Translations under genes and position numbers: made by a program
In this document: piece by piece, positions 1 through 64,000 of the stretch
Layout: each line of letters opens with the position of its first letter
How positions within the stretch are numbered: the stretch's first letter is position 1
Source of the DNA: Methylovulum sp.
Lineage (GTDB): Bacteria > Pseudomonadota > Gammaproteobacteria > Methylococcales > Methylomonadaceae
Assembly (NCBI GenBank): GCA_028712695.1
Contig: JAQTQZ010000006.1
Location: forward strand, 85,434 to 149,433
Length of the DNA stretch: 64,000 nucleotides
Reading direction: 5' to 3'
The notes under the pieces: model-generated
Seen by the model: the letters and a program-made list of their open reading frames with translations, nothing else
Databases searched by the model: none
Told to the model about the DNA's origin: nothing

Positions 1-376
1 GGATCGAAGAAATGGCGACTATCGACGACGCCACTTTCATTTTCATTGAACCGTAATCATGCGTCCCTAGCCAGTCTAATTTTTCAGTTGTCTCCCCTAT
101 ATCAAGGCGTGAGACAAAATTTTCATAGCCGCTGAACATGATGATGACAACCAAGCTGCCGACTAGGGTCAGGTCAATCAAGGTTAGCAGTGTCAGGGTA
201 AAGTCAGTTTCGCCCATTTCAAAAATGTGCGGGATGAAGTGGTAGAGTTCTTGGAAGAATTTCAGGAAAATTGCCAGCATAACAAAACTCATCCCGACAT
301 AAATCGGCGCCAACATCCAGCGGCTGGCGTAGATTAGCCGCTCCATTGAGCGCTCTAGCCGTTGTCTAAATAGCAT
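1..376 (-). CDS. yqhA: YqhA-family (UPF0114) inner membrane protein, C-terminus outside window
   Basis: The frame is open from the ATG at 376 to the window edge, so about 125 residues are visible and the end is missing. The protein matches E. coli YqhA almost motif for motif: an N-terminal [11 protein letters not shown] stretch, [15 protein letters not shown], and [11 protein letters not shown] near the edge. YqhA is a small inner membrane protein of unknown function; hydrophobic segments lie at about residues 18-40 and 62-85. It runs leftward, and its start lies 1 bp from the stop codon of ybiB, so the two are probably co-transcribed. Family assignment is firm; function is not known. Confidence 0.93.
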
Positions 377-377
377 G

Positions 378-1403
378 TCAGTTTTTGGCCGTATATTTTT
401 GTTTGTTCCGGTTTGACCAATATGCGGTAGCCAATTCATGCGCTTGCTGTTGGCTGTCCGCCTTGCCTAACAATTTAAGGGCGATTGCAGCCGTGCCGAT
501 AATGGACGCCGTCGCAAATTCATCATCGAGGTGGCCTTGCCAGACTAAGGCCAACTGTTCAGGGTCAAGCAATTCGGCTTTGATATGGCGGCGACCAAAC
601 AGCGCAGGCCAGTTTTCATCAGACAACTCGCCGTTATGGACACTTTGCACTAGACATTCCATATCGGGGTTGCGTTCGGTTTCACCGCCCTCACCTTTTA
701 AAACCGCCATGTGTGGCTGGTTGAGCAACGCCGCAGCCTGTTGGTGGACGGGACGGTAACTAGGGTGAAAAATGCCTTGGATGCTGTAATCGGCGTTAAA
801 TGGATTGAGCAGACGCACCAAAGTATGCACCGGTGAACGCAAACCCAAAACTGGCCGTAATTCAATAATATCGTGCAATTTAGGGCAGAATTGCTGTAAT
901 GACAGATAGCTGAAGTGTTGCCCAGCCAACTGTTGCCTGGCCTGCTCAACCGATTCCGCACGTTGCAGGCCTAGCGCATTGAGCGCATCTTCCGTGTACA
1001 GCCTGCCTGCGGTATGCCCTGCCGCACCGTGCATAAAGACCGTGATGCCATTGTCTGCCAACAACAAAGCGGACAATAAAAACCACGGCAAATGCCTGCG
1101 TTTGCCCGCATAAGTCGACCAATCCAGATCAACATGCGTACCTGAGGCAAAGCTGAACTGCTCACGGGCAGCCTGCACAAAGCCCGCCAGCTCTTCCGGC
1201 GTTTCTTCCTTGACCCGCATCAGCATTAAAAATGCGCCCAACTGAATGGGCAAAACGCGGTCGCTCAGTATCATCTGCATGGCGCGATAGGCTTCCTCTT
1301 GCGTCAAAGGCCTGGAGCCTTTTTTGCCTTTGCCTAAAATGCGGATGGTTTCTGCGAAGGGATGTTCTGGATGGGGGGTATCTTCGTGATGCCGGACAGT
1401 CAT
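378..1403 (-). CDS. ybiB: YbiB/TrpD2-family glycosyltransferase-like protein
   Basis: A 341-residue member of the TrpD2/YbiB family, which has the anthranilate phosphoribosyltransferase fold but does not make tryptophan; E. coli YbiB binds nucleic acid. The N-terminal helical domain (about residues 15-80) and the following nucleoside-phosphorylase-type domain can be followed. The [21 protein letters not shown] segment sits where TrpD has its glycine-rich loop, but with a different sequence. The ATG at 1403 overlaps the TGA of cyoE by 4 bases (ATGA), which suggests translational coupling. Nearest alternative is a true TrpD, which the lack of trp neighbours makes unlikely. Confidence 0.85.
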
Positions 1404-2287
1404 AAGGTGTATTTGAAATAATGGTCGATTAACAAAACAGCAAACAAGACAGTGATATAAACAATGGAATAACCAAAGGTCTTCATCGCCGTTTTGTTGT
1501 CTTTAGTCCGCATCATCAGGAGGGCGAGATAAATGAACACCAATCCTAAAGGCACCGCAGACGCCAGATAAATCAGCCCGCTCATGCCAGTCAAATAAGG
1601 CAACAGCGTGACTATCAGCAGCAATACCGTGTACAGCAGGATTTGCAGGCGGGTAAATTCAACCCCATGCGTGACCGGCAACATCGGGATGTTGACCTTG
1701 GCGTATTCCTCCCGTCGGGCAATCGCCAACGCCCAAAAATGCGGCGGGGTCCAGACGAAAATAATCAACGCCAGCAGCAAGGCGTAAGGGTCAATAGTGT
1801 TAGTCATCGCACACCAGCCGAGCAGTGGCGGGGTCGCGCCGAACGCGCCGCCAATGACGATATTTTGTGGCGTGGCACGTTTAAGGTACAGCGTATAAAC
1901 AATGGCGTAACCGAATAAGGACAGAAAGGTCAGCACGGCTGTCAGGACATTGACCATCAACGTCAACAACAGCATCGAACCGATGCCTAGCACAATGGCA
2001 AAAGCCATCACATTGGTGGCGGTTAATGAGCCTTGGGGTAACGGGCGGTGTTCGGTACGGGCCATTTGCGCATCGGCCTTGCGGTCAATAAAATGATTGA
2101 TCGCCGCCGCTGAAGACGCCGCAAGGGCAATACCGACAGTCCCATAAATAACCGTTGCTATAGGTGGCATTCCGGGCACTGCCAGCAACATGCCGACAAT
2201 CGCCGTAAACAGCATTTCCAAAACCACATTGGGCTTGCACAGCGTCAGATAGTTTTTCCAGGAAATATTGGGGGTTTGGTTAGACAT
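1400..2287 (-). CDS. cyoE: Protoheme IX farnesyltransferase (haem O synthase)
   Basis: Polytopic UbiA-family prenyltransferase that adds a farnesyl group to haem B to make haem O for haem-copper oxidases. The Asp-rich substrate motif [20 protein letters not shown] is at about residues 63-82, followed by about eight further hydrophobic segments, with total length 295, normal for CyoE/CtaB. I chose the ATG at 2287 ([19 protein letters not shown]) over an in-frame ATG nine codons upstream, because CyoE proteins usually begin close to this motif and a GGTG lies about 8 bases before it. It is first in a leftward cyoE-ybiB-yqhA run. Oxidase subunit genes would be expected just outside the window but are not seen. 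Confidence 0.93.
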
Positions 2288-2428
2288 TTGCTTAAACACC
2301 AACTTTAAAATCATTCTATAGAATACAGTGAACCGTTCATTATTGAAATAGCCCGATTATTCTGGTTTTTATTGACAAGACACGTGCTGTTCTTTTTCCA
2401 TAGGGTAACGCGGCAGAGCCTAAATAGC

Positions 2429-2445
2429 ATTGGCCAATGGCCAAT
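2429..2445. promoter_or_regulatory. 17-bp perfect palindrome upstream of cyoE
   Basis: ATTGGCCA-A-TGGCCAAT is a perfect 8+1+8 inverted repeat about 140 bp before the cyoE start. Its shape suits a dimeric regulator. No regulator can be named from the sequence. Confidence 0.3.
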
Positions 2446-2663
2446 ATTTGACTGGCACAACCCAAATCACATGAAGGGCAAATGTGTTGAAACTTATCTT
2501 CGGCTATTTGCAGGGACTAATCGTATTCGCAAACCTGTTGTCTGAACACCATGTTTGAATCGATAAATTTTTTGGCATACTTACCATTCCAAGCAAAGCT
2601 GGCTTTGCTTGTCAGGAGAGTAATTTTCGAAAAAATCTCAGATAGATTCTATGGGACACATAA

Positions 2664-2735
2664 GTCTAACGTTATAGTAAGGGGCGTTGCCTGGCTTTAT
2701 CGCGCAACGCCTGGTGGACTGCAGGATCAGCCTTT
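2664..2735 (-). other. attC-like recombination site downstream of a leftward cassette
   Basis: Read on the minus strand, this ends in CCCCTTACTATAACGTTAGAC, the same architecture as the right halves of the two attC sites at 5.3 and 6.4 kb (CCCTTAC, then AACGTT, then RGGC/AGAC). An inverted pair GGCGTTGC/GCAACGCC gives the central stem. The left R'' box next to the lipoprotein stop codon is degenerate, so this is a weakened or partial attC. Confidence 0.5.
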
Positions 2736-2736
2736 T

Positions 2737-3528
2737 TCACTGACCTACCAGTACGGGTACATTGCCTTGGACTATTACGCAATTTTTGCTTTCCCTGCAC
2801 GCTTCGGAATATCGCTTGATTGACTCCAGTTGTACAAACTGCGCAGCATCAAGCTTCATTTGCTCACGATAAGCATTGTCCGCGTTTGCTCTACTCTGTT
2901 CCGCTTGGAGTCTTGAGTCTTCCGATAATTTTCGTTGTTTTTCTGTCTTTACGCGCTGCTGTTGGATAGCGGTGTTGTTCATTTCAACAATGACAGCCGG
3001 GTCAGGAAGCGCCTTGCCCATGTTGACGTTTATAAGCGATACATGCAGTCCGGTCTTTTTGATGTGTTTCTTGAATTGATCTGCTATTTCTTTCTCGATG
3101 CTGGCAAGAGTCGCCGGATCGGTCATGATTGGAGTCATCTGATACTTTTTTGTCACGTCACGCACAATCGTACGGTATTGCTCCTTTAGATTGTTCTCAT
3201 ACCAGTTTTCGTACCCGAAGTTTTTTACTAGTTCAGCAGGGTCACGCCATTGCAGCACAATGTAACTGGCATAGTTAATGAAGTTGTTGTCGTTGGTCGA
3301 TAAATGTTCGAGCGGCTCGTTGTATTTGATTGGCGTTAACGCGACGGATACCCCACGAGTGGACCACCAATACCACGACAGACCGGGTTTCTGTGTCTCG
3401 TCACGAACCCCGCCGTGACCAAAGAACCACGGATTGTCAACTATAACGGTTTCATATCCAGGCTCAGTGATGACTTTAGTACACCCATAAATCAGTACAA
3501 GGCAAATAAATGCAAACAGTGCTTTCAT
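2737..3528 (-). CDS. SPFH/band-7 domain lipoprotein (probable cassette gene)
   Basis: A 263-residue protein with a lipoprotein signal peptide (MKALFAFICLVLIYGC, lipobox LIYGC), so probably anchored in an outer or inner membrane. Residues about 20-190 look like a prohibitin/band-7 domain (PGYETVIVDNPWFFGHGGV, then KPGLSWYWW). Next comes a charged coiled-coil-like helix (QQQRVKTEKQRKLSEDSRLQAEQ) and two Cys near the end. The start at 3528 is set by AAGGAG just upstream and by the signal peptide; a longer frame to 3672 has neither. attC-like sequences lie on both sides in the same orientation, so it appears to be carried on an integron-type cassette. Function unknown. Confidence 0.75.
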   Translation of the reverse strand: MKALFAFICLVLIYGCTKVITEPGYETVIVDNPWFFGHGGVRDETQKPGLSWYWWSTRGVSVALTPIKYNEPLEHLSTNDNNFINYASYIVLQWRDPAELVKNFGYENWYENNLKEQYRTIVRDVTKKYQMTPIMTDPATLASIEKEIADQFKKHIKKTGLHVSLINVNMGKALPDPAVIVEMNNTAIQQQRVKTEKQRKLSEDSRLQAEQSRANADNAYREQMKLDAAQFVQLESIKRYSEACRESKNCVIVQGNVPVLVGQ

Positions 3529-3564
3529 TTTGAAAAATCTCCTTGGGAAAGCTTCCTTCGGCAA

Positions 3565-3587
3565 GGCTATAACGTTACGAGACGGTG
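3565..3587 (-). other. attC R'-end remnant upstream of the lipoprotein
   Basis: On the minus strand this reads CACCGTCTCGTAACGTTATAGCC. The CGTAACGTTA core is shared with the other attC sites in this window. No matching left half is found, so it is a truncated site, possibly cut by the nearby IS1-like insertion. Confidence 0.4.
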
Positions 3588-3742
3588 AAAGTATTCCACC
3601 ACCCGATACCTCATATAATATACCTATCCATAGTAAAGCCACAAAGCCCTTATGCCACAGCGCCGCTACCACCCTACCTTAAATCGGCAACAAGATATGT
3701 TATTGCCCCCGAGTCGGGGGACATCGACATGGTCGCCATTCG

Positions 3743-4143
3743 GGTAGTGGGTCTAATCTGTAATTTATATTAAACTAGCCGCCTATGACATGCTATCAAG
3801 AAATTACCTGCCCGACCTGCGGCAGCGGCAACAACATTATGAAATCAGGCCGCAGCGCGTTAGGCATCCAACGTTACCGCTGCCGGAACCCCGGGGGCGG
3901 GACTAAGACCTTCATGCCCAGTTACCGTTACAAAGCCCTTGAACCGAGTGTCAAGACACAGGCAGTCGACATGGCCATCAACGGCAGCGGCATCCGTGAC
4001 ACGGCACGCGTACTGAAGATCAGCAAGAACACGGTCATGCACCTTAAAACCTCGTCCGGGTGAACCCAAACTTCCGGCCCGGAATGGGCAAAGTCGAATT
4101 TGGCTTGGATATTTATGCCTAATCGCAGATTAGACCCACTACC
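3743..4143 (+). mobile_element. Internally deleted IS1-like element
   Basis: Two perfect 18-bp terminal inverted repeats (GGTAGTGGGTCTAATCTG at 3743-3760 and its complement at 4126-4143) bound a 401-bp element. It contains an InsA-like ORF but no DDE (InsB) part. After the InsA stop, the other frame encodes a short tail ending FRPGMGKVEFGLDIYA, so the element looks like a deletion derivative with both ends kept. I could not find a target-site duplication. Confidence 0.8.
3785..4063 (+). CDS. InsA-like N-terminal fragment of IS1 transposase
   Basis: A 92-residue product with an IS1 InsA zinc-finger start (CPTCGSGNNIMKSGRSALGIQRYRCR) and the helix-turn-helix region DMAINGSGIRDTARVLKISKNTV. In IS1, InsA alone binds the ends and represses, and active transposase is made by a -1 frameshift into insB. 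Here insB is absent, so the protein cannot catalyse transposition but might still bind IS1-type ends. The second Cys pair of the finger looks damaged (RCRNPGGGTKTF), so even binding is doubtful. Confidence 0.75.
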   Translation: MTCYQEITCPTCGSGNNIMKSGRSALGIQRYRCRNPGGGTKTFMPSYRYKALEPSVKTQAVDMAINGSGIRDTARVLKISKNTVMHLKTSSG

Positions 4144-4289
4144 GTTGGACGAAATCACCTTGTTTCAAGATAAATTTGATTCTAAAAAATATCACCACCG
4201 GACTTTTAAAACACGCACTGAGAATTATAATTTGCAACCCAGAAACTTTACTTAAAATAGACCAAGATAAAACCTTACTCAAAAAAAAT

Positions 4290-5091
4290 GGCTATGTCAC
4301 CGTTAATTATGGAATCATACCGCCAACGCCCTGTCTGATCAGTTAACCACCAATTTGATTGGGATAAGCTGATGATTACCGAAGACTTTAAGGAATTGCT
4401 GTCAAGCCTCTGTGGACTTAGCCTTCATCACCGCAATGTGGCCAAGACCGCGCTTGATCGTCAAACCGACCTGCCCGCCATAGAATCGGTTGAAACCCGC
4501 TTGTCCGCATTGTGCGGGTATCCAGCTGTCGCGTTACGGCTTCGCCAGCGGCCTGCAACGCTACCGTTGCCAAAGCTGCCAGAAAACCTTCAACGCCCTG
4601 GCGGGTACCCCAACTCGCGGCTACGCCATAAGTCCAAATGGCTGGGTTACTTGGCGGCTTTGGCGGAGTCAAGAACGGTGCGCCAGTGCGCCCGAAGGCA
4701 TTACAGAAGTGGATGAAGTCTATCTGCCCGAATCAGACAAGGGCAAGCGGAATCTAAGCCGCAAGCCCAGGAACGCGGGTGCAGTGCCCGAAAGCCCGGC
4801 ATCTCCGACGAACAGGCCTGTATCTTGGTGACGCGTGACCGCTCCGGCCACACCCTCGATTTCGTGACCGGCAACGGCCAGCTGACCAAGGCGCGTTTGG
4901 TGGATGCGCTGGGGTTCGTGCTGGCCACCGACGGCAATCCCACCTACAAGGGGGTTCTGCAGGGCAAAAGGTATCAGCCACGAAGCAGTCAACCTCAGCC
5001 AAGGCCAGCGGGTTAAGGGGGCTTCCCCAACTCCGCAATGGCTGCTCAATGCCGCCTTGGGGAATTTTCAACAATTAACGGTAACATAGCC
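4290..5091 (+). mobile_element. Decayed IS1595-family element
   Basis: The terminal inverted repeats GGCTATGTCACCGTTAATT (4290-4308) and its near-complement at 5073-5091 match at 18 of 19 positions. They enclose about 800 bp with a broken ISXO2/IS1595-type transposase. No clear 8-bp target duplication is visible. Between this element and the IS1-like one (4144-4289) lies a short coding-like scrap of unknown origin. Confidence 0.8.
4372..5060 (+). pseudogene. IS1595/ISXO2-type transposase, multiply frameshifted
   Basis: Pieces of one transposase are spread over two frames: MITEDFKELLSSLCGLS at the start, then a zinc ribbon (PACPHCAGIQLSRYGFASGLQRYRCQSCQ) in another frame, LRHKSKWLGYLAALAES back in the first, EGITEVDEVYLPES in the second, VTRDRSGHTLDFVTGNG in the first, and HEAVNLSQGQRV in the second. 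The order is that of ISXO2-like DDE transposases. At least four frame changes make it inactive. Confidence 0.85.
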
Positions 5092-5264
5092 TTCAAAAAG
5101 GACTTGAGTTGACCAGTCATAGTAACGATCAGGAAGATATTTTTAATATTATTACCGGTCTACGCCATGCCTATAACGCAGGAAAAGGGTTTATGGCTGT
5201 TGCTAGGCCACAGTTATGAACGAATTCTGCAACACATAAAAAGTAGTATCAGTTGTATTGCACA

Positions 5265-5386
5265 GCCCAACAAGTCAGTCAAGGGACGCGCCGCCCGCTG
5301 GCGGTTTTGAAATTCAGTTTTTTATCAAGGTTTGCCTGCGTCGTTTCGCTTTTGTTAGCAACGCGTCCCTTACCGTAACGTTGGGC
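5265..5386 (+). other. attC site 1 (integron cassette recombination site)
   Basis: A 122-bp site bounded by inverse core boxes GCCCAAC (5265-5271) and GTTGGGC (5380-5386). The inner arms CAAGGGACGC and GCGTCCCTTA pair over nine bases. This is the R''-L''...L'-R' layout of long, VCR-like attC sites, oriented so that cassettes to the right read on the plus strand. The stretch 5092-5264 before it holds only a short coding-like scrap. Confidence 0.75.
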
Positions 5387-5410
5387 TTCTTTACTTCCCC
5401 ACATAGGCCC

Positions 5411-5447
5411 GTAATGTTGGGGGTAAGCCCCCCCCCCCCAACATTAC
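5411..5447. repeat. Inverted repeat with a 12-C homopolymer
   Basis: GTAATGTTGGGGG (5411-5423) pairs perfectly with CCCCCAACATTAC (5435-5447). The loop side carries a run of 12 C (5428-5439). It could act as a terminator or protein site at the head of cassette 1, and such C-tracts are prone to slippage. No function can be assigned. Confidence 0.55.
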
Positions 5448-5630
5448 CAACTGAACCTGAGATTTCGCAGTGTCGGCGGATTAAAACTACGCGCGGCTGG
5501 CTACGAGGTTTAACAAGGTTTGTGAAGCGCACCTAAGCCGCACTACTGCGTTAGTACGCCAAAAAGTAATGTCATGATAAACAGGGGGCTTGATAATCCC
5601 CCAAGTCTCTAAATAAGGACATTGGATTAA

Positions 5631-5662
5631 AGCTTCTGTTTTTAATGGCAGCAACAGAAGCT
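5631..5662. repeat. 10-bp inverted repeat before the cassette gene
   Basis: AGCTTCTGTT (5631-5640) and AACAGAAGCT (5653-5662) form a hairpin about 45 bp before the gene start at 5708. It could affect its translation or transcription. The rest of 5448-5707 shows a GGGGG/CCCCC mini-hairpin at about 5584 and no gene. Confidence 0.4.
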
Positions 5663-5707
5663 ATAGTAAGGAATTGGCTGCCATCACTTATATTGGAGGA
5701 AAGTAAC

Positions 5708-6163
5708 ATGGCTGATTTGATGAGATATGTATCGAAGAGTCTAAGCCCCAACGCTAAGGTCGATCTGTACTTTGGTAAATGGGCTAAGATTGGGGACGGT
5801 GATGTACTGGGTCTGGAGCCGCTTCACATCAATATGAAGGGCAAAGGACAGGTTTTGGGCTTTGATTTTGATAGCAGCGTCGAAATAACGATGCCGGACT
5901 TCGAGCCTAAAGGTATATGCACAATTAAAGTGGGTAATAACGCCCCGGTTTCTACAAAATATTGGGATGAAAACGGGAAGTTACGGATGAACGCGTATAA
6001 TTTGTATGTCTATCCCGATGGAAATTGGACATGGGTATGGGTGGAAACCGAAGCAAAGGGGATTCCAATTAAAGTTTGGATCGGAATCTGGCCTCAAGGC
6101 TATACCATGCTGGCGGCAGATATGACCACAAGCACTGAGCTAAGCCCTAACAATCGCCCATAG
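5708..6163 (+). CDS. Cassette-borne protein of unknown function
   Basis: A 151-residue protein that I do not recognise. The start at 5708 is chosen because GGAGG lies 8 bases upstream; an earlier in-frame ATG at 5645 has no ribosome site. There is no signal peptide and no clear membrane segment. It is rich in aromatic residues, with a Trp-rich strand pattern (NWTWVWVETEAKGIPIKVWIGIWPQG, residues about 105-130) that suggests a beta-sandwich or barrel. It lies alone between two attC sites in the same orientation, the arrangement of an integron gene cassette. About 240 bp of apparently non-coding sequence, including an 8-G run at 6176-6183, separates it from the next attC. Confidence 0.7.
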   Translation: MADLMRYVSKSLSPNAKVDLYFGKWAKIGDGDVLGLEPLHINMKGKGQVLGFDFDSSVEITMPDFEPKGICTIKVGNNAPVSTKYWDENGKLRMNAYNLYVYPDGNWTWVWVETEAKGIPIKVWIGIWPQGYTMLAADMTTSTELSPNNRP

Positions 6164-6403
6164 GGCACTTACAGCGGGGGGGGTTGGTAGCGCGCGTGTT
6201 GCCCTGCAATCCGGCGACTGGTAGTTGTTTGATCTTCTGCTTGCCGGTTGTCTTCAGCTTTTCAGGTGGCTTTGCGTTGGCACCGGTAGTTTTGCGCCCG
6301 TTGTGTAAACGTCCTTTCGTCGCCAGCTTTGGTGCTTGTTGCGCGTCGGGGCAAACTGAGCTATTTGGATTCGTGGTCGTTTGGCGCAAGTATGTTCTTC
6401 TTA

Positions 6404-6523
6404 GCCCAACAAGTCGGTCAAGGCGACTTGCCGCCTCTTGGCAATTTTGAAGTTTCGTTTTTTATCAAGGTAAGCGGCTGCGCTGTAGGCAATCAAACAG
6501 GCAGCCCCTTACCAACGTTAGGC
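6404..6523 (+). other. attC site 2
   Basis: 120 bp from GCCCAAC (6404-6410) to GTTAGGC (6517-6523). It shares GCCCAACAAGTC-GTCAAGG at the left and a TTTTTTATCAAGGT block in the middle with attC site 1. Its right arm GGCAGCCCCTTACC is close to Vibrio-type VCR repeats. Same orientation as site 1, so the two define one complete cassette (crossover points about 5381 and 6518). Confidence 0.75.
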
Positions 6524-6643
6524 ATCGATTTAGGAGAACCTAGTTGCGACAAATAGCAATGAAAACGTAAAAATCCTTGGCTACGAAGCGTATAAATGCT
6601 ATTTGGACTTGGCGTAAGAAAAATGGGGAGCCCAACCTCAAGA

Positions 6644-7147
6644 ATGCGTAAATACCAAACTTCGCTTATACGTTTTCTTGCGTTGTCTTTTCCGCTACTT
6701 CTTGCGGGCTGTGTTTCCGTCGACTACCAAGCGAAATTGGCGGAGCTGTCAGATCAACAACGGGCTGCGGCTTATATGCAATTTGAGCTGTCTCGTTACG
6801 ATGCGGCGCTAGCTTGGGTGCGGCACGCATTGCATACGGCACAACGGCTACCGGCAACGTCGGTTCAGGTTGTCGAGGCTTATGATGATGCTGGACTCTT
6901 CTTTTATAGCAAAAAGGATTACGCGCAATCTGCACGCCATCAAGCCATTGCAGTGCTGCTGGCCACAGATAACCCAGCCTTGGAAGCCATGCTCCCCATC
7001 TATCTGGAACGACTACGCTGGGCATGGGAAAAATTCCGGCCGGATGGTGATTTCTCTGATATTAAGGCAAATCCGTTAAGCCTGCTTGATGACGAGGAAT
7101 TGGTATTAGTAAAGGATCCGCGAATCCGAGAGCACTTCTATCAGTAA
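6644..7147 (+). CDS. Cassette-borne TPR-like lipoprotein
   Basis: A 167-residue predicted lipoprotein: a basic start (MRKYQTSLIR), hydrophobic core and lipobox LLAGC. The mature part is helical with TPR-like spacing of small and aromatic residues (AAAYMQFELSRYDAALAWVRHAL, then AGLFFYSKKDYAQSARHQAIAVLL). The start at 6644 places the signal peptide normally; upstream in-frame ATGs at 6596 and 6623 would add a tail of no clear sense. It follows attC site 2, so it is the gene of the second cassette, but I see no attC at its 3' side. Function unknown. Confidence 0.65.
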   Translation: MRKYQTSLIRFLALSFPLLLAGCVSVDYQAKLAELSDQQRAAAYMQFELSRYDAALAWVRHALHTAQRLPATSVQVVEAYDDAGLFFYSKKDYAQSARHQAIAVLLATDNPALEAMLPIYLERLRWAWEKFRPDGDFSDIKANPLSLLDDEELVLVKDPRIREHFYQ

Positions 7148-7319
7148 GCCCCTCGTGTATGGAAATCCATTCCGCTCCTTTGGCGCATAGTCGCAAGGTC
7201 TGCGCATTTTTCACGTTGCCTTCGCTGAATTTCGTTTGTTTTGTGCCTTTTGGGTAAACGTCCAGTCGATGATAACTGCCAAAAATAACAGTGCTTTAGG
7301 GTATCGACACTATCACGGG

Positions 7320-7704
7320 CAGCCATGCCTGCCGCATACAGGCCAGGAGCTTGTCAGCAAAATGCGCCAGCCGGGTTTGGTTTTTACGTCATTTATGCCC
7401 TTTAGGGTACAAACCGAGACCCAAAGGTGCCGTTATGGTCGCGTGGCGTTTCAACCCCAAGCACGCCATGATCACCGCTGGGGGTTTTGCTGCCATAGCC
7501 ATTCCTGCCGTTACCGGAACGGTGCCCCGTCGGTGAATGCTTGGGATTGCCTAGATGGGCTTACAGTCCTGCATTCAGTGGGGCTTCCACGGTGATTTTG
7601 AGGAGTTCCCTGGTTAACGGAAAGGGGCCTGCCTCGGGCTTAATGCCCCGTGCCAAACCTTGGATCGCTGAAACTAAAACGGAGCCTTTGATGATGTCGC
7701 TCAT
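7320..7704 (-). pseudogene. IS256-family transposase remnant (5' part)
   Basis: The minus strand starts well: a strong AGGAGG before ATG at 7704, and MSDIIKGSVLVSAIQGLARG. It then hits a TAA after 47 codons. The same frame continues as AHLGNPKHSPTGHRSGNGRN, with ETPRDHNGTF after it. That is the conserved N-terminal region of IS256 (mutator-type) transposases, so the TAA is a nonsense mutation. After a further stop, a shifted frame gives NQTRLAHFADKLLACMR, again IS256-like. The catalytic part is missing. The stretch 7148-7319 has nothing else that I can identify. Confidence 0.7.
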
Positions 7705-7748
7705 TTTCATTCCTCCTAAAGGAATTCTACTGCATTGAAAATAAGCGG

Positions 7749-7772
7749 TTACACGAAATTATTTACACCCTC
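7749..7772. repeat. Probable IS256-type terminal repeat
   Basis: TTACAC-N8-TTACACCCTC lies just outside the 5' end of the transposase remnant. It resembles a second copy at 13794-13817 (TTTACACAGATTTTTTACAC followed by TCTC). The position and likeness suggest the outer end of the same IS type. Confidence 0.45.
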
Positions 7773-7806
7773 GAGGCACGACCCACAACCTAAGCCCCCT
7801 ATTTTC

Positions 7807-7822
7807 TGTGGCAAAACCGACA
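7807..7822 (+). promoter_or_regulatory. NifA upstream activator site (TGT-N10-ACA)
   Basis: TGT at 7807-7809 and ACA at 7820-7822 with exactly ten bases between them is the canonical NifA site. Its centre lies about 97 bp before the transcription start expected from the sigma-54 promoter at 7885, the usual distance. Confidence 0.7.
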
Positions 7823-7884
7823 ATTCCACTGGCTAACTTGCGTCCAAACGAAGCAAAACGCCGCCATGACTCACTCATGCTATT

Positions 7885-7900
7885 TGGTATTCCTCTTGCT
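7885..7900 (+). promoter_or_regulatory. Sigma-54 promoter for the nifX-like operon
   Basis: TGGTATTCCTCTTGCT has the invariant GG and GC at the exact -24/-12 spacing of TGGCACG-N4-TTGCW. It lies about 145 bp before the nifX-like start and downstream of a perfect NifA site. A 35-codon ORF (ATG at 7939) ends by ATGA overlap with the nifX-like gene; it has no ribosome site and may be only a leader. Confidence 0.7.
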
Positions 7901-8042
7901 TACACATCATCAGATTCCCTTTCACTTTCCAAAACGCCATGATAACCGCCGAACAACCCCGTTTTTTTGATACGCCGACTGCGCCATCTATAGCCATCCC
8001 AACAGACTGGCAGTCAGGCCACTGTAAAGGAGCTATCCAAGC

Positions 8043-8420
8043 ATGATCGACTTTCCGATAAAACTGGCGGTGGCTAGCAAAGAAGGCATGGCAATTAGCG
8101 AGCACTTCGGCCATGCCAAGCAATTTCGCATTTACGAAGCAACCCAGGATGCTTGCCAGCTGCTAGAAACCCGTGAAGTGGCTAATTACTGTCTGGGCCA
8201 GCATTCTGACCAGACGGCGATGGCGGGCATACTGGAAACCATCAAAGATTGTTATGCCGTTTTTGTTGCCAAGATCGGCGACGGGCCAACAGAAAAGCTC
8301 TTGGCTGTCGGAGTCCGAGCCATCTCCCGTTATGCTTACGAGGCCATCGAAGAGTCGCTGCTTGACTACGTGCATAGCGTCGTAGCGGACGAGGAGGCGA
8401 TAGGATGCAGGACCCTGTAG
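8043..8420 (+). CDS. NifX/NifB-family FeMo-cofactor-binding protein
   Basis: A 125-residue single-domain protein of the dinitrogenase iron-molybdenum cofactor family, shared by NifX, NafY and the NifB C-terminus, which bind or carry FeMo-co or its precursor NifB-co. The family signature is visible: IKLAVASKEGMAISEHFGHAKQFRIYE at residues 6-32, and later VFVAKIGDGPTEKLLAVGV. AAGGAG precedes the start at good distance. It is driven by a NifA/sigma-54 promoter and overlaps the next gene by 16 bp. It is shorter than classical NifX (about 158), so I give no symbol. Confidence 0.88.
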   Translation: MIDFPIKLAVASKEGMAISEHFGHAKQFRIYEATQDACQLLETREVANYCLGQHSDQTAMAGILETIKDCYAVFVAKIGDGPTEKLLAVGVRAISRYAYEAIEESLLDYVHSVVADEEAIGCRTL

Positions 8421-8770
8421 CACAATGGGTGCAAGCACATCCCTTAGCACCTATCCATGTCGATTGCGCCATCACGGTGATGCTGAAGATCCTCGACGGC
8501 AAATGCAAAATGCGGGCGGCGGAAAAGCATGTGATGGAACGGCTCTACGACGAGGTGAAAACCCAGCCTGGCCAGCTGCTGGATGCGGCGCTCCATCCCT
8601 TGATTGCGCAAGCCCGCAGTCATCTTGATGACGCGATGAAAAACATCATCTACGAACAACGCCTGCTGGCGGAAACAGCCATCTCCCGCCCCGTGATGAA
8701 AAGCTTTAAGGCCATGATCCGTCAAGAAGGCTTGCTAGCCGGTGCCCCGGACGAGGAAGGGCAACCCTGA
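8405..8770 (+). CDS. Unknown protein co-transcribed with the NifX-like gene
   Basis: A 121-residue, soluble, mostly helical protein that I cannot place in a family. AGGAGG lies 8 bases before the ATG, inside the end of the preceding gene. The 16-bp overlap implies tight coupling, and the shared NifA-type promoter implies production only during nitrogen fixation. Visible traits are two Cys (CAITVMLKILDGKC, residues about 21-34), a helix rich in charged residues in the middle, and an acidic tail (APDEEGQP). A role in FeMo-co handling or nitrogenase maturation is inferred from context only. Confidence 0.8.
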   Translation: MQDPVAQWVQAHPLAPIHVDCAITVMLKILDGKCKMRAAEKHVMERLYDEVKTQPGQLLDAALHPLIAQARSHLDDAMKNIIYEQRLLAETAISRPVMKSFKAMIRQEGLLAGAPDEEGQP

Positions 8771-8841
8771 TAAAGCCGGGGCAATCAACCGGAGACTGTG
8801 TAAATATTCTATGTCGCATACCCTTCATATCCGGCCAAAAT

Positions 8842-8857
8842 TGTCAACATGCACGCA
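8842..8857 (+). promoter_or_regulatory. Imperfect NifA site upstream of nifF
   Basis: TGT-N10-GCA, one base off TGT-N10-ACA, centred about 108 bp before the start point expected from the sigma-54 promoter at 8931. The spacing is right but the mismatch makes it uncertain. Confidence 0.35.
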
Positions 8858-8930
8858 CCTAAACGAAGATGATGCCGCGTTTAAATAGGCTATATCACTA
8901 ATATTTAATATGAAAAATGTTGGTGTGATC

Positions 8931-8946
8931 TGGATCAATACTTGCT
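8931..8946 (+). promoter_or_regulatory. Sigma-54 promoter for nifF
   Basis: TGGATCAATACTTGCT keeps GG and GC at the exact sigma-54 spacing and lies 60 bp before the nifF start. It gives nifF and the downstream LRV gene their own nitrogen-regulated promoter. Confidence 0.7.
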
Positions 8947-9005
8947 GGCTTTAATCGAAACGGCTGTACAGCCACTACTCCAGCATTCTTGAACAGAGGT
9001 GATTT

Positions 9006-9560
9006 ATGAGCAAAATCGGCATTTTTTTCGGAACAGACACCGGCAGCACCCGGCTGGTGGCCAAAAAGATTTTCAGCATGTTAGGCGATGAATTGGCGGA
9101 CAAACCCAAAAACATCAACCGCACCCGTATTGCCGAATTGTTACAGTACGATGCCCTGATTTTGGGCACGCCCAGCTATGGGGTGGGTGAGTTGCCGGGT
9201 CTATCGACGGGCTGCGTAGAAGCCAATTGGGCGGAGTTTGCGCCTTATCTGGATGATGCCGATTTGTCCGGCAAGCGCGTGGCATTGTTCGGATTGGGCA
9301 ATCAGGAGCGCTACGCAGACCGTTTTGCAAGTTCCATGATCCACCTCTACCGGCTGTTTTACGGCTACGGCGCTGACATTGTCGGCCGCTGGAGCACCGA
9401 AGGCTATCAATTTGAGCATTCCCATGCCGTCATCGACGGTCAGTTTGTTGGCTTAGCATTAGACCAACGCACCCAACCACATTTGACCGAAGAGCGGCTT
9501 AAACTATGGCTGGCACAAATTACCCCACAGCTTCTCCCAGTAGCAGCCGAGGCAATCTAG
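9006..9560 (+). CDS. nifF: Nitrogenase-type flavodoxin
   Basis: A 184-residue long-chain flavodoxin that carries low-potential electrons to nitrogenase reductase. The FMN phosphate loop is at the N-terminus (GIFFGTDTGSTRLVAKKI). The 50s-loop region is GTPSYGVGELPG, and the 90s loop FGLGNQERYADRFASSM is followed by the long-chain insertion. A sigma-54 promoter lies 60 bp upstream, and the gene is 1 bp from the LRV gene that follows. Both context and sequence point to NifF rather than a housekeeping flavodoxin. Confidence 0.92.
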   Translation: MSKIGIFFGTDTGSTRLVAKKIFSMLGDELADKPKNINRTRIAELLQYDALILGTPSYGVGELPGLSTGCVEANWAEFAPYLDDADLSGKRVALFGLGNQERYADRFASSMIHLYRLFYGYGADIVGRWSTEGYQFEHSHAVIDGQFVGLALDQRTQPHLTEERLKLWLAQITPQLLPVAAEAI

Positions 9561-9561
9561 C

Positions 9562-10341
9562 ATGGCTACAATTACGCAGGATGAAGAAACGGCAGACCTG
9601 ACCCCACTCGCGGACTGCACGCATTGTGACTACCGCGAAACCTTGCTACAGGCTGACCAATGCAAGCCGGGCGATTGTTGCGTAGTCGCCAATAGCGGCC
9701 GGCAAATCGACCGGTTTTTCAAGGCAAATCCCGGCTATGCAGCCGACTATACCCATGACTACTTTTGGGAGCGCCGGGCCATTGCCGCCCGTTATTTGCC
9801 CACCAGCCAATTGCGCCCGTTGCTGACCGACCCCGACGAGGCGGTCAGGCGGGTGCTGGCTTACCGTGTGCCGTTGGAATGGCTGGTGGAATTGCGCGGT
9901 GACCCTGACCGGGAAGTCAGGATCACCGTCGCTGACCGTTTACCGGAGCAAGAATTGGAGGTGATGGCCAATGACCCTGATTATTTGGTGCGGGTCTATG
10001 TCGCCAAACGCTTGCCGGTAGGCCGTTTATTCAGAATGGTTGCTGATCCTGACGATCAAGTCCGGCGCACGGTGGCCGAACGCATACCGCCCGTCAGCTT
10101 GGGCCTGATGGTCAACGATACTGAAGTCGATATTCGCCGTATTGTCGCCCAGCGCATAGAAGCCGATGACCTGGCCTTAATGATTGAAGACAGTGATTGG
10201 ACTGTCCGTTATGAAGTGGCGTTGCGCGCAGCGCCAAGCTTGTTGCAACAGCTGTTTGATGACGCGGAAGAAGATGTCCGGTTGAGCGCCAAACAACGTT
10301 ATAACGCGTTATCTATTGCGGGCAGTGTGAGCCCGCAATAG
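9562..10341 (+). CDS. 4Fe-4S leucine-rich-repeat-variant (LRV) protein
   Basis: A 259-residue protein with an N-terminal Cys cluster (C-x2-C at residues 19-22, then C and CC at about 33-39), which in the Azotobacter LRV protein binds a 4Fe-4S centre. It is followed by about seven 24-residue LRV repeats with the pattern DPDxxVRRxVAxRLP (for example NDPDYLVRVYVAKRLP, ADPDDQVRRTVAERIP). The family is found almost only beside nif genes; its exact role is unknown. It is almost joined to nifF (1 bp gap), and its stop abuts the leftward ApaH-like gene. Confidence 0.9.
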   Translation: MATITQDEETADLTPLADCTHCDYRETLLQADQCKPGDCCVVANSGRQIDRFFKANPGYAADYTHDYFWERRAIAARYLPTSQLRPLLTDPDEAVRRVLAYRVPLEWLVELRGDPDREVRITVADRLPEQELEVMANDPDYLVRVYVAKRLPVGRLFRMVADPDDQVRRTVAERIPPVSLGLMVNDTEVDIRRIVAQRIEADDLALMIEDSDWTVRYEVALRAAPSLLQQLFDDAEEDVRLSAKQRYNALSIAGSVSPQ

Positions 10342-10354
10342 CCAAAAACTTACG

Positions 10355-11146
10355 CTATCCGCTGACGCTGATTTTTTCAGGCGTAGCCGACAATTTCAGC
10401 GCGGTTAGCCCACCTTGTTTGGACAGCGGATAAATTCCAGGATAAGCGTCATCTTCAAAATGGGCATCATCTGCAAAAATGATGTTCAAATTGGCGGTGA
10501 TCCGCTCGGGCTGCCGGTACCAAGGCATTAAACCGTCGCTCTGGCTTGCCAACGCACCACTGGCATGAAAATCCAGTTTACCTTGGCCGTTGCAGTATTT
10601 CATCAGCGTATAAGCATTGGTGATGAAATTCAGCCGCTTCCAGCCCCTAAGCTTGGCGTGCCAGCGCGATTGGTCTTGCACCCAATTTTCAAAAAAAGCC
10701 GCATGGTTGCCTTGTACCAGCACTGATTCAACTTCATAGGCAAACGTTAACGCTTGGCTAAACGTCCATTCGCCCGGAATGCCCGCATGCACCAGCGTGA
10801 AATTGAGTTTGCTGTCGTGATGGATCAACGCACGGCGGCGTAGCCATTTCAACAGCTCATCACGATCCGGTGCGGCTAGCGTTTCTTCCAGCGTATCGCC
10901 CATTTTCGGCTCTGCCAAGCCTTCCGCCAATGCCAGCAAATGCAGCTCCTGGTCACCCAGCACGGTGACGGCTTTTTTGCCCAAGTTTTTGACAAACCTG
11001 AGCACAGCCAACGATTCCAGGCCGTCATTGACCAAATTGCCGACAAACCATAAGCAATCGTTTTCCGGATCAAACTGTATTTTTTCCAATAAGGCCATTA
11101 ACGCTTGATAATCGCCTTTTACACTGCCGATGGCATAAGTTGTCAT
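10355..11146 (-). CDS. ApaH homologue lacking the metallophosphatase motifs (pseudoenzyme)
   Basis: A 263-residue protein aligning along its length with ApaH, the symmetrical Ap4A hydrolase (YAIGSVKGDYQALMALLEKI; LLKWLRRRALI; FITNAYTLMKYC). The metal-binding motifs are gone: GDVHG is GSVKG, GDLVxRG is GNLVNDG, GNHD is GDQE, and the late FGHW is FADD. Only the HAGI motif remains. It therefore should not hydrolyse Ap4A, though it may still bind a nucleotide or partner. The start at 11146 has a good AAGGAAAGG site; a longer frame to 11188 does not. It is the last of five co-directional genes. Confidence 0.85.
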   Translation of the reverse strand: MTTYAIGSVKGDYQALMALLEKIQFDPENDCLWFVGNLVNDGLESLAVLRFVKNLGKKAVTVLGDQELHLLALAEGLAEPKMGDTLEETLAAPDRDELLKWLRRRALIHHDSKLNFTLVHAGIPGEWTFSQALTFAYEVESVLVQGNHAAFFENWVQDQSRWHAKLRGWKRLNFITNAYTLMKYCNGQGKLDFHASGALASQSDGLMPWYRQPERITANLNIIFADDAHFEDDAYPGIYPLSKQGGLTALKLSATPEKISVSG

Positions 11147-11207
11147 ACCCTTTCCTTCCAAGTCCTTAGCCATTGCACTGACGGGCAACCAAAAACTACC
11201 TGCCAGT

Positions 11208-11807
11208 TCAATCGACGTGATGAGTTGATCTGAACTGTCTATTTGTCGGAATGACTTGCCGGAACGTCAAATTAATCCGCCCTTCAGTCACATTTTGGTC
11301 AATAGGCACACTGTGTAGCCAATCGTGTTGAAAACTGGGGCGCATAACCAGCAAACTGCCGCTAGGCAATAAAAGTTGCCCCGAATCCAACGTTTTTTTA
11401 TGCCGGAATGCAAATAACCGCGCCGCGCCTAAAGTCAACGACGCGATAAAAGGTTGTTCGCCCAGTTCCGGTTCATTATCCGCGTGCCAACCGACATGAT
11501 CGTCGCCGTTGCGGTACAAGTTGACCAATACCGAATTAAACCGGTATGCCAAGAAGCCTTCGACCTTTGCCCTGATTTCCGACAGCTGCGGTGTCCACGG
11601 GCGGGTTTCCAGCAGATTGTTGCTGTAACTGTAGCGAATGCCAGGATCGGCGTGCCAAGTCTGTAATCTGGGTAAGATGAATTGCCGCCCAGCGACGATA
11701 TAACGGTTATCTGGCCAATCTTGTCCCTGCAAACACTGATAAATCCGTGTGCTTTCAGCGGTATCGTAAAAACCGTCAATGGTCTCCAATTCAGGGTAAA
11801 GCGCCAT
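11208..11807 (-). CDS. AlkB-family 2-oxoglutarate/Fe(II) DNA repair dioxygenase
   Basis: A 199-residue AlkB/ABH2-type enzyme that removes alkyl groups from DNA bases by oxidation. Iron ligands H108-x-D110 (GWHADNEP) and H165 (LHSVP) are present, as is the 2-oxoglutarate/substrate Arg pair R177 and R183 (GRINLTFR). The nucleotide-recognition region YSYSNN is at residue 59. The size is that of the ABH2/ABH3-like bacterial branch rather than E. coli AlkB. It lies 12 bp after the hemerythrin gene, in the same direction. Confidence 0.9.
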   Translation of the reverse strand: MALYPELETIDGFYDTAESTRIYQCLQGQDWPDNRYIVAGRQFILPRLQTWHADPGIRYSYSNNLLETRPWTPQLSEIRAKVEGFLAYRFNSVLVNLYRNGDDHVGWHADNEPELGEQPFIASLTLGAARLFAFRHKKTLDSGQLLLPSGSLLVMRPSFQHDWLHSVPIDQNVTEGRINLTFRQVIPTNRQFRSTHHVD

Positions 11808-11819
11808 TAAACCATACGC

Positions 11820-12215
11820 TCAACTACCGGACTGTTTGTTGATATGCGCCGCCAAGGCAGTGTCCATCATTGTCACATGCAGCCCAAACCATTGCGGAAG
11901 CCGTTCCTTGACGAATGAGCGGCCAAAAACAATCAAGCCCTTATCGACCCGTGATTTAAATTGCTTGAACTCACCCAGCACCCGCTGATGTTCGCCTTTA
12001 TGGTCGGCTACGCCAGGGTATGCGTATTGCGCCATCAATTGGTTTTCCCGCTCGAAATGCTGTTCGGTATGTTCGTACAATTGTTGGAACAACGCGGGGA
12101 AATCCCCGTTATTGGCGGTATCCAACGCATTCAGCAAGTTGATGAATTCCTCATGATCCTTATCAATCGGCCCGTAAGCCACCGTCAGCGCTTCAGTTTT
12201 TTCCAGCAATGCCAT
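11820..12215 (-). CDS. Bacteriohemerythrin
   Basis: A 131-residue non-haem di-iron O2-binding protein. All ligand motifs are in order: H in KDHEEF, HTEQHFERE (H-x3-E), H in VADHKGEH, and H-x4-D in HVTMMD. The ATG at 12215 is preceded by AGGTGGG; the six codons before it would need a TTG start. In methanotrophs, hemerythrins store or deliver O2, for example to particulate methane monooxygenase. Here the neighbours are AlkB and a GST, so an oxygen or redox role fits. Confidence 0.93.
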   Translation of the reverse strand: MALLEKTEALTVAYGPIDKDHEEFINLLNALDTANNGDFPALFQQLYEHTEQHFERENQLMAQYAYPGVADHKGEHQRVLGEFKQFKSRVDKGLIVFGRSFVKERLPQWFGLHVTMMDTALAAHINKQSGS

Positions 12216-12260
12216 TTTTCCCACCTTATTCAATTCAAACGTGGCTCACAGGCTGCCCTG

Positions 12261-12881
12261 TCAGTCCACACGATACCCTTCTTCCATCAACACCCGCCTG
12301 ACCACCGGACGCGCCAGCATCAGGCGGTAGTGTGCCAGGCACCGTTCCGGTAGCGCAACGCCGGTTTTGTCCGCCCAAAATTCAACATAAAACAGTGCGG
12401 CGTCGGCAATGCTAAACGCGCCCGCCGCATAGCCTTCCGGCGGCAAGCTGCCGTTAACGACAGCAAACGCCCGATTGACAATATCCAGCCCTTGCGCCTT
12501 GACGGCTTCAACATCGGTGGCGTTGGCGGTGAATTTGTCGGTGGTGAAAACTCTGGCAAAACCTTGCCCATGGATCGTGCCAACCACATAATCCATCAGC
12601 TCAATGACGTGGGCGTCACCGTCCGGATCACCGGGCAACAATTTGGCTTTGGGATGGCTGCGCGCCAACCAATAGGCAATGGCTTGGAATTCGGTCAGAG
12701 CTGCGCCGTCGTTGCGCACCAATGTCGGGATGGTGGCTTTGGGGTTGATGGCCAAATATTCCGGCGTGGTGTGGTCGCCAGCCATCAGGTTGACCAGATG
12801 CGCTTCAAAAACCAGGTCGAGCTCTTCCAACAAAATATGGATGCCGGTCGAACAAGAACCTGGGGTCATATACAATTTCAT
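12261..12881 (-). CDS. Beta-class-like glutathione S-transferase
   Basis: A 206-residue GST: N-terminal thioredoxin-fold domain starting MKLYMTPGSCSTGIHILLEEL, with the Ser-Cys pair of bacterial beta-class GSTs at residues 9-10, and the cis-Pro segment KATIPTLV followed by ALTEFQAIAYWLA. A helical C-terminal domain (about 90-206) carries FSIADAALFYVEFW. AGGAAAA lies before the ATG. It probably conjugates or reduces electrophiles using glutathione; the substrate is unknown. It is part of the leftward run with hemerythrin and AlkB. Confidence 0.88.
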   Translation of the reverse strand: MKLYMTPGSCSTGIHILLEELDLVFEAHLVNLMAGDHTTPEYLAINPKATIPTLVRNDGAALTEFQAIAYWLARSHPKAKLLPGDPDGDAHVIELMDYVVGTIHGQGFARVFTTDKFTANATDVEAVKAQGLDIVNRAFAVVNGSLPPEGYAAGAFSIADAALFYVEFWADKTGVALPERCLAHYRLMLARPVVRRVLMEEGYRVD

Positions 12882-12910
12882 GCGGTTTTCCTATGGGTTG
12901 AGGGGCTGCA

Positions 12911-13369
12911 TCACCGGCATTCCAGAACATACGCATTAGCCTCTAGCGCGAAGTTTTGCCATAAGCCTGCGATGTCGCGTTTCACTTCGTTCACATAAAC
13001 CTTGTCCGGTTTATGTTCGTCAGGAAAATTGGATAAGGCGCAAGAGGTGCGATGTTTGTCGACGACAAACAGTAAAAATTCGTCAACGTAACCATCGAAA
13101 GCCGCCAAGGCCTGTTTGGTTAAATCCGCCAAGCCCAGATTGATTGGGGACGCGGTGCTATCAAACGGCAAGGTTTTCAGATACGCCAAGGCTCCGTCGT
13201 AAGCCTGTGCCAAAACAGCCAACACATTGCGTTGGAAACAGCCATCCCATTGCTGCCGCGAAAGGTCTTGGGCAAGCAATTGTCCGTAGTGGTTTCTCAG
13301 CAGCGTTTTTTGTCCGGCAATATAGCGATGGAATTGGGCGATGCTGTCGGCGTTATTCTGTAAGTTCAT
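12911..13369 (-). CDS. Hypothetical helical protein
   Basis: A 152-residue, probably soluble all-helical protein that I do not recognise. AAGGGA precedes the ATG at 13369. It is the first gene of a five-gene leftward run (gaps 29, 45, 12 and 61 bp), so its promoter should lie in 13370-13450, where a small hairpin GGGCAT/ATGCCC is found at 13433-13450. Two Cys near the end and a middle FLLFVVDKHRTSC segment are the only notable traits. No function is proposed. Confidence 0.75.
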   Translation of the reverse strand: MNLQNNADSIAQFHRYIAGQKTLLRNHYGQLLAQDLSRQQWDGCFQRNVLAVLAQAYDGALAYLKTLPFDSTASPINLGLADLTKQALAAFDGYVDEFLLFVVDKHRTSCALSNFPDEHKPDKVYVNEVKRDIAGLWQNFALEANAYVLECR

Positions 13370-13793
13370 CACTGTCCCTTGTTATAAAGTGCCAACGCAG
13401 TAAAAAAGCCTGTCGCAATTTAGGTTAGTTAGGGCATGGCGCTATGCCCAATGTGGTGATCGTATCGAATCAAAAAGAAAGGCATTCAAGAATGAGGCCA
13501 ACTTACAATAGCCAACCTATCAATTGCTTTAAAACCAAGCAGCACGGCTTTCCCGGCGATTCGACCAATGCGGTCAAACTTATCGCTGGCATCAAACAAT
13601 GTCATAAACCCGACAAAACCAGGATTGCCGACCAAGGACGGGATAGGGAAATTGGCTCTCCAGATCAAATTGCCGCTAACGGAAGTGTCTGGGTATATGG
13701 CGCGTTAGGGTGAAGGTGAGAACCCTCGCATTTATCGCCCAGTGGGCACAGGCGGTTGGAAACTTGCCTGTCTAGTCCCGCATTTGACGGTGG

Positions 13794-13817
13794 TTTACAC
13801 AGATTTTTTACACTCTC
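13794..13817. repeat. Solo IS256-type end, in an otherwise empty gap
   Basis: TTTACACAGATTTTTTACAC followed by TCTC resembles the end found beside the IS256 transposase remnant at 7749-7772. No transposase is nearby. The gap 13370-13904 has short overlapping ORFs on both strands, none with a ribosome site or a family likeness. Confidence 0.35.
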
Positions 13818-13862
13818 AAAAAAATCTGGTTTAATCCGCACTACCTTATTTAGGCGCTTCTT

Positions 13863-13872
13863 AACGTTAGGC
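13863..13872 (+). other. attC R'-like box before the LamG gene
   Basis: AACGTTAGGC is identical to the end of attC site 2 and, like it, is followed within about 35 bp by a gene. No partner R'' box was found upstream, so this may be a chance match or a worn site. Confidence 0.25.
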
Positions 13873-13904
13873 TTTCCCTTATCCAACTTTTCTTAGGACA
13901 ACCC

Positions 13905-14816
13905 ATGAAAAAAACGCTTGCTACCGCAATAACCTCGGCTTTGTTAATGCTAAGCCAATCATCAATGGCAGATTTGACAACCGGACTCGCCGCGCACTAT
14001 TCATTTGATGATTGCACGGCAACTGACAATAGCGGCAACCATAACAACGGCACCATCACCGGCTCATTGCAATGTGTCAAAGGCGCAGACAACCAAGCGT
14101 TGCAGTTTGATGGTGCGAGCTATATCACTGTGCCTAGTGCGGCTACCTTGCATCCCGCTAAAGAATGGACAATGGCGTTTTGGATTCGGGTGGACAGTTA
14201 TGCCAACCAATTTTCTGCAATTATCCACAAAGGCGGCGCTGCGACCACATGCGGCACCAATAGGGAATATACCGTATGGCTACAAAACAACGCCTCCTTT
14301 CTTCAAGCTGTAGCGGGAGGGGACAATGCCAACCACTGTCAGGCCTACTTTTCAAGCAAACCCTTCACGCCTTCCACAGGCAAATGGTTGCATTATGTCG
14401 GTATTATCGACCGCTCCAACCATGTCATGAAAATCTACCTAAATGGCAAACTAAGCACCTTATTAGCAGACCAATTCAGCAGCTTCAATAGCAACACGGC
14501 TGATTTGCGTATCGGTTCAACAGAGGAAATAAACGGTGCATTCGCGCCCTTCAAAGGCTCGCTTGACGATGTCCGTTTTTATGACAGATCATTAACCGAG
14601 ACAGAAATCAAAGAGCTATATACCAGAGTAAAACCAATTAGCGGCAGCGTTTCCGGCTTGCAAGACTACACAGCCACTTGCACCAACATCACCACAGGTA
14701 AAAGCAAAATCATTCCGCTGGCCAACGGTTTGGACAAATGGAGCTGTAATTCAGCTGGCTTGAAAAGCAACGAAGGCGATAGCATTGAAATTAAGTTAAA
14801 TGGGACATCTTGGTAA
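13905..14816 (+). CDS. Secreted LamG-domain (concanavalin A-like) protein
   Basis: A 303-residue protein with a Sec signal peptide (MKKTLATAITSALLMLSQSSMA). A LamG/jelly-roll domain follows at residues about 28-240: LAAHYSFDDCTATDNSGNHNNGT, FWIRVDS, GKWLHYVGIIDRSNHVMKIYLNGK, and DDVRFYDRSLTETEI near its end. The last 60 residues are a separate Cys-containing tail. Such domains bind sugars or matrix components. It stands alone; a strong double hairpin lies 10 bp after the stop. Confidence 0.85.
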   Translation: MKKTLATAITSALLMLSQSSMADLTTGLAAHYSFDDCTATDNSGNHNNGTITGSLQCVKGADNQALQFDGASYITVPSAATLHPAKEWTMAFWIRVDSYANQFSAIIHKGGAATTCGTNREYTVWLQNNASFLQAVAGGDNANHCQAYFSSKPFTPSTGKWLHYVGIIDRSNHVMKIYLNGKLSTLLADQFSSFNSNTADLRIGSTEEINGAFAPFKGSLDDVRFYDRSLTETEIKELYTRVKPISGSVSGLQDYTATCTNITTGKSKIIPLANGLDKWSCNSAGLKSNEGDSIEIKLNGTSW

Positions 14817-14825
14817 TTGACTGAG

Positions 14826-14875
14826 CGGGACGGGGTTTTGTAACCCTCGTCCCGAACATTTCAGGAATGTTCGGG
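14826..14875. terminator. Two overlapping, mutually exclusive hairpins between convergent genes
   Basis: Hairpin 1: CGGGACG-GGGTT / AACCC-t-CGTCCCG (14826-14854). Hairpin 2: CCCGAACATT / AATGTTCGGG (14851-14875). They share CCCG at 14851-14854 so both cannot form at once. They lie between the LamG gene and the leftward ybiT. There is no long T tract, so they might be a bidirectional terminator or an RNA-stability element. Confidence 0.6.
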
Positions 14876-14922
14876 AACACAAAAAACGTTATGGGACAGA
14901 TAACAATCCCCAACTCACGGCC

Positions 14923-16512
14923 CTATCCCAGTTGGCTACTTAAATAATCCTCATAATTTCCACTAAAATCAACAATCCCGTGCGGGGTCAATTCGATGAT
15001 CCGCGTTGCCAGCGATGACACGAACTCGCGGTCATGGCTGACGAAAATCAAGGTGCCGGGATAATTTTCCAGTGCGGTATTGAGCGATTCAATCGATTCC
15101 ATATCCAAATGGTTGGTCGGTTCATCCATGACCATGATGTTATTTTTTTGCAAAATCAGCTTGCCAAACAGCATCCGGCCTTTTTCGCCACCGGACAACA
15201 CCTTGACGGATTTGTTGATTTCATCCTGCGAAAACAATAACCGCCCCAGCGTGCCGCGCATGGTCTGGTCGTCATCGCTTTCTTTGCGCCATTGCCCCAT
15301 CCAGTTGATTAATGTCAAATCTTCGGCAAAATCTTCGGCATTGTCTTGTGGGAAATAACCGACTTCTGAATTTTCAGACCATTTCACGTTGCCTGCATCA
15401 GGCGTCAAATCACCGACCAAGGTGCGCAATAACGTCGATTTACCAATACCGTTAGGGCCAATTACGGCAATCCGCTCGCCAACAGCAACCATCAGGTTTA
15501 GGTTTTTAAACAACGGTTCGCCGCCGTAACCTTTGCTTAAGCCTTCGACTTCCAACGCCAAACGGTGCAGTTTTTTGGTTTGGTCGAAGCGGATAAACGG
15601 GTTGACGCGGCTAGAAGGCTTGACCTCATCAAGCTTGATTTTTTCCAACTGCTTGGCGCGTGAGGTGGCTTGCTTGGCTTTGGACGCATTCGCAGAGAAG
15701 CGGCTGACAAACGTCTGCAGTTCGGCAATCTGGGCTTTTTTCTTGGCATTTCCAGAAAGCAAGCGTTCGCGCACTTCGGTTACGGCGATCATGTAATCGT
15801 CATAATTCCCCGGATAAACGCGCAATTCGCCATAATCCAGATCAGCCATGTGCGTGCAGACGCTGTTTAAAAAATGCCGGTCATGCGAGATGATAATCAT
15901 CGTGCAGTTGCGCTCGTTAAGCACGTCTTCCAGCCAGCGTATCGTGTTGATGTCAAGGTTGTTGGTCGGCTCGTCCAACAGCATGATGTCGGGGTTGGCA
16001 AACAAGGCTTGCGCCAGCAACACCCGCAATTTCCAGCCCGGCGCGACGGCGCTCATCAGGCCATAATGCTGTTCCACCGGAATATCCAGGCCTAACAAAA
16101 TTTCCCCGGCTCGCGCTTCGGCGGTATAGCCGTCCAGTTCGGCAAATTCAACTTCCAGCTCGGCTACCTGCATCCCCTCGTCTTCAGACATCTCCGGCAG
16201 GCTGTAGATGCGGTCGCGCTCCTGTTTGACCTGCCAGAGCTCTTTATGCCCCATGATAACTGTGTCAATCACGGTAAACTCTTCAAACGCGAATTGGTCT
16301 TGGCGCAGGTTTCCTAGGCGTTCGTTAGGCGTGACCGAGACGTTGCCTGCCGAAGGCTCCAAGTCGCCGCTAAGGATTTTCATCAGCGTCGACTTGCCGC
16401 AGCCATTCGCGCCGATCAGGCCGTAACGGTTGCCGTCGCCAAACTTAACGGAGATATTTTCAAACAGGGGCTTAGCCCCGAACTGCATGGTGATATTAGC
16501 GGTAGAGATCAA
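14923..16512 (-). CDS. ybiT: ABC-F ribosome-associated ATPase YbiT
   Basis: A 529-residue tandem ABC ATPase without membrane segments, near-identical in layout to E. coli YbiT (530 residues). First Walker [10 protein letters not shown] is at about residue 35, with [11 protein letters not shown] linker rich in Lys/Ala follows ([27 protein letters not shown]). Second Walker A is GPNGIGKST, with the full [12 protein letters not shown] signature and [13 protein letters not shown] proteins bind the ribosomal E site and relieve stalling. The start used is a TTG at 16512, matching the E. coli N-terminus (VTMQFG region); no in-frame ATG is close. Confidence 0.95.
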
Positions 16513-16577
16513 GGTGGTTTTCCATAGTGGTTTTTGTAGAGTAAAAACGGGCTTTACTCTGGGGAAATAAAAAATTT

Positions 16578-17051
16578 TTACAGCAGCAAGTTATCATCAA
16601 TCGCAATGAACCGGTTGCTGGCCTGAATAAGCGAAGGTGCCGTCAAAGTTGGCACGCCATACACTTCGGTTGTCACACCATAAGCTCTGCGGGTTTTATT
16701 AAGCAGCAGGTCAAAATCACCATCGCCAGACAATAAGGTAATCACGTCAACCAGTGGCGCGTAGTCGATAATATCCAAGGTGATGCCGACATCCCAATCG
16801 CCTTTGGCCGAGCCGTCACTGCGCTGGATATAGGGCTTCAGTTTCACCTCAAAACCGATGTTCCGAAGTATCTGCTGAAACCCTTGCTGTTTACTGTCGC
16901 CTTTGTCGATCGCGTAGGCTATCGCCGCGACAACCTGCCGGTTGGCGGTGGCCTGTTGCCAGAATGTACTGTAGCTGAAATGCCGTTGGTAGCTTTGCCG
17001 TGTGGTGTAATAAATATTTTGCACATCGGCAAAGATGGCGACTTTTTCCAT
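16578..17051 (-). CDS. NYN-domain (LabA/DUF88-like) putative RNase
   Basis: A 157-residue single NYN domain of the PIN-like nuclease fold. Acidic catalytic positions are visible: D9 in [12 protein letters not shown] in [12 protein letters not shown], and [10 protein letters not shown]. LabA-type proteins are thought to cut or bind RNA; the biological target is unknown. It ends 65 bp before the ybiT start and begins 2 bp after ppnP in the same direction, so ppnP and this gene are probably co-transcribed. Confidence 0.85.
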
Positions 17052-17053
17052 GG

Positions 17054-17368
17054 TTACTTAATAAACGAGCAACAGTAATCGGTCGGGGTGTTAATTTTTA
17101 CAGTGAACTGTGCGTTGGCTGGCACGTCGAAAGATTCACCGCCTTTGATGGCTTGCCATTGTTCGGCACCCGGCAACAGCACGTCAAGCTCGCCATCGAT
17201 AATGTCCATAACTTCAGCATCAGCGGTATTGAAGGTATATTCGCCGGGCAACATAAAGCCGAGTGTTTTTAATGAGCCATCGGCAAACCGGACAGTGCGG
17301 CTGCTGACATTACCGCCAAAATAGACATTGGCTTTTTTAACGACAGATACGTTATTGAACTCTGACAT
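17054..17368 (-). CDS. ppnP: Pyrimidine/purine nucleoside phosphorylase (cupin type)
   Basis: A 104-residue single cupin-fold enzyme of the PpnP (YaiE) family, which splits many nucleosides with phosphate. The segment MLPGEYTFNTADAEVMDIIDGELDVLLPG aligns with E. coli PpnP ([25 protein letters not shown]), and PTDYCCSFI matches the C-terminus. AAGGACAAT lies before the ATG. It is the first gene of a short leftward unit with the NYN protein. Confidence 0.92.
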   Translation of the reverse strand: MSEFNNVSVVKKANVYFGGNVSSRTVRFADGSLKTLGFMLPGEYTFNTADAEVMDIIDGELDVLLPGAEQWQAIKGGESFDVPANAQFTVKINTPTDYCCSFIK

Positions 17369-17789
17369 GGATTGTCCTTAACTAGGGATATAAACAAAAT
17401 TGGCAATGATAGCAGATTGCGCTGTCATTTTGAATTTGCACAGCTAATTCAGGACAAACACGCACAAATAATTTTATTTAAAACAGCCGCTTAACATAAG
17501 GCAAACACAATCCATTGAAGTTAAATCAAAAATATCATTAAGGCGTGGTTTGCTGAAAAACCAACCCAACAATTGCAATGGCCAATTGCACTACGACTAT
17601 AAGTTTAATGGCACATACCCCGCGATTGTTAGATAAAAACCCTTGCACACTCAAAAAGTTGCCAGTAAGCTCTGCACTGGGTCACCCTCCAACTAAACCG
17701 CAGCCGATAATGAAAACAGCTTGTCCATGCAAAGACATAACGACAAGTCGGACAAGTTTTTATAAGCCTCCAACGCACAGCGGTAATTA

Positions 17790-17843
17790 TTTTAAAGGTT
17801 ACCTTAAAATAACTGTTGCAGGCTCCGCCATTAGTATTATAAT
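17790..17843 (+). promoter_or_regulatory. Sigma-70 promoter with an adjacent palindrome
   Basis: TTGCAG (17816-17821) and TATAAT (17838-17843) with a 16-bp spacer lie about 30 bp before the gene at 17873. Just upstream is a near-palindrome TTTTAAAGGT-TACCTTAAAA (17790-17809), likely an operator or a site for an activator. The rest of 17369-17789 is AT-rich with no gene that I can support. Confidence 0.6.
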
Positions 17844-17872
17844 TAAGTTACTTTTTAATAAAAGGCTAGGTT

Positions 17873-18133
17873 ATGCCTAAAAAAGAAAAGCGTGGCCGTA
17901 AAAAGTTACCGCCGGATCAGAAAAAACCACCCCAACCGACGATAAAGATTAACGTTGCGCTGTTCCCATTCGTAGAATTGTTGAAACGCGAGTACAAAGC
18001 CAAACGGGTTGATGCACAAAAAATACAGGCATTAACCCAACTGTTACTTGATGGACAATCTAGCCAAGCCATTGAAGAGCAAACCGCAGCCAATTTGGAT
18101 AATCTTAATGGAACACCAGAAGAAGCTGAGTAA
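17873..18133 (+). CDS. Small basic hypothetical protein
   Basis: An 86-residue protein with a strongly basic, Pro-rich N-terminus (MPKKEKRGRKKLPPDQKKPPQP), then a helical middle (FPFVELLKREYKAKRVDAQKIQALTQLLLDG) and an acidic end. It has a clear sigma-70 promoter upstream. A small nucleic-acid-binding or plasmid-type accessory protein is possible, but no family is recognised. Confidence 0.6.
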   Translation: MPKKEKRGRKKLPPDQKKPPQPTIKINVALFPFVELLKREYKAKRVDAQKIQALTQLLLDGQSSQAIEEQTAANLDNLNGTPEEAE

Positions 18134-18205
18134 TTAATTACTCAATCGATTTTTCCGGCTTAATTTGTTGCCTTTAAATAGTCGCTTGAGTTTTGGAGGT
18201 GCATT

Positions 18206-18310
18206 ATGAAACACATTCGACATTATTTTGATGACGTGAAGTTTTTTGGGATATTTGGATTAATTGTGATAGCAGTCGTCTTTTTCACAATTTTTTGGGG
18301 AAACATCTGA
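18206..18310 (+). CDS. 34-residue single-pass membrane microprotein
   Basis: Starting at an ATG with a near-perfect GGAGGTG site 5 bases upstream, it encodes MKHIRHYFDDVKFFGIFGLI, then VIAVVFFTIFWGNI and a stop. Residues about 12-32 are one hydrophobic helix after a His/Asp-rich, charged N-terminus. The size and layout resemble small accessory subunits of membrane complexes (for example CydX-like or AcrZ-like proteins), but no homology is claimed. It lies 72 bp after the basic protein gene and before a long hairpin. Confidence 0.6.
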   Translation: MKHIRHYFDDVKFFGIFGLIVIAVVFFTIFWGNI

Positions 18311-18348
18311 ATCCAGGCTAACCATTAGCGTCATAAAAACTGCATAAA

Positions 18349-18383
18349 CCCGTCGAGCTGCCGTTTATAGGCAATTCGACGGG
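18349..18383 (+). terminator. Hairpin after the microprotein gene
   Basis: CCCGTCGA and TCGACGGG pair perfectly, and inner TGCC/GGCA extends the stem. No T tract follows, so it is either a weak terminator or an RNA-end stabiliser. Confidence 0.45.
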
Positions 18384-18477
18384 ACTAATGGGGAGCCTCT
18401 TCCTGCGGGGCGGATCTATAATCACATGCCCACATTAACCCCTATAGCAATCCATCCACGCAAACCTGCATTACGGA

Positions 18478-19761
18478 TCACTTTTCAAACAGCGGATAAA
18501 ATGCCCTGTCTGTTTTTAGCATATGCTTGGCAATCACCTCATCCGCCAGAAAATCCACCATCTCCCCGACCGAAACGCCCCCGGCAAGCGAGGCGTCGCG
18601 CAATTGCAGAGCACGCTCAACCAGATGCTTGTGGGCACTGCTATGCCGGATCAGATCGGGGTAATGGTGTTCAGCAAGTATCGCCTCTTCATCGGCAAAG
18701 TGCTTTATCACATGCGCTAACAAGTTTTCCAAGGCCTGATGAAATTCCTGCGGTTTTTCACCGCGAGTAAATGCCATATTCATTAAAACATTAGCCAAAT
18801 CGAACAATTTACGGTGTTCCGCATCAATTACCGGCTGCCCGCAATCATAAGAATCATGCCAATTCAGATGCAAGACCATGCTATTTTCCGAGTCATCCAC
18901 CCATAAATCGCTGTTACCTTGCGCATCTACCACGACCCGATTACGGCCACTGTTTTTTGCCGCATACAAGGCGTCATCGGCACGTTTAAACCAACGCGCT
19001 TCACTTTCTTCCGACACATACTCCGCCACACCTAAACTAATAGTGATGCGCCCCGCCCCGTCAATATCGTGCCCGGAAATTCTGCTACGCAAGCCTTCGG
19101 CTAATGACTCCGCCGCGTGATAGCGGGTCGAAGTGGCCAAGATCATAAACTCTTCCCCTCCCCAACGGAACAACATATCCGAAGCGCGAATATTGGCATT
19201 CGTCAATCTCACCAGCTCGCTCAATACGGTATCCCCCACCGCATGGCCAAAGGTATCGTTGATCTGCTTGAAATGGTCAATGTCAAAAAAAATCAAGCTG
19301 AGCGGCTGACGGTAACGTAGGCTACGCGCCAGTTCAATGGGGATAATCCGGTCAAAATAGCCTCTATTCCATGCCCCAGTCAGCTTATCAGTCACACTGA
19401 TTTTTTCAAGCTCCAGCACCCGCCGATGCAATGCAATGAGTTCGCTGTTATGGGTATTTCCTGCTGATTTCTCTAAAATCAGAATGAGGTTGTCGCCTAA
19501 ATTGATGGCCCGCACAAACACTTCGGCCCCGCATTCATCGCATTGGAACGGCACAGGCTCGTAAATGGAATGCTCGACCTCCTGCAAAATTTTCTGCAAA
19601 TTCTTCGAATTCAAGCATTCCCTATCAAACGTTTTATTAAAACAATCATTGAGCTGCTTAATGTTCCCATCATGGCCTAAAATAGCCAGCGGCAACGGAA
19701 ACCGCATAAACAAGGCTTGTGTATGCGGCTCAAAAAGCCAAGAAATATCACTTGTTGTCAT
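18478..19761 (-). CDS. Diguanylate cyclase with C-terminal hemerythrin domain
   Basis: A 427-residue cytosolic protein: PAS-like N-terminus (residues about 10-110), GGDEF domain with catalytic GGEEF at about residue 200 (FRWGGEEFMIL), and a C-terminal hemerythrin domain (about 295-427). The last has its iron ligands in order: H in DAEHRKLF, H-x3-E in HFADEEAI, H in SSAHKH, and H-x4-D in HMLKTD. It should make cyclic di-GMP in response to O2 or redox state. The start is uncertain: MTTSDISW at 19761 has GAGAG close by, while a frame to 19833 adds 24 residues. Confidence 0.9.
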   Translation of the reverse strand: MTTSDISWLFEPHTQALFMRFPLPLAILGHDGNIKQLNDCFNKTFDRECLNSKNLQKILQEVEHSIYEPVPFQCDECGAEVFVRAINLGDNLILILEKSAGNTHNSELIALHRRVLELEKISVTDKLTGAWNRGYFDRIIPIELARSLRYRQPLSLIFFDIDHFKQINDTFGHAVGDTVLSELVRLTNANIRASDMLFRWGGEEFMILATSTRYHAAESLAEGLRSRISGHDIDGAGRITISLGVAEYVSEESEARWFKRADDALYAAKNSGRNRVVVDAQGNSDLWVDDSENSMVLHLNWHDSYDCGQPVIDAEHRKLFDLANVLMNMAFTRGEKPQEFHQALENLLAHVIKHFADEEAILAEHHYPDLIRHSSAHKHLVERALQLRDASLAGGVSVGEMVDFLADEVIAKHMLKTDRAFYPLFEK

Positions 19762-19883
19762 GTCTCTCATCAAGGCGGTTAGTCTAAGAACGTATTTTAA
19801 AATATCACTCACTAAGTTGACTTGGCCGCCCAATATTCAAGCACTCTACATACGGCCGGGATAAGCACCCCCACCCTGCATAA

Positions 19884-21326
19884 TCACTTCTTAAGCTTTT
19901 CAACCAACATTTTGTTAACTTCGGCCGGATTTGCCTTGCCCTGCATGGCCTTCATCACTTGCCCGACAAAAAAGCCAAAAACCTTGTCATTACCGTTTTG
20001 GTACTGCCCAACCTGTTTGCCGTTACCGGCAATAATCTGGTCAATGACGGCTTCAATCGCGCCGGTGTCGGTGATTTGCCTTAAGCCTTTGGCATCGATG
20101 ACCTCATCTGCGGTAACCGCTGGGTTTTGCCAAAGTTCTTCAAAGACTTGCTTGGCAATTTTGCCAGAAATCGTGTTGTCGCTGATCCGCGCCAGCAAAC
20201 CGGCCAACCGTTCGGTACTGATCGGCGATTCGGTGATTTCCAAACCCGCCTTATTCAGCGCCGCCGCCAAGTCACCGTTGACCCAGTTGGCGCACAGCTT
20301 GGCTTCGCAGCCCGATTGCTTGACCACCGCTTCAAAATAATCCGCCAGCACACGGGATGACGTAAGTTGGGCGGCGGCCTCATTATCCAGTTGGTACGTG
20401 GATTTAAACCGTAGCTTTTTGGCCTCTGGCAATTCCGGCAAGGTGGCTTTCACTTCGGCTTTAAACGCTTCGGTGACAACCACCGGCAACAAATCAGGAT
20501 CGGGGAAGTAGCGGTAATCGTTGGCTTCTTCTTTGCTGCGCATCGAGCGGGTTTCGTCTTTTACCGAATCGTACAAGCGGGTTTCCTGCACCAAAGCACC
20601 TCCGTTTTCAATCAGCTCGATTTGCCGTTCAACTTCATGGTTGATGGCTTTTTCGACAAATTTAAACGAGTTGATATTTTTGATTTCCACGCGGGTACCG
20701 AATTCTTTTTGGCCTTTGGGACGCACGGACACGTTGGCATCGCAGCGAAACGAGCCTTCCTGCATATTGCCGTCGCATATCCCCAGATAGCGCACCAGTT
20801 CGTGCAGCTTACGCATGTAGGCGACGGCTTCACTAGCGGAGCGCATGTCCGGTTCGGAGACAATTTCCAGCAACGGTGTGCCAGCACGGTTTAAGTCAAT
20901 GCCGGTCAATCCGTGAAAACTTTCGTGCAGCGACTTGCCGGCATCTTCTTCCAAGTGGGCGCGGGTGACACCAATACGTTTGGTCTCACCATCCACGTCA
21001 ATATCCAAATGGCCGTTACCAACAATAGGGAAATCCATTTGGCTAATTTGATAACCTTTGGGCAAGTCAGGGTAAAAGTAGTTTTTGCGGGCGAACACCG
21101 AGCATGGCGCAATTTCGGCGTCAATAGCCAAGCCAAACATGACCGCCTTGCGCACTACCCTTTCATTTAACACCGGCAATACGCCAGGCAAGCCTAAGTC
21201 AACGGCGCAGGCTTGGGTGTTGGGCTCGGCGCCGTAAGCGGTGGATGCGCCGGAAAAAATTTTTGATTGGGTGGCAAGTTGGGCATGGATTTCCAAGCCG
21301 ATAACGGTTTCCCAAGAGGTTGTCAT
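19884..21326 (-). CDS. gatB: Aspartyl/glutamyl-tRNA amidotransferase subunit B
   Basis: A 480-residue GatB, the kinase/amidation subunit of GatCAB, which converts mischarged Glu-tRNA(Gln) and Asp-tRNA(Asn). Signatures are clear: [46 protein letters not shown] and [11 protein letters not shown], plus a C-terminal YqeY-like domain. AAGGA precedes the ATG. gatA and gatC normally lie upstream in a gatCAB operon, but here a Uma2-family gene lies directly upstream. So gatC/gatA are not in their usual place in this window. Confidence 0.95.
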
Positions 21327-21350
21327 AATTAAAGTCCTTAGATTTTTTAG

Positions 21351-21956
21351 TTACTCGGCAAAAACATCGGCCAAATCGATGTTTAAGTCAGGAAAGAGAT
21401 AAGGCGTAGCAATGTCGTCGCCTGCGTGCATGGCAAATAATTGGTAACAGTTGGTTTCGGCATTGAGCACGAATTGGTAAACCGATTGCTCGTAGGGATA
21501 AGCCAACCAATACTCTTTAACACCGTTTTCTTGGTACAAATCGTATTTCAAGCGCATTTCCTTCTTGGTGTTGCCCGGCGACAGCACCTCAACAATCCAG
21601 TCCGGAGCGCCGTTACAGCCATGTTCAGTCAGTTTTTCAGGATCACAAATCACACATAAGTCAGGTTGTACTACGCTAAAAACTTCGCTGTCGGCCAATT
21701 TGGATTTACGGCTGCCACAAAGGCTGACATCAAACGGTGCATAAAATAATTGGCAGGGCTTTTTATGAAAATAGTTAAATAACGCCCCACCCAGATTAGT
21801 GATGACGCGCTGGTGCTTCACATTCGGCGCAGGCGCCATCAACATAATCTTGCCACGGATCAACTCGACAGTTTCTTCAAGCTGCCACGTCAGATAGTCG
21901 GCATAACTGTAAGTGGCATCCATGTCCAATTGCGATAACTGCGTGATGGTCGGCAT
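21351..21956 (-). CDS. Uma2-family (DUF820) putative endonuclease
   Basis: A 201-residue PD-(D/E)XK-fold protein of the Uma2 family. The core is visible: E in ELIRGKIMLMAPAP, VVQPDLCVICD, APDWIVEVLSPGNT and MRLKYDLYQENGVKEYWL. The family is abundant in cyanobacteria and methanotrophs and may cut DNA; its real substrates are unknown. It lies 24 bp upstream of gatB in the same direction and may share its promoter. Confidence 0.88.
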   Translation of the reverse strand: MPTITQLSQLDMDATYSYADYLTWQLEETVELIRGKIMLMAPAPNVKHQRVITNLGGALFNYFHKKPCQLFYAPFDVSLCGSRKSKLADSEVFSVVQPDLCVICDPEKLTEHGCNGAPDWIVEVLSPGNTKKEMRLKYDLYQENGVKEYWLAYPYEQSVYQFVLNAETNCYQLFAMHAGDDIATPYLFPDLNIDLADVFAE

Positions 21957-22121
21957 AAAGAGTTCCTGCGTAGTTTGGGGTATCCGGCAAAGCTTTAGCC
22001 AAAACTGTCTCTGGCAGTACAGGAGACCAATGGGGCATCACCCCAACAATCCCTGCCTACAAGACAGGCAATATACAATACTGGCGGCTTAAGGAAAAGC
22101 AACACTGTCATTTCAAAAATT

Positions 22122-22145
22122 GGTAATGGTCTAATCTGTAATTTG
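22122..22145 (+). repeat. Solo end of an IS1-like element
   Basis: GGTAATGGTCTAATCTGTAA and the bases that follow match the left end of the IS1-like element at 3743 (GGTAGTGGGTCTAATCTGTA) except for one substitution and one deleted base. The likeness fades by about 22160. No transposase is present. The gap 21957-22429 otherwise holds small hairpins and an 8-bp direct repeat ATCGAGTG at 22383 and 22404. Confidence 0.55.
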
Positions 22146-22429
22146 TTTTAAAATCTGATGCTATGCAGCCCGCAGTTTCTATAGCCCTTCATAAGCCACC
22201 TGGCCCGCATAGCGAAAGTGCTGCAACCCATTGGGCAAAGCGCCCCAAACACCCCAATTTAAATCTGGCGAAGGGGACGTGATCGAATCGCGTAGCTGTT
22301 TTTACAACAAGTTCCAATGAACCAAGAAAGACTTGACAGCTCTATTCAGTTAAAATATCCGGTATCGTAAATTACCAGCTTTATCGAGTGGTAATTATGT
22401 TCAATCGAGTGTTTTACTGAGGATTTCGT

Positions 22430-24166
22430 ATGCGTAAAAATTTGCTTACCTTTACTGGGGGCGTTGTGCTGCTCCTTAACCAGTCATGGAGCGTGGCAAC
22501 GACTGACTTACCGCCTAATAAAAAAGTAGAGTTGGGGCCGGTTGAAGAGGTCTGCTCTGATTTCACGCCTCAGGAATGGCGCGAAGCCCAAGTTATCGAC
22601 GGCGTGGACATACAAGAATCAAGACTGTGTGAACCAGACAATCCAGCCGATATTGCCGCTTTTGTTAAGGGCACTAACGGTATTTCCATGGACACCCTAA
22701 TGAGGACCCAGCTAGCGGCTGACGCAATCACCATGTCCGATGATATGGATGGCGACGGCGATCCTGATAAAATTATTATTAAATTGGAAGTCGTTGAGTT
22801 AAATGGCCGCTCGCCTGATGTTAAAGAACCTATAACAACCTTTGACATTGCTCCAGGTATCCAACCGACGTTTTGGGTTTATGCACCCAAAACCCGTGAC
22901 ATGTCCACCCGCAGCCTTTATGAGCCTATCGCCAACCCGTTGTTACGCGTGCCCTCGCCCGTGATCCGCGTTGAACAGGATGATGTGGTTTGGTTGGTGC
23001 TGGAAAACACCCATTATCTGCCACATTCCATCCATTTACATGGCATCGACCACCCGTTTATGGATATGGGAGGAACCGGGAATGATGGCGTGGCGCAAAC
23101 CAGCAACATGGACACCATGCCTGGCGAGAGCAAAACCTATGTCATCAAGCCCCGCCAGCCGGGCACCATGTACTATCATTGCCATGTGCAACCGCACACC
23201 CATATCCCTATGGGCTTACAAGGCATTTTTGTCGTCGAAGAAAACCGGCCTAATAACTGGCCGCAAACCTTAAACGTAGGTGCGGGACAAGTCCGCCATC
23301 CCTCGGTCGCTGTGCTGGAAAAATACGCCAGGGAATATGATTTGCATTATGAGTCGGCGGACAAACAACTCCATGAAGTCGCCGCAAGAGCCGCAAATGA
23401 CCCGCGCCTGACCGCCAAATACATGAACATGGAGTATGACATCACCGATGCTGATGACGACTACTTTATGCTCAATGGCCGTTCTTTCCCTTATACCCTA
23501 AGGGAGTCGTTGATTCACATGGAAGAGAATCAAAAAGTGAAGCTCCGGATTTTAAATGGCCATACCGATGCGTTTGCAATGCACATTCATGGCCATAAGC
23601 CTGTCATCACCCATTACGATGGCGTTGATAACGGCCCGGGTTCCTATATCCAACGCGATGTGCACGGTATGGTGCCGGCTCAGCGCATTGACCTCGAATT
23701 GAACGGCGCCGATGATGGCTTAAACAGTTTTGGCCAAGGTATCTGGATGATGCACGACCATGTGGAAAAGTCGTTTACTACGGATGGACATGGTGAAGGC
23801 GGAGATATTAGCCTAGTTGTCTATAAAGGCTTTGTTGATGAAAAAGGGATTCCTTCCGCACATGGCATGAGCCTGGCCCCTTATTTCAGCAAGTCCGTAT
23901 GGAAAGGCCAGTATCCTATTTGGCAGGATTATGATAAGTGGCACAGCTTAGGCCTACCAGATCTGCAAGCCGACTATAAGCCCGCCAAAGTCGCCGTGCA
24001 AACGGTTGCGCCACAGAGGGGGGCGGCAACTGCACCAACAAACGGGCAAGGGTCTTCATTCATCGGCAAGCTGTTTTATGGCTTAATACTGGGGTTATTA
24101 AGTTATGTGGTGGTGGTTAACCGACGTCCTATTTATGATTTTGCGCTTAAGCTGATAAAAAAATAA
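22430..24166 (+). CDS. Membrane-anchored multicopper oxidase
   Basis: A 578-residue exported protein: signal peptide (MRKNLLTFTGGVVLLLNQSWSVA), cupredoxin domains, then a Gly/Ala-rich linker and one C-terminal membrane segment (FYGLILGLLSYVVVV) with a basic tail. Copper ligands are present: HLHGIDH at about residue 200, HCHVQPHTH at about 250, HIHGH at about 385 and HDHVEKSF at about 442. A Ca-binding-like loop DMDGDGDPDK is at about residue 105. It probably oxidises Cu(I) or an organic substrate in the periplasm. It stands alone, without an accessory copper gene beside it. Confidence 0.88.
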   Translation: MRKNLLTFTGGVVLLLNQSWSVATTDLPPNKKVELGPVEEVCSDFTPQEWREAQVIDGVDIQESRLCEPDNPADIAAFVKGTNGISMDTLMRTQLAADAITMSDDMDGDGDPDKIIIKLEVVELNGRSPDVKEPITTFDIAPGIQPTFWVYAPKTRDMSTRSLYEPIANPLLRVPSPVIRVEQDDVVWLVLENTHYLPHSIHLHGIDHPFMDMGGTGNDGVAQTSNMDTMPGESKTYVIKPRQPGTMYYHCHVQPHTHIPMGLQGIFVVEENRPNNWPQTLNVGAGQVRHPSVAVLEKYAREYDLHYESADKQLHEVAARAANDPRLTAKYMNMEYDITDADDDYFMLNGRSFPYTLRESLIHMEENQKVKLRILNGHTDAFAMHIHGHKPVITHYDGVDNGPGSYIQRDVHGMVPAQRIDLELNGADDGLNSFGQGIWMMHDHVEKSFTTDGHGEGGDISLVVYKGFVDEKGIPSAHGMSLAPYFSKSVWKGQYPIWQDYDKWHSLGLPDLQADYKPAKVAVQTVAPQRGAATAPTNGQGSSFIGKLFYGLILGLLSYVVVVNRRPIYDFALKLIKK

Positions 24167-24311
24167 GATGATTGCCACACCATCATGCCGGTTAGGCGTG
24201 ATGGTGTCCATACTCAAACAACCGCATATACATTAACGGCCTTCCCTGACCGCATTACAAACCAGCTTGTCCAATCCCTATCCCCGCGCTTCCTTTATGT
24301 TAAGGCCGGTA

Positions 24312-24827
24312 TCAGCATGACACCGCATTTAAATGTTCATTGTCATATAAACGGGTTTTTTTCCATCCGTCAAATTTGTCATCATGAAATTCAATATCGT
24401 TATCGATGGCAAATTCATAGCAACTCCGAAACAACTTAGCAGTGCGGAACGCATGTAATTCATCATCAGCGGTAATTTTATTGATATTGCCAACTTGAAA
24501 GGTTTTGTTGCGCGCCTTGCCATCATGTACCCAAAAAACGGTATAGCAGAGATAGCTTTTATCTTTACGGTGATCGTATTTAATCGTTCTGGATACACCT
24601 GTCACACCAGTCGTGGTTTTATTTTTAGGGGGCTTAAGGAACCGGCTTTTACTACCTTTGAGGACGACAAGCATTTGATCCCGCCAAGTAATGGCTGCTT
24701 GCAAAGATTTGCCCTTATTTCCCCATAACTTATGGGAAAAATAACGGCTACTTTCTTTTCCGCGTCGCACGATACGGACTTGAAAACCAAAAACGTCGGG
24801 TTCGGTAATATGTTTGTTTTTTACCAT
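24312..24827 (-). CDS. AP2-like DNA-binding domain protein
   Basis: A 171-residue basic protein. The central part (TTGVTGVSRTIKYDHRKDKSY, then LCYTVFWVHDGKARNKTFQVG) has the three-strand pattern and GVxGVSR start typical of AP2/ERF-like domains found in bacterial mobile genes and HNH endonucleases. The N-terminal half (FGFQVRIVRRGKESSRYFSHKLWG) looks like a second, diverged copy of the same fold. It probably binds DNA. No nuclease domain is present. Confidence 0.7.
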   Translation of the reverse strand: MVKNKHITEPDVFGFQVRIVRRGKESSRYFSHKLWGNKGKSLQAAITWRDQMLVVLKGSKSRFLKPPKNKTTTGVTGVSRTIKYDHRKDKSYLCYTVFWVHDGKARNKTFQVGNINKITADDELHAFRTAKLFRSCYEFAIDNDIEFHDDKFDGWKKTRLYDNEHLNAVSC

Positions 24828-24933
24828 AAACTGATTTCTCTATAACGGAATATATACAGATGGCTTTAACAACAAAGCTATGCCGCCACCGACTGTGCCG
24901 ACATCAATAGCCATGGATTAAAGTGCACTCAAT

Positions 24934-24970
24934 GCCTCGCGGGGCATAGAGCTTTAAAGTAGCGCGAGGC
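24934..24970. repeat. 8-bp inverted repeat in the AP2-peroxiredoxin gap
   Basis: GCCTCGCG and CGCGAGGC are separated by 21 bp. They lie about 200 bp before the peroxiredoxin gene, and the remainder of 24828-25160 shows no gene. Could be a regulator site or a small hairpin RNA. Confidence 0.3.
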
Positions 24971-25174
24971 GAGCCTATTACAAAAATCAAAATAACCATC
25001 GTTTTTTGTAATATAACCGTAACAAATTATCGCTAAAGACAGCCTAAATGCAAGTAAAAATTAACCTAGCTAGACAAATCCCGACCAATCTAGTGTAGAA
25101 TAGCCCAATTCAACTGCCATAATGGTAAGTTCAAGCGTGTAATCCTTTGTTTTTTAATTCTTTTGGAGGTACCA

Positions 25175-25777
25175 ATGAGCGTATTAGTCGGTAAACAAGC
25201 ACCTGATTTTACAGTCCCAGCCGTTTTAGGTGATGGTCAAATAGTTGATTCTTTCAGCTTTTCTGAAGCCACTAACGGTAAATATGCAGTCGTATTTTTC
25301 TACCCATTAGACTTTACTTTTGTCTGCCCAAGTGAGCTGATCGCTTTGGATCACCGTATAGATGAATTCAAAAGTCGCGGTGTTGAAGTGATTGCCGTCT
25401 CTATAGATTCACATTTCACCCACAATGCTTGGCGCAACACACCTATCAATAAAGGTGGTATTGGCCCAGTCCGCTACACCATGGCGGCGGATTTGTCACA
25501 TACCATCTGTAAAGATTATGATGTTGAAGCCGGTGCAGGCGTTGCTTTTCGTGGTACTTTCCTGATAGACACTGCGGGTGTGGTACGTCATCAAGTGGTT
25601 AACGACCTGCCATTAGGCCGTAACATGGACGAGTTGCTGCGGATGATTGATGCCCTGCAATTCCATGAAGAACATGGTGAAGTTTGCCCTGCCGGTTGGA
25701 ATAAAGGTGATGCCGGTATGAATGCAAACCCAGCAGGTGTTGCAGAATATCTGGACAAAAATGCAGACAAACTGTAA
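25175..25777 (+). CDS. 2-Cys peroxiredoxin (AhpC/Prx1 type)
   Basis: A 200-residue typical 2-Cys peroxiredoxin reducing H2O2 and organic peroxides. The peroxidatic Cys is C51 (DFTFVCPSE), the resolving Cys is in GEVCPAGW at about residue 171, and the Arg of the active site is in GPVRYTMAAD. The ATG at 25175 follows GGAGGT at the right distance. It is monocistronic: a strong terminator begins 27 bp after the stop. No dedicated reductase gene (ahpF) is next to it. Confidence 0.95.
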   Translation: MSVLVGKQAPDFTVPAVLGDGQIVDSFSFSEATNGKYAVVFFYPLDFTFVCPSELIALDHRIDEFKSRGVEVIAVSIDSHFTHNAWRNTPINKGGIGPVRYTMAADLSHTICKDYDVEAGAGVAFRGTFLIDTAGVVRHQVVNDLPLGRNMDELLRMIDALQFHEEHGEVCPAGWNKGDAGMNANPAGVAEYLDKNADKL

Positions 25778-25803
25778 TTGACTGCATTTCACTAATAATC
25801 TAA

Positions 25804-25834
25804 GGCGCGTCGTGTCACACGACGCGCCTTTTTT
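25804..25834 (+). terminator. Rho-independent terminator of the peroxiredoxin gene
   Basis: GGCGCGTCGTG-TCA-CACGACGCGCC is a perfect 11-bp stem with a 3-nt loop followed by six T. Confidence 0.95.
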
Positions 25835-25850
25835 ATTTTAGGGTTAGCGA

Positions 25851-26129
25851 CTATTTTGCCGCATCTGCCAAGAGCTTTTTCCTAATTAAAAACGCTGCAC
25901 AAACACCTATGACAGCGGGTAGCTGGATGAGCAAAAACGTTCCGGTCGCGCTTTTAGCAACCAGTCCTGACAATATTGAAACAATCGACAACTTAACCGC
26001 CCACCAAGCAATCCAATAACCCATAACCCCGATAACCGCCCATTTTATCGGTGGCTCGCCCTGATTTTTTGCGGTCAAATAAAACCACACTAAAATGGCA
26101 ATACCTGCGGCTTTAGCTAAAAGTAACAT
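25851..26129 (-). CDS. Small membrane protein, unknown
   Basis: A 92-residue protein with three hydrophobic segments (about residues 2-18, 30-52 and 62-80) and a short basic end (RKKLLADAAK). AGGTGGAG lies just before the ATG at 26129; three codons upstream a GTG is also possible. It converges with the peroxiredoxin gene. No family recognised. Confidence 0.65.
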   Translation of the reverse strand: MLLLAKAAGIAILVWFYLTAKNQGEPPIKWAVIGVMGYWIAWWAVKLSIVSILSGLVAKSATGTFLLIQLPAVIGVCAAFLIRKKLLADAAK

Positions 26130-26384
26130 ATTCTCCACCTTTTGATTATTATAATAAATACACGTCTCGTTAGAAAGTAATCTGGATCGTTTTACTGCAA
26201 AATGCCCAGTCCAGAATTTAACCTGTAACGGATGGATGATATTCCATAATGTGGAATTTTTGCATTATTTTTAACGGCCTCGCATGCCACGTAATAAAAA
26301 CCCTCAGGGCGTGACAGATCTTCCAACAAATTCATGACCCGTAAAAAACCAGCGCCTGCTTTAATCTACCGACAAGGAGAAATG

Positions 26385-26870
26385 ATGGAAGAACAAATGC
26401 TTGCCCTCGCTGATCAGTTAGGGCGGTTTTTACATGCAGAAAATAAAAAAATAACTACGGCGGAGTCTTGCACAGGCGGTTGGATTGCCGAAGTGATTAC
26501 TGCAATTCCAGGATGTTCGGCTTGGTTTGATAGTGGTTTTGTCACTTATAGTAACGCCGCAAAAATACGGATGCTGGGAGTAAAGGCTGAAACACTGGTA
26601 CGTTATGGTGCAGTGAGCGCCGAAACAGCGGAAGAAATGGCCGCAGGGGCGTTAGCCCATAGCGATGCAGATTATGCGATCGCCGTCACGGGCATTGCAG
26701 GCCCAGACGGCGGTACGCCCGAAAAACCGGTGGGTACGGTATTTATTGCATGGCAAAGCAAAAATGGGCAATCCAGAGTGGTAAGGGAGCAGCTTTCTGG
26801 AGACCGGCGGCAAATAAGGGCAAATACGGTGATAATTGCTATAGAGGGGGTTGGAATTAATACACAATAA
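26385..26870 (+). CDS. pncC: Nicotinamide-nucleotide amidohydrolase (CinA C-terminal type)
   Basis: A 161-residue PncC/CinA-C enzyme that deamidates nicotinamide mononucleotide in the NAD salvage cycle. The active-site motif TTAESCTGGWIAEVIT is at about residues 23-38, with SGFVTYSNAAK and AVTGIAGPDGGTPEKPVGTVFIAW after it. AAGGAG is 5 bases before the ATG at 26385. It is the short, stand-alone form without the CinA N-terminal domain, as in E. coli PncC. Confidence 0.93.
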   Translation: MEEQMLALADQLGRFLHAENKKITTAESCTGGWIAEVITAIPGCSAWFDSGFVTYSNAAKIRMLGVKAETLVRYGAVSAETAEEMAAGALAHSDADYAIAVTGIAGPDGGTPEKPVGTVFIAWQSKNGQSRVVREQLSGDRRQIRANTVIIAIEGVGINTQ

Positions 26871-26915
26871 AACTAGACAAACTTTAACTGTAGATAAATT
26901 TAGTAGAATTGCCCA

Positions 26916-27137
26916 TCAAAAGCCAAATTCAGATTCATCAAAATCGTCAAATTGATCTTTCAACCGTTTCTTTTCCCAATAAATTTCAATTTTTCGGCGT
27001 GCATCCCTCTTTACGGTCTCTGTTTCAAGATTTTCTGTTAGCGAAGCAAATTCACCGGCATCAAAAATGTCATCGTCATCATTATCAGGTTCGGTAGGGC
27101 TCGTTTTAGTTACTGGTTTAGAGGTGTTTTTGGTCAT
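26916..27137 (-). CDS. Small acidic protein, PA3496-like
   Basis: A 73-residue protein with a Thr/Ser/Pro/Asp-rich first half (NDDDDIFDAGEF) and a charged helical end (KRDARRKIEIYWEKKRLKDQFDDFD). The pattern RRKIE...ERKRLxxxxDDF is that of the PA3496 family of short gammaproteobacterial proteins of unclear role. I use the second Met (27137). Family match is tentative. Confidence 0.6.
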   Translation of the reverse strand: MTKNTSKPVTKTSPTEPDNDDDDIFDAGEFASLTENLETETVKRDARRKIEIYWEKKRLKDQFDDFDESEFGF

Positions 27138-27360
27138 TTGTAATCTCACAAAAAAGCATTATTAAAATCCTATTAATTACGCTTGTAAATTAAAAAATAA
27201 TAATAGCAAGCCAAAACTCTAGCAAGCTATAGCGCGTTATTTAAGGGTTGCCCCTTTGAGCTTTTATAACGCGGGAGACGTTCGGATACAATAATTTTTA
27301 TTGGGGCTATAGTGCAATAGCCGCATATTTAATTACCTTATAATTATAGAGAGCATTAAT

Positions 27361-28245
27361 ATGACCCCTAATTTTCTTGTTATTGGCGCACAAAAATCCG
27401 GCACAACTTGGATGGATCGAAATTTGAGGATCCATCCTGATATTTGGTTACCGCCTGAAAAAGAAATGCATTATTTCGACTTGCCTAAAAATATACCGTT
27501 TGTGTTTTTTATGTGCGCACCGGAACGCGGCGACCGTTATTGGGTTTTTAACCGGTTAAAAAGAGCCTATCGCATGGCAAGCGCCAATCCTAGTGCCATT
27601 AACTGGTATAGCCGTTATTATTTTTTACCGCGGACTGACCACTGGTACCAATCCCTTTTTAGCCCGGATAACAGCCAGATTGCTGGCGAAATAACGCCGG
27701 ATTATGCTGTCATGAATGAAAAAAAAATCGCCCATGTCCACGCACTTGCGCCGACCATAAAAATTATTTACCTGATGCGCAATCCTATTGAGAGGATGTG
27801 GTCACAAGCGGCGATGCACTTTAGCGAACGCTCAGGTTATCAGGGCATACACACAATAGACGAGGAAACTATCATCGGGTTTTTATGTAAACCCACACGG
27901 CTTGCCCATGCACGGTATTTTAAAAACTTGCAACGCTGGAAAAAATATTATTCCCCAGAACAGATTTTCACCGGCTTTTTTGAAGATATTGCTGATGTGC
28001 CCGAACAACTGCTTAAGTCCATTTTTGAATTCCTTGGAGTAACGGCATCTGCTGACTGCATCTCCGGCTTGTCTGCAGAAAAGATATTTGCCCGCGACTA
28101 TCCACCTATTCCACGGCGCATTGCCCATTTGCTTGCCGGATTGCTTATAGATGATATAACAGCCCTTCATCAGTATTTTAATAATGCATACACTGCGCAA
28201 TGGCTCACGTCGGCAACAGCCTATCTGGCTGTTTCGGACACTTGA
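27361..28245 (+). CDS. PAPS-dependent sulfotransferase
   Basis: A 294-residue cytosolic sulfotransferase. The 5'-phosphosulfate loop is at the N-terminus (FLVIGAQKSGTTWMDRNL, residues about 5-22), and the 3'-phosphate motif is YLMRNPIERMWSQAAMHF at about residue 135. Such enzymes move sulfate from PAPS to a sugar, lipid or other acceptor. GAGAG lies shortly before the ATG. It stands alone, so the acceptor cannot be guessed from context. Confidence 0.85.
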   Translation: MTPNFLVIGAQKSGTTWMDRNLRIHPDIWLPPEKEMHYFDLPKNIPFVFFMCAPERGDRYWVFNRLKRAYRMASANPSAINWYSRYYFLPRTDHWYQSLFSPDNSQIAGEITPDYAVMNEKKIAHVHALAPTIKIIYLMRNPIERMWSQAAMHFSERSGYQGIHTIDEETIIGFLCKPTRLAHARYFKNLQRWKKYYSPEQIFTGFFEDIADVPEQLLKSIFEFLGVTASADCISGLSAEKIFARDYPPIPRRIAHLLAGLLIDDITALHQYFNNAYTAQWLTSATAYLAVSDT

Positions 28246-28337
28246 TAAACTAAACGCAAAATCTGGCCCGCACAAGCATAGACTTTAATGGCTTTGCGCT
28301 AAGACACATAAAAACCTGCAACCGATTAAATGTACTC

Positions 28338-28373
28338 ATGACTGATAACAACTGCCCAGGTAAAACCCCTTGA
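28338..28373 (+). CDS. Possible 11-codon leader overlapping the c-di-GMP gene start
   Basis: ATG at 28338 opens MTDNNCPGKTP, ending in a TGA that overlaps the TTG start of the next gene by two bases. It could couple translation of the downstream TTG start. No ribosome site is evident, so this may be chance. Confidence 0.2.
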   Translation: MTDNNCPGKTP

Positions 28374-31300
28374 GCCCCTTATTAACTTATCGTTGGCCTT
28401 ATTTACCAAAACTACTTGGCGTGGCGGTGGCTTATGCACTACTTGTTAAAATTGTTTTGATCCATTTAACAACAGATGCCAGCAACATTTCCATTGTATG
28501 GATGCCCAGTGGCTTAGGGTTGGCAACGTTACTTATCGGCGGCAAAAAATATTGGCCCGGTATTTTGCTCGGATCATTAGCCGTCCGGCTAATGCTAGGG
28601 GGCGCACTGCTGCCCTCAACTTTTGCGGCACTAAGCAATGTGGTTGAGCCTTTGCTTGGTGTCTGGCTACTAGACCATGTTTTAATAAAAGCAGACTATC
28701 GTTTTGATTCTTCTCTAACGCAACCGCGTGATTATTTTGCGTTAGCCCTAACGGCTACCCTAACAGCGATGGTCGCCGCCATTATCGGCGTCACCAGCTT
28801 TTGGTTGGCGGGCATTGTCACAACCGAAGTGCTCGAAGACAGCTTTCTACATTGGTGGATGGGCAATGTTTTAGGTATGACCTTATTAGCGCCCCTGATA
28901 TTGGTGTGGCAAACTTTTCCCCATCACTGGCTAAAGTGGCACAAGGCTATTGAGGCCCTCTTCTGTTTCGGGTTAATGCTGCTAATGGGGCAAGCCCTTT
29001 TTTTATCCCCTTTCAATGAGCTTAACAGCAAACTTGCGCTAGGTTACTGGCCGTTCCTCTTTGTCGTTTGGGCGGCTGTGCGGTTAGGACGTCACGGCAC
29101 CTTGCTCATTATTTTCATAACTGCGACGCAAGCCTTGCTGGGCGCTATCCAAGGCATCGGTTTTTTTGCCGGCGACCTAGCCAACACCTCACTGTACGGC
29201 TTCTGGTCTTATATGCTGGTGCTGACCTTGGTTGGGCTTACGCTGGCATTAGTCATTAACCAGCGCGATCAGGCCGAAAATCACTTACGCACCTTATCGG
29301 TCGCCGTTGAACAAAGCCCCGCAGCCATCATTATCACCGATTTGAATGCGACCATTCAGTACACTAACCCGCGCTTTACGCAAATAACCGGCTACTCTGC
29401 AGCCGAGACCCTTGGCTACAATTTTAGTTTTTTTTATCCCGAATTGACCGATCCCGCCGATTACCGCGCCATGCAGAACGCGCTGGCGAACGGCTTGGCA
29501 TGGTCAGGCGAATGTGCCAACAGGCACAAAAATGGCTCTATTTATTGGGAAGAAGTGTATATGGCGCCTGTTAATAATAAAAAAGGCACCACGACGCATT
29601 ATGTTGCCGTGCAGTTGGATATAACCGAACGTAAACAAGCCGAGCTATTGCTACGCAGCAGTGAACAGCACTACGCCACCCTGCTTAATGTGTCGCCTGT
29701 CGGCGTGTTTGAAACAAACAAAGAAGGGCTTTGCCTTTATGTGAATGGCCGCTGGTCGAATATTACCGGCCTGCCACCAGAACAAGCCGCCGGGACTGGT
29801 TGGATAACAGCGTTATACCCTGATGATAAGCAAGCGGTTTGCAGCGAATGGGAAAATGCCATTGCCGAAGCACGGCCCTTCCGCTTGGAATATCGTTTTT
29901 TGCGCGACGACGGCAAAATCACCTGGGTGCTAGGCCAAGCGCAGGCTTTTTACACACAGTCCGGTGAGGTGCAGGGCTATATTGGCACCATTACCGACAT
30001 TACTGAACAAAAGCTTACCGAACAACGCGAACAATCACATAGCCAAATGTTAGACTTATTGGCCAAAGGCGCACCGCTCAATGAAATTTTGCATGCTGTG
30101 GTCGCCAATATCGAGCAGAACAACCCCGCCATGCTCTGCAGCATCCTATTGATGGATCAAGAAGGCCGGCATTTACTGCTGGGAGCCGGCCCCAGCCTAC
30201 CGGATTTTTTCAATGCCGCGATTGACGGCGTTGAATGTGGCGAGGGGGTCGGCTCTTGCGGCACCTGCGCCTTTTCGGGCCAGCGTGTGATTGTCGAAGA
30301 TATCCAATCCCATCCTTATTGGGCCGCTTATAAGGACTTGGCTGCCGAGGCCGGATTAGCGGCCTGTTGGTCAGAACCTATCAAGAATACAGCAGGTAAA
30401 GTCATTGGCTCATTCGCCATTTACCAGCGGCAGGTAAGCACACCTGATGAGGCTGATATCCGGTTGATTATCCAAGCAGCCACCATAGCAGGCATTGCCA
30501 TTGAACAAAGTCACGCCAGGAACGAACAAAAAATAGCGTCATTGGTGTATCAAAACACCAGCGAAGCAATGATTGTAACGGATGTCAATAACACCATCAT
30601 TGCCGTCAACCCGGCCTTTATCAAAGTCACCGGCTACACAGCGGATGAAATTATTGGCAAAAACCCCAGGATACTTCAATCAGGCAAGCATGATAAAGCC
30701 TTCTACGACAACTTATGGCACGCACTGAACACCGTCGGCAGATGGCAAGGCGAGTTATGGGACAAACGCAAAAACGGCGAAATTTATCCCAAGTGGCTTA
30801 CCATTGACAGCATCCTTAATAAAGACGGCATCCTGCAAGGTTACCTCGCCTTATTTTCCGACATCAGCCTTTTCAAAAAGGCTGAAGACCTTATCTGGCA
30901 ACAAGCCAATTATGATTCCCTAACAGGCTTGCCAAACCGGCGCATGTTTAATGACCGGCTGAATCAAGAAATCAAAAAAGCCCACCGTACAAAATCAGGG
31001 TTAGCGCTAATGTTCCTTGACCTGGACCGGTTCAAAGAAATCAACGACAGCCTTGGGCATGCCATGGGCGACAAGCTTCTGTCAGAAGCGGCACGCCGTT
31101 TACGTGAGTGCGTGCGCGAAGTGGATACCGTCGCACGGTTAGGCGGGGATGAATTTGTCATCATCCTTACCGGAATTGGCGAACCCGAGGCTATCGATGG
31201 CGTTGCCAAAAATATTTTGGCCGTGCTCGCCCAGCCTTTTTGGCTAGACAATGAAACTGCTTATATTTCCGCCAGCATTGGTATCGCCCTTTATCCTGAA

Positions 31301-32188
31301 GATGCCCACGACGTGGTTTCACTGATTAAAAGCGCCGACCAAGCGATGTACGATGCGAAAGAAAAAGGCCGCAACTGTTACAGTTATTTCGCCCCTTTTA
31401 TGCAAGAAGCGGCCCGAATTCGTGTGCAAATGACTAAAGACCTGCGTAGCGCCATTGCCGGACAACAGTTTTTCATGCTCTACCAACCTATTGTGTCGCT
31501 AAAAACCGGCAACGTTCATAAGGCAGAGGCGTTAATTCGCTGGACACACCCGGTCTACGGCGTACTAAACCCTGAAGTGTTTATTGCAATTGCCGAAGAA
31601 AACCGGATGATTATTGAAATCGGCGACTGGGTGTTCCGGGAAGTTGCCCGTCAAGCCGCAAAATGGCGAAGCAGCCTTTATGACCAATTCCAAATCAGTG
31701 TGAACAAATCGCCGATACAATTCCAGAGCTTGCCTTATGCGCATGGCGAGTGGATTGCGTACTTGCAGGAACTGGGCATCCCTGGACAGAGCATAGTGAT
31801 AGAAATCACCGAGGGCTTGCTGTTAAATGCCAATGTTGACACGATCAACCAGCTTTTGGCCTATCGTGACGCGGGAATTAATGTCTCACTTGATGATTTT
31901 GGCACCGGCTATTCCTCGCTTGCCTATCTTCGAAAATTCGATATTGATTACCTAAAAATAGACCAGACCTTCATCCGTCATCTAACCACCGATTCTAATG
32001 ATTTTATTTTATGCGAAGCCATTATCGTGATGGCGCACAAGCTAGGTATAAAAGTGATTGCTGAAGGCATAGAAACGACCGAGCAACGGGACTTGCTGAC
32101 AGCTATGGGCTGCGATTACGGACAAGGTTATTTGTTTAGCAAACCCCTCGCCCCCATAGAATTTGAAACCTTGTTTAATACCCATTAA
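28370..32188 (+). CDS. MASE1-PAS-PAS-GAF-PAS-GGDEF-EAL cyclic di-GMP protein
   Basis: A 1272-residue inner membrane signalling protein. Residues 1-290 form an eight-helix MASE1 sensor; PAS domains lie at about 305-420 and 430-550, a GAF domain at 560-715 (with GEGVGSCGTCAF), a third PAS at 725-840, GGDEF at 850-1010 and EAL at 1025-1272. Both catalytic motifs are intact (RLGGDEFVII at about 924; EALIRW at about 1052, with DDFGTGYSS), so it may make or break c-di-GMP. An Arg/Asp I-site pattern lies before GGDEF. The start is a TTG with AGGT upstream; no better ATG is near. It precedes a gene scrap and the CRISPR locus. Confidence 0.9.
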   Translation: MSPLLTYRWPYLPKLLGVAVAYALLVKIVLIHLTTDASNISIVWMPSGLGLATLLIGGKKYWPGILLGSLAVRLMLGGALLPSTFAALSNVVEPLLGVWLLDHVLIKADYRFDSSLTQPRDYFALALTATLTAMVAAIIGVTSFWLAGIVTTEVLEDSFLHWWMGNVLGMTLLAPLILVWQTFPHHWLKWHKAIEALFCFGLMLLMGQALFLSPFNELNSKLALGYWPFLFVVWAAVRLGRHGTLLIIFITATQALLGAIQGIGFFAGDLANTSLYGFWSYMLVLTLVGLTLALVINQRDQAENHLRTLSVAVEQSPAAIIITDLNATIQYTNPRFTQITGYSAAETLGYNFSFFYPELTDPADYRAMQNALANGLAWSGECANRHKNGSIYWEEVYMAPVNNKKGTTTHYVAVQLDITERKQAELLLRSSEQHYATLLNVSPVGVFETNKEGLCLYVNGRWSNITGLPPEQAAGTGWITALYPDDKQAVCSEWENAIAEARPFRLEYRFLRDDGKITWVLGQAQAFYTQSGEVQGYIGTITDITEQKLTEQREQSHSQMLDLLAKGAPLNEILHAVVANIEQNNPAMLCSILLMDQEGRHLLLGAGPSLPDFFNAAIDGVECGEGVGSCGTCAFSGQRVIVEDIQSHPYWAAYKDLAAEAGLAACWSEPIKNTAGKVIGSFAIYQRQVSTPDEADIRLIIQAATIAGIAIEQSHARNEQKIASLVYQNTSEAMIVTDVNNTIIAVNPAFIKVTGYTADEIIGKNPRILQSGKHDKAFYDNLWHALNTVGRWQGELWDKRKNGEIYPKWLTIDSILNKDGILQGYLALFSDISLFKKAEDLIWQQANYDSLTGLPNRRMFNDRLNQEIKKAHRTKSGLALMFLDLDRFKEINDSLGHAMGDKLLSEAARRLRECVREVDTVARLGGDEFVIILTGIGEPEAIDGVAKNILAVLAQPFWLDNETAYISASIGIALYPEDAHDVVSLIKSADQAMYDAKEKGRNCYSYFAPFMQEAARIRVQMTKDLRSAIAGQQFFMLYQPIVSLKTGNVHKAEALIRWTHPVYGVLNPEVFIAIAEENRMIIEIGDWVFREVARQAAKWRSSLYDQFQISVNKSPIQFQSLPYAHGEWIAYLQELGIPGQSIVIEITEGLLLNANVDTINQLLAYRDAGINVSLDDFGTGYSSLAYLRKFDIDYLKIDQTFIRHLTTDSNDFILCEAIIVMAHKLGIKVIAEGIETTEQRDLLTAMGCDYGQGYLFSKPLAPIEFETLFNTH

Positions 32189-32190
32189 AA

Positions 32191-32475
32191 ACGCGCACGA
32201 TAAAATTATCCGAAACACTGACCAACGATGTCCGTGAGGCAATTTGTGGTGAAATCAGCGTAGCATCGACACCACGGCCTTCTTTTTATACCATGTTGAT
32301 CCTTTCGGGGATCATAGCCTCCTACGGCTTGCTCACCAACAGCGCCCCCGTGGTCATCGGCACCATGTTGGTCGCCCCGTTGATGACGCCCATTATCGGT
32401 AGCGCCCTATCGTTATCCTACACTGAAAAATTCAGCCGCATTGGATGCCAACCGCAAATTGGCGGCCGTTTGTGA
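32191..32475 (+). pseudogene. DUF389 (TIGR00341-like) membrane protein fragment
   Basis: In one frame: ASTPRPSFYTMLILSGIIAS, then YGLLTNSAPVVIGTMLVAPL and MTPIIGSALSL. This is the signature start of DUF389 membrane proteins. After SALSL the likeness ends abruptly (SYTEKFSRIGCQPQIGG), and the remaining several hundred residues are missing. The fragment lies between the c-di-GMP gene and cas1, so it probably marks the left junction of the CRISPR-Cas insertion. Confidence 0.75.
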
Positions 32476-32538
32476 AACCAAACATAATAGGCCGCGCCAC
32501 CTGTCCCCTTCAATCATCCTCAGGAACCCTATTTATTT

Positions 32539-33486
32539 ATGGAACAATTGACCGACTTAAAAGCCATTTTACACTCCAAACGCGCCAATATTTATTATCT
32601 GGAAAAATGCCGTGTCATGCAAAAAGACGGGCGCGTGCTGTACCTGACCGAAGCCAAAGACGAAAATCTGTATTGGAACATCCCCATCGCCAACACCACC
32701 GTTATTTTGTTGGGCACTGGCACGTCCATCACCCAAGCCGCCATGCGCATGTTGGCAAGCGCCGGCGTGTTGGTCGGCTTTTGTGGCGGCGGTGGCTCGC
32801 CATTGTTTTCAGGCAGTGAAATCGAATGGCTCAACCCCCAAAGCGAATACCGCCCCACCGACTACGTGCAAGGCTGGCTAAGCTTTTGGTTTGACGAAGC
32901 CAAGCGGCTCAGCGTCGCCAAAACCTTCCAACACGCCCGCATCACCTACATCAAACGCATCTGGGACAAAGACCGCGAACTGAAAGCCGAAAACTTCTTC
33001 AGCGACGACAGCCAACTCAGCATCGCCCTGGACAGCTACACCGACCACATCGACACCGCCCAAAAAGTCGGCGACCTGTTGCAACGCGAAGCCCTGATGA
33101 CCAAACAACTGTACCGCTACGCCGCCAAAGCCACCGGGCAAGACGGCTTTAGCCGCGACCACCAAGCCACCGACCTGGCCAACGGCTTCTTAAACCACGG
33201 TAACTACCTCGCCTACGGCCTGGCCGCCACCACGCTTTGGGTGCTGGGCATACCGCACGGCTTTGCCGTCATGCACGGCAAAACAAGGCGCGGCGCGTTA
33301 GTGTTTGACATCGCCGACCTCATCAAAGACGCCATTGTCTTGCCCTGGGCGTTTGTTTGCGCCAAAGAAAAAATGACCGAACAAGAATTCCGCCAGCAAA
33401 TCCTGCAAAAATTCACCGACCACAAAGCCTTGGATTTCATGTTCGAGCAAGTCAAACAACAAGCCATGCGGGGTGACTGGTTATGA
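32539..33486 (+). CDS. cas1: CRISPR integrase Cas1 (type I-F)
   Basis: A 315-residue Cas1 of the I-F branch. Metal ligands are visible at E184 (LQREALMTKQLYRYAAK), H246 (FAVMHGKTRRG) and D257/D260 (VFDIADLIKD). It forms the spacer-acquisition complex with the Cas2 part of Cas2-3. It is the first cas gene and overlaps cas2-3 by 4 bases (ATGA). The operon promoter should lie in 32476-32538, but no strong match is seen. Confidence 0.97.
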   Translation: MEQLTDLKAILHSKRANIYYLEKCRVMQKDGRVLYLTEAKDENLYWNIPIANTTVILLGTGTSITQAAMRMLASAGVLVGFCGGGGSPLFSGSEIEWLNPQSEYRPTDYVQGWLSFWFDEAKRLSVAKTFQHARITYIKRIWDKDRELKAENFFSDDSQLSIALDSYTDHIDTAQKVGDLLQREALMTKQLYRYAAKATGQDGFSRDHQATDLANGFLNHGNYLAYGLAATTLWVLGIPHGFAVMHGKTRRGALVFDIADLIKDAIVLPWAFVCAKEKMTEQEFRQQILQKFTDHKALDFMFEQVKQQAMRGDWL

Positions 33487-36422
33487 TGGTCACCTTCGTC
33501 AGCCAATGCCAGAAAAAAGCCCTAACCCGCACCCGCCGCGTCCTCGACGCCTTCGCCAACCGCATCGGCGACAACACCTGGCAAACCATCATCACCGAAG
33601 ACGGCCTGATTGCGGTTAAAACCCTGCTACGCAAAACCGCCACCAAAAACACCGCTGTTTCCTGCCATTGGCTACGGTCTAGGAGCAGGAGCGAGTTGGT
33701 TTGGGTTGTGGGGAATCGTAACGCCTTTAATTCACATGGCATAGTGCCTGTAAACACCACCAGCAAAGAGTTATTTATGGATATTTCAAACGATAAACCT
33801 AACCCGAACTGGCTTTATGCCAACACCCATTTACAGTCATTGGCAGAGCATTTATTTGCCGTCGGCTATGTCGCAGAACAACTGCATAGGCGATTGATTG
33901 CCAATAAAAATGACCACTCCGAAGCCATTTTTGTGGCTGGCTGCCTACATGACTTGGGCAAGATTGATCCGGCGTTTCAGCAATGGGTAACAAATCCCAA
34001 GAAAAAGGCTTTTGAAGCCGAAGACGGGCAACACATCGACGATGCCAAGTTTAGTTTTGAGAAACACCCAAGACATAACGAAGTGTCGGCATTGCTTTAT
34101 CACCTCGTTGACCAGATAAGCCTAAAAACTATCAATGCCGACAATAAAAAGTCCATCAAGCACGTTGTCTACTGGCATCATGCCAAGCCGTTCCGTAAGG
34201 ATGGCGATATTAAAACCTATGGCGACATTTACAGTAAGCTCAGTAAAAACTTAAAAGACTTTGATGTTAAACAGTTATTAGAGAAGACGATAAAATTGCT
34301 GAAAACAGTCAGCACAATAGCGGCAAAATATCAGGATCAGGAAGAATCTGTCTTATGCAAAATATTTCATGAGGACATTGACTTAGATGTACTCGCAACG
34401 TTAGAGAGCCAGGGATTACCGGATTATAAAAAATATGAGCTACAAGACAACATCGAGAAATATAAAACACAAGTTAACTCCAATGCCAACAATAACACCA
34501 TGCGTGCCTGTGTCATTTCCGCAGATCGAATTATTTCAGGGCTTAGTGCTTCAGATTTGCAGGAGCATATCCAAAAACACACGTTGGATAATCTGGTAAA
34601 CGACATTTTGCTCAATGAATCAACATTATGTTCTTATATTGAAACCTGCCTAAAGCAATTTCCCGCTAGCGAGCGTACAACCAAACAACAGGAAATTGCC
34701 AATCAATTAACCAAAACGCAAGATGTTGCGGTACTAGCAGGCCCAGCTGGTTGCGGCAAAACTAAAATTGCTTTGGAATGGGTAAAACTCAAAAATGTAC
34801 AACAACTGATTTGGATTTGCCCAAGAGTGCAAATCTGCCAAGGCTTGTTTAAAGAATTGATTTCTACGGACTACTTCGAGTTATCAATACCCAGCATAAA
34901 AATAGAAATAAACACCGGAGAGTTTAAATTTACCAATCAATGGGATAAGCCAACGCATGAAAATGATTATTTCCGTGGCAACATTGTTATCACCACCATT
35001 GACCAAATTTTTAATGCCATCATTACCCATACTAAAGTTAACAGCCTAATTAACTTTTTGAATGCCCATGTGGTATTCGATGAATTCCATGAATACGTCA
35101 ACATGCCAGCCTTTAACTTGTTATTTGCTGAGTTGATCGCCTGCAAGCAGCAACAGGCGCAACGCGCCAATACCTTGTTAGTGTCTGCGACGCCGCATTA
35201 TTTCTACCTACAAGAATTATTAGGCATAGACCATGAAGACATCATTGAAATGCCGTCCTTTAACCCTAGCCGGTATCAACTAGACTTTAAAACTTTTAAA
35301 GAAAGCAAACAGGACAACAGCAATCCCCTATATCAAGTACAAACCGCTAATACCATTGTTATCAGCAACACCGCGTTGACGGCGCAAAGAAGTTTCATCC
35401 GCAACCAACATGATGAAAATGCCGTATTGCTGCATTCAAAATTTAAGAAAAGCGATAAAAAGCGTTGGTTTAACGAAGTGTTTGAGTCCTTCAAGAAAAA
35501 CGGTACCCGTCAATTTACCGTTTTGCGTGCCGGCCCGATTGTGCAAGCGTCATTGAATATCACCTGTGACTATATGGTTAGCGAGATGACGACAGCGGAA
35601 AATTTGCTACAGCGACTTGGGCGTTTAGACCGCTTTGGGGTTAATAAAAACAATATCTTAACCATTGCCATCACAGACGATGTAAAGCAAGGCAAATGCA
35701 AAGACAGTAGTTCAAGATTTTTAAACAGCATTCACTCATTACAGTCGGCAAAATCCTGGTATCAATTTCTGCAAACCGAACTGGACGATAGAGTTTTTAC
35801 TTTGCCGGAACTCTACGCACTCTACAGAAGCTACTACCAATCTGATAATGTCAAAAAATTAATTGAATCAGATTTATTGGCCTCATTAAAAGCCAGTGTG
35901 CAATTAATCAGCCTAAAGGTTATTGACCCTAGCACGATCCCACCTAAAAAAGCGGTAGAAAAAGGCCGAGTCAAAATCAGCAAAACGTCGTTGCGCGGTG
36001 ATAACCGTTTTGTGCAAATGGCGATTTGTGATGTAAATGACCCTAAACAGCTAAAGTTTATTGACCAATATGCTTACTCAATAACCTCTAACGAAAAAGA
36101 AGACATTGATAACTTAACTGAGGATTTGAGCAGGTTAAGAAATTTGGATTTGATTAATCACATGGCCAAAAAGCATGGAAACATTGATAGCTCTCATCCA
36201 GTAAAAGGTATACCTGCAAACAAAATGTTACTCCGCTGTAAAGTGATAGAGGGGTATGCCAGAGACCCGGAGCTTCCTATTTACTCAAGTTACACCAAAA
36301 GTGATCTCGATAATGTAGGCGGTGAGAAAGAACAGCATAGCGAAGCAATTTACTATGCCATATGCGACAAACAACCCATCGGGGCAATATCAATCAAGCA
36401 TTTAACATCAACAGAGGATTAA
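33483..36422 (+). CDS. cas3: Cas2-3 fusion: adaptation subunit plus HD nuclease-helicase
   Basis: A 979-residue type I-F Cas2-3. Residues 1-95 are the Cas2 domain. The HD nuclease follows (HLQSLAEHLFAVG, then CLHDLGK with HD at 156-157, and later YWHH). The SF2 helicase has Walker A AGPAGCGKTK at about 420, DEFHEY (DExH) at about 532, SATPH, and motif VI LQRLGRLDRFG at about 709. A C-terminal domain ends the protein. It cuts and unwinds DNA marked by Cascade and helps acquire spacers. In I-F2 loci cas7fv normally follows directly; here vapBC intervenes. Confidence 0.97.
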   Translation: MMVTFVSQCQKKALTRTRRVLDAFANRIGDNTWQTIITEDGLIAVKTLLRKTATKNTAVSCHWLRSRSRSELVWVVGNRNAFNSHGIVPVNTTSKELFMDISNDKPNPNWLYANTHLQSLAEHLFAVGYVAEQLHRRLIANKNDHSEAIFVAGCLHDLGKIDPAFQQWVTNPKKKAFEAEDGQHIDDAKFSFEKHPRHNEVSALLYHLVDQISLKTINADNKKSIKHVVYWHHAKPFRKDGDIKTYGDIYSKLSKNLKDFDVKQLLEKTIKLLKTVSTIAAKYQDQEESVLCKIFHEDIDLDVLATLESQGLPDYKKYELQDNIEKYKTQVNSNANNNTMRACVISADRIISGLSASDLQEHIQKHTLDNLVNDILLNESTLCSYIETCLKQFPASERTTKQQEIANQLTKTQDVAVLAGPAGCGKTKIALEWVKLKNVQQLIWICPRVQICQGLFKELISTDYFELSIPSIKIEINTGEFKFTNQWDKPTHENDYFRGNIVITTIDQIFNAIITHTKVNSLINFLNAHVVFDEFHEYVNMPAFNLLFAELIACKQQQAQRANTLLVSATPHYFYLQELLGIDHEDIIEMPSFNPSRYQLDFKTFKESKQDNSNPLYQVQTANTIVISNTALTAQRSFIRNQHDENAVLLHSKFKKSDKKRWFNEVFESFKKNGTRQFTVLRAGPIVQASLNITCDYMVSEMTTAENLLQRLGRLDRFGVNKNNILTIAITDDVKQGKCKDSSSRFLNSIHSLQSAKSWYQFLQTELDDRVFTLPELYALYRSYYQSDNVKKLIESDLLASLKASVQLISLKVIDPSTIPPKKAVEKGRVKISKTSLRGDNRFVQMAICDVNDPKQLKFIDQYAYSITSNEKEDIDNLTEDLSRLRNLDLINHMAKKHGNIDSSHPVKGIPANKMLLRCKVIEGYARDPELPIYSSYTKSDLDNVGGEKEQHSEAIYYAICDKQPIGAISIKHLTSTED

Positions 36423-36470
36423 ACTATACAAAACGGACAAAAACACCCGATCAACTGTACCGAGGTCACT

Positions 36471-36701
36471 ATGAAACAACTGTTATTAGAAATTGATGAC
36501 ATCACAGAAGCAAAAATTAACGCCGCTGCGAAAACAGCAGGGCTTTCCACCCAGCAATGGTTACAACAAATTATTGATGAAAAAACGGTCACAACTTGGC
36601 CCAACTCCATTAAGGCATTAGCCGGAACATGGCAAGACATGCCTTTTGCAGAGGAGTTACGCGCTGCTGAAGGACAAGATATTTTAAGGGAAGATTTTTG
36701 A
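36471..36701 (+). CDS. vapB: VapB-type antitoxin (ribbon-helix-helix)
   Basis: A 76-residue protein: an N-terminal strand then helix-turn-helix typical of RHH repressors (MKQLLLEIDDITEAKINAAA), followed by an unstructured acidic tail (WQDMPFAEELRAAEGQDILRE) that would wrap the toxin. Its stop overlaps the toxin ATG by one base (TGATG). It begins 48 bp after the cas2-3 stop, so it could be read from the cas promoter as well as its own, autorepressed one. Confidence 0.8.
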   Translation: MKQLLLEIDDITEAKINAAAKTAGLSTQQWLQQIIDEKTVTTWPNSIKALAGTWQDMPFAEELRAAEGQDILREDF

Positions 36702-37102
36702 TGTATGCATTAGACACCAACACCGTGATTTATTTTTTTAAGGGTATGGGCAATGTCGCTAGCCATTTATTTAGCTTGCCGCCACATGAAATCGCGTTGC
36801 CTTCGGTGGTTTTGTATGAACTTCAAGTTGGCATTGCCAAGTCAAACTCACCCGAAAAACGCAAGAACCAATTGGCTGAACTGCTCACGGTTGTGCGCGT
36901 GTTGCCGTTTACAGAACATGAAACAGCAATTACCGCCCAGCTTAGGGCAACTTTAGAAAAGACAGGTACACCGATTGGCCCGTTGGACATGATGATTGCG
37001 GGCATTGCGTTAGCCAACCAAGCCACCTTAGTAACGCATAACACCAAAGAGTTTTCGCGCGTCGGTGGGTTGCGTTTAGAGGACTGGTTTGAATCTCTGT
37101 GA
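36701..37102 (+). CDS. vapC: VapC-type PIN-domain toxin RNase
   Basis: A 133-residue PIN-domain nuclease with all acidic active-site residues: D5 (YALDTNTVIYFF), E40 (VLYELQVGI), D96 (GPLDMMIAG) and the late NTKEF at 114-118. VapC toxins cut tRNA or rRNA. It is translationally coupled to vapB. A terminator follows 7 bp after the stop, so the pair forms a closed unit inside the cas gene cluster. All key residues are intact, so it is probably active. Confidence 0.92.
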   Translation: MYALDTNTVIYFFKGMGNVASHLFSLPPHEIALPSVVLYELQVGIAKSNSPEKRKNQLAELLTVVRVLPFTEHETAITAQLRATLEKTGTPIGPLDMMIAGIALANQATLVTHNTKEFSRVGGLRLEDWFESL

Positions 37103-37108
37103 GTCTAA

Positions 37109-37138
37109 TACCCCGCCATTTGCGGCGGGGTAATTTTT
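37109..37138. terminator. Terminator after vapC
   Basis: CCCCGCC-ATTTGC-GGCGGGG followed by TAATTTTT, a 7-bp GC stem extended by TA/TA. It ends the vapBC (and any cas1-cas2-3) transcript, so cas7fv needs its own promoter. The same hairpin lies just beyond the leftward pseudo-CRISPR repeats and might end that RNA too. Confidence 0.85.
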
Positions 37139-37140
37139 CA

Positions 37141-37209
37141 TTTCTAAACTGCCTGTGCGGCAGTAAACGCAAGAACATAGTTTTCTAAGCTACTTATGCA
37201 GTAGCGAGC
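37141..37209 (-). CRISPR. Degenerate two-repeat mini-CRISPR in reverse orientation (candidate regulatory crRNA)
   Basis: Two 28-nt pseudo-repeats lie opposite in orientation to the main array. The one at 37141-37168 differs from the array repeat at two positions and keeps stem CTGCC/GGCAG with loop GCACA. The one at 37182-37209 is more diverged, yet its stem CTACT/AGTAG keeps perfect pairing through compensatory changes, and its 3' handle CTTAGAAA is intact. Only 13 nt lie between them. Read leftward, processing by Cas6f would give handle CTTAGAAA plus guide ACTATGTTCTTGC. The guide seed matches a CC-flanked site at 37250-37260. This resembles CreA/CreR-type crRNA-like regulators known from other CRISPR types; function here is inferred. 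Confidence 0.75.
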
Positions 37210-37249
37210 CTATTTTACTATACAAAAATTTACGACATTAAATTTGTAA

Positions 37250-37287
37250 AAGAATATAGTGGTGTTTTTTTATTATGTGTTTATAAT
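37250..37287. promoter_or_regulatory. cas7fv promoter region with pseudo-crRNA target
   Basis: TATAAT at 37282-37287 lies 63 bp before the cas7fv start. The expected -35 zone (about 37259-37264) overlaps a site whose minus strand reads CC-ACTATATTCTT. The CC is a type I-F PAM, and the next 11 bases match the pseudo-spacer ACTATGTTCTTGC at 10 of 11, with the mismatch at position 6. The -35 itself is weak, so the promoter call is moderate. Confidence 0.55.
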
Positions 37288-37350
37288 TTTGTTCATCGGG
37301 AATTTGCACCTGATGAATCTAAATCTCACAGTAAAAATAGGAAAACAGTT

Positions 37351-38325
37351 ATGAATAAAATCACAGGTATTAGAAGTGTTGACTTCAAAATCACAGCATT
37401 AGGTTATGGTGTGGTCAACTGGAATGGCCCGACAACTTTACAAAGCGACGGGCGAATTATCGACAACCATTCCATGCCCAAATTGCGGGGTTATACCAAT
37501 CTGACGGGTAAGGAAAGCGAAAAAGGCTACAAGCTCAAAAAAGACCCGTCAGAAATCAATTTCAAAGAAACACCGTTGTACATCAGTCAAAATTGCATAC
37601 GCCATCATTTATTTAGGGATCAGGCTTATGACTTACACTACGCAAAAGATAAAAGTCTGCTTGCTGTTTTAACATCAATTACTGGCTTGATAAGAGGCTA
37701 TGTTGTGCCGTCAAGCCAATGCAAACGTACCAGCCCGCTGCTATTGGAAGATTTTGTTGACCAAATCGGCAACGGCAATTTCGAGCAAATGGGGCGTTCC
37801 GGCTCGAAAGAAAAAGACAAGGACGACAAAGGTGGCGATGTTGCCAGCAATTCCTTTTTCTCCAAAACCACTTTCGGCGAAACCGAATATCTCGCTTACG
37901 GTTCAATCAGCATTGAACAATTGCAATTCATTTCGCTGGATAAAAAATTCGACCGCGCCGCAATGGTGATTAAAGAAGGCGAAGGCGAAAAAATCGCCGA
38001 AGCCGTACAAGCCTTTATCAAAAGCCTAGACCCAACCCGCGAACCAAAAGCAGCTTTCCACCCTAACTATGTACGTGGTGGCACTATTTTTGAGGAAGGC
38101 GAAACAGGCATTTTATTGGACAACGTAGCCATCGACATACTCGTGCAAGAAACCCTAAACATGATTAACGAACTGAGCATCCGCCAAGCCAAAGGCTATA
38201 TGTATGTTGATAGTGTGCTGGTTGACTACAACGACAGCCACAAAATGATGCGTATCAAACGCAGCGAAGGCGACATCAGCGAAACGCCAAAATCACCTTA
38301 TGCGGTTTATTTTTACGCCAAATAA
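37351..38325 (+). CDS. cas7fv: Type I-F2 Cascade backbone Cas7fv
   Basis: A 324-residue Cas7 of the I-F variant (I-F2, I-Fv) subtype, recognisable by [21 protein letters not shown] at the start and LRGYTNLTG soon after. Several copies coat the crRNA spacer. AGGAAAAC precedes the ATG. A flexible charged loop ([16 protein letters not shown], residues about 150-165) is probably the thumb. I-F2 lacks cas8f and a small subunit, as here. It is the first gene after the vapBC/pseudo-repeat insertion and needs its own promoter. Confidence 0.92.
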
Positions 38326-38334
38326 GGAGCGGTT

Positions 38335-39372
38335 ATGCGTATTACCATCAAATACGAAGCGTCTTGGCGCAATTCGTTTTTGGGCGGCTCCAACAACGAA
38401 CCCGTACCCAAAAATGGCAGGGAGTTTTTAGGCTCCATGACGGCTTTGGGAAAAAAAGATGCCCAAGGTGAGTATTCCAATTTCATTAAGCGGGAGATTA
38501 GCAAGGATACCGTCATGGGCGTGTTGAATCGGCTGATTGGCGATCAACGCAAACTTTACCAATCGAGGCAATCTGCCGATTACTTCTTTGCCGAACTTGA
38601 GCCGCACATCACCTTCAACGACCGACAAGACCGCACTAAGCCAATCAATAGCGAAATGGTTTATATACGCAACATGACGGGCAACACCGACCAGAACGCA
38701 TTTACGGGCATGATAAAAGCTAATGACCCCGTGTTTAGTGAGAGCTATTCCAATGCTTTTTGGGGCGTATTAACTTTGGATTTTGACAGTTTATGCCAAT
38801 TTGTCAGGCAGGCTGATTACCAGATTGACAGCGTTGTGCAATTTGACCCCATCAGTGTTTTACAACAGCTGGAAAACTTGAATGCGTTAAAAGCCATCGA
38901 CCTGACAGAAACCGTGCAGTTAACGTTGGCGGTTTTGCAAAAAACCTTTCCAGACGTGGCCTACAAAATCACTAACGACAAAATCAAGCCGATTGAGCTT
39001 TATTGTTCAGCTTTGTACTTGCAAATTGCGCGGCTAAGCCAACACCATGATGTGTCCAAAGCCCTCACCAAAAGCGGCGGCATCAGCGGCATTTCCAAAC
39101 GTGGTTTTACACCCAAGGATTTTATGAACACCTATACCACCGGAAATAAAAAGCCGATTTGGGGCAATCCCTATTTGCTGAAAGAAAAGCGCAAAGGCGA
39201 AGGCGAAGTCACATCGCTGTTAACCAAAGCCAATGGAACGCTGGACATTCAACTGGACATACCTGAAGAAACAGCAAAACAATTAAAAGAGAGGATAGAA
39301 AACGCAGGTGTTTCTAGTTTCTACCTGGGCAAAAAGGGCTTGGCGTATATTGATGGCGAAATTAGGATTTAG
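38335..39372 (+). CDS. cas5fv: Type I-F2 Cascade subunit Cas5fv
   Basis: A 345-residue Cas5 of the I-F variant subtype: MRITIKYEASWRNSFLGGSN, then the I-F2-specific enlarged middle region (about residues 90-230), and a GISGISKRGFTPKDF segment. It caps the crRNA 5' handle. In the I-F2 complex its extra helical part recognises the PAM and replaces the missing Cas8f. It starts 9 bp after cas7fv and ends 3 bp before cas6f, so the three are one operon. Confidence 0.92.
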   Translation: MRITIKYEASWRNSFLGGSNNEPVPKNGREFLGSMTALGKKDAQGEYSNFIKREISKDTVMGVLNRLIGDQRKLYQSRQSADYFFAELEPHITFNDRQDRTKPINSEMVYIRNMTGNTDQNAFTGMIKANDPVFSESYSNAFWGVLTLDFDSLCQFVRQADYQIDSVVQFDPISVLQQLENLNALKAIDLTETVQLTLAVLQKTFPDVAYKITNDKIKPIELYCSALYLQIARLSQHHDVSKALTKSGGISGISKRGFTPKDFMNTYTTGNKKPIWGNPYLLKEKRKGEGEVTSLLTKANGTLDIQLDIPEETAKQLKERIENAGVSSFYLGKKGLAYIDGEIRI

Positions 39373-39375
39373 GAT

Positions 39376-40011
39376 ATGAAACACTACATTGAAATAACCC
39401 TAATAGAGAACTCGGACATCAATCTCTTTAGCCTCTGGTCAAAAGTCTACCAACAAATCCACCTAGGCTTAGTCGAAATGCAGGACGACCAAAAACGGGT
39501 GCCAATAGGCGTATCGTTCCCTGAGTATGTGGTTGGCGGTCGTTCCCGGCTTCCTGCCTCTCACGACACCCGCACATCCCTGTGCATCGATAAATACAGC
39601 GTGTTGGGCGGTAAGTTGAGGCTGTTTGCCCAAGATGAAGCGACACTCGCTAAGTTTGATGCGGCAAAATGGTTAGCGCGGCTGCGCGACTATGTGCATT
39701 GCACCGACATCTGCCCCGTGCCTGAAAAGCTCAAAGGCCACACGGTTTACCAACGCGAGCAGCCCAAAACCAACAAGGAACGCCTAGCCAGGCGCTATGC
39801 CAAAAGGCATGGCATGGACTATGACACGGCTTTGGCGTGTTATGGCAAGATGGCGCATGAATCCATAACAACACCGTTTATACGTCTAAAAAGCTTGGGC
39901 AGCGACAACACGTTTTGTTTGTGGATTAAAAAAACGGTGGTTGCCGAACCGTCGGGGGCGACTTTCAGCAGCTATGGCTTAAGCGCCGTTTCCAGCGTCC
40001 CCGACTTTTGA
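39376..40011 (+). CDS. cas6f: CRISPR RNA endonuclease Cas6f (Csy4)
   Basis: A 211-residue Cas6f. The catalytic His is H29 (VYQQIHLGL), as in Csy4, within the typical start MKHYIEITLI. IGVSFPEYV, LGGKLRLFA, the basic RNA-binding helix RLARRYAKRHG and the C-terminal FSSYGLS strand are all present. It cuts at the base of the repeat hairpin and stays bound to it. It should process both the main array and the degenerate repeats upstream of cas7fv, since their stems are conserved. Confidence 0.95.
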   Translation: MKHYIEITLIENSDINLFSLWSKVYQQIHLGLVEMQDDQKRVPIGVSFPEYVVGGRSRLPASHDTRTSLCIDKYSVLGGKLRLFAQDEATLAKFDAAKWLARLRDYVHCTDICPVPEKLKGHTVYQREQPKTNKERLARRYAKRHGMDYDTALACYGKMAHESITTPFIRLKSLGSDNTFCLWIKKTVVAEPSGATFSSYGLSAVSSVPDF

Positions 40012-40142
40012 CCCAATTTTTTTGCGCTTTTTAAAAATATAGAAAAATCAGTTAGTTGTGCAGCGGTGTTTTGGAGATGGGTAAAGCCGGTAAAATCTCC
40101 TGTATACTGCTACACGGCTGGCTTTCAGAGGTTTTAAGGTCA
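40012..40142 (+). promoter_or_regulatory. CRISPR leader
   Basis: 131 bp between the cas6f stop and the first repeat, starting with an AT-rich stretch (AATTTTTTTGCGC, TTTTTAAAAATATAG) and ending GTTTTAAGGTCA at the array. Position and orientation of the repeats make this the leader end, where new spacers enter and array transcription begins. I see no certain -35/-10 pair. Confidence 0.75.
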
Positions 40143-43100
40143 GTTCACTGCCGCACAGGCAGCTTAGAAAATTTATGTTTTTGATTTATAATGTTTTTAT
40201 TTGTTCACTGCCGCACAGGCAGCTTAGAAAAAGACCGGACGACATTGCCAACAGTATTGCCTGTTCACTGCCGCACAGGCAGCTTAGAAAGCATTAAAGC
40301 CGAAGTCAAGCGCATCCGCGCCGTTCACTGCCGCACAGGCAGCTTAGAAATAGTTTATGGTTGCCTTGGGCGATTATGTCTGGTTCACTGCCGCACAGGC
40401 AGCTTAGAAAATATCTGATTGGGAAAAATCAGCATCGAACTTGTTCACTGCCGCACAGGCAGCTTAGAAATGTACCAACGCAATCCGGCGGAGCACCGGA
40501 TTGTTCACTGCCGCACAGGCAGCTTAGAAAACCGCCAAGGTTGTATTCTATCTCGATTGCTTGTTCACTGCCGCACAGGCAGCTTAGAAACATCGATAGC
40601 CAAGGTTGTATTCTACCTCGATGGTTCACTGCCGCACAGGCAGCTTAGAAATAAAGCAATACTTGTAAGCTACTGGACAATTGGTTCACTGCCGCACAGG
40701 CAGCTTAGAAAAGTAAGCGTCAAAAGCTTCCTCGGTGACAAAAGTTCACTGCCGCACAGGCAGCTTAGAAATTGAGCAAAGCAAAAATAAAGCTTGCTTT
40801 GCTGTTCACTGCCGCACAGGCAGCTTAGAAAGCTTTCAAGCGTTAAGACAGCGACGCGAAATTGTTCACTGCCGCACAGGCAGCTTAGAAAGCTCTTGCC
40901 CTTGCATCCTCCCATGCCGCTACGTTCACTGCCGCACAGGCAGCTTAGAAATACGTTGCCGTCAGGCGGATGTGGTTATGAAGGTTCACTGCCGCACAGG
41001 CAGCTTAGAAATAGAGTTTTAGGCCAATTGTAAACTTGGAGTTGTTCACTGCCGCACAGGCAGCTTAGAAAGCCACACAAGCTGATGCCGTCGGCGAAAC
41101 TTCGTTCACTGCCGCACAGGCAGCTTAGAAATTAAATTCTTTGACCATGCGCGACTGTTCGGCGTTCACTGCCGCACAGGCAGCTTAGAAAATCCAGGAA
41201 CTGTTTGTACTTGTGTTAATGTCTGTTCACTGCCGCACAGGCAGCTTAGAAAAAATATCAGGCCAGGATTTAAAGCCAACAATCGTTCACTGCCGCACAG
41301 GCAGCTTAGAAAAAGTTTATGTAGTTAATAGTAAAGAGTAAGGCGTTCACTGCCGCACAGGCAGCTTAGAAATAACGCTTTGTTAAGGCGCAAGCCGCAC
41401 ACGCGTTCACTGCCGCACAGGCAGCTTAGAAATTCAACCGCTCATACAACGTAATAATATCCAGGTTCACTGCCGCACAGGCAGCTTAGAAAAACAGAAG
41501 TTATTGCAGTCGGTTGTACCTCACGTTCACTGCCGCACAGGCAGCTTAGAAAACGCGTACAGAGATTGGGTAACCCTCGCAGAGGTTCACTGCCGCACAG
41601 GCAGCTTAGAAAGTCTTTGCCTGGGTTATGGAATTTCATTTTGTGTTCACTGCCGCACAGGCAGCTTAGAAAATATCGACCGACCCGCCTTTACCTGTTG
41701 CAACGTTCACTGCCGCACAGGCAGCTTAGAAAGTAAATTTAGTGCTTTACACTGATGATGGCACGTTCACTGCCGCACAGGCAGCTTAGAAATTTTATTG
41801 CTGCCCCCGACGCCCAACTCCCTAGTTCACTGCCGCACAGGCAGCTTAGAAAACATATAAGACCCAGATATATCCCCATTTACGGTTCACTGCCGCACAG
41901 GCAGCTTAGAAAAGCTTAATGTCATCAGTGCCTAGCATCGACAAGTTCACTGCCGCACAGGCAGCTTAGAAAATGCCTGGAACGGGCGCGCATTTCAGCG
42001 GCATGTTCACTGCCGCACAGGCAGCTTAGAAATTGTTCAGTCAACGCGTATGGATGACCAGAAAGTTCACTGCCGCACAGGCAGCTTAGAAAATTTTTTG
42101 AGTGAGTTAAAAGTCATTATTGCCGTTCACTGCCGCACAGGCAGCTTAGAAAAGTCAGACATTAACACCGTACAGCAAAGCACCGTTCACTGCCGCACAG
42201 GCAGCTTAGAAATTTAGGTTCGTCAGACTTAATCCCTCTTTACTGTTCACTGCCGCACAGGCAGCTTAGAAAGAAGAAACTTGGTCTTTTATGGGTCATG
42301 ATCTGTTCACTGCCGCACAGGCAGCTTAGAAAACATGGCGAATGCTCTTGATCTTGCTTTTTGTGTTCACTGCCGCACAGGCAGCTTAGAAAGGAAAAGT
42401 CGATAAGCTTGACGAGTCACTTATGTTCACTGCCGCACAGGCAGCTTAGAAATGAATACTGTATACCTTTTTCGCTCATGTCTATGTTCACTGCCGCACA
42501 GGCAGCTTAGAAATTACCGTCTAACTTGATTGCCGTGCCGTCAAAGTTCACTGCCGCACAGGCAGCTTAGAAAATTTATTAAGTCTAATAAATTATTTAT
42601 CGAAGGTTCACTGCCGCACAGGCAGCTTAGAAATGGATAAGTTATAGCAGTTCTGCCGGTAGTTTGTTCACTGCCGCACAGGCAGCTTAGAAATTTAACT
42701 GTGCCAAAAACGATATAGCCAGCAAGTTCACTGCCGCACAGGCAGCTTAGAAAAGTCACAAGAAATAGAGGAGGGCGCGTTATACGTTCACTGCCGCACA
42801 GGCAGCTTAGAAAATCTTATGAGCCCGATGTAGTTACCGGTCCGGGTTCACTGCCGCACAGGCAGCTTAGAAAGCTCACAAAATGATGAAGTGTTTTTAA
42901 TTATTGTTCACTGCCGCACAGGCAGCTTAGAAATGCCCATCATCTGATTATTGCCGTGATGTCAGGTTCACTGCCGCACAGGCAGCTTAGAAAAACAACG
43001 GCGGCACAGCGGTTTGATGTTGTAGGTTCACTGCCGCACAGGCAGCTTAGAAATATCCTGTCTTATCATCCAGCTTTTCGGATGGGTTCACTGCCGCACA

Positions 43101-45696
43101 GGCAGCTTAGAAATTGACGATGACATATAAAGGGTCGTTGTGGAAGTTCACTGCCGCACAGGCAGCTTAGAAATTTGCTCGATGGCGAATATGTTGAACG
43201 GCATTGTTCACTGCCGCACAGGCAGCTTAGAAATTGGCCTTGGGTGCCGACTAATGTTTTGTAAAGTTCACTGCCGCACAGGCAGCTTAGAAAAGAATAA
43301 GAGTTATCAAAACCGACATGGGTACGTTCACTGCCGCACAGGCAGCTTAGAAATAGGAAGCAACTGGCGTAAATCCGCACCTTGCGTTCACTGCCGCACA
43401 GGCAGCTTAGAAATGACAAGTACGGCGGCTTGTCGTTCAACCCGTGTTCACTGCCGCACAGGCAGCTTAGAAAGTTGACGGCATCAAGTCCACCATTTCG
43501 TCCGCGGTTCACTGCCGCACAGGCAGCTTAGAAAGTAGTTGGGGTTGCCGAGTAGGATTTCCCCACGTTCACTGCCGCACAGGCAGCTTAGAAAACTTCA
43601 AATTCATGGTAATACTGCATTGCCTTGTTCACTGCCGCACAGGCAGCTTAGAAAAATCGCTCTACCATCGACAAACCCGTTTTCAGGTTCACTGCCGCAC
43701 AGGCAGCTTAGAAAATTAAGTTGAAAAAATATTCATATTATCTATGAGTTCACTGCCGCACAGGCAGCTTAGAAATCCAGAACATGTCCGGTTTGGATGA
43801 CGGCGCAGTTCACTGCCGCACAGGCAGCTTAGAAAAACGGATCAAACCATTGGAGAAATCAAGCAATGTTCACTGCCGCACAGGCAGCTTAGAAAGGTGG
43901 CGATAACGGCGACTTACTTACCGCTACGTTCACTGCCGCACAGGCAGCTTAGAAAACAATGTGGAGGAAGTGGGCAAAGCATAATCCGTTCACTGCCGCA
44001 CAGGCAGCTTAGAAAGATAATCCAATCTGTTCTGCTCTACTTATTTTGTTCACTGCCGCACAGGCAGCTTAGAAAAAAAGCCCGTATCAATAAAGTTTCA
44101 TCCGCTGGTTCACTGCCGCACAGGCAGCTTAGAAAACTTTAACTACCTTGCCAACCGCTTTTATGAAGTTCACTGCCGCACAGGCAGCTTAGAAAAGTTT
44201 ATTTATCGCGTGCTGAGCGAGTCTATTGTTCACTGCCGCACAGGCAGCTTAGAAATATATTAAATTTGTGAAAAATCTTATTTTTACGTTCACTGCCGCA
44301 CAGGCAGCTTAGAAACTTGGTTTTTTGAAAATCAAGATGGAGAGAAAGTTCACTGCCGCACAGGCAGCTTAGAAATTACGCTCAAGATTTAGAAAACGGG
44401 TGGTCGGGTTCACTGCCGCACAGGCAGCTTAGAAATTTTGTCGATAACTTAAGCGTAAATCTGATCAGTTCACTGCCGCACAGGCAGCTTAGAAATCGAT
44501 TACCGGCTTTTGTGTCGTCAAGTCTATGTTCACTGCCGCACAGGCAGCTTAGAAATTAAACGTGTCGTCAAAAATCTCGGTGAAATTGTTCACTGCCGCA
44601 CAGGCAGCTTAGAAAATCTGGGTTCGAGCATAATGCCGTCTGAAAAAGTTCACTGCCGCACAGGCAGCTTAGAAATGAATCTGTTTATACGCGCGTTAAA
44701 CCTATTAGTTCACTGCCGCACAGGCAGCTTAGAAATACCGGCAGGCCAAGACACCACCGCGCCCGCCGTTCACTGCCGCACAGGCAGCTTAGAAAATGTT
44801 GTCCGGCCATTGGATTACGGCCTTGAAGTTCACTGCCGCACAGGCAGCTTAGAAAACGCCCCTAGATTTGTGCAATCTGATTTTGTTGTTCACTGCCGCA
44901 CAGGCAGCTTAGAAAAAGCAAGATCGCAGCAATGGTAATAAGACCAGGTTCACTGCCGCACAGGCAGCTTAGAAAATATTTTTAAGGCGCAAACGGTCTC
45001 TATGCTCGTTCACTGCCGCACAGGCAGCTTAGAAATTACCTTTGGTTGTCAGGTAGTTTTTCCCTTCGTTCACTGCCGCACAGGCAGCTTAGAAACGATG
45101 ATGATGCTAACTCGAAACAAAACAATTGTTCACTGCCGCACAGGCAGCTTAGAAAATGCAATCACGGCGGCAATGGATGCGCGGGGGGTTCACTGCCGCA
45201 CAGGCAGCTTAGAAAACAATATGTTTTTGCAGACCGCAGGGGTTAGTGGTTCACTGCCGCACAGGCAGCTTAGAAAGCAACTCCCCCCACTCCCAACAGT
45301 ATAAATATGTTCACTGCCGCACAGGCAGCTTAGAAAAGCGTGAAGGGCTGGAACGCGATACGGAAAATGTTCACTGCCGCACAGGCAGCTTAGAAATTGT
45401 CGCCACTCAACTGGCGGATGCGTGGGGCGTTCACTGCCGCACAGGCAGCTTAGAAAGTCACACCTGAACCCTTGGGCTTTACTCGCCAGTTCACTGCCGC
45501 ACAGGCAGCTTAGAAAAGTTAAAATCATAAATCAGTCTCACGACATGGGTTCACTGCCGCACAGGCAGCTTAGAAACGCCTAACTTGGCTACGCAACCGC
45601 GCATATCAGTTCACTGCCGCACAGGCAGCTTAGAAAATTTTCCATGCTTTGCTTTTGGCTGCCACACAGTTCACTGCCGCACAGGCAGCTTAGAAA
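40143..45696 (+). CRISPR. Type I-F CRISPR array, 93 repeats and 92 spacers
   Basis: 28-bp repeats starting GTTCACTGCC and ending CAGCTTAGAAA, with stem CTGCC-GCACA-GGCAG and 8-nt handle CTTAGAAA, recur every 60 bp. By line-by-line reading there are 93 repeats and 92 spacers: 86 of 32 bp and six of 33 bp (numbers 8, 18, 39, 56, 60 and 85 from the leader). I saw no repeat variant, even at the far end, where arrays usually decay. The array lies directly after cas6f. No spacer match within the window was noted by eye. Long apparent ORFs here arise only because 60 is divisible by three. Confidence 0.99.
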
Positions 45697-45763
45697 GCAA
45701 TGCACCTTGTCCGCCCATTTTCTTCATGGTATGTTGAACCCATAACACTATCGGGAGTGCGCC

Positions 45764-48700
45764 ATGCCATATTTAGTCTGCTTGCTGTTTTCAGGTGTCT
45801 TGTTATTTTCATCCCTCTCACAGGCAAAGCCGCTTGCCCCAGAGCAAGTACCCGAGCCGCTTAAGCCTTGGATTGCTTGGGTGCAGGAAGAACGGCCTGA
45901 ACAGGCTTGCCCGTTTATGTACAACAGTTACGAGCAAAAACGCTGTAGTTGGCCGACTGAAACCCAGCTCGATTTAACCCCAAAAAAAGGCCAGTTTTCC
46001 ACCCGCTGGCAAGTGTATGCAGAAAGTTGGGTGGGTTTACCGGGCGATGGTACGCATTGGCCGCTGAATGTGACTGTTAACGACAAGCCCGCGCTGGTGC
46101 TGGACAGAAACGGCATTCCTTCCATTAAGCTGGCGGCAGATGCTAAGCAACCGTTAAATTATCAGATCAAGGGGGAATTTTTATGGGATGCAATCCCCGA
46201 TAATTTGGCCGTACCTGCGGACACCGGCTTGATTGATTTGAAGATCAACGGTTTGGCAATCCCCGCGCCGATGATAAGGGGCGGGCAAATCTGGCTGAAA
46301 GAAAGCGAGGTGGGGCTAAAAAAACCGGAAAATGTGCAAAATAGCCTGGACATCCAAGTCTTCAGAAAAATCACGGATGACGTGCCGGTGCAGGTTTTGA
46401 CCCGTTTAATGATAGATGTTTCGGGGGTGCAGCGGGAACTGAAACTGCCCCGACCGCTGCTGGCAGGCTTTATCCCGCTAAGCGTGCAAAGCGCCCTGCC
46501 CGCGCGGCTTGAGCCGGACGGGCAATTGTTAATGCAAGTGCGCCCTGGCCGCTGGGTAATCGACATCATGGCGCGGAACACCAACGAATTGACCGCCCTG
46601 CCGTTTCCTACCACGCCAGCTGAAAACTGGCCGCAAACGGAAATCTGGGTTTTTGAAGCCCGCCCTGATTTGCGCGTTGTGGAGATTGGCCAAGTCGGTG
46701 CGCTGGACACCAGCCAAACTAATTTGCCGGAAGACTGGAAAATGTTGCCTGCGTATAGCATCAGCCAAGGCGAGACGATGGGCTTTAAAGTCATCCGCCG
46801 TGGCGACCCTGAACCGGAACCCAACCAACTCAACTTGGCCCGCAAACTGTGGTTGGATTTTGACGGCACAGGCTACACCGTCAATGATCTGATGACCGGC
46901 AAAATGACCCGTGGCTGGCGGCTGAACGCTTTGCCGCAAACGCACACGGGCAAGGTCACGCTGGATGGCAACAACCAACTGATCACCCATCAACCGGGCA
47001 CCGACAAAAATGGGGTTGAAGTGCGCAAAGGCCTGATAACACTGGATGCCGATAGCCGCATCATCGGCCCTATCGGCACGTTAAGCGCGGTTGGCTGGGA
47101 GCAGGACTTCCATCAGGTCAGCGCCGAACTTAACCTGCCGCCAGGCTGGCGGTTGCTGGCCGCCGCCGGTGTTGACAACGTGCCCGATAGCTGGATTTCC
47201 CGTTGGACATTACTGGATTTGTTCTTGGTGCTGATTGCCGGATTGGCAACGGGGCGGCTCTGGAACAAAGCGTGGGGCGCATTCGCCTTGGTCACGCTAA
47301 CCCTTATCTGGCATGAGCCAGACTCGCCGCATTTTGTTTGGCTGGTCATTCTGGCGACAACCGCGTTAATCAACCTGGTGCCGCCGGGTCGCTTCCTTAA
47401 ATTTTTAACCGTGTGCCGCACGCTGTCTTGGCTGGTTTTAGTCTTGATTGCCGTGCCGTTTATGGTCGATCAGGTGCGCACGGGGCTTTACCCGCAATTG
47501 GAAAGCCACTTGCAAACGGCTTATCCGATGTCCCAAGCCGTATCGCCGATGGAAATGCAGATGAAAGAGGAGGCGGTATCCAGCCCATATAGCGGCTCAT
47601 CACTGGGAAAAATGCGCAGTTACGCCTATAACGCCGCAGACAAAGTAGCCGCACTGCCCAAAAAAAAGGCGGTGCTTGACCGCATCGATCCCAGTGCGCA
47701 TATCCAAACCGGCCCAGGGTTGCCGCAGTGGCAGTGGCATAAAATAATGCTGTCTTGGAATGGTGCGGTGGATAGCCAGCAACAACTGCGCTTATGGTAT
47801 TTGTCGCCGATGATGACCTTGCTGTTGAATTTTATCCGCGTGTTGTTTATCGCCGCGCTGGCGTTGCTGATGTTTGGCGTGGCGGAAAAATTCAGGCCGG
47901 ACTTTAGCAAATTTAAAGCCGCAACACCGCTGTGGCTTGGGGTGTTGCTAGTGCCGATGCTGGCAATGCCGACCCAAAAAAGCTATGCCGATTACCCCAA
48001 CGACGCCTTGTTGGCGCAACTAAAAAGCCGGTTGCAGGAAGTTGAGGTTCCCGACTGCTTGCCCGCCTGCGCGCAAATCCCGCAAATGGCGATGACGATT
48101 AATGAAAAAACCATCGACATCAGCTTGCAAATCGATGCGCAGGAGTCAGTCACCTTGCCGTTGCCCGCCGATTACAGCCAATGGTTTCCTAACCAGGTGC
48201 TGGACAACGGCTCGCCTGCGACCGCGCTGTACCGCGACAATAATGGCTTATGGATCACGCTGAAAGCGGGCGGACACCGTGTTATCTTGCGCGGTGTGGC
48301 ACCGTTATTAAGCAAACTCACCCTCCCTTTGCCGCTCAAACCCAACTATGTCACGGTTGAAAAAACTGGCTGGGAAGTCATCGGCATGCAAAACGACGGG
48401 CAGGCAGACGGGCAATTGCAGTTCAGCCGCATCAGCCAAAGCCATGACGACAACACCAAAAACACCTTGGAACCCGGTGCATTGCCCGCGTTTGCAAGGG
48501 TTGAACGCACGGTGCAACTGGATCTTGATTGGCACGTGAGCACACAAGTCATCAGAATGTCGCCGCCGGACACCGCTGTGGTGTTAAGCGTGCCATTACT
48601 GCCTGGGGAAGCGGTGACCAGCCCTGGGGTGAGGGTTAAGGACGGCAAGGTTGAGGTCAATATTCCGGCGCAGCAATACGCCATGCAATGGGAATCGACC

Positions 48701-49876
48701 TTGGCAAAAACCGACAAAATCAGCTTGACCGCCCCGCAAACCGACCAATGGATTGAAGTCTGGAAAGCCGATGTCAGCCCTATCTGGCATATTGAAGCCT
48801 CCGGCATTGCAATGATCCATCTTAACAACACGGCGCAATGGCTGCCCGAATGGCATCCGTGGCCCAGTGAGACTATCGCCCTGCAAATAACCCGCCCCGT
48901 TGCGGTGGAAGGCCAAACCCTAACGATTGACAGCAGCAGGCTACAAGTCAAACCCGGGCAACGCATCACCGACGCGGGGCTATCGTTCAGTTTGCGCAGT
49001 TCGCAAGGCGGCCAGCATGTGCTTACCCTCCCCGAAAATGCCCTGTTGCAATCGGTGACAATCGACGGACAAACCCGCCCCATCCGACAACAAGGCCGAA
49101 AATTGACCTTACCGGTCAACCCAGGCAAACAGAATATTGCGGTCAATTGGCAAGAAGCCGTCCCCCTGTCGATGGTCTTCAGCACCCCGCAAATTGATTT
49201 GGGACAGGCCAGTGTCAACACCGATTTGACCATCAATTTAGGCCAAGACCGCTGGGTGTTGTTTGCCCTAGGGCCACGGCTGGGGCCGGCGGTTTTGTTC
49301 TGGGGCATTTTAATCGTCATTTTTATGCTCGCGCTGGGCTTGGGTAAAGTCCACCTGACGCCGTTAAAGCATTGGCAATGGTTTTTATTGTTGGTGGGGC
49401 TTAGCCAAATACCGATAATGTCGGCGGGGCTTGTTATCGCGTGGCTGATGGTGCTGGGTTGGCGGACGCAGCAGACCGCCGAATCACGTTATTTTAACGA
49501 GCTGCAAACGCTTATTGCTGGCATGACATTAATCTCGCTGGGGATTTTATTTTTTGCCGTCGCCCAAGGCTTGCTCAGCTCACCCGATATGCGCATCACT
49601 GGCAACCAATCCACTGCCTTTAACTTAAATTGGTATCAGGACAGGAGCTTATCGACCCTACCCACCGCAACGCTGGTCTCTGTACCATTGCTGGTATACC
49701 GGTTGCTGATGCTGGCCTGGTCGTTATGGCTGGCGGTTTCTTTGCTTGATTGGCTGAAGTGGGGCTGGGGCTGTTTTTCAAGCAACGGTCTATGGAAGAA
49801 AAAAATACCTGTAGAAAAACCCGTGCCAATGGACGTGAACCCACCGAAAAAAGACGGGGAAGACCCTTGGGTTTAA
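45764..49876 (+). CDS. Very large membrane protein, unknown
   Basis: A 1370-residue protein with a signal peptide (MPYLVCLLFSGVLLFSSLSQA). Long periplasmic beta-rich stretches lie at about 22-475, 750-1165 and before the end, broken by two clusters of membrane helices (about 480-580 and 685-750) and a final set (about 1170-1340) with a Pro-rich cytosolic tail. The Cys pairs (ERPEQACPFM; PDCLPACAQIP) may form disulfides. It begins 67 bp after the last CRISPR repeat with GGGAG before the ATG. No family that I can name; a cell-envelope role is likely. Confidence 0.8.
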   Translation: MPYLVCLLFSGVLLFSSLSQAKPLAPEQVPEPLKPWIAWVQEERPEQACPFMYNSYEQKRCSWPTETQLDLTPKKGQFSTRWQVYAESWVGLPGDGTHWPLNVTVNDKPALVLDRNGIPSIKLAADAKQPLNYQIKGEFLWDAIPDNLAVPADTGLIDLKINGLAIPAPMIRGGQIWLKESEVGLKKPENVQNSLDIQVFRKITDDVPVQVLTRLMIDVSGVQRELKLPRPLLAGFIPLSVQSALPARLEPDGQLLMQVRPGRWVIDIMARNTNELTALPFPTTPAENWPQTEIWVFEARPDLRVVEIGQVGALDTSQTNLPEDWKMLPAYSISQGETMGFKVIRRGDPEPEPNQLNLARKLWLDFDGTGYTVNDLMTGKMTRGWRLNALPQTHTGKVTLDGNNQLITHQPGTDKNGVEVRKGLITLDADSRIIGPIGTLSAVGWEQDFHQVSAELNLPPGWRLLAAAGVDNVPDSWISRWTLLDLFLVLIAGLATGRLWNKAWGAFALVTLTLIWHEPDSPHFVWLVILATTALINLVPPGRFLKFLTVCRTLSWLVLVLIAVPFMVDQVRTGLYPQLESHLQTAYPMSQAVSPMEMQMKEEAVSSPYSGSSLGKMRSYAYNAADKVAALPKKKAVLDRIDPSAHIQTGPGLPQWQWHKIMLSWNGAVDSQQQLRLWYLSPMMTLLLNFIRVLFIAALALLMFGVAEKFRPDFSKFKAATPLWLGVLLVPMLAMPTQKSYADYPNDALLAQLKSRLQEVEVPDCLPACAQIPQMAMTINEKTIDISLQIDAQESVTLPLPADYSQWFPNQVLDNGSPATALYRDNNGLWITLKAGGHRVILRGVAPLLSKLTLPLPLKPNYVTVEKTGWEVIGMQNDGQADGQLQFSRISQSHDDNTKNTLEPGALPAFARVERTVQLDLDWHVSTQVIRMSPPDTAVVLSVPLLPGEAVTSPGVRVKDGKVEVNIPAQQYAMQWESTLAKTDKISLTAPQTDQWIEVWKADVSPIWHIEASGIAMIHLNNTAQWLPEWHPWPSETIALQITRPVAVEGQTLTIDSSRLQVKPGQRITDAGLSFSLRSSQGGQHVLTLPENALLQSVTIDGQTRPIRQQGRKLTLPVNPGKQNIAVNWQEAVPLSMVFSTPQIDLGQASVNTDLTINLGQDRWVLFALGPRLGPAVLFWGILIVIFMLALGLGKVHLTPLKHWQWFLLLVGLSQIPIMSAGLVIAWLMVLGWRTQQTAESRYFNELQTLIAGMTLISLGILFFAVAQGLLSSPDMRITGNQSTAFNLNWYQDRSLSTLPTATLVSVPLLVYRLLMLAWSLWLAVSLLDWLKWGWGCFSSNGLWKKKIPVEKPVPMDVNPPKKDGEDPWV

Positions 49877-49951
49877 TTTGGCAGCGCCCTTCGTAACCAT
49901 CACACGCCAGCCTTATTAATGTTGGACTCTGCAAAAACCCTACTGCCAACA

Positions 49952-49990
49952 CGATTGATGGCCTTTAAGCCCATCAATCGCGGCTTGTTT
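49952..49990 (+). terminator. Rho-independent terminator after the large membrane protein
   Basis: CGATTGATGG-N9-CCATCAATCG is a perfect 10-bp stem, followed within 5 bases by a TTGTTTTT tract. The rest of 49877-50229 has one small leftward frame (50000-50182) without a ribosome site and a further imperfect hairpin near 50131-50165. Confidence 0.8.
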
Positions 49991-50229
49991 TTAGGAGCAT
50001 TAGCTGTAACGGCTCGCGTTTGAAATCGGTTTGTCTCGCTTTAACTGCAAGCGAATATGTGCTCCAGACTGCCCCCAGTCGCGAAAATATAGTGATTTGT
50101 CTGCGACCATGGGGACACCCAAATACAGCATACTTACTCCGGGAACGGAATCGCTTACCGGGAGTAATTGTTCGATAATCATCTGATTATGTTGTCTTCT
50201 GCATGTAATTTTCTCCGGTAGCCCACTAA

Positions 50230-50673
50230 CTACAGAGGTTGCATAAATTCCTGACCTTTCTTAATCTTAGCTGCGCAGGTAAATTTAAGGGCGTAAGTTT
50301 TGCTGGCATTTCTAAACAACAAATGTTTTTTTGTCGCTGAGTCTTGATAAGAATCACCGGCGTGTAACGTTTTTAAATCTTCACCTTCATACTGGGATTC
50401 CGCCACTCCTTCAATGATATAGCACAAACCAACAACAGGATGGGTGTGCGGAACGCTAGAAAATTCAGGGGGAAAGTCAATCAGCATTAACCTTAGCTCT
50501 TCACTGCCACCCGCTATGTCTGTTCTTTCAATGATTTTGCGCGATACCTTAGTGAGCGTAAATTGTGCCTCGCTAGTTGGACTGTTTCGAGTTACTGGAT
50601 AAACTGAATTGCCAGCAATGCTTGTGCAACCGCTAAGAACAGTGATTGCAACTGCTGAAATTATATATTTCAT
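50230..50673 (-). CDS. Cupin-domain lipoprotein
   Basis: A 147-residue predicted lipoprotein: MKYIISAVAITVLSGC with lipobox LSGC. The mature part is one cupin barrel with motif 1 VPHTHPVVGLCYIIEGVAE (metal-binding His pair) and motif 2-like LHAGDSYQDSATKKH. It would be a periplasmic or outer-membrane-attached binding protein or enzyme of unknown substrate. It lies 80 bp downstream of the VOC gene in the same direction. Confidence 0.75.
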   Translation of the reverse strand: MKYIISAVAITVLSGCTSIAGNSVYPVTRNSPTSEAQFTLTKVSRKIIERTDIAGGSEELRLMLIDFPPEFSSVPHTHPVVGLCYIIEGVAESQYEGEDLKTLHAGDSYQDSATKKHLLFRNASKTYALKFTCAAKIKKGQEFMQPL

Positions 50674-50753
50674 GATAGCTTTGATGTGAGATCGAGGATT
50701 GGTTGAGTGACTCTAAGGCCAGTGTTTATATTAAACCCACACAGACTCGAAAT

Positions 50754-51155
50754 TCATAAAATGGCAGTGCAATTGAACATCCATTGCACACCGAACCGAT
50801 CGGTCAATTTGCCGAAATAGTCGCCCCAGGGCTGCATGGCAAGGGGCGTAGTGACTTGACCACCAATCGCGAGGCGAGAGAAAAGTTGCATTGTTTGATC
50901 ACGATCATCCAGCATGAAAATCATCGCCGAGCCTCTCATTGGCTCGGCGTCGTCATTGTCCGAAGCGAAGAAGCGCACTCCAGACCCCTCAAATTGAGCG
51001 TGCATTATTTTGCCGCGCATTGATTCAGTTCGGACAGGCATTCCGTTCTCGCCGTAGCGGAGGGTGGCAACAATCTTTCCCAATCCACACTCTGTATAGA
51101 AACCGAGCGCCTGTTCGCAGGTTGTGGTAAAGAATAGATAGTTTGAGAGGTTCAT
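50754..51155 (-). CDS. VOC (glyoxalase/PhnB-like) family protein
   Basis: A 133-residue paired beta-alpha-beta-beta-beta protein of the PhnB-like VOC branch: MNLSNYLFFTTTCEQALGFYTECG at the start, MHAQFEGSGVRFFASD in the middle, and WGDYFGKLTDRFGVQWMFNC at the end. VOC proteins are metalloenzymes or antibiotic-binding proteins; the substrate is unknown. GGAGTCAAG lies before the ATG. It is in line with the tautomerase gene upstream and may share TetR control. Confidence 0.82.
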   Translation of the reverse strand: MNLSNYLFFTTTCEQALGFYTECGLGKIVATLRYGENGMPVRTESMRGKIMHAQFEGSGVRFFASDNDDAEPMRGSAMIFMLDDRDQTMQLFSRLAIGGQVTTPLAMQPWGDYFGKLTDRFGVQWMFNCTAIL

Positions 51156-51270
51156 TCTTGACTCCGAGGTTTTAATATGGAAAAGGCTAATTTCGAACGA
51201 GTAAACGATTTGTATAATACTTATCGCGGATCAGAAATATATTTCTGAGCAACTCTCGATATTTGATCTC

Positions 51271-51687
51271 TCAGCCTTTGGAAATTGCTTCACCCAGTTC
51301 TGCATTTGTCATCGCCACCCCCCCAATGCCCCATGCACCATCAACTGCATGTACGACATTTACCCAAATCTGATTTTTTGGAAGATTACCGCCAGAGGCT
51401 TCATGAACAATATGGGTCGCTTCTTCAATATACCCAATTTGGATTTCTCGTGTGGCGAATGCAAATGAAGGAGTCTTCCATTCGATCCATGCGCCTGAAA
51501 GTTCTTGCCCTCCGGTAAAAGTACGACCTTTGGGTATCACATGGACTTGAGCAGTAATGGTTGGAGTCATCACCGTGTTACCAGCCAAACCATGCCAACG
51601 CAGCATAGAATTAGTCAGCTTGGCGACAATTTGTTTTTCAGCGCCTTCTGGCAAAGCACCTTCGGTAAAGGTAAGGGTAAGTGGCAT
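51271..51687 (-). CDS. Tautomerase-superfamily protein
   Basis: A 138-residue protein with Pro after the initiator Met (MPLTLTFTEGALPEGAEKQI), the catalytic N-terminal proline of 4-oxalocrotonate tautomerase relatives. At about 137 residues it is of the longer (two-unit or cis-CaaD-like) form; the second half has IWVNVVHAVDGAWGIGG. AGGAGATAC precedes the ATG. It is divergent from the tetR gene, with a palindrome between them, so it is the probable regulated target. Confidence 0.8.
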   Translation of the reverse strand: MPLTLTFTEGALPEGAEKQIVAKLTNSMLRWHGLAGNTVMTPTITAQVHVIPKGRTFTGGQELSGAWIEWKTPSFAFATREIQIGYIEEATHIVHEASGGNLPKNQIWVNVVHAVDGAWGIGGVAMTNAELGEAISKG

Positions 51688-51755
51688 TTTGTATCTCCTA
51701 TAAATTGGGTTGTTGTCAAAACGGCGTTTAAATAACGACCGTGATGTATTATTAA

Positions 51756-51769
51756 ATAACTATCGTTAT
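51756..51769. promoter_or_regulatory. Probable TetR operator
   Basis: ATAAC-TATC-GTTAT is an inverted repeat in the divergent gap between the tautomerase and tetR genes, with a second half-site ATAACGA at about 51732. An extended -10 (TGATATAAT, ending 51806) for tetR lies 32 bp downstream. Confidence 0.5.
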
Positions 51770-51833
51770 GCTGTCAACAACTAACGCTCGCTATTTTTGA
51801 TATAATTCTTCAAAAGATGATTTAGGATAGAAA

Positions 51834-52421
51834 ATGGCAAGATACAAAACCGACCACAAAGAACAAACTCGTGAGCGCATTATTACCGCTGCTGGACGTT
51901 GTTTTAAGAAGTGTGGGTACAGCGGAATAGGTGTTGATGGTTTGGCAAAAGAAGCTGGGGTAACCTCCGGCGCATTCTACGGGCACTTTTCATCCAAGGA
52001 AAATGCCTTTATAGAAATCGTTGTTACTGGTTTAAGGGAAGTGCATGATGCCATTCAGAATCTTCAGTCAGAATATGGCGCTCGTTGGCCCGAAGTGTTC
52101 ATCGATTTTTACTTAAGCACGAAGCGTACTTGCGATCTTGCTGAGGCTTGTGCTTTGCAAGCACTTACGCCCGAAGTGACGCGGTCAAACGAAGCTGTAA
52201 GAGCAATCTACCAAGCTGAAATGATTAAGCTGGTCGATGTGATTGCCCAAGGCCTACCTCAGGGAACCACTAGGAATGTTGATCGTGCCTGGACATTACT
52301 GGTGATGTTATCCGGCGGTGTAACACTGATGCGTGCTTTAGCAGATGAAGCGCTGGCTGCTCAAATTGCAAAAACGATAAGAGTTGCGGCACTTACACTA
52401 ATTGAAGGTGGGGCAGCCTAA
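51834..52421 (+). CDS. TetR-family repressor
   Basis: A 195-residue regulator. The DNA-binding helix-turn-helix is at the N-terminus (RERIITAAGRCFKKCGYSGI, GVDGLAKEAGVTSGAFYGHFSSKENAF), and a helical ligand domain follows. The sequence fits the branch that controls detoxification enzymes. It is divergent from the tautomerase-VOC-cupin genes, which it probably represses along with itself. Confidence 0.92.
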   Translation: MARYKTDHKEQTRERIITAAGRCFKKCGYSGIGVDGLAKEAGVTSGAFYGHFSSKENAFIEIVVTGLREVHDAIQNLQSEYGARWPEVFIDFYLSTKRTCDLAEACALQALTPEVTRSNEAVRAIYQAEMIKLVDVIAQGLPQGTTRNVDRAWTLLVMLSGGVTLMRALADEALAAQIAKTIRVAALTLIEGGAA

Positions 52422-52547
52422 GAATTAATCGAAGAGATGACAGTTTTTAGATGAATTCTAATAGGACAACTGTCATTTCATTTGCAATTAATTATGGTAA
52501 AAGTACAGGGTATCAATTTGTACACCGGCCGCAGTGGAGCGCCTTAG

Positions 52548-53441
52548 TTATGCCATTTCGTGATAGGTTAGCCGATCCGATGGAAAAGGACTTTGCCAAC
52601 ACGGTGCCACATCAATCCCCCTGAATCTCCCGTTATTCACGGCCTGATCCTGCCCTATTTTTTTAGCTATGATCACAATGTGATAAGGATGGAAGAGTTC
52701 TGCAGCGAGTATTTGGAGTCCCATATAATTAACCACTTCAACTGCCAGGCGCGTATCGAAAACATGCTGATGCAGGCATCTGTTTTCGATATTCCGCTTT
52801 GACCGCTCTTGGAAGAACTGGAAGTCGCCCGCCCCCGGATCTTTGCTCAAATCGTGAAGTCTCAGAATCTCCTCCAGATGCGTCAAGTCACCTTCGTTTG
52901 TTTGACTATCAAAATCTTGGATCAAGTGCTCCAACGAAGTTACCGGTCTACGGTGATCGAAAGTGCCATCTTTATGTGGGACAACGAGCACAAATAATCC
53001 ATCTTGCTTGAGAACCCGGATCCATTCTGCAAGACCCTGTAATGGATTAGCCAAATGCTCGATACAGTGGGATGAAAGGACGAAATCATAAGAGGAGTCC
53101 TCGATACCTTGTAAATTGCTCGCCTCGACAACATACTGGCGACCCGGCGCCTTTTCCTTTTCAAAAAGGAAAGTATCCCCTTCCCTGATAACTCCTTCCC
53201 AGACCGTATTGCCACTAAAGTTGCAATTGTCGATTCTGGCGGCATCTGGATAAATAGGAATGATCCCCCCGCGCCCAAATATGCCACTCGGCCCCCCAAT
53301 CTCCAGACCGCTCCCAGATTGAAAAAACAACTTACAGTGCGGGTAGAATTTAAGCCGTTGAGGCCGGGATCGACGATATGCCTCTTTCAGCAAGCGGACT
53401 ATCCCCTTTGATTTTAGTTTTGCGTAGACTTTCTTTATCAT
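52548..53441 (-). CDS. SAM-dependent methyltransferase (class I)
   Basis: A 297-residue protein with a type-11 methyltransferase core: GSGLEIGGPSGIFG (a modified SAM loop), YDFVLSSHCIEHLANP and GLFVLVVPHK. The N-terminal 40 residues are basic (MIKKVYAKLKSKGIVRLLKE), as in methyltransferases found in glycan gene clusters. AGGAGAAAG precedes the ATG. Directly upstream is the leftward cassette cluster, so it may have been captured with it, but it has no attC of its own at its 3' end. Confidence 0.82.
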   Translation of the reverse strand: MIKKVYAKLKSKGIVRLLKEAYRRSRPQRLKFYPHCKLFFQSGSGLEIGGPSGIFGRGGIIPIYPDAARIDNCNFSGNTVWEGVIREGDTFLFEKEKAPGRQYVVEASNLQGIEDSSYDFVLSSHCIEHLANPLQGLAEWIRVLKQDGLFVLVVPHKDGTFDHRRPVTSLEHLIQDFDSQTNEGDLTHLEEILRLHDLSKDPGAGDFQFFQERSKRNIENRCLHQHVFDTRLAVEVVNYMGLQILAAELFHPYHIVIIAKKIGQDQAVNNGRFRGIDVAPCWQSPFPSDRLTYHEMA

Positions 53442-53485
53442 TGCTTTTCTTTCTCCTAACTTACGGTTGTGACTGTGTAATGGCG

Positions 53486-53547
53486 GCCTAACATAAAGCT
53501 AAGCAAGGTGGCTTTTTGCGCAGCTCCGCTTTAGCGAAAGGTTAGGC
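53486..53547 (-). other. Textbook 62-bp attC site (leftward)
   Basis: On the minus strand: R'' GCCTAAC, 5 nt, L'' GCTAAAGC, a central arm, L' GCTTAGC, 5 nt, R' GTTAGGC. L'' carries one extra A relative to the complement of L', the extrahelical base typical of attC sites. The TAA stop of the upstream gene lies inside R''. This is the clearest integron site in the window. Confidence 0.88.
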
Positions 53548-53751
53548 TGGGTGTTTGATTGCAAGACCTGCCCTCCTTGATGTGTTTCTACGGTCTCCAC
53601 CGTATCGGTTAAGAATGGCATCGATGATGGCTTGATCCGTAACCTGCTTGCGGCTCTCAATCTGCCCCTCGCGTACTGCGGCAGTCCACGGCAGGGCGTT
53701 TATGCCCCATGACTCAACAATCCTTGCGTCGCTGAATGCTTCGGTATTCAT
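53542..53751 (-). pseudogene. Truncated methyltransferase cassette gene
   Basis: A 69-residue product whose first 48 residues (DARIVESWGINALPWTAAVREG, then KQVTDQAIIDAILNRY) are the usual N-terminus of a class I SAM methyltransferase. At the point where the SAM-binding DVGCGEG motif should come, the frame runs into GGDRRNTSRRAGLAIKHPA and stops in the attC. The catalytic domain is lost, so this is a deletion remnant kept inside a cassette. Confidence 0.7.
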
Positions 53752-53764
53752 CTGCCCCCCGACT

Positions 53765-53880
53765 GGCTAACGTTACGGTAAGGCATGCCGCTAAGGAGTC
53801 GAAACGACAGCAACATGAAAAATGCACAAAGCCAATAAGCGACCAAATAATAAAATTTGGCATACCCAGACCCTACAGTT
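53765..53880 (-). other. Degenerate attC-like site (leftward)
   Basis: The plus strand begins GGCTAACGTTACGGTAAGGC, the complement of the R'/L' end shared by the window's other attC sites (CTTACCGTAACGTTRGSC). The L'' side pairs loosely (GGGTATGCC with GGCATGCC), and the R'' box by the stop codon of the next gene is worn. Confidence 0.5.
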
Positions 53881-54305
53881 TATTTTGTGTTTTGCCCAGT
53901 GGCAATGCCATATGCGACAAAAGCACCTAACATAAAACATACCGCTATGACAATAACGCTGGAAAGTGAAACCAAAGCAACCCACGAAAACTTTTTAAAA
54001 ATTAAAATGTAAGCAGGTAAAAGCGCAAGCACGATTAAAAGCAATATACAGGAGGAAAACTTGTGCACAGGGGCAAGCAAAGCGACTGCAAAAAGAAGCA
54101 ACATTGAAGTTAGTCCGTAGGCAAAACTTAGCTGCAAAATTGAAACAAACGGGAACACACATTCTCCCGGAGACTCCCGCCAAAAACCTTGCGGACATAC
54201 GTGCCAACTCCAAATAGAGAGCTGATGCCCAAGAAAAATCCACGTTACACCTGTGATACCTAAACATACGACCAATAACACAAGCCAGCGGATAACAATA
54301 AACAT
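53880..54305 (-). CDS. Cassette-borne four-helix membrane protein
   Basis: A 141-residue very hydrophobic protein with four membrane segments (about 5-27, 55-77, 82-103 and 108-132) and a short outer loop with two Cys (HVCPQGFWRESPGECVFP). GGAG precedes the ATG. It lies between two attC-like sites in the same orientation, the usual form of an integron cassette. No family recognised. Confidence 0.65.
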   Translation of the reverse strand: MFIVIRWLVLLVVCLGITGVTWIFLGHQLSIWSWHVCPQGFWRESPGECVFPFVSILQLSFAYGLTSMLLLFAVALLAPVHKFSSCILLLIVLALLPAYILIFKKFSWVALVSLSSVIVIAVCFMLGAFVAYGIATGQNTK

Positions 54306-54324
54306 GATGCTCCAGTATAGGTGT

Positions 54325-54400
54325 GCCTAACGTTACGGGGCGCACCGCTCACGAAAACGAAACCACCGAACCTTGAAAAAACTATGAGCCAAAACCGCTA
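54325..54400 (-). other. Partial attC-like site (leftward)
   Basis: The plus strand GCCTAACGTTACGGGGCGCA, with ACGAAAACGAAACC and ACCTTGAAAAAACT after it, follows the reverse complement of attC site 1 (at 5.3 kb) block by block, then ends at a foldback element. The R'' half is missing. Confidence 0.5.
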
Positions 54401-54406
54401 ACGGAC

Positions 54407-54513
54407 GGTATATACTCTGAACGGCCATGTTTACGGCTTTTATATTCTTTCGTAGGGTACGCAGTGCGTACCCTACATAAAAAACCGAAAATTTGAGCGT
54501 TTAAAGTATATCC
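54407..54513. mobile_element. Foldback MITE/REP-like element
   Basis: Outer arms GGTATATACTCTGAACG (54407-54423) and CGTTTAAAGTATATCCC (54497-54513) pair at 14 of 17 positions. Inside is a perfect 12+1+12 palindrome, GTAGGGTACGCA-G-TGCGTACCCTAC (54452-54476), of the REP type. Together they form one long imperfect hairpin of 107 bp. Confidence 0.6.
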
Positions 54514-54817
54514 CTTTGACCGATTTGTTAAGCCCGGCAATAACCGCGAAAACCCCAGCCAGCCACCAACCAACAAGACAATCCAGTTTGTTCCAAAGTA
54601 CGGTAAACACCAAGCTCAACGGTGACCGGACTTTACCACCGGAGCTAAAACTGGGCAACCTGAAAAAACTGGGCCGTTGGCAAACAACCACCGCTCAAAA
54701 ACCTGATACCAGCCGATTGCTTGCCCTAGCATGCAATACCAAGCCAAACGGACGGACAAACCCTTAGCTTGCGGATAGGGGTTACTTAACATTGTGTCCG
54801 GAAAAGTTTTGGCTTAT

Positions 54818-54847
54818 CAATTTTCAATATTTAACGGTGACATAACC
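54818..54847. repeat. Solo IS1595-type right end
   Basis: AATTTTCAAT then ATTTAACGGTGACATAACC is close to the right end of the IS1595 remnant at 5062-5091 (AATTTTCAAC then AATTAACGGTAACATAGCC). No transposase is beside it. The stretch 54514-54817 has no gene that I can support. Confidence 0.5.
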
Positions 54848-54969
54848 TTAATTAAAGTCTTCACATTATTTGCACATTTCCTTCAAATTGTTTGCGCTTT
54901 TCGATAGTAAAGTAAGTATCAAGAACAGAAATGTACTGTTCTGCAACCCTAATCAACGAGAGATCAAAC

Positions 54970-55317
54970 ATGAACAAGAAAACTATAGCTATTTTATTGG
55001 CTTTAACCATTCCATTAACTGTCGCCGCATTTCCTGGAGACAACGGTGGTTTTAAGGGACATCGCGCCAACAAAATCGAACGGCTGACCCAGAAGTTGGA
55101 TTTAACTGCCGAGCAAAAACCCAAAGTGGAAGCCCTGTTCAAGGAACAAGAAGATAAATTCAAAGCCATTTTTGAAGAAACCCACTCCCGTCTTCAGGAA
55201 ATTCTTACCAAAGAACAAATGGCAAAAATGGATGAAATGAAAAAGCAACACGATGAAAAATGGCAAAAGAACCATGCCGAATTAAAAGATCAAAAAAGCC
55301 CTGAACAAACAAAGTAA
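54970..55317 (+). CDS. Spy/CpxP-like periplasmic chaperone
   Basis: A 115-residue exported protein: signal peptide MNKKTIAILLALTIPLTVAA, then a helical body with two LTxxQ-type motifs (LDLTAEQKPKVEALF; ILTKEQMAKMDEM), the hallmark of Spy/CpxP proteins. Lys- and Glu-rich helices form the cradle that protects unfolded envelope proteins or senses metals. The start at 54970 places the signal peptide correctly; an earlier in-frame ATG does not. A terminator follows. Confidence 0.82.
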   Translation: MNKKTIAILLALTIPLTVAAFPGDNGGFKGHRANKIERLTQKLDLTAEQKPKVEALFKEQEDKFKAIFEETHSRLQEILTKEQMAKMDEMKKQHDEKWQKNHAELKDQKSPEQTK

Positions 55318-55339
55318 TTTTATTATTACTACACAAAGT

Positions 55340-55372
55340 AATGCCTGCCCAAACGACGGGGCAGGCATTTAG
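55340..55372. terminator. Terminator after the Spy-like gene
   Basis: AATGCCTGCCC and GGGCAGGCATT form an 11-bp stem with a short loop and a TTT after it. The T run is short, so strength is moderate. Confidence 0.75.
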
Positions 55373-55595
55373 ACCTGTTGTTAGACAAGCGGCGGGCAAT
55401 GTTTGAATTTTGCGGTCACATCGTTATTCTCTAGTTTATCCCAACGTATTGATCAAACCTACCGCGGCGGTTACTTGGACAATCTTCAATCCAGCTGGAG
55501 AAATCCAGCGCAATGGGGAATTAATAAGCCCTTCCCTAAACTAAAAGTGCTTGTGGTGTTCAAATTGTTTTCTTTCATTGACATAAGGTGTAAGT

Positions 55596-57539
55596 ATGAT
55601 GGATAAGCAAAAAAACAATGTGATTGATTATATTGCCCTACTGCTAAGTAATATTTTTAATTTCTTAAAAAACAGTTTGTCGAAAATATCTGCTCATCAG
55701 GAAAAGCAAGCGCCTGAAGCTAATCCAACCCAAGATAAACCTTCCAAAACGTGGCGGATAGCCGCTTTCGCGTTGTTATTCATGGTGGCGGTTTTTGTTT
55801 TTAACAATTTAAGCGAAGTGCAACGTGATGAAATACCTTATAGCCAATTCCTTAATCTGGTAGAAGAAAAAAAAGTAGATAAGGCGGTCGTTACCGAGCG
55901 CTTTATTAGCGGTACGTTAAAGCCTGAAGACGTAAACAAGCTTGGCCAACACTTCGTGACTGTGCCTTTGTGGCAAAATGATTTGGCGCAGCTGCTACAA
56001 AAAAACAAGGTTGAATATGTGGTCAGAAGCGGTGAAAACTGGTTGGGCAATCTTTTTTTTAATTGGATTATCCCGATTTTAATTTTATTGGCAATCTGGT
56101 CGTGGATGGCCAAACGCGTGACCGGCGCGCAACAAGGCTTTTTAAATCTGGGAAATAAAATCCGTATCCAGCCTGACGCGTTGCCTAAAATCACCTTTGA
56201 TGAAGTTGCCGGTGCCGATAGCGCCAAGCAGGAGCTTAAGGAAACCATCGAATTTTTAAAAGCGCCGGACAAAATCCATCGGTTAGGTGGGCGGATGCCC
56301 AAAGGCGTATTACTGGTGGGCCTTCCTGGCACAGGCAAGACTTTGTTGGCCCGCGCGGTTGCTGGTGAGGCCGGAGTGCCTTTCTTCAATATTAGCGGTT
56401 CGGAATTCATCGAGCTGTTTGTTGGTGTGGGTGCGGCAAGAGTGCGTGAACTTTTTGAACAAGCCCGGAACAAAGCACCTTGCATCATTTTTATAGATGA
56501 ACTGGATGCCATCGGCCGTTCACGTGGCGGGCCCGTTGTTATGGGCGGACATGATGAGCGCGAACAAACGTTGAACCAACTGCTGACAGAAATGGACGGA
56601 TTTGACCCTTCGTCAGGGGTGGCGGTCATGGCGGCAAGCAACCGTCCTGAAATTCTCGATAAGGCGCTGTTGCGGGCGGGACGTTTTGACCGGCAAATTA
56701 TTGTCGATAAACCCGATTTGCAGGATCGTATTGAAATACTCAAGCTACATATCAAGAAAATGACCTTAGCCAAGGACATCGACATCACAGTCGTTGCCCG
56801 TCGCACGCCAGGTCTGGTTGGTGCTGATCTGGCTAATATCGCCAATGAAGCGGCGATTATAGCCACGCGGTTAAATCATGAAACAGTGGAAATGAATGAT
56901 TTTGAAGCAGCCATAGACCGTGTCTTGGCAGGGCCTGAAAAGAAAAACCGCGCCCTGAACAAAGAAGAAAAACGCCGGGTGGCTTACCATGAAGCAGGCC
57001 ATGCTTTGGTTGCCGAACACGTGCCGACCGGCCAACCGGTGCATAAAATATCCATTATTCCGCGTGGCGTGTCAGCCTTGGGTTTTACCCTGCAATTGCC
57101 GGTTGAAGAACGGTTTTTATCGACTGAAAATGAGCTGAAAGACCAGATTGCCATCTTGATGGGCGGGCGTATTGCCGAAGAAACTGTATTAGGCAGCATT
57201 TCCACCGGTGCCCAAAATGATCTGGAAAAAGCCAGTGAAATTGCCCGTAACATGGTATGCAGCTTGGGGATGAGTAAAAAAATGGGCGCTTTAACCTATG
57301 GCAAACGCCAACAATTGCAGTTTTTGGAAACTGAAGTGTCCGAATACCGCAATTACAGTGATGCCACGGCGCGTTTGCTCGACACCGAAATTATCGCGTT
57401 GATTGAAGAAGGCGAAAGCCGGGCCCGTGAAATTATTATGGCTAACCGTCCGGTTTTGGAAAAAATAGCTGATTTGTTGCAAGAAAAAGAGGTTATCAAC
57501 AGGGAAGAGATACTCGTGTTGATCAAAAAGGATGGCTAA
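55596..57539 (+). CDS. FtsH-type AAA+ zinc metalloprotease, divergent paralogue
   Basis: A 647-residue membrane AAA+ protease: a long N-terminal cytosolic tail, two membrane helices (about 52-70 and 154-172), the AAA domain with Walker A at about 240, Walker [10 protein letters not shown], the second region of homology [19 protein letters not shown], then the M41 peptidase with HEAGH at about 465. The pore loop is [10 protein letters not shown]. It differs from standard FtsH: Walker A reads GLPGTGKT instead of GPPGTGKT, the N-terminus is extended, and no ftsJ lies upstream. So it is an additional paralogue rather than the main quality-control FtsH. Confidence 0.92.
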
Positions 57540-57695
57540 AAATCTATCCAATTTCTTTTGGAACTCTAAATAAAGCCATCAGCAGTTAGCGGTCGCTTGG
57601 TAAGATACAATGTTATTAAGGGCAAGTGGCCGCTTATTTTTGCTGAGGTTAAAGAGCGTTTGATAGGCACTTAGATTTTGTTGTTGTGTATTGGT

Positions 57696-58385
57696 TTAGG
57701 CCATTCTCAAAGTGCTTTTTTTGCCGTCAAAAAAGTGGGCATCAAGCACGGCTATGATTTCTTCGCAATCAAAAATCTGTTTGTTGTTTGCCAAAATAGC
57801 ATTTGCTAAGGCATTAATCGCCCGCCAATTTGCCCGCTGATTGATAAACTCAAAGGCTTGTGCAAACAGTTCGGCTATCTTCTGTTTACGCAAGGTTTCG
57901 TCAGTGCTCCAGCAGTTAAGATAGTCTTCCACGACTTGAAGGTCTGCGGTACCGCCGTAATTATGCAGGGCATTTAAATTCACCAGACTTGCGTTGATAA
58001 TTTCATCATCACGCAAAGCAACATAATTCGCTTCAGCTAATGGCCCTACCAGCAAATTAACCATGTCTGCCTCAAACGCATGGATATAGGCTTGCTTTTG
58101 TGCAGGAGAAAAATTGTCGGTAGTTTCTTCAACAGAACGGGGTAGCGTGTGGATTAAACGGCCACCTTGTATGCTGGCAATCCACGGGCTATGGACTTTG
58201 GCTTTTTGAAGCACCGCATCTTTGCCAACAATAAAAATCTGAAAAAATACGGGGGGCAATTGTTTTTGTTTATTGCCCAAATAGATGGCTGCCGCATGGC
58301 CTGCTTCATGGATAGCGGTTTTGCGGCTAAGTTCTTTGAAACTGCTTTGGTTAAATGCTGTTGGGGTCAGGTAACTGCGTTTCAT
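57696..58385 (-). CDS. Stand-alone M41-like (HEAGH) metalloprotease domain protein
   Basis: A 229-residue protein with HEAGHAAAIYLG at residues about 25-36, the zinc motif of the FtsH peptidase domain, and an acidic late segment (AFEADMVNLLVGPLAEANYVAL) where the third ligand and M41 helix should be. There is no AAA ATPase and no membrane helix. The start at 58385 has GGAG; the frame upstream to 58673 lacks one. It lies convergent to the FtsH paralogue, 156 bp away, so it may be a broken-off partner or an independent peptidase. Confidence 0.75.
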   Translation of the reverse strand: MKRSYLTPTAFNQSSFKELSRKTAIHEAGHAAAIYLGNKQKQLPPVFFQIFIVGKDAVLQKAKVHSPWIASIQGGRLIHTLPRSVEETTDNFSPAQKQAYIHAFEADMVNLLVGPLAEANYVALRDDEIINASLVNLNALHNYGGTADLQVVEDYLNCWSTDETLRKQKIAELFAQAFEFINQRANWRAINALANAILANNKQIFDCEEIIAVLDAHFFDGKKSTLRMA

Positions 58386-58527
58386 AATGGCTCCGGCTTG
58401 AAAAAAAATGCGGGCCCAAAGTGAGGTGACCCGCATTATCGAGAGGAAGGATGCAGTCGTTATGAGGGGTAAAACAGTAACAACAACTGCGGGCGGAAGT
58501 TTAACGGCTTGTACACACAGTGAAAAT

Positions 58528-58557
58528 GCGGCATATCGCCGCGCGGCGATATGCCGC
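58528..58557. repeat. 30-bp perfect palindrome
   Basis: GCGGCATATCGCCGC followed directly by GCGGCGATATGCCGC is a perfect, loopless inverted repeat about 145 bp upstream of the M41-like gene. It could be an operator, a cruciform or a REP-like hairpin. Nothing else is seen in 58386-58784. Confidence 0.7.
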
Positions 58558-58784
58558 TGTAGTTGGCATAGAGTGTGCGTTGTAGCTTTGGTTTGTTTGA
58601 TGAAACGCCAGGTGAAATGCGGGATACAAGGTTTTTTATTAAGATTGGCGAGCCATAAAGCGGGGCATATCACCTGGTGACTGGGTTATATCACGCAGCT
58701 GTTACAATTCTTAGGCTGTTTGTATAAAGCGTTGTCCAAGTCTGGTTAAGCTAAAAAGGCGTTTTAAAAGTTATTTGATTTAAA

Positions 58785-59735
58785 TCAGGCGGCACTATTG
58801 AGCCAATCTAAATAGCGGCTGACACCTTGGCTTATGGTCAGGAATTCTTTATCATAACCGACTTGCCTTAAGCCGGAAATGTCGGCCTGGGTATAACTTT
58901 GGTAAGCACCTTTTAAATGCACGGGGAAAGGGATGTATTCAATGCGGCCTTGCTTATGCCAAGCAATCACGGCTTGGGCGACGGCGTTAAACGTTTCTGC
59001 TTTGCCGGTGCCAACGTTGTAAATGCCGCGCTGTTCAGGATGATCCAGAAACCATAAGTTGACATCAACGACATCATCAACATGAACAAAGTCGCGCCGT
59101 TGTTCACCATCTGCGTAGCCGTCACAACCGGCAAACAAGCGGGCTATTTGTTGGCCAATTATCTGTTGGTTGAAATGGTAGGCAGTGCTGCTCATGCTGC
59201 CTTTGTGCTGTTCTCTTGGCCCATAGACATTGAAATAACGGAAACCGACGATGGGACTTTTAGCTTCCGGCAACAGCTGCCGGACATATTGGTCGAACTG
59301 GAATTTTGAATAGGCGTACATGTTAATGGGGCGCTCGCAACTGCGATCGACGCTAAAACCGTGCGCACCGCTACCGTAAACTGACGCCGACGAGGCGTAG
59401 ATGAACGGGATGTTATGGGCGATGCAATAATGCAGCAGGCTTTTGGAGTACGCGTAATTGTTGCGCATGACATACTCGCCATCCCATTCCGTGGTTGCCG
59501 AACACGCGCCCTGATGAAAAATGGCACGGATGCCAGAAAAAAAATGCGCGGCTTCAATCCGCTCTTTAAATTCCGTTTTATCCATGTAATCAGCAATATC
59601 AAGGTCAGCAATATTGTGCATTTTTTGGCCATTGGTCAAATTGTCGACCAACAGGATGTTGCGTTCGCCGCGCGCATTTAACGTGCTAATCAAATTGCTG
59701 CCGATAAAACCGGCACCGCCCGTGACAATAATCAT
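58785..59735 (-). CDS. hldD: ADP-L-glycero-D-manno-heptose 6-epimerase
   Basis: A 316-residue short-chain dehydrogenase/epimerase making the LPS core heptose precursor. NADP-binding loop [11 protein letters not shown] starts at residue 6; the catalytic Tyr-Lys pair is in [13 protein letters not shown], and the family motif [17 protein letters not shown] is at about residue 170. Its ATG overlaps the hldE stop by 4 bases (ATGA). It is last in the msbA-gmhA-hldE-hldD operon. Confidence 0.96.
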
Positions 59736-61156
59736 GCCCCCCCCCTTGCTTTATTAATCATCGTTGTAGTCGATTGGCCTTCTACAAACTGCAAAATTTT
59801 TACTGCACCCCCGGCCTTAATCACGCAATCACCGCCTGCGACTTGTTCGGGAAGGTAATCGCCGCCTTTAACTATCACGTCAGGCAACGTTTTGCAGTAC
59901 AAGCGCTCAGGGGTTTCTTCCTCGAAGGCGACCACCCAGTCCACGCAAGCTAAGGCGGCCAAGACGGTCATGCGTTGTTGCAATTTGTTGATTGGCCGCG
60001 ATTCGCCTTTGAGTTGTTTGACGGAAGCGTCCGAGTTGACCGCGACTATCAAACGGTCGCCCAATGCTTTCGCTTGTTCAAGATAAGTCACATGACCGGC
60101 ATGGAGCAAATCAAAGCAGCCGTTGGTCATGATGACTTTTTCATCGTGGGCTTTAGCACCCGCAATGAGTTTGACCAGCTCATCTTCCGAAACAATTCCA
60201 TAAGATGAGTCGCGGTCACCGTGCATGGCACGGGTGAGTTCCTGCATGGAAACGGTCGAAGTGCCCAATTTGCCGACCACAATGCCGGCAGCAAGGTTGG
60301 CCAAATACATCGCCTCCGGCAAAGGCATGCCCCTTGCCACGCCAAGCGCCATCACGGCAATGACCGTGTCGCCCGCACCGGTGACATCGAACACGTCTTT
60401 GGCTTGGGCTGGCAGACTGTGGCTTTGTTGGGGTTGGATCAGGGTCATGCCTGCTTCGCCACGGGTCAGCAGCAGCGTTTGGATTTGCTGCTGTTGCAAT
60501 AAGTCGCGGCCTCTGTCCAGCAACTGCTGTTCGTTTGCGCAATCGCCGACCACGGCCTGAAACTCGGCCAAATTGGGGGTGATGACATCCGCGTGGGCAT
60601 AGCGCCGGTAGTCGGTTCCTTTCGGGTCGATCAACACTTGCAGTCCGGCTTGCTTGGTGGCGCTGATATAGTCGGCAACATGCGCCAGCGTGCCTTTGCC
60701 ATAATCCGAAAATACGACCGCGTCGTGCCCAGATAAATGGTTTACCAGCCGCGCTTGCAAAGCTACATGGTCAAAGTCGAGCGGCGCTTCTTCAAAATCG
60801 ACCCTAATCAATTGTTGATGCTGGGCCATGATGCGTAATTTGCAGATGCTGCGCGCTGACGGTGCGACGACAAAATCGCAAACCACATTTTGCTCTTCCA
60901 ACAGGTGTTTGATGGTTTCACCTTCGGCATCTGCACCGATCACGCCTAGCAAGGTCACGTTGCCGCCCAAGCGGGCAATATTAAGCGCGACGTTACCGGC
61001 TCCGCCGATGCGGTCTTCAATGGTTTTGACCCGCACGACGGGCACCGGCGCTTCTGGAGAAATGCGCGTGGCCTGTCCGGACCAATAGCGGTCGAGCATG
61101 ACATCGCCAATGACAATGATTCGGGTTGTGCCGAATTCAGGCGTGGTGGCTAGCAT
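59732..61156 (-). CDS. hldE: Bifunctional heptose kinase/adenylyltransferase
   Basis: A 474-residue two-domain enzyme: a ribokinase-like heptose-7-phosphate kinase (residues 1-315; [25 protein letters not shown], and the anion hole DVTGAGDTV at about 258) and a cytidylyltransferase-like domain (345-474; [21 protein letters not shown] and [12 protein letters not shown]). It performs two of the steps to ADP-heptose. It overlaps gmhA by about 20 bp and hldD by 4 bp. Confidence 0.97.
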
Positions 61157-61781
61157 TAGTTGTCTCCTCTAAGGTTCCATCGCTTAACTTGGCTTCCAGC
61201 AGTCCGCACCACCAGTGGCCTATGAGAATGTGTGCCTCTTGGATCCGTGCGGTCACTGCCGATGGCACGATAACTGACAAAGTGGCGTGTTGGATCAACT
61301 CGCCACCATCGCCGCCGGTTAAGGCAATGACCGCCATGCCTTTAGCTTTTGCTTCAAGTGCGGCTTTGATGATGTTTTTGCTGCGCCCAGAAGTCGATAG
61401 CGCAATCAGGCAATCTTTACTATTGCCTAGTGCTTCAATCTGGCGGGAAAACACGGTTTCAAAATCGTAATCATTGCTGTGGGCGGTTAATATTGAGGTG
61501 TCTGTGGTCAAGGCGATAGCCGGTAGGCCCCGGCGTTTTCTTTCATAACGCACAACACACTCGGCAGCGATATGTTGGCAATCGGCCGCACTGCCGCCAT
61601 TACCGCAAAGCAATAATTTGCCGCCTTGTTTTAAGGTGTCCACTAACAGCACACCGGCTGCCTCAATAGTTCCGGCACAGTCAGCGAGCCTCTCCATCAT
61701 GGCTTGATGGGCTTGCAGCTCAGTTATAAATGATTTCAACGTCACGTTTCCTATAAATAAATAAAAAGAAGGGGTCGCCAT
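61137..61781 (-). CDS. gmhA: Sedoheptulose-7-phosphate isomerase
   Basis: A 214-residue SIS-domain enzyme for the first step of LPS heptose synthesis. The phosphate-binding motif LLLCGNGGSAADCQHIAAE is at about residue 55, and ALSTSGRSKNIIKAAL is the second SIS loop. The ATG at 61781 overlaps the msbA stop (TGATG); a TTG at 61739 would give the more usual N-terminus LKSFITELQ, so the exact start is open. Confidence 0.93.
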   Translation of the reverse strand: MATPSFYLFIGNVTLKSFITELQAHQAMMERLADCAGTIEAAGVLLVDTLKQGGKLLLCGNGGSAADCQHIAAECVVRYERKRRGLPAIALTTDTSILTAHSNDYDFETVFSRQIEALGNSKDCLIALSTSGRSKNIIKAALEAKAKGMAVIALTGGDGGELIQHATLSVIVPSAVTARIQEAHILIGHWWCGLLEAKLSDGTLEETTNASHHA

Positions 61782-63535
61782 CAAGCCGGTTGTTCGCCGG
61801 ATTCTTTAAATTGCATGGCGTGCAGTCGGGCATAAGCGCCATTTTTTTCTAGCAGTTCGCGGTGAGTGCCGCGCTCAATGATCCGTCCTTGACCGATTAC
61901 TAAAATCATATCGGCATTTTCTATGGTTGATAAGCGATGGGCAATCACTAAGGTGGTACGGTTGCTAATAACTTTTTGCAGGGCGGCTTGTATGTAGCGC
62001 TCGGACTCGGTATCCAGCGCCGATGTCGCTTCATCAAGTATCAATAGGGGGGCATCTTTAAGCAATGCCCTTGCCAGTGCCAAACGTTGCCGCTGCCCAC
62101 CCGATAGCTTGACGCCATTTTCGCCAATCTCAGTATCCAGGCCTTTTTCAAGCTTGCTGATAAATTCCATGGCATAGGCGTCGGTTGCCGCCGCCGTGAT
62201 TGCACTGCGGCTGGCTGACGCAAGCATGCCATAGGCAATGTTATTGGCTATGGTGTCATTGAACAGGGTGACTTGTTGGGTCACTAGGGCGATATGTTGT
62301 CTCAGATTGGCCAGTTTATAGGTGTTTATTTCCACGCCATCCAGCAGGATTTCTCCGGTTTCATGCGGGTAAAAACGTGAAACCAAGTTGACCAAGGTGC
62401 TTTTCCCGCCACCGGATGCGCCCACTAAGGCTATGGTTTGCCCAGATTCGGCTTTAAAACTGATGTCTATGAGTGCGGGTTCGTTAGTGCCTGCGTACTG
62501 GAAGGTCAGGTTTTTAAACTCCAATGCGCCTTGGCAGGTATCTGTTTGATAAGTGCCGCTATCCGGTTCGCTCTCGGTGTCCATTATTTCAAATAACGAT
62601 TCCGCCGCCGCTATGCCGCGTTGGATATCGCTATTGGCGTCGCTTAACTGCTTGACAGGTCTTGGCAATAAAAATGCGGCGGTCAAATAACCAACAAAAT
62701 TGCCGACACTGGATTGTTCCATAAAAAACAGCGCCATATACATTAAAAATGCCAAGGCAATGGCAATGATCAATTGCATGGCCTGGTTATGGATCGAACT
62801 CGTGGTGGTGGATTTTAAGGATTGGCTGCGGTTATATAGGCTACTGTCCATAAACCGTTGTTTCTCATAGTCCTCACCACCATAACTACGCACCACGCGG
62901 TGGCCATTGACCAATTCGGAGGTGATATGGGTCATGTCACCGATTGAATTCTGGATGCGTTTGCTTAACATGCGTAGCCGTTTGCTGACATAATTTACCA
63001 GTAGGGCGATAACCGGTGCGACTATCAAAAAAACAAGTGACAACAGCCAGTTTGAATAAAACAAATAAACGAGCAGACCCAGCGCAGTAAAGCCTTCCTG
63101 AACCACCTTACGCACCGCATCGGTGGTTGCCTGCGCCACTTGGCCCACGTTGTGGGTAATCCTTGCGATCATGTAGCCGCTGTTGTTGGCATCAAAATGT
63201 GCGGTTGGCAATTGCGTATATTTATCAAAAATTTCACAGCGCAACACATGAATGACATTCAGCGACACTTTGGCTAAAAAGTAATTGCCAAGATAATTCC
63301 CAATCCCCCGTATCACCACTAACCCACTAAAAAATAATGGCAAATAATACATGTCTTCCCGCGATTTGGACTGCAAGGTGTCAATGATTTGCGCAACCAG
63401 GCTAGCAAACAGTGGTTGGGTGCTGGAGTAAATAAGGAAACCAACAATGCTAATAGAAAAAAGAGTCCGATGCGGTTTTATGTAGGTTAATAAACGTTTG
63501 TATATTTGCAGGTTTGCGCTAGCTTTTTTTTTCAT
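61781..63535 (-). CDS. msbA: Lipid A export ATP-binding/permease MsbA
   Basis: A 584-residue half-size ABC exporter: six membrane helices in residues 1-320, then the ATPase with Walker A GASGGGKSTLV, Q-loop VTQQVTLFND, signature LSGGQRQRLALARAL and Walker B LLILDEATSALD. MsbA flips lipid A-core to the periplasmic side of the inner membrane. It leads the heptose genes, joining core synthesis with export in one transcript. A close alternative is another lipid-linked ABC exporter, but the context favours MsbA. Confidence 0.93.
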   Translation of the reverse strand: MKKKASANLQIYKRLLTYIKPHRTLFSISIVGFLIYSSTQPLFASLVAQIIDTLQSKSREDMYYLPLFFSGLVVIRGIGNYLGNYFLAKVSLNVIHVLRCEIFDKYTQLPTAHFDANNSGYMIARITHNVGQVAQATTDAVRKVVQEGFTALGLLVYLFYSNWLLSLVFLIVAPVIALLVNYVSKRLRMLSKRIQNSIGDMTHITSELVNGHRVVRSYGGEDYEKQRFMDSSLYNRSQSLKSTTTSSIHNQAMQLIIAIALAFLMYMALFFMEQSSVGNFVGYLTAAFLLPRPVKQLSDANSDIQRGIAAAESLFEIMDTESEPDSGTYQTDTCQGALEFKNLTFQYAGTNEPALIDISFKAESGQTIALVGASGGGKSTLVNLVSRFYPHETGEILLDGVEINTYKLANLRQHIALVTQQVTLFNDTIANNIAYGMLASASRSAITAAATDAYAMEFISKLEKGLDTEIGENGVKLSGGQRQRLALARALLKDAPLLILDEATSALDTESERYIQAALQKVISNRTTLVIAHRLSTIENADMILVIGQGRIIERGTHRELLEKNGAYARLHAMQFKESGEQPA

Positions 63536-63723
63536 GTAAAAGTTGCTTTATGCTAAAAACGGGTGAGGAAACGGATTATTGCTTTGGTTACAATGATATT
63601 GTCCTATAAACCGTAGGGTGGGGACAAAAAGGCTCATTTTACAGATACCGGCGGACAATATCTAAGCTTGCTGCACAACAATCAAATAAGCGGTTAGCTG
63701 ATTGACTATGGTACACTACTTGC

Positions 63724-64000
63724 TGAAAGAGTTGGCTGAGCAGCCGCTGTTTTATCGTTACGGTAAAATGGAGGAAAGTCCGGGCTCCACTGGGCAAGGT
63801 GCCAGGTAACGCCTGGGAGGCGTGAGCCTACGGAAAGTGCCGCAGAAAATAGACCGCCTGACGCCTTAGTGTCGGGTAAGGGTGAAAAGGTGCGGTAAGA
63901 GCGCACCGCGCAACTGGTAACAGGAGTGGCATGGTAAACCCCACCCGGAGCAAGATCAAATAGAGGAACAGACGCGTGGCCCGCGCGGTTCCTGGGTAGA
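63724..64000 (+). ncRNA. rnpB: RNase P RNA, 3' part outside window
   Basis: The conserved type A RNase P RNA regions are clear: GGAGGAAAGTCCGGGCTCC (P4/J3-4 side) at about 63770, GGTGCCAGGTAACGCCTGG, AAGGGTGAAAAGGTGCGGTA, and GAGCGCACCGCGCAACTGGT later. It is the catalytic RNA that trims tRNA 5' ends. The start near 63724 is estimated from the first stem; the sequence runs off the window edge before the 3' half of P4. A TACACT -10-like box lies at 63712. Confidence 0.95.

Follow-up and report, generated by a model that had tools for sequence, protein, structure and literature searches.

The type I-F2 CRISPR-Cas locus of a Methylovulum species carries a small element that is, with high probability, a crRNA-like autorepressor of the CreR type, predicted to control the operon of its own Cas8-less effector. 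The element lies in a stretch of 64,000 nucleotides (the window, from contig JAQTQZ010000006.1, whose first nucleotide is position 1 for all coordinates below). It is a mini-array of two repeats that would give a crRNA-like RNA, whose 13-nt guide would take Cas7fv, Cas5fv and Cas6f to a CC site in the predicted cas7fv promoter, with repression as the likely outcome. A pseudo-crRNA that guides the I-F2 complex to its own cas7fv promoter had been proposed in a previous, sequence-only reading; the proposal is supported by a guide-target match that is conserved and covaries in all seven loci found to contain the element (the carriers).

The type I-F2 locus

The genes follow the type I-F2 (I-Fv) order cas1, cas2/3, vapB-like, vapC, cas7fv, cas5fv, cas6f and array, and are placed on the plus strand. 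The I-Fv type cas1 (32539..33486; PADLOC Cas1fv, 607 bits) is followed by cas2/3, which encodes Cas3fv (33483..36422; PADLOC Cas3fv, 1505.7 bits). The vapB-like and vapC-like genes (36471..37102) are neighbours outside the proposed mechanism. The first (36471-36701) has no family match and is named from its position, and the second (36701-37102) matches VapC models, all under the cut-off. A predicted intrinsic terminator follows vapC (37109..37132, plus strand). Next come cas7fv, the predicted regulated gene (37351..38325; NCBIfam NF040577, 486.7 bits), cas5fv (38335..39372; PADLOC Cas5fv, 489 bits) and cas6f, which encodes the predicted processing enzyme (39376..40011; TIGR02563, 124.9 bits).

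The main CRISPR array (40143..45696, plus strand) contains 93 repeats, all identical, and spacers of 32-33 nt. Cas8f has no match in the whole genome. With Cas5fv, Cas7fv, Cas6f and Cas3fv present and Cas8 absent, the locus is of type I-F2. In the cas7fv promoter region, the main-array spacers have no CC site with at least 8 of 10 seed matches.

Structure of the mini-array

Two degenerate repeats are located on the minus strand between vapC and cas7fv, 13 nt apart, an arrangement that had been described before and can be read directly from the sequence. Pseudo-repeat 1 (37182..37209), the predicted source of the guide RNA's 5' handle, contains the hairpin CTACT/AGTAG and the handle CTTAGAAA. 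It is followed, on the same strand, by the 13-nt guide ACTATGTTCTTGC (37169..37181) and by pseudo-repeat 2 (37141..37168), whose hairpin CTGCC/GGCAG would supply the 3' Cas6f hairpin. The Rfam family CRISPR-DR4 matches both pseudo-repeats on the minus strand, with 44.1 bits for repeat 2 and 28.5 bits, under the gathering score, for repeat 1.

Pseudo-repeat 2 shares 26 of its 28 bases with the array repeat and has an intact stem, as the sequence-only reading had stated. Pseudo-repeat 1 differs at 7 of 28 bases and its handle is unchanged, again in line with that reading. Four of the seven changes constitute two compensated stem pairs (G-C to A-T and C-G to T-A), by which the 5-bp stem is kept, and the other three fall in the loop or the 5' flank. 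The further statement that every change is compensated is thus correct for the stem and incorrect for these three positions.

The predicted −10 element of the mini-array RNA (TAAAAT, 37212..37217, minus strand) lies 7 nt before hairpin 1, and a TAAAAT or TACAAT box is found 7-8 nt upstream of hairpin 1 in all 7 carriers, so the RNA is predicted to start about at the hairpin. In the carriers repeat 1 has lost its 5' flank and retains the stem (7/7) and the handle, which is complete (8/8) in six of them and 7/8 in L044. Repeat 2 keeps a 5/5 stem in every carrier, and its own handle is down to 3-7 of 8 bases. The parts retained are those that Cas6f processing would need. The folding of the window's RNA is no better than that of shuffled sequences (z −1.2).

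Predicted target site and cas7fv promoter

The predicted target protospacer ACTATATTCTT is placed at 37250..37260 on the minus strand, directly after a CC PAM (37261..37262, minus strand; GG on the plus strand) that is present in 7 of 7 carriers. The guide ACTATGTTCTTGC matches it at 10 of 11 bases with nucleotide 6 as the sole mismatch, and PAM, match and mismatch are all as previously noted. According to the accessible part of PMC7266957, the I-Fv system uses GG as its PAM on the target strand (CC when the guide-like strand is read) and does not recognise TT.

The cas7fv promoter is predicted to have TATAAT as its −10 element (37282..37287, plus strand) and, 17 nt before it, the −35 element GTGGTG (37259..37264, plus strand), a poor consensus that overlaps PAM and seed. 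The placement of the site at the likely −35 of cas7fv is in line with this overlap and with the carriers, since the −35 (GTGG plus two bases) of the best-scoring predicted promoter falls on the PAM in 6 of the 7; in L044 a different promoter-like match scores best. TATAAT occurs 18-20 nt past the PAM in 6 of 7 carriers, and L045 has TATAGT. A second promoter-like match in the window has its −10 inside the target, so that the exact geometry may follow either reading; the target covers the core of the predicted promoter in the window under either of them.

When the 300-nt flank was shuffled with its dinucleotides preserved, 1 of 3000 sequences had a CC site that matched the guide at 10 of 10 positions (nucleotide 6 ignored), or about 3 in 10,000, which makes the earlier estimate of about 1 in 10,000 slightly optimistic. 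The 3.79-Mb genome contains 2 such sites, against 1 for a reversed control pattern, so that such a count is unremarkable and only the location is informative; the second site falls within an apparent coding gene (judged by eye). The pair of repeats could be regarded as the neutral remnant of an old CRISPR array with a target match due to chance. Degenerate repeats near arrays are a familiar sight, and at the single locus the match is rare only to the extent given by the shuffling. The decisive support for an autorepressor is comparative, rather than this single-locus chance figure, and with it the remnant becomes extremely improbable.

Comparison of cas7fv loci

The cas7fv loci were collected from a non-exhaustive scan of species genomes, which gave 64, and from the window's family, in which 40 of 237 genomes have a cas7fv match. 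Together they amount to 80 distinct loci including the window (7 carriers and 73 others), told apart by the sequence around the cas7fv start, by which L065 equals L105; some of the 80 are short contigs or incomplete genes. Each locus was scanned for two features, a hairpin with handle and a CC site that the adjoining guide matches. The carriers are the window, two Crenothrix loci (L021 and L072), L044, L045 (a Pseudomonadales MAG), L089 and L101.

The match between guide and CC site, at nucleotides 1-5 and 7-11, is 10 of 10 in exactly these 7 of 7 carriers, with target sites 67-101 bp upstream of the cas7fv start; 9 matches occur in two unrelated candidates elsewhere. The motif CCACTAYNTTNT is found near cas7fv in 7/7 carriers and 0/73 of the other loci. 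In the latter no stand-alone hairpin and handle whose guide has a 10/10 CC target was found within the 6 kb upstream and the 4 kb downstream of the cas7fv start, where the sequence reached that far. The guide is 12-14 nt long in 6 of the 7 carriers. L045 has a 20-nt guide (9753-9815) that matches at 17 of the first 18 positions, and the mismatch is again nucleotide 6.

At nucleotide 11 the window has T in both guide and target and the other carriers have A in both, and at nucleotide 5 L089 and L101 have C in both and the others T in both. Repeats that persist after the seed match is lost would speak against a guiding role; among the 80 loci all seven carriers keep the match, with covariation. 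In the alignment of the related I-F2 loci, stem, PAM and seed match are kept in 7 of 7, and the seed changes jointly in guide and target. The region is otherwise diverged, and the conserved islands are PAM and seed, the leftward −10, hairpin 1, handle, guide and hairpin 2. A neutral remnant would hardly leave hairpin, handle and guide nearly invariant in seven loci with diverged flanks, nor guide and target that covary.

The repetition of a short motif also suggests a protein-based explanation, in which an ordinary repressor would occupy both copies of an operator, ACTATNTTCT, and the hairpins would be there by coincidence. The motif does occur twice, in direct orientation, in the I-F2 carriers. 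However, one copy always follows a hairpin and handle and the other always follows CC, and this reading is considered highly improbable, also in view of the wider set of mini-arrays described below.

Genomic context and distribution

The presence of the mini-array is related to the space before cas7fv. Among the 73 non-carriers, the preceding open frame ends less than 20 bp away or overlaps in 62, at 20-149 bp in 10 and at 202 bp in one (L042). The gap measures 220-476 bp in the 6 measurable carriers, L044 being near a contig end. The mini-array therefore occurs in 0 of 72 loci with a gap below 150 bp and in 6 of 7 with a gap of at least 200 bp, L042 having a 202-bp gap yet no mini-array. This distribution indicates that the mini-array goes with loci in which cas7fv has room for its own promoter.

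The neighbouring vapBC genes raise the question of whether the element is instead an addiction module like CreTA, or regulates the vapBC toxin and not cas7fv. Genes of this kind are upstream in four of the seven carriers (the window, L021, L072 and L089), and, judged by eye, an antitoxin-like gene adjoins the mini-array of L044 and relBE-like genes adjoin that of L128, a decayed copy considered below. Against this, three carriers lack vapBC, L045 and L101 have no open frame of at least 50 aa between cas2/3 and cas7fv, the target precedes cas7fv, and the only other CC site with a 10/10 match in the genome is not beside vapBC. Moreover, vapBC is found just before cas7fv in 5 non-carriers (L026, L029, L041, L050 and L111). 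The toxin-directed reading is thus very unlikely, and a functional link to vapBC has been dropped. The adjacency reported by the sequence-only reading is real in the window and appears to be incidental.

On a Cas7fv tree of 75 rows the carriers are scattered, with 6 changes for 7 carriers, which suggests that the cassette was probably lost or moved repeatedly. In the window's family 6 of the 40 cas7fv-bearing genomes have the mini-array, and in a class-wide sample of 369 genomes, spread thinly over families, a close pattern is found only in the window's own genome. Beyond the family the I-F2 form is probably uncommon. Viral contigs have no exact copy of the 27-base mini-array pattern, and no phage records match the module.

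A separate observation concerns a Shewanella baltica plasmid typed as conjugative (NZ_CP146611.1, about 15484-15844; L113:8970-9330, minus strand), which contains 8 degenerate I-F-like repeats. Their stems vary from copy to copy and are mostly paired, the handles are mostly kept and the spacers are short. No cas genes are annotated in the 18 kb examined, and weak matches to these repeats occur on Acinetobacter, Psychrobacter and Selenomonas plasmids. The repeats could be a decoy against the host CRISPR.

Mini-arrays in Methylococcales

A covariance model (R1) was built from the 7 I-F2 mini-arrays and run on 237 genomes of the family and 311 of the order. The seven guides were included in the model, which favours similar seeds, and the targets were never used. 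The six carriers of the family score 81-86 bits, and the extra set comprises 21 among the matches listed (at least 21 in all), with scores of 41.6-67.7 bits, spans of 57-70 nt, against 73-76 nt for array units, and guides of up to about 27 nt. Ten proteins adjacent to such loci were scanned; Cas8f accounts for 8 of them and Cas2/3 for 1, and the tenth has no match. The Methylococcales mini-arrays L122-L127, L129, L133-L135, L141, L149-L151 and L153-L156 have cas8f downstream in the 8 checked, and in this set the CC target is often directly before a TTGATT-like −35. L132 (genome G170, of the window's genus) has its mini-array before a Cas2/3 gene, and within nucleotides 1-18 its CC site is mismatched only at 6, 9 and 12.

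The targets were searched as the best match, with no rule on PAM or position. The best site is at a CC PAM in 26 of 28 loci (7 carriers and 21 listed matches), and all 28 sites are on the guide's strand. The two exceptions, excluded from the position and length counts, are L152, which has no CC target, and L128. The latter (genome G146) is the I-F2 mini-array in decayed form: stem 1 is broken, the PAM is TT and nucleotide 9 of the seed is mismatched. Its genome has no cas7fv match, and such decay would be expected if the element no longer serves a purpose.

Type I complexes flip bases 6, 12 and 18 outward. In the 26 CC loci, among the matches listed, nucleotides 1-11 have 21 mismatches in total, of which 16 are at nucleotide 6 (p 3e-13, a rough value as related loci are non-independent) and none at nucleotides 1-5, 7 and 8; nucleotide 12 is mismatched in 15/26 and nucleotide 18 in 12/19. 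Shuffles of the flanks reach the observed match in 0-2 of 3000 for the 21 loci with 10/10, and in 0-9 of 3000 for the remaining five, which match 9/10 (7-9 for three of these). With one locus per seed, guide and own target agree at 185 of 190 positions for the 19 distinct seeds, against 137 in the best of 100,000 permutations, a comparison in which the targets were the best sites already chosen.

The spacing of free positions would fit pairing inside Cascade rather than a protein operator. Nineteen different seeds share the same layout, and their free positions are mainly 6, 12 and 18, which an ordinary repressor does not explain. The same concentration of mismatches weighs against a chance match at an old array, and the remnant-array and protein-operator readings have both been rejected on this pattern together with the covariation. 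The guide lengths point in a similar direction. Among the matches listed they are 12-14, 19-21 and 24-27 nt, with none of 15-18 or 22-23, and the clustering in 6-nt steps has a rough p of 1e-5 (4e-4 with similar guides collapsed).

Proposed mechanism

The autorepressor would work in six steps. A leftward promoter just upstream of hairpin 1, to which the conserved −10 points, would make the RNA. Cas6f would then cut after both hairpins, as the retained repeat parts suggest, and release a small RNA of handle, guide and 3' hairpin, predicted to start CUUAGAAA-ACUAUGUUCUUGC. This RNA would assemble a short complex with about three Cas7fv subunits by the 6N-4 rule. Subsequently, the complex would bind the CC site through nucleotides 1-5 and 7-11, for which matching and covariation are observed. 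Positioned over the −35 region, it would block RNA polymerase, and, judging from the biochemistry of I-F1, its R-loop would be too short to license Cas2/3, so that the promoter is silenced and not cut. Finally, by analogy with CreR, abundant array crRNAs or a disabled complex would lift the repression.

In the I-F1 system studied in PMC7296934, as far as the available part of that paper describes it, a complex with N Cas7 subunits has a spacer of 6N-4 nt. With shortened complexes R-loops form, Cas2/3 is not triggered and binding is weaker (PMC7296934, same portion). Spacers cut by at least 18 nt (a cut of 18 leaves 14 nt) lose phage blocking there. The weaker binding and the loss of blocking count against an autorepressor, since a 13-nt guide could be too weak. 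It is therefore conceivable that the RNA is made and matches its site, and that the 12-14-nt guide is too weak to repress and the RNA acts as a decoy that tunes the supply of Cas6f or Cas7fv. The failure of 14-nt spacers against phage in that one I-F1 system (PMC7296934, in the part available) speaks for the decoy. A target beside a PAM would be superfluous for a decoy; all 7 carriers nevertheless conserve PAM and seed, and the reading is judged decidedly unlikely.

Beyond the autorepressor itself, there is about an even chance that small regulatory Cascades form a class of their own, programmed by the mini-arrays of type I-F. The lengths of the guides would be selected in 6-nt steps (about 14, 20 and 26 nt, for three to five Cas7 subunits), and seeds would follow the cas promoter, with the flipped bases 6, 12 and 18 as exceptions. 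The I-F2 form would be the smallest, a natural particle with a guide of about 13 nt that silences without licensing Cas2/3, and the cassette would make the cas7fv-cas5fv-cas6f operon separate from cas1-cas3.

If the proposal is true, the smallest type I effector, which has no Cas8, can be redirected to the control of its own genes by a guide of less than half the usual length, and the carriers offer natural sequences for very short useful Cascade guides. The signature of free positions every 6 nt and lengths in 6-nt steps could then be used to find such regulators computationally and might help to design type I-F tools that only silence. In carriers, cas expression would also be predicted to rise under phage anti-CRISPRs that act on I-F2.

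Relation to known systems

A close counterpart is CreR, a crRNA-like RNA that, in the part of its description available, would guide the Cas complex to the promoter of the operon encoding it, in general with no toxin involved. The Methylovulum element shares with it an ectopic pair of degenerate repeats beside cas genes, the retained repeat parts that Cas6 processing and the handle require, and a PAM-flanked partial guide match, preserved in evolution, in the predicted promoter of its own operon. On the other hand, the effector here is I-F2 without Cas8, the controlled gene is predicted to be cas7fv and all carriers but one have a guide of 12-14 nt.

Shmakov et al. (2023, in NAR) reportedly described mini-arrays with partial complementarity to cas promoters, chiefly that of cas8, and tested one I-F1 case. 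The I-F1 mini-arrays before cas8f have the same layout as the I-F2 element, and L122 and L123 share with it the hairpin CTACTG..AAGTAG and the seed start ACTAC. However, among the matches listed their guides are mostly of 19-27 nt, and the I-F1 site is often just before a TTGATT-like −35, whereas the I-F2 site overlaps the predicted −35.

Two other systems are more distant. In CreTA the first repeat of CreA is also more diverged than the second (here 7 against 2 changes), as given in the accessible section of PMC9458426. According to the same section, CreA represses an RNA toxin (PMC9458426), whereas the target here precedes cas7fv and not vapBC. Racr RNA anti-CRISPRs resemble the element in their mimicry of the type I-F repeat (PMC10651486, available part). 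They are described there as repeats that occur singly in the DNA of viruses and plasmids and sequester Cas6f and Cas7f (PMC10651486), whereas two repeats, a guide and a target are found here inside a cas locus. The element is not a Racr, being a pair of repeats in a cas locus and not a solitary repeat on a mobile element.

The literature searched has no description of such an element in I-F2, though the 2023 work of Shmakov et al. or the primary CreR paper may list one. The kind of element is already known from CreR and the I-F1 mini-arrays, and what is noteworthy here is the very short guide together with the 6-nt signature.
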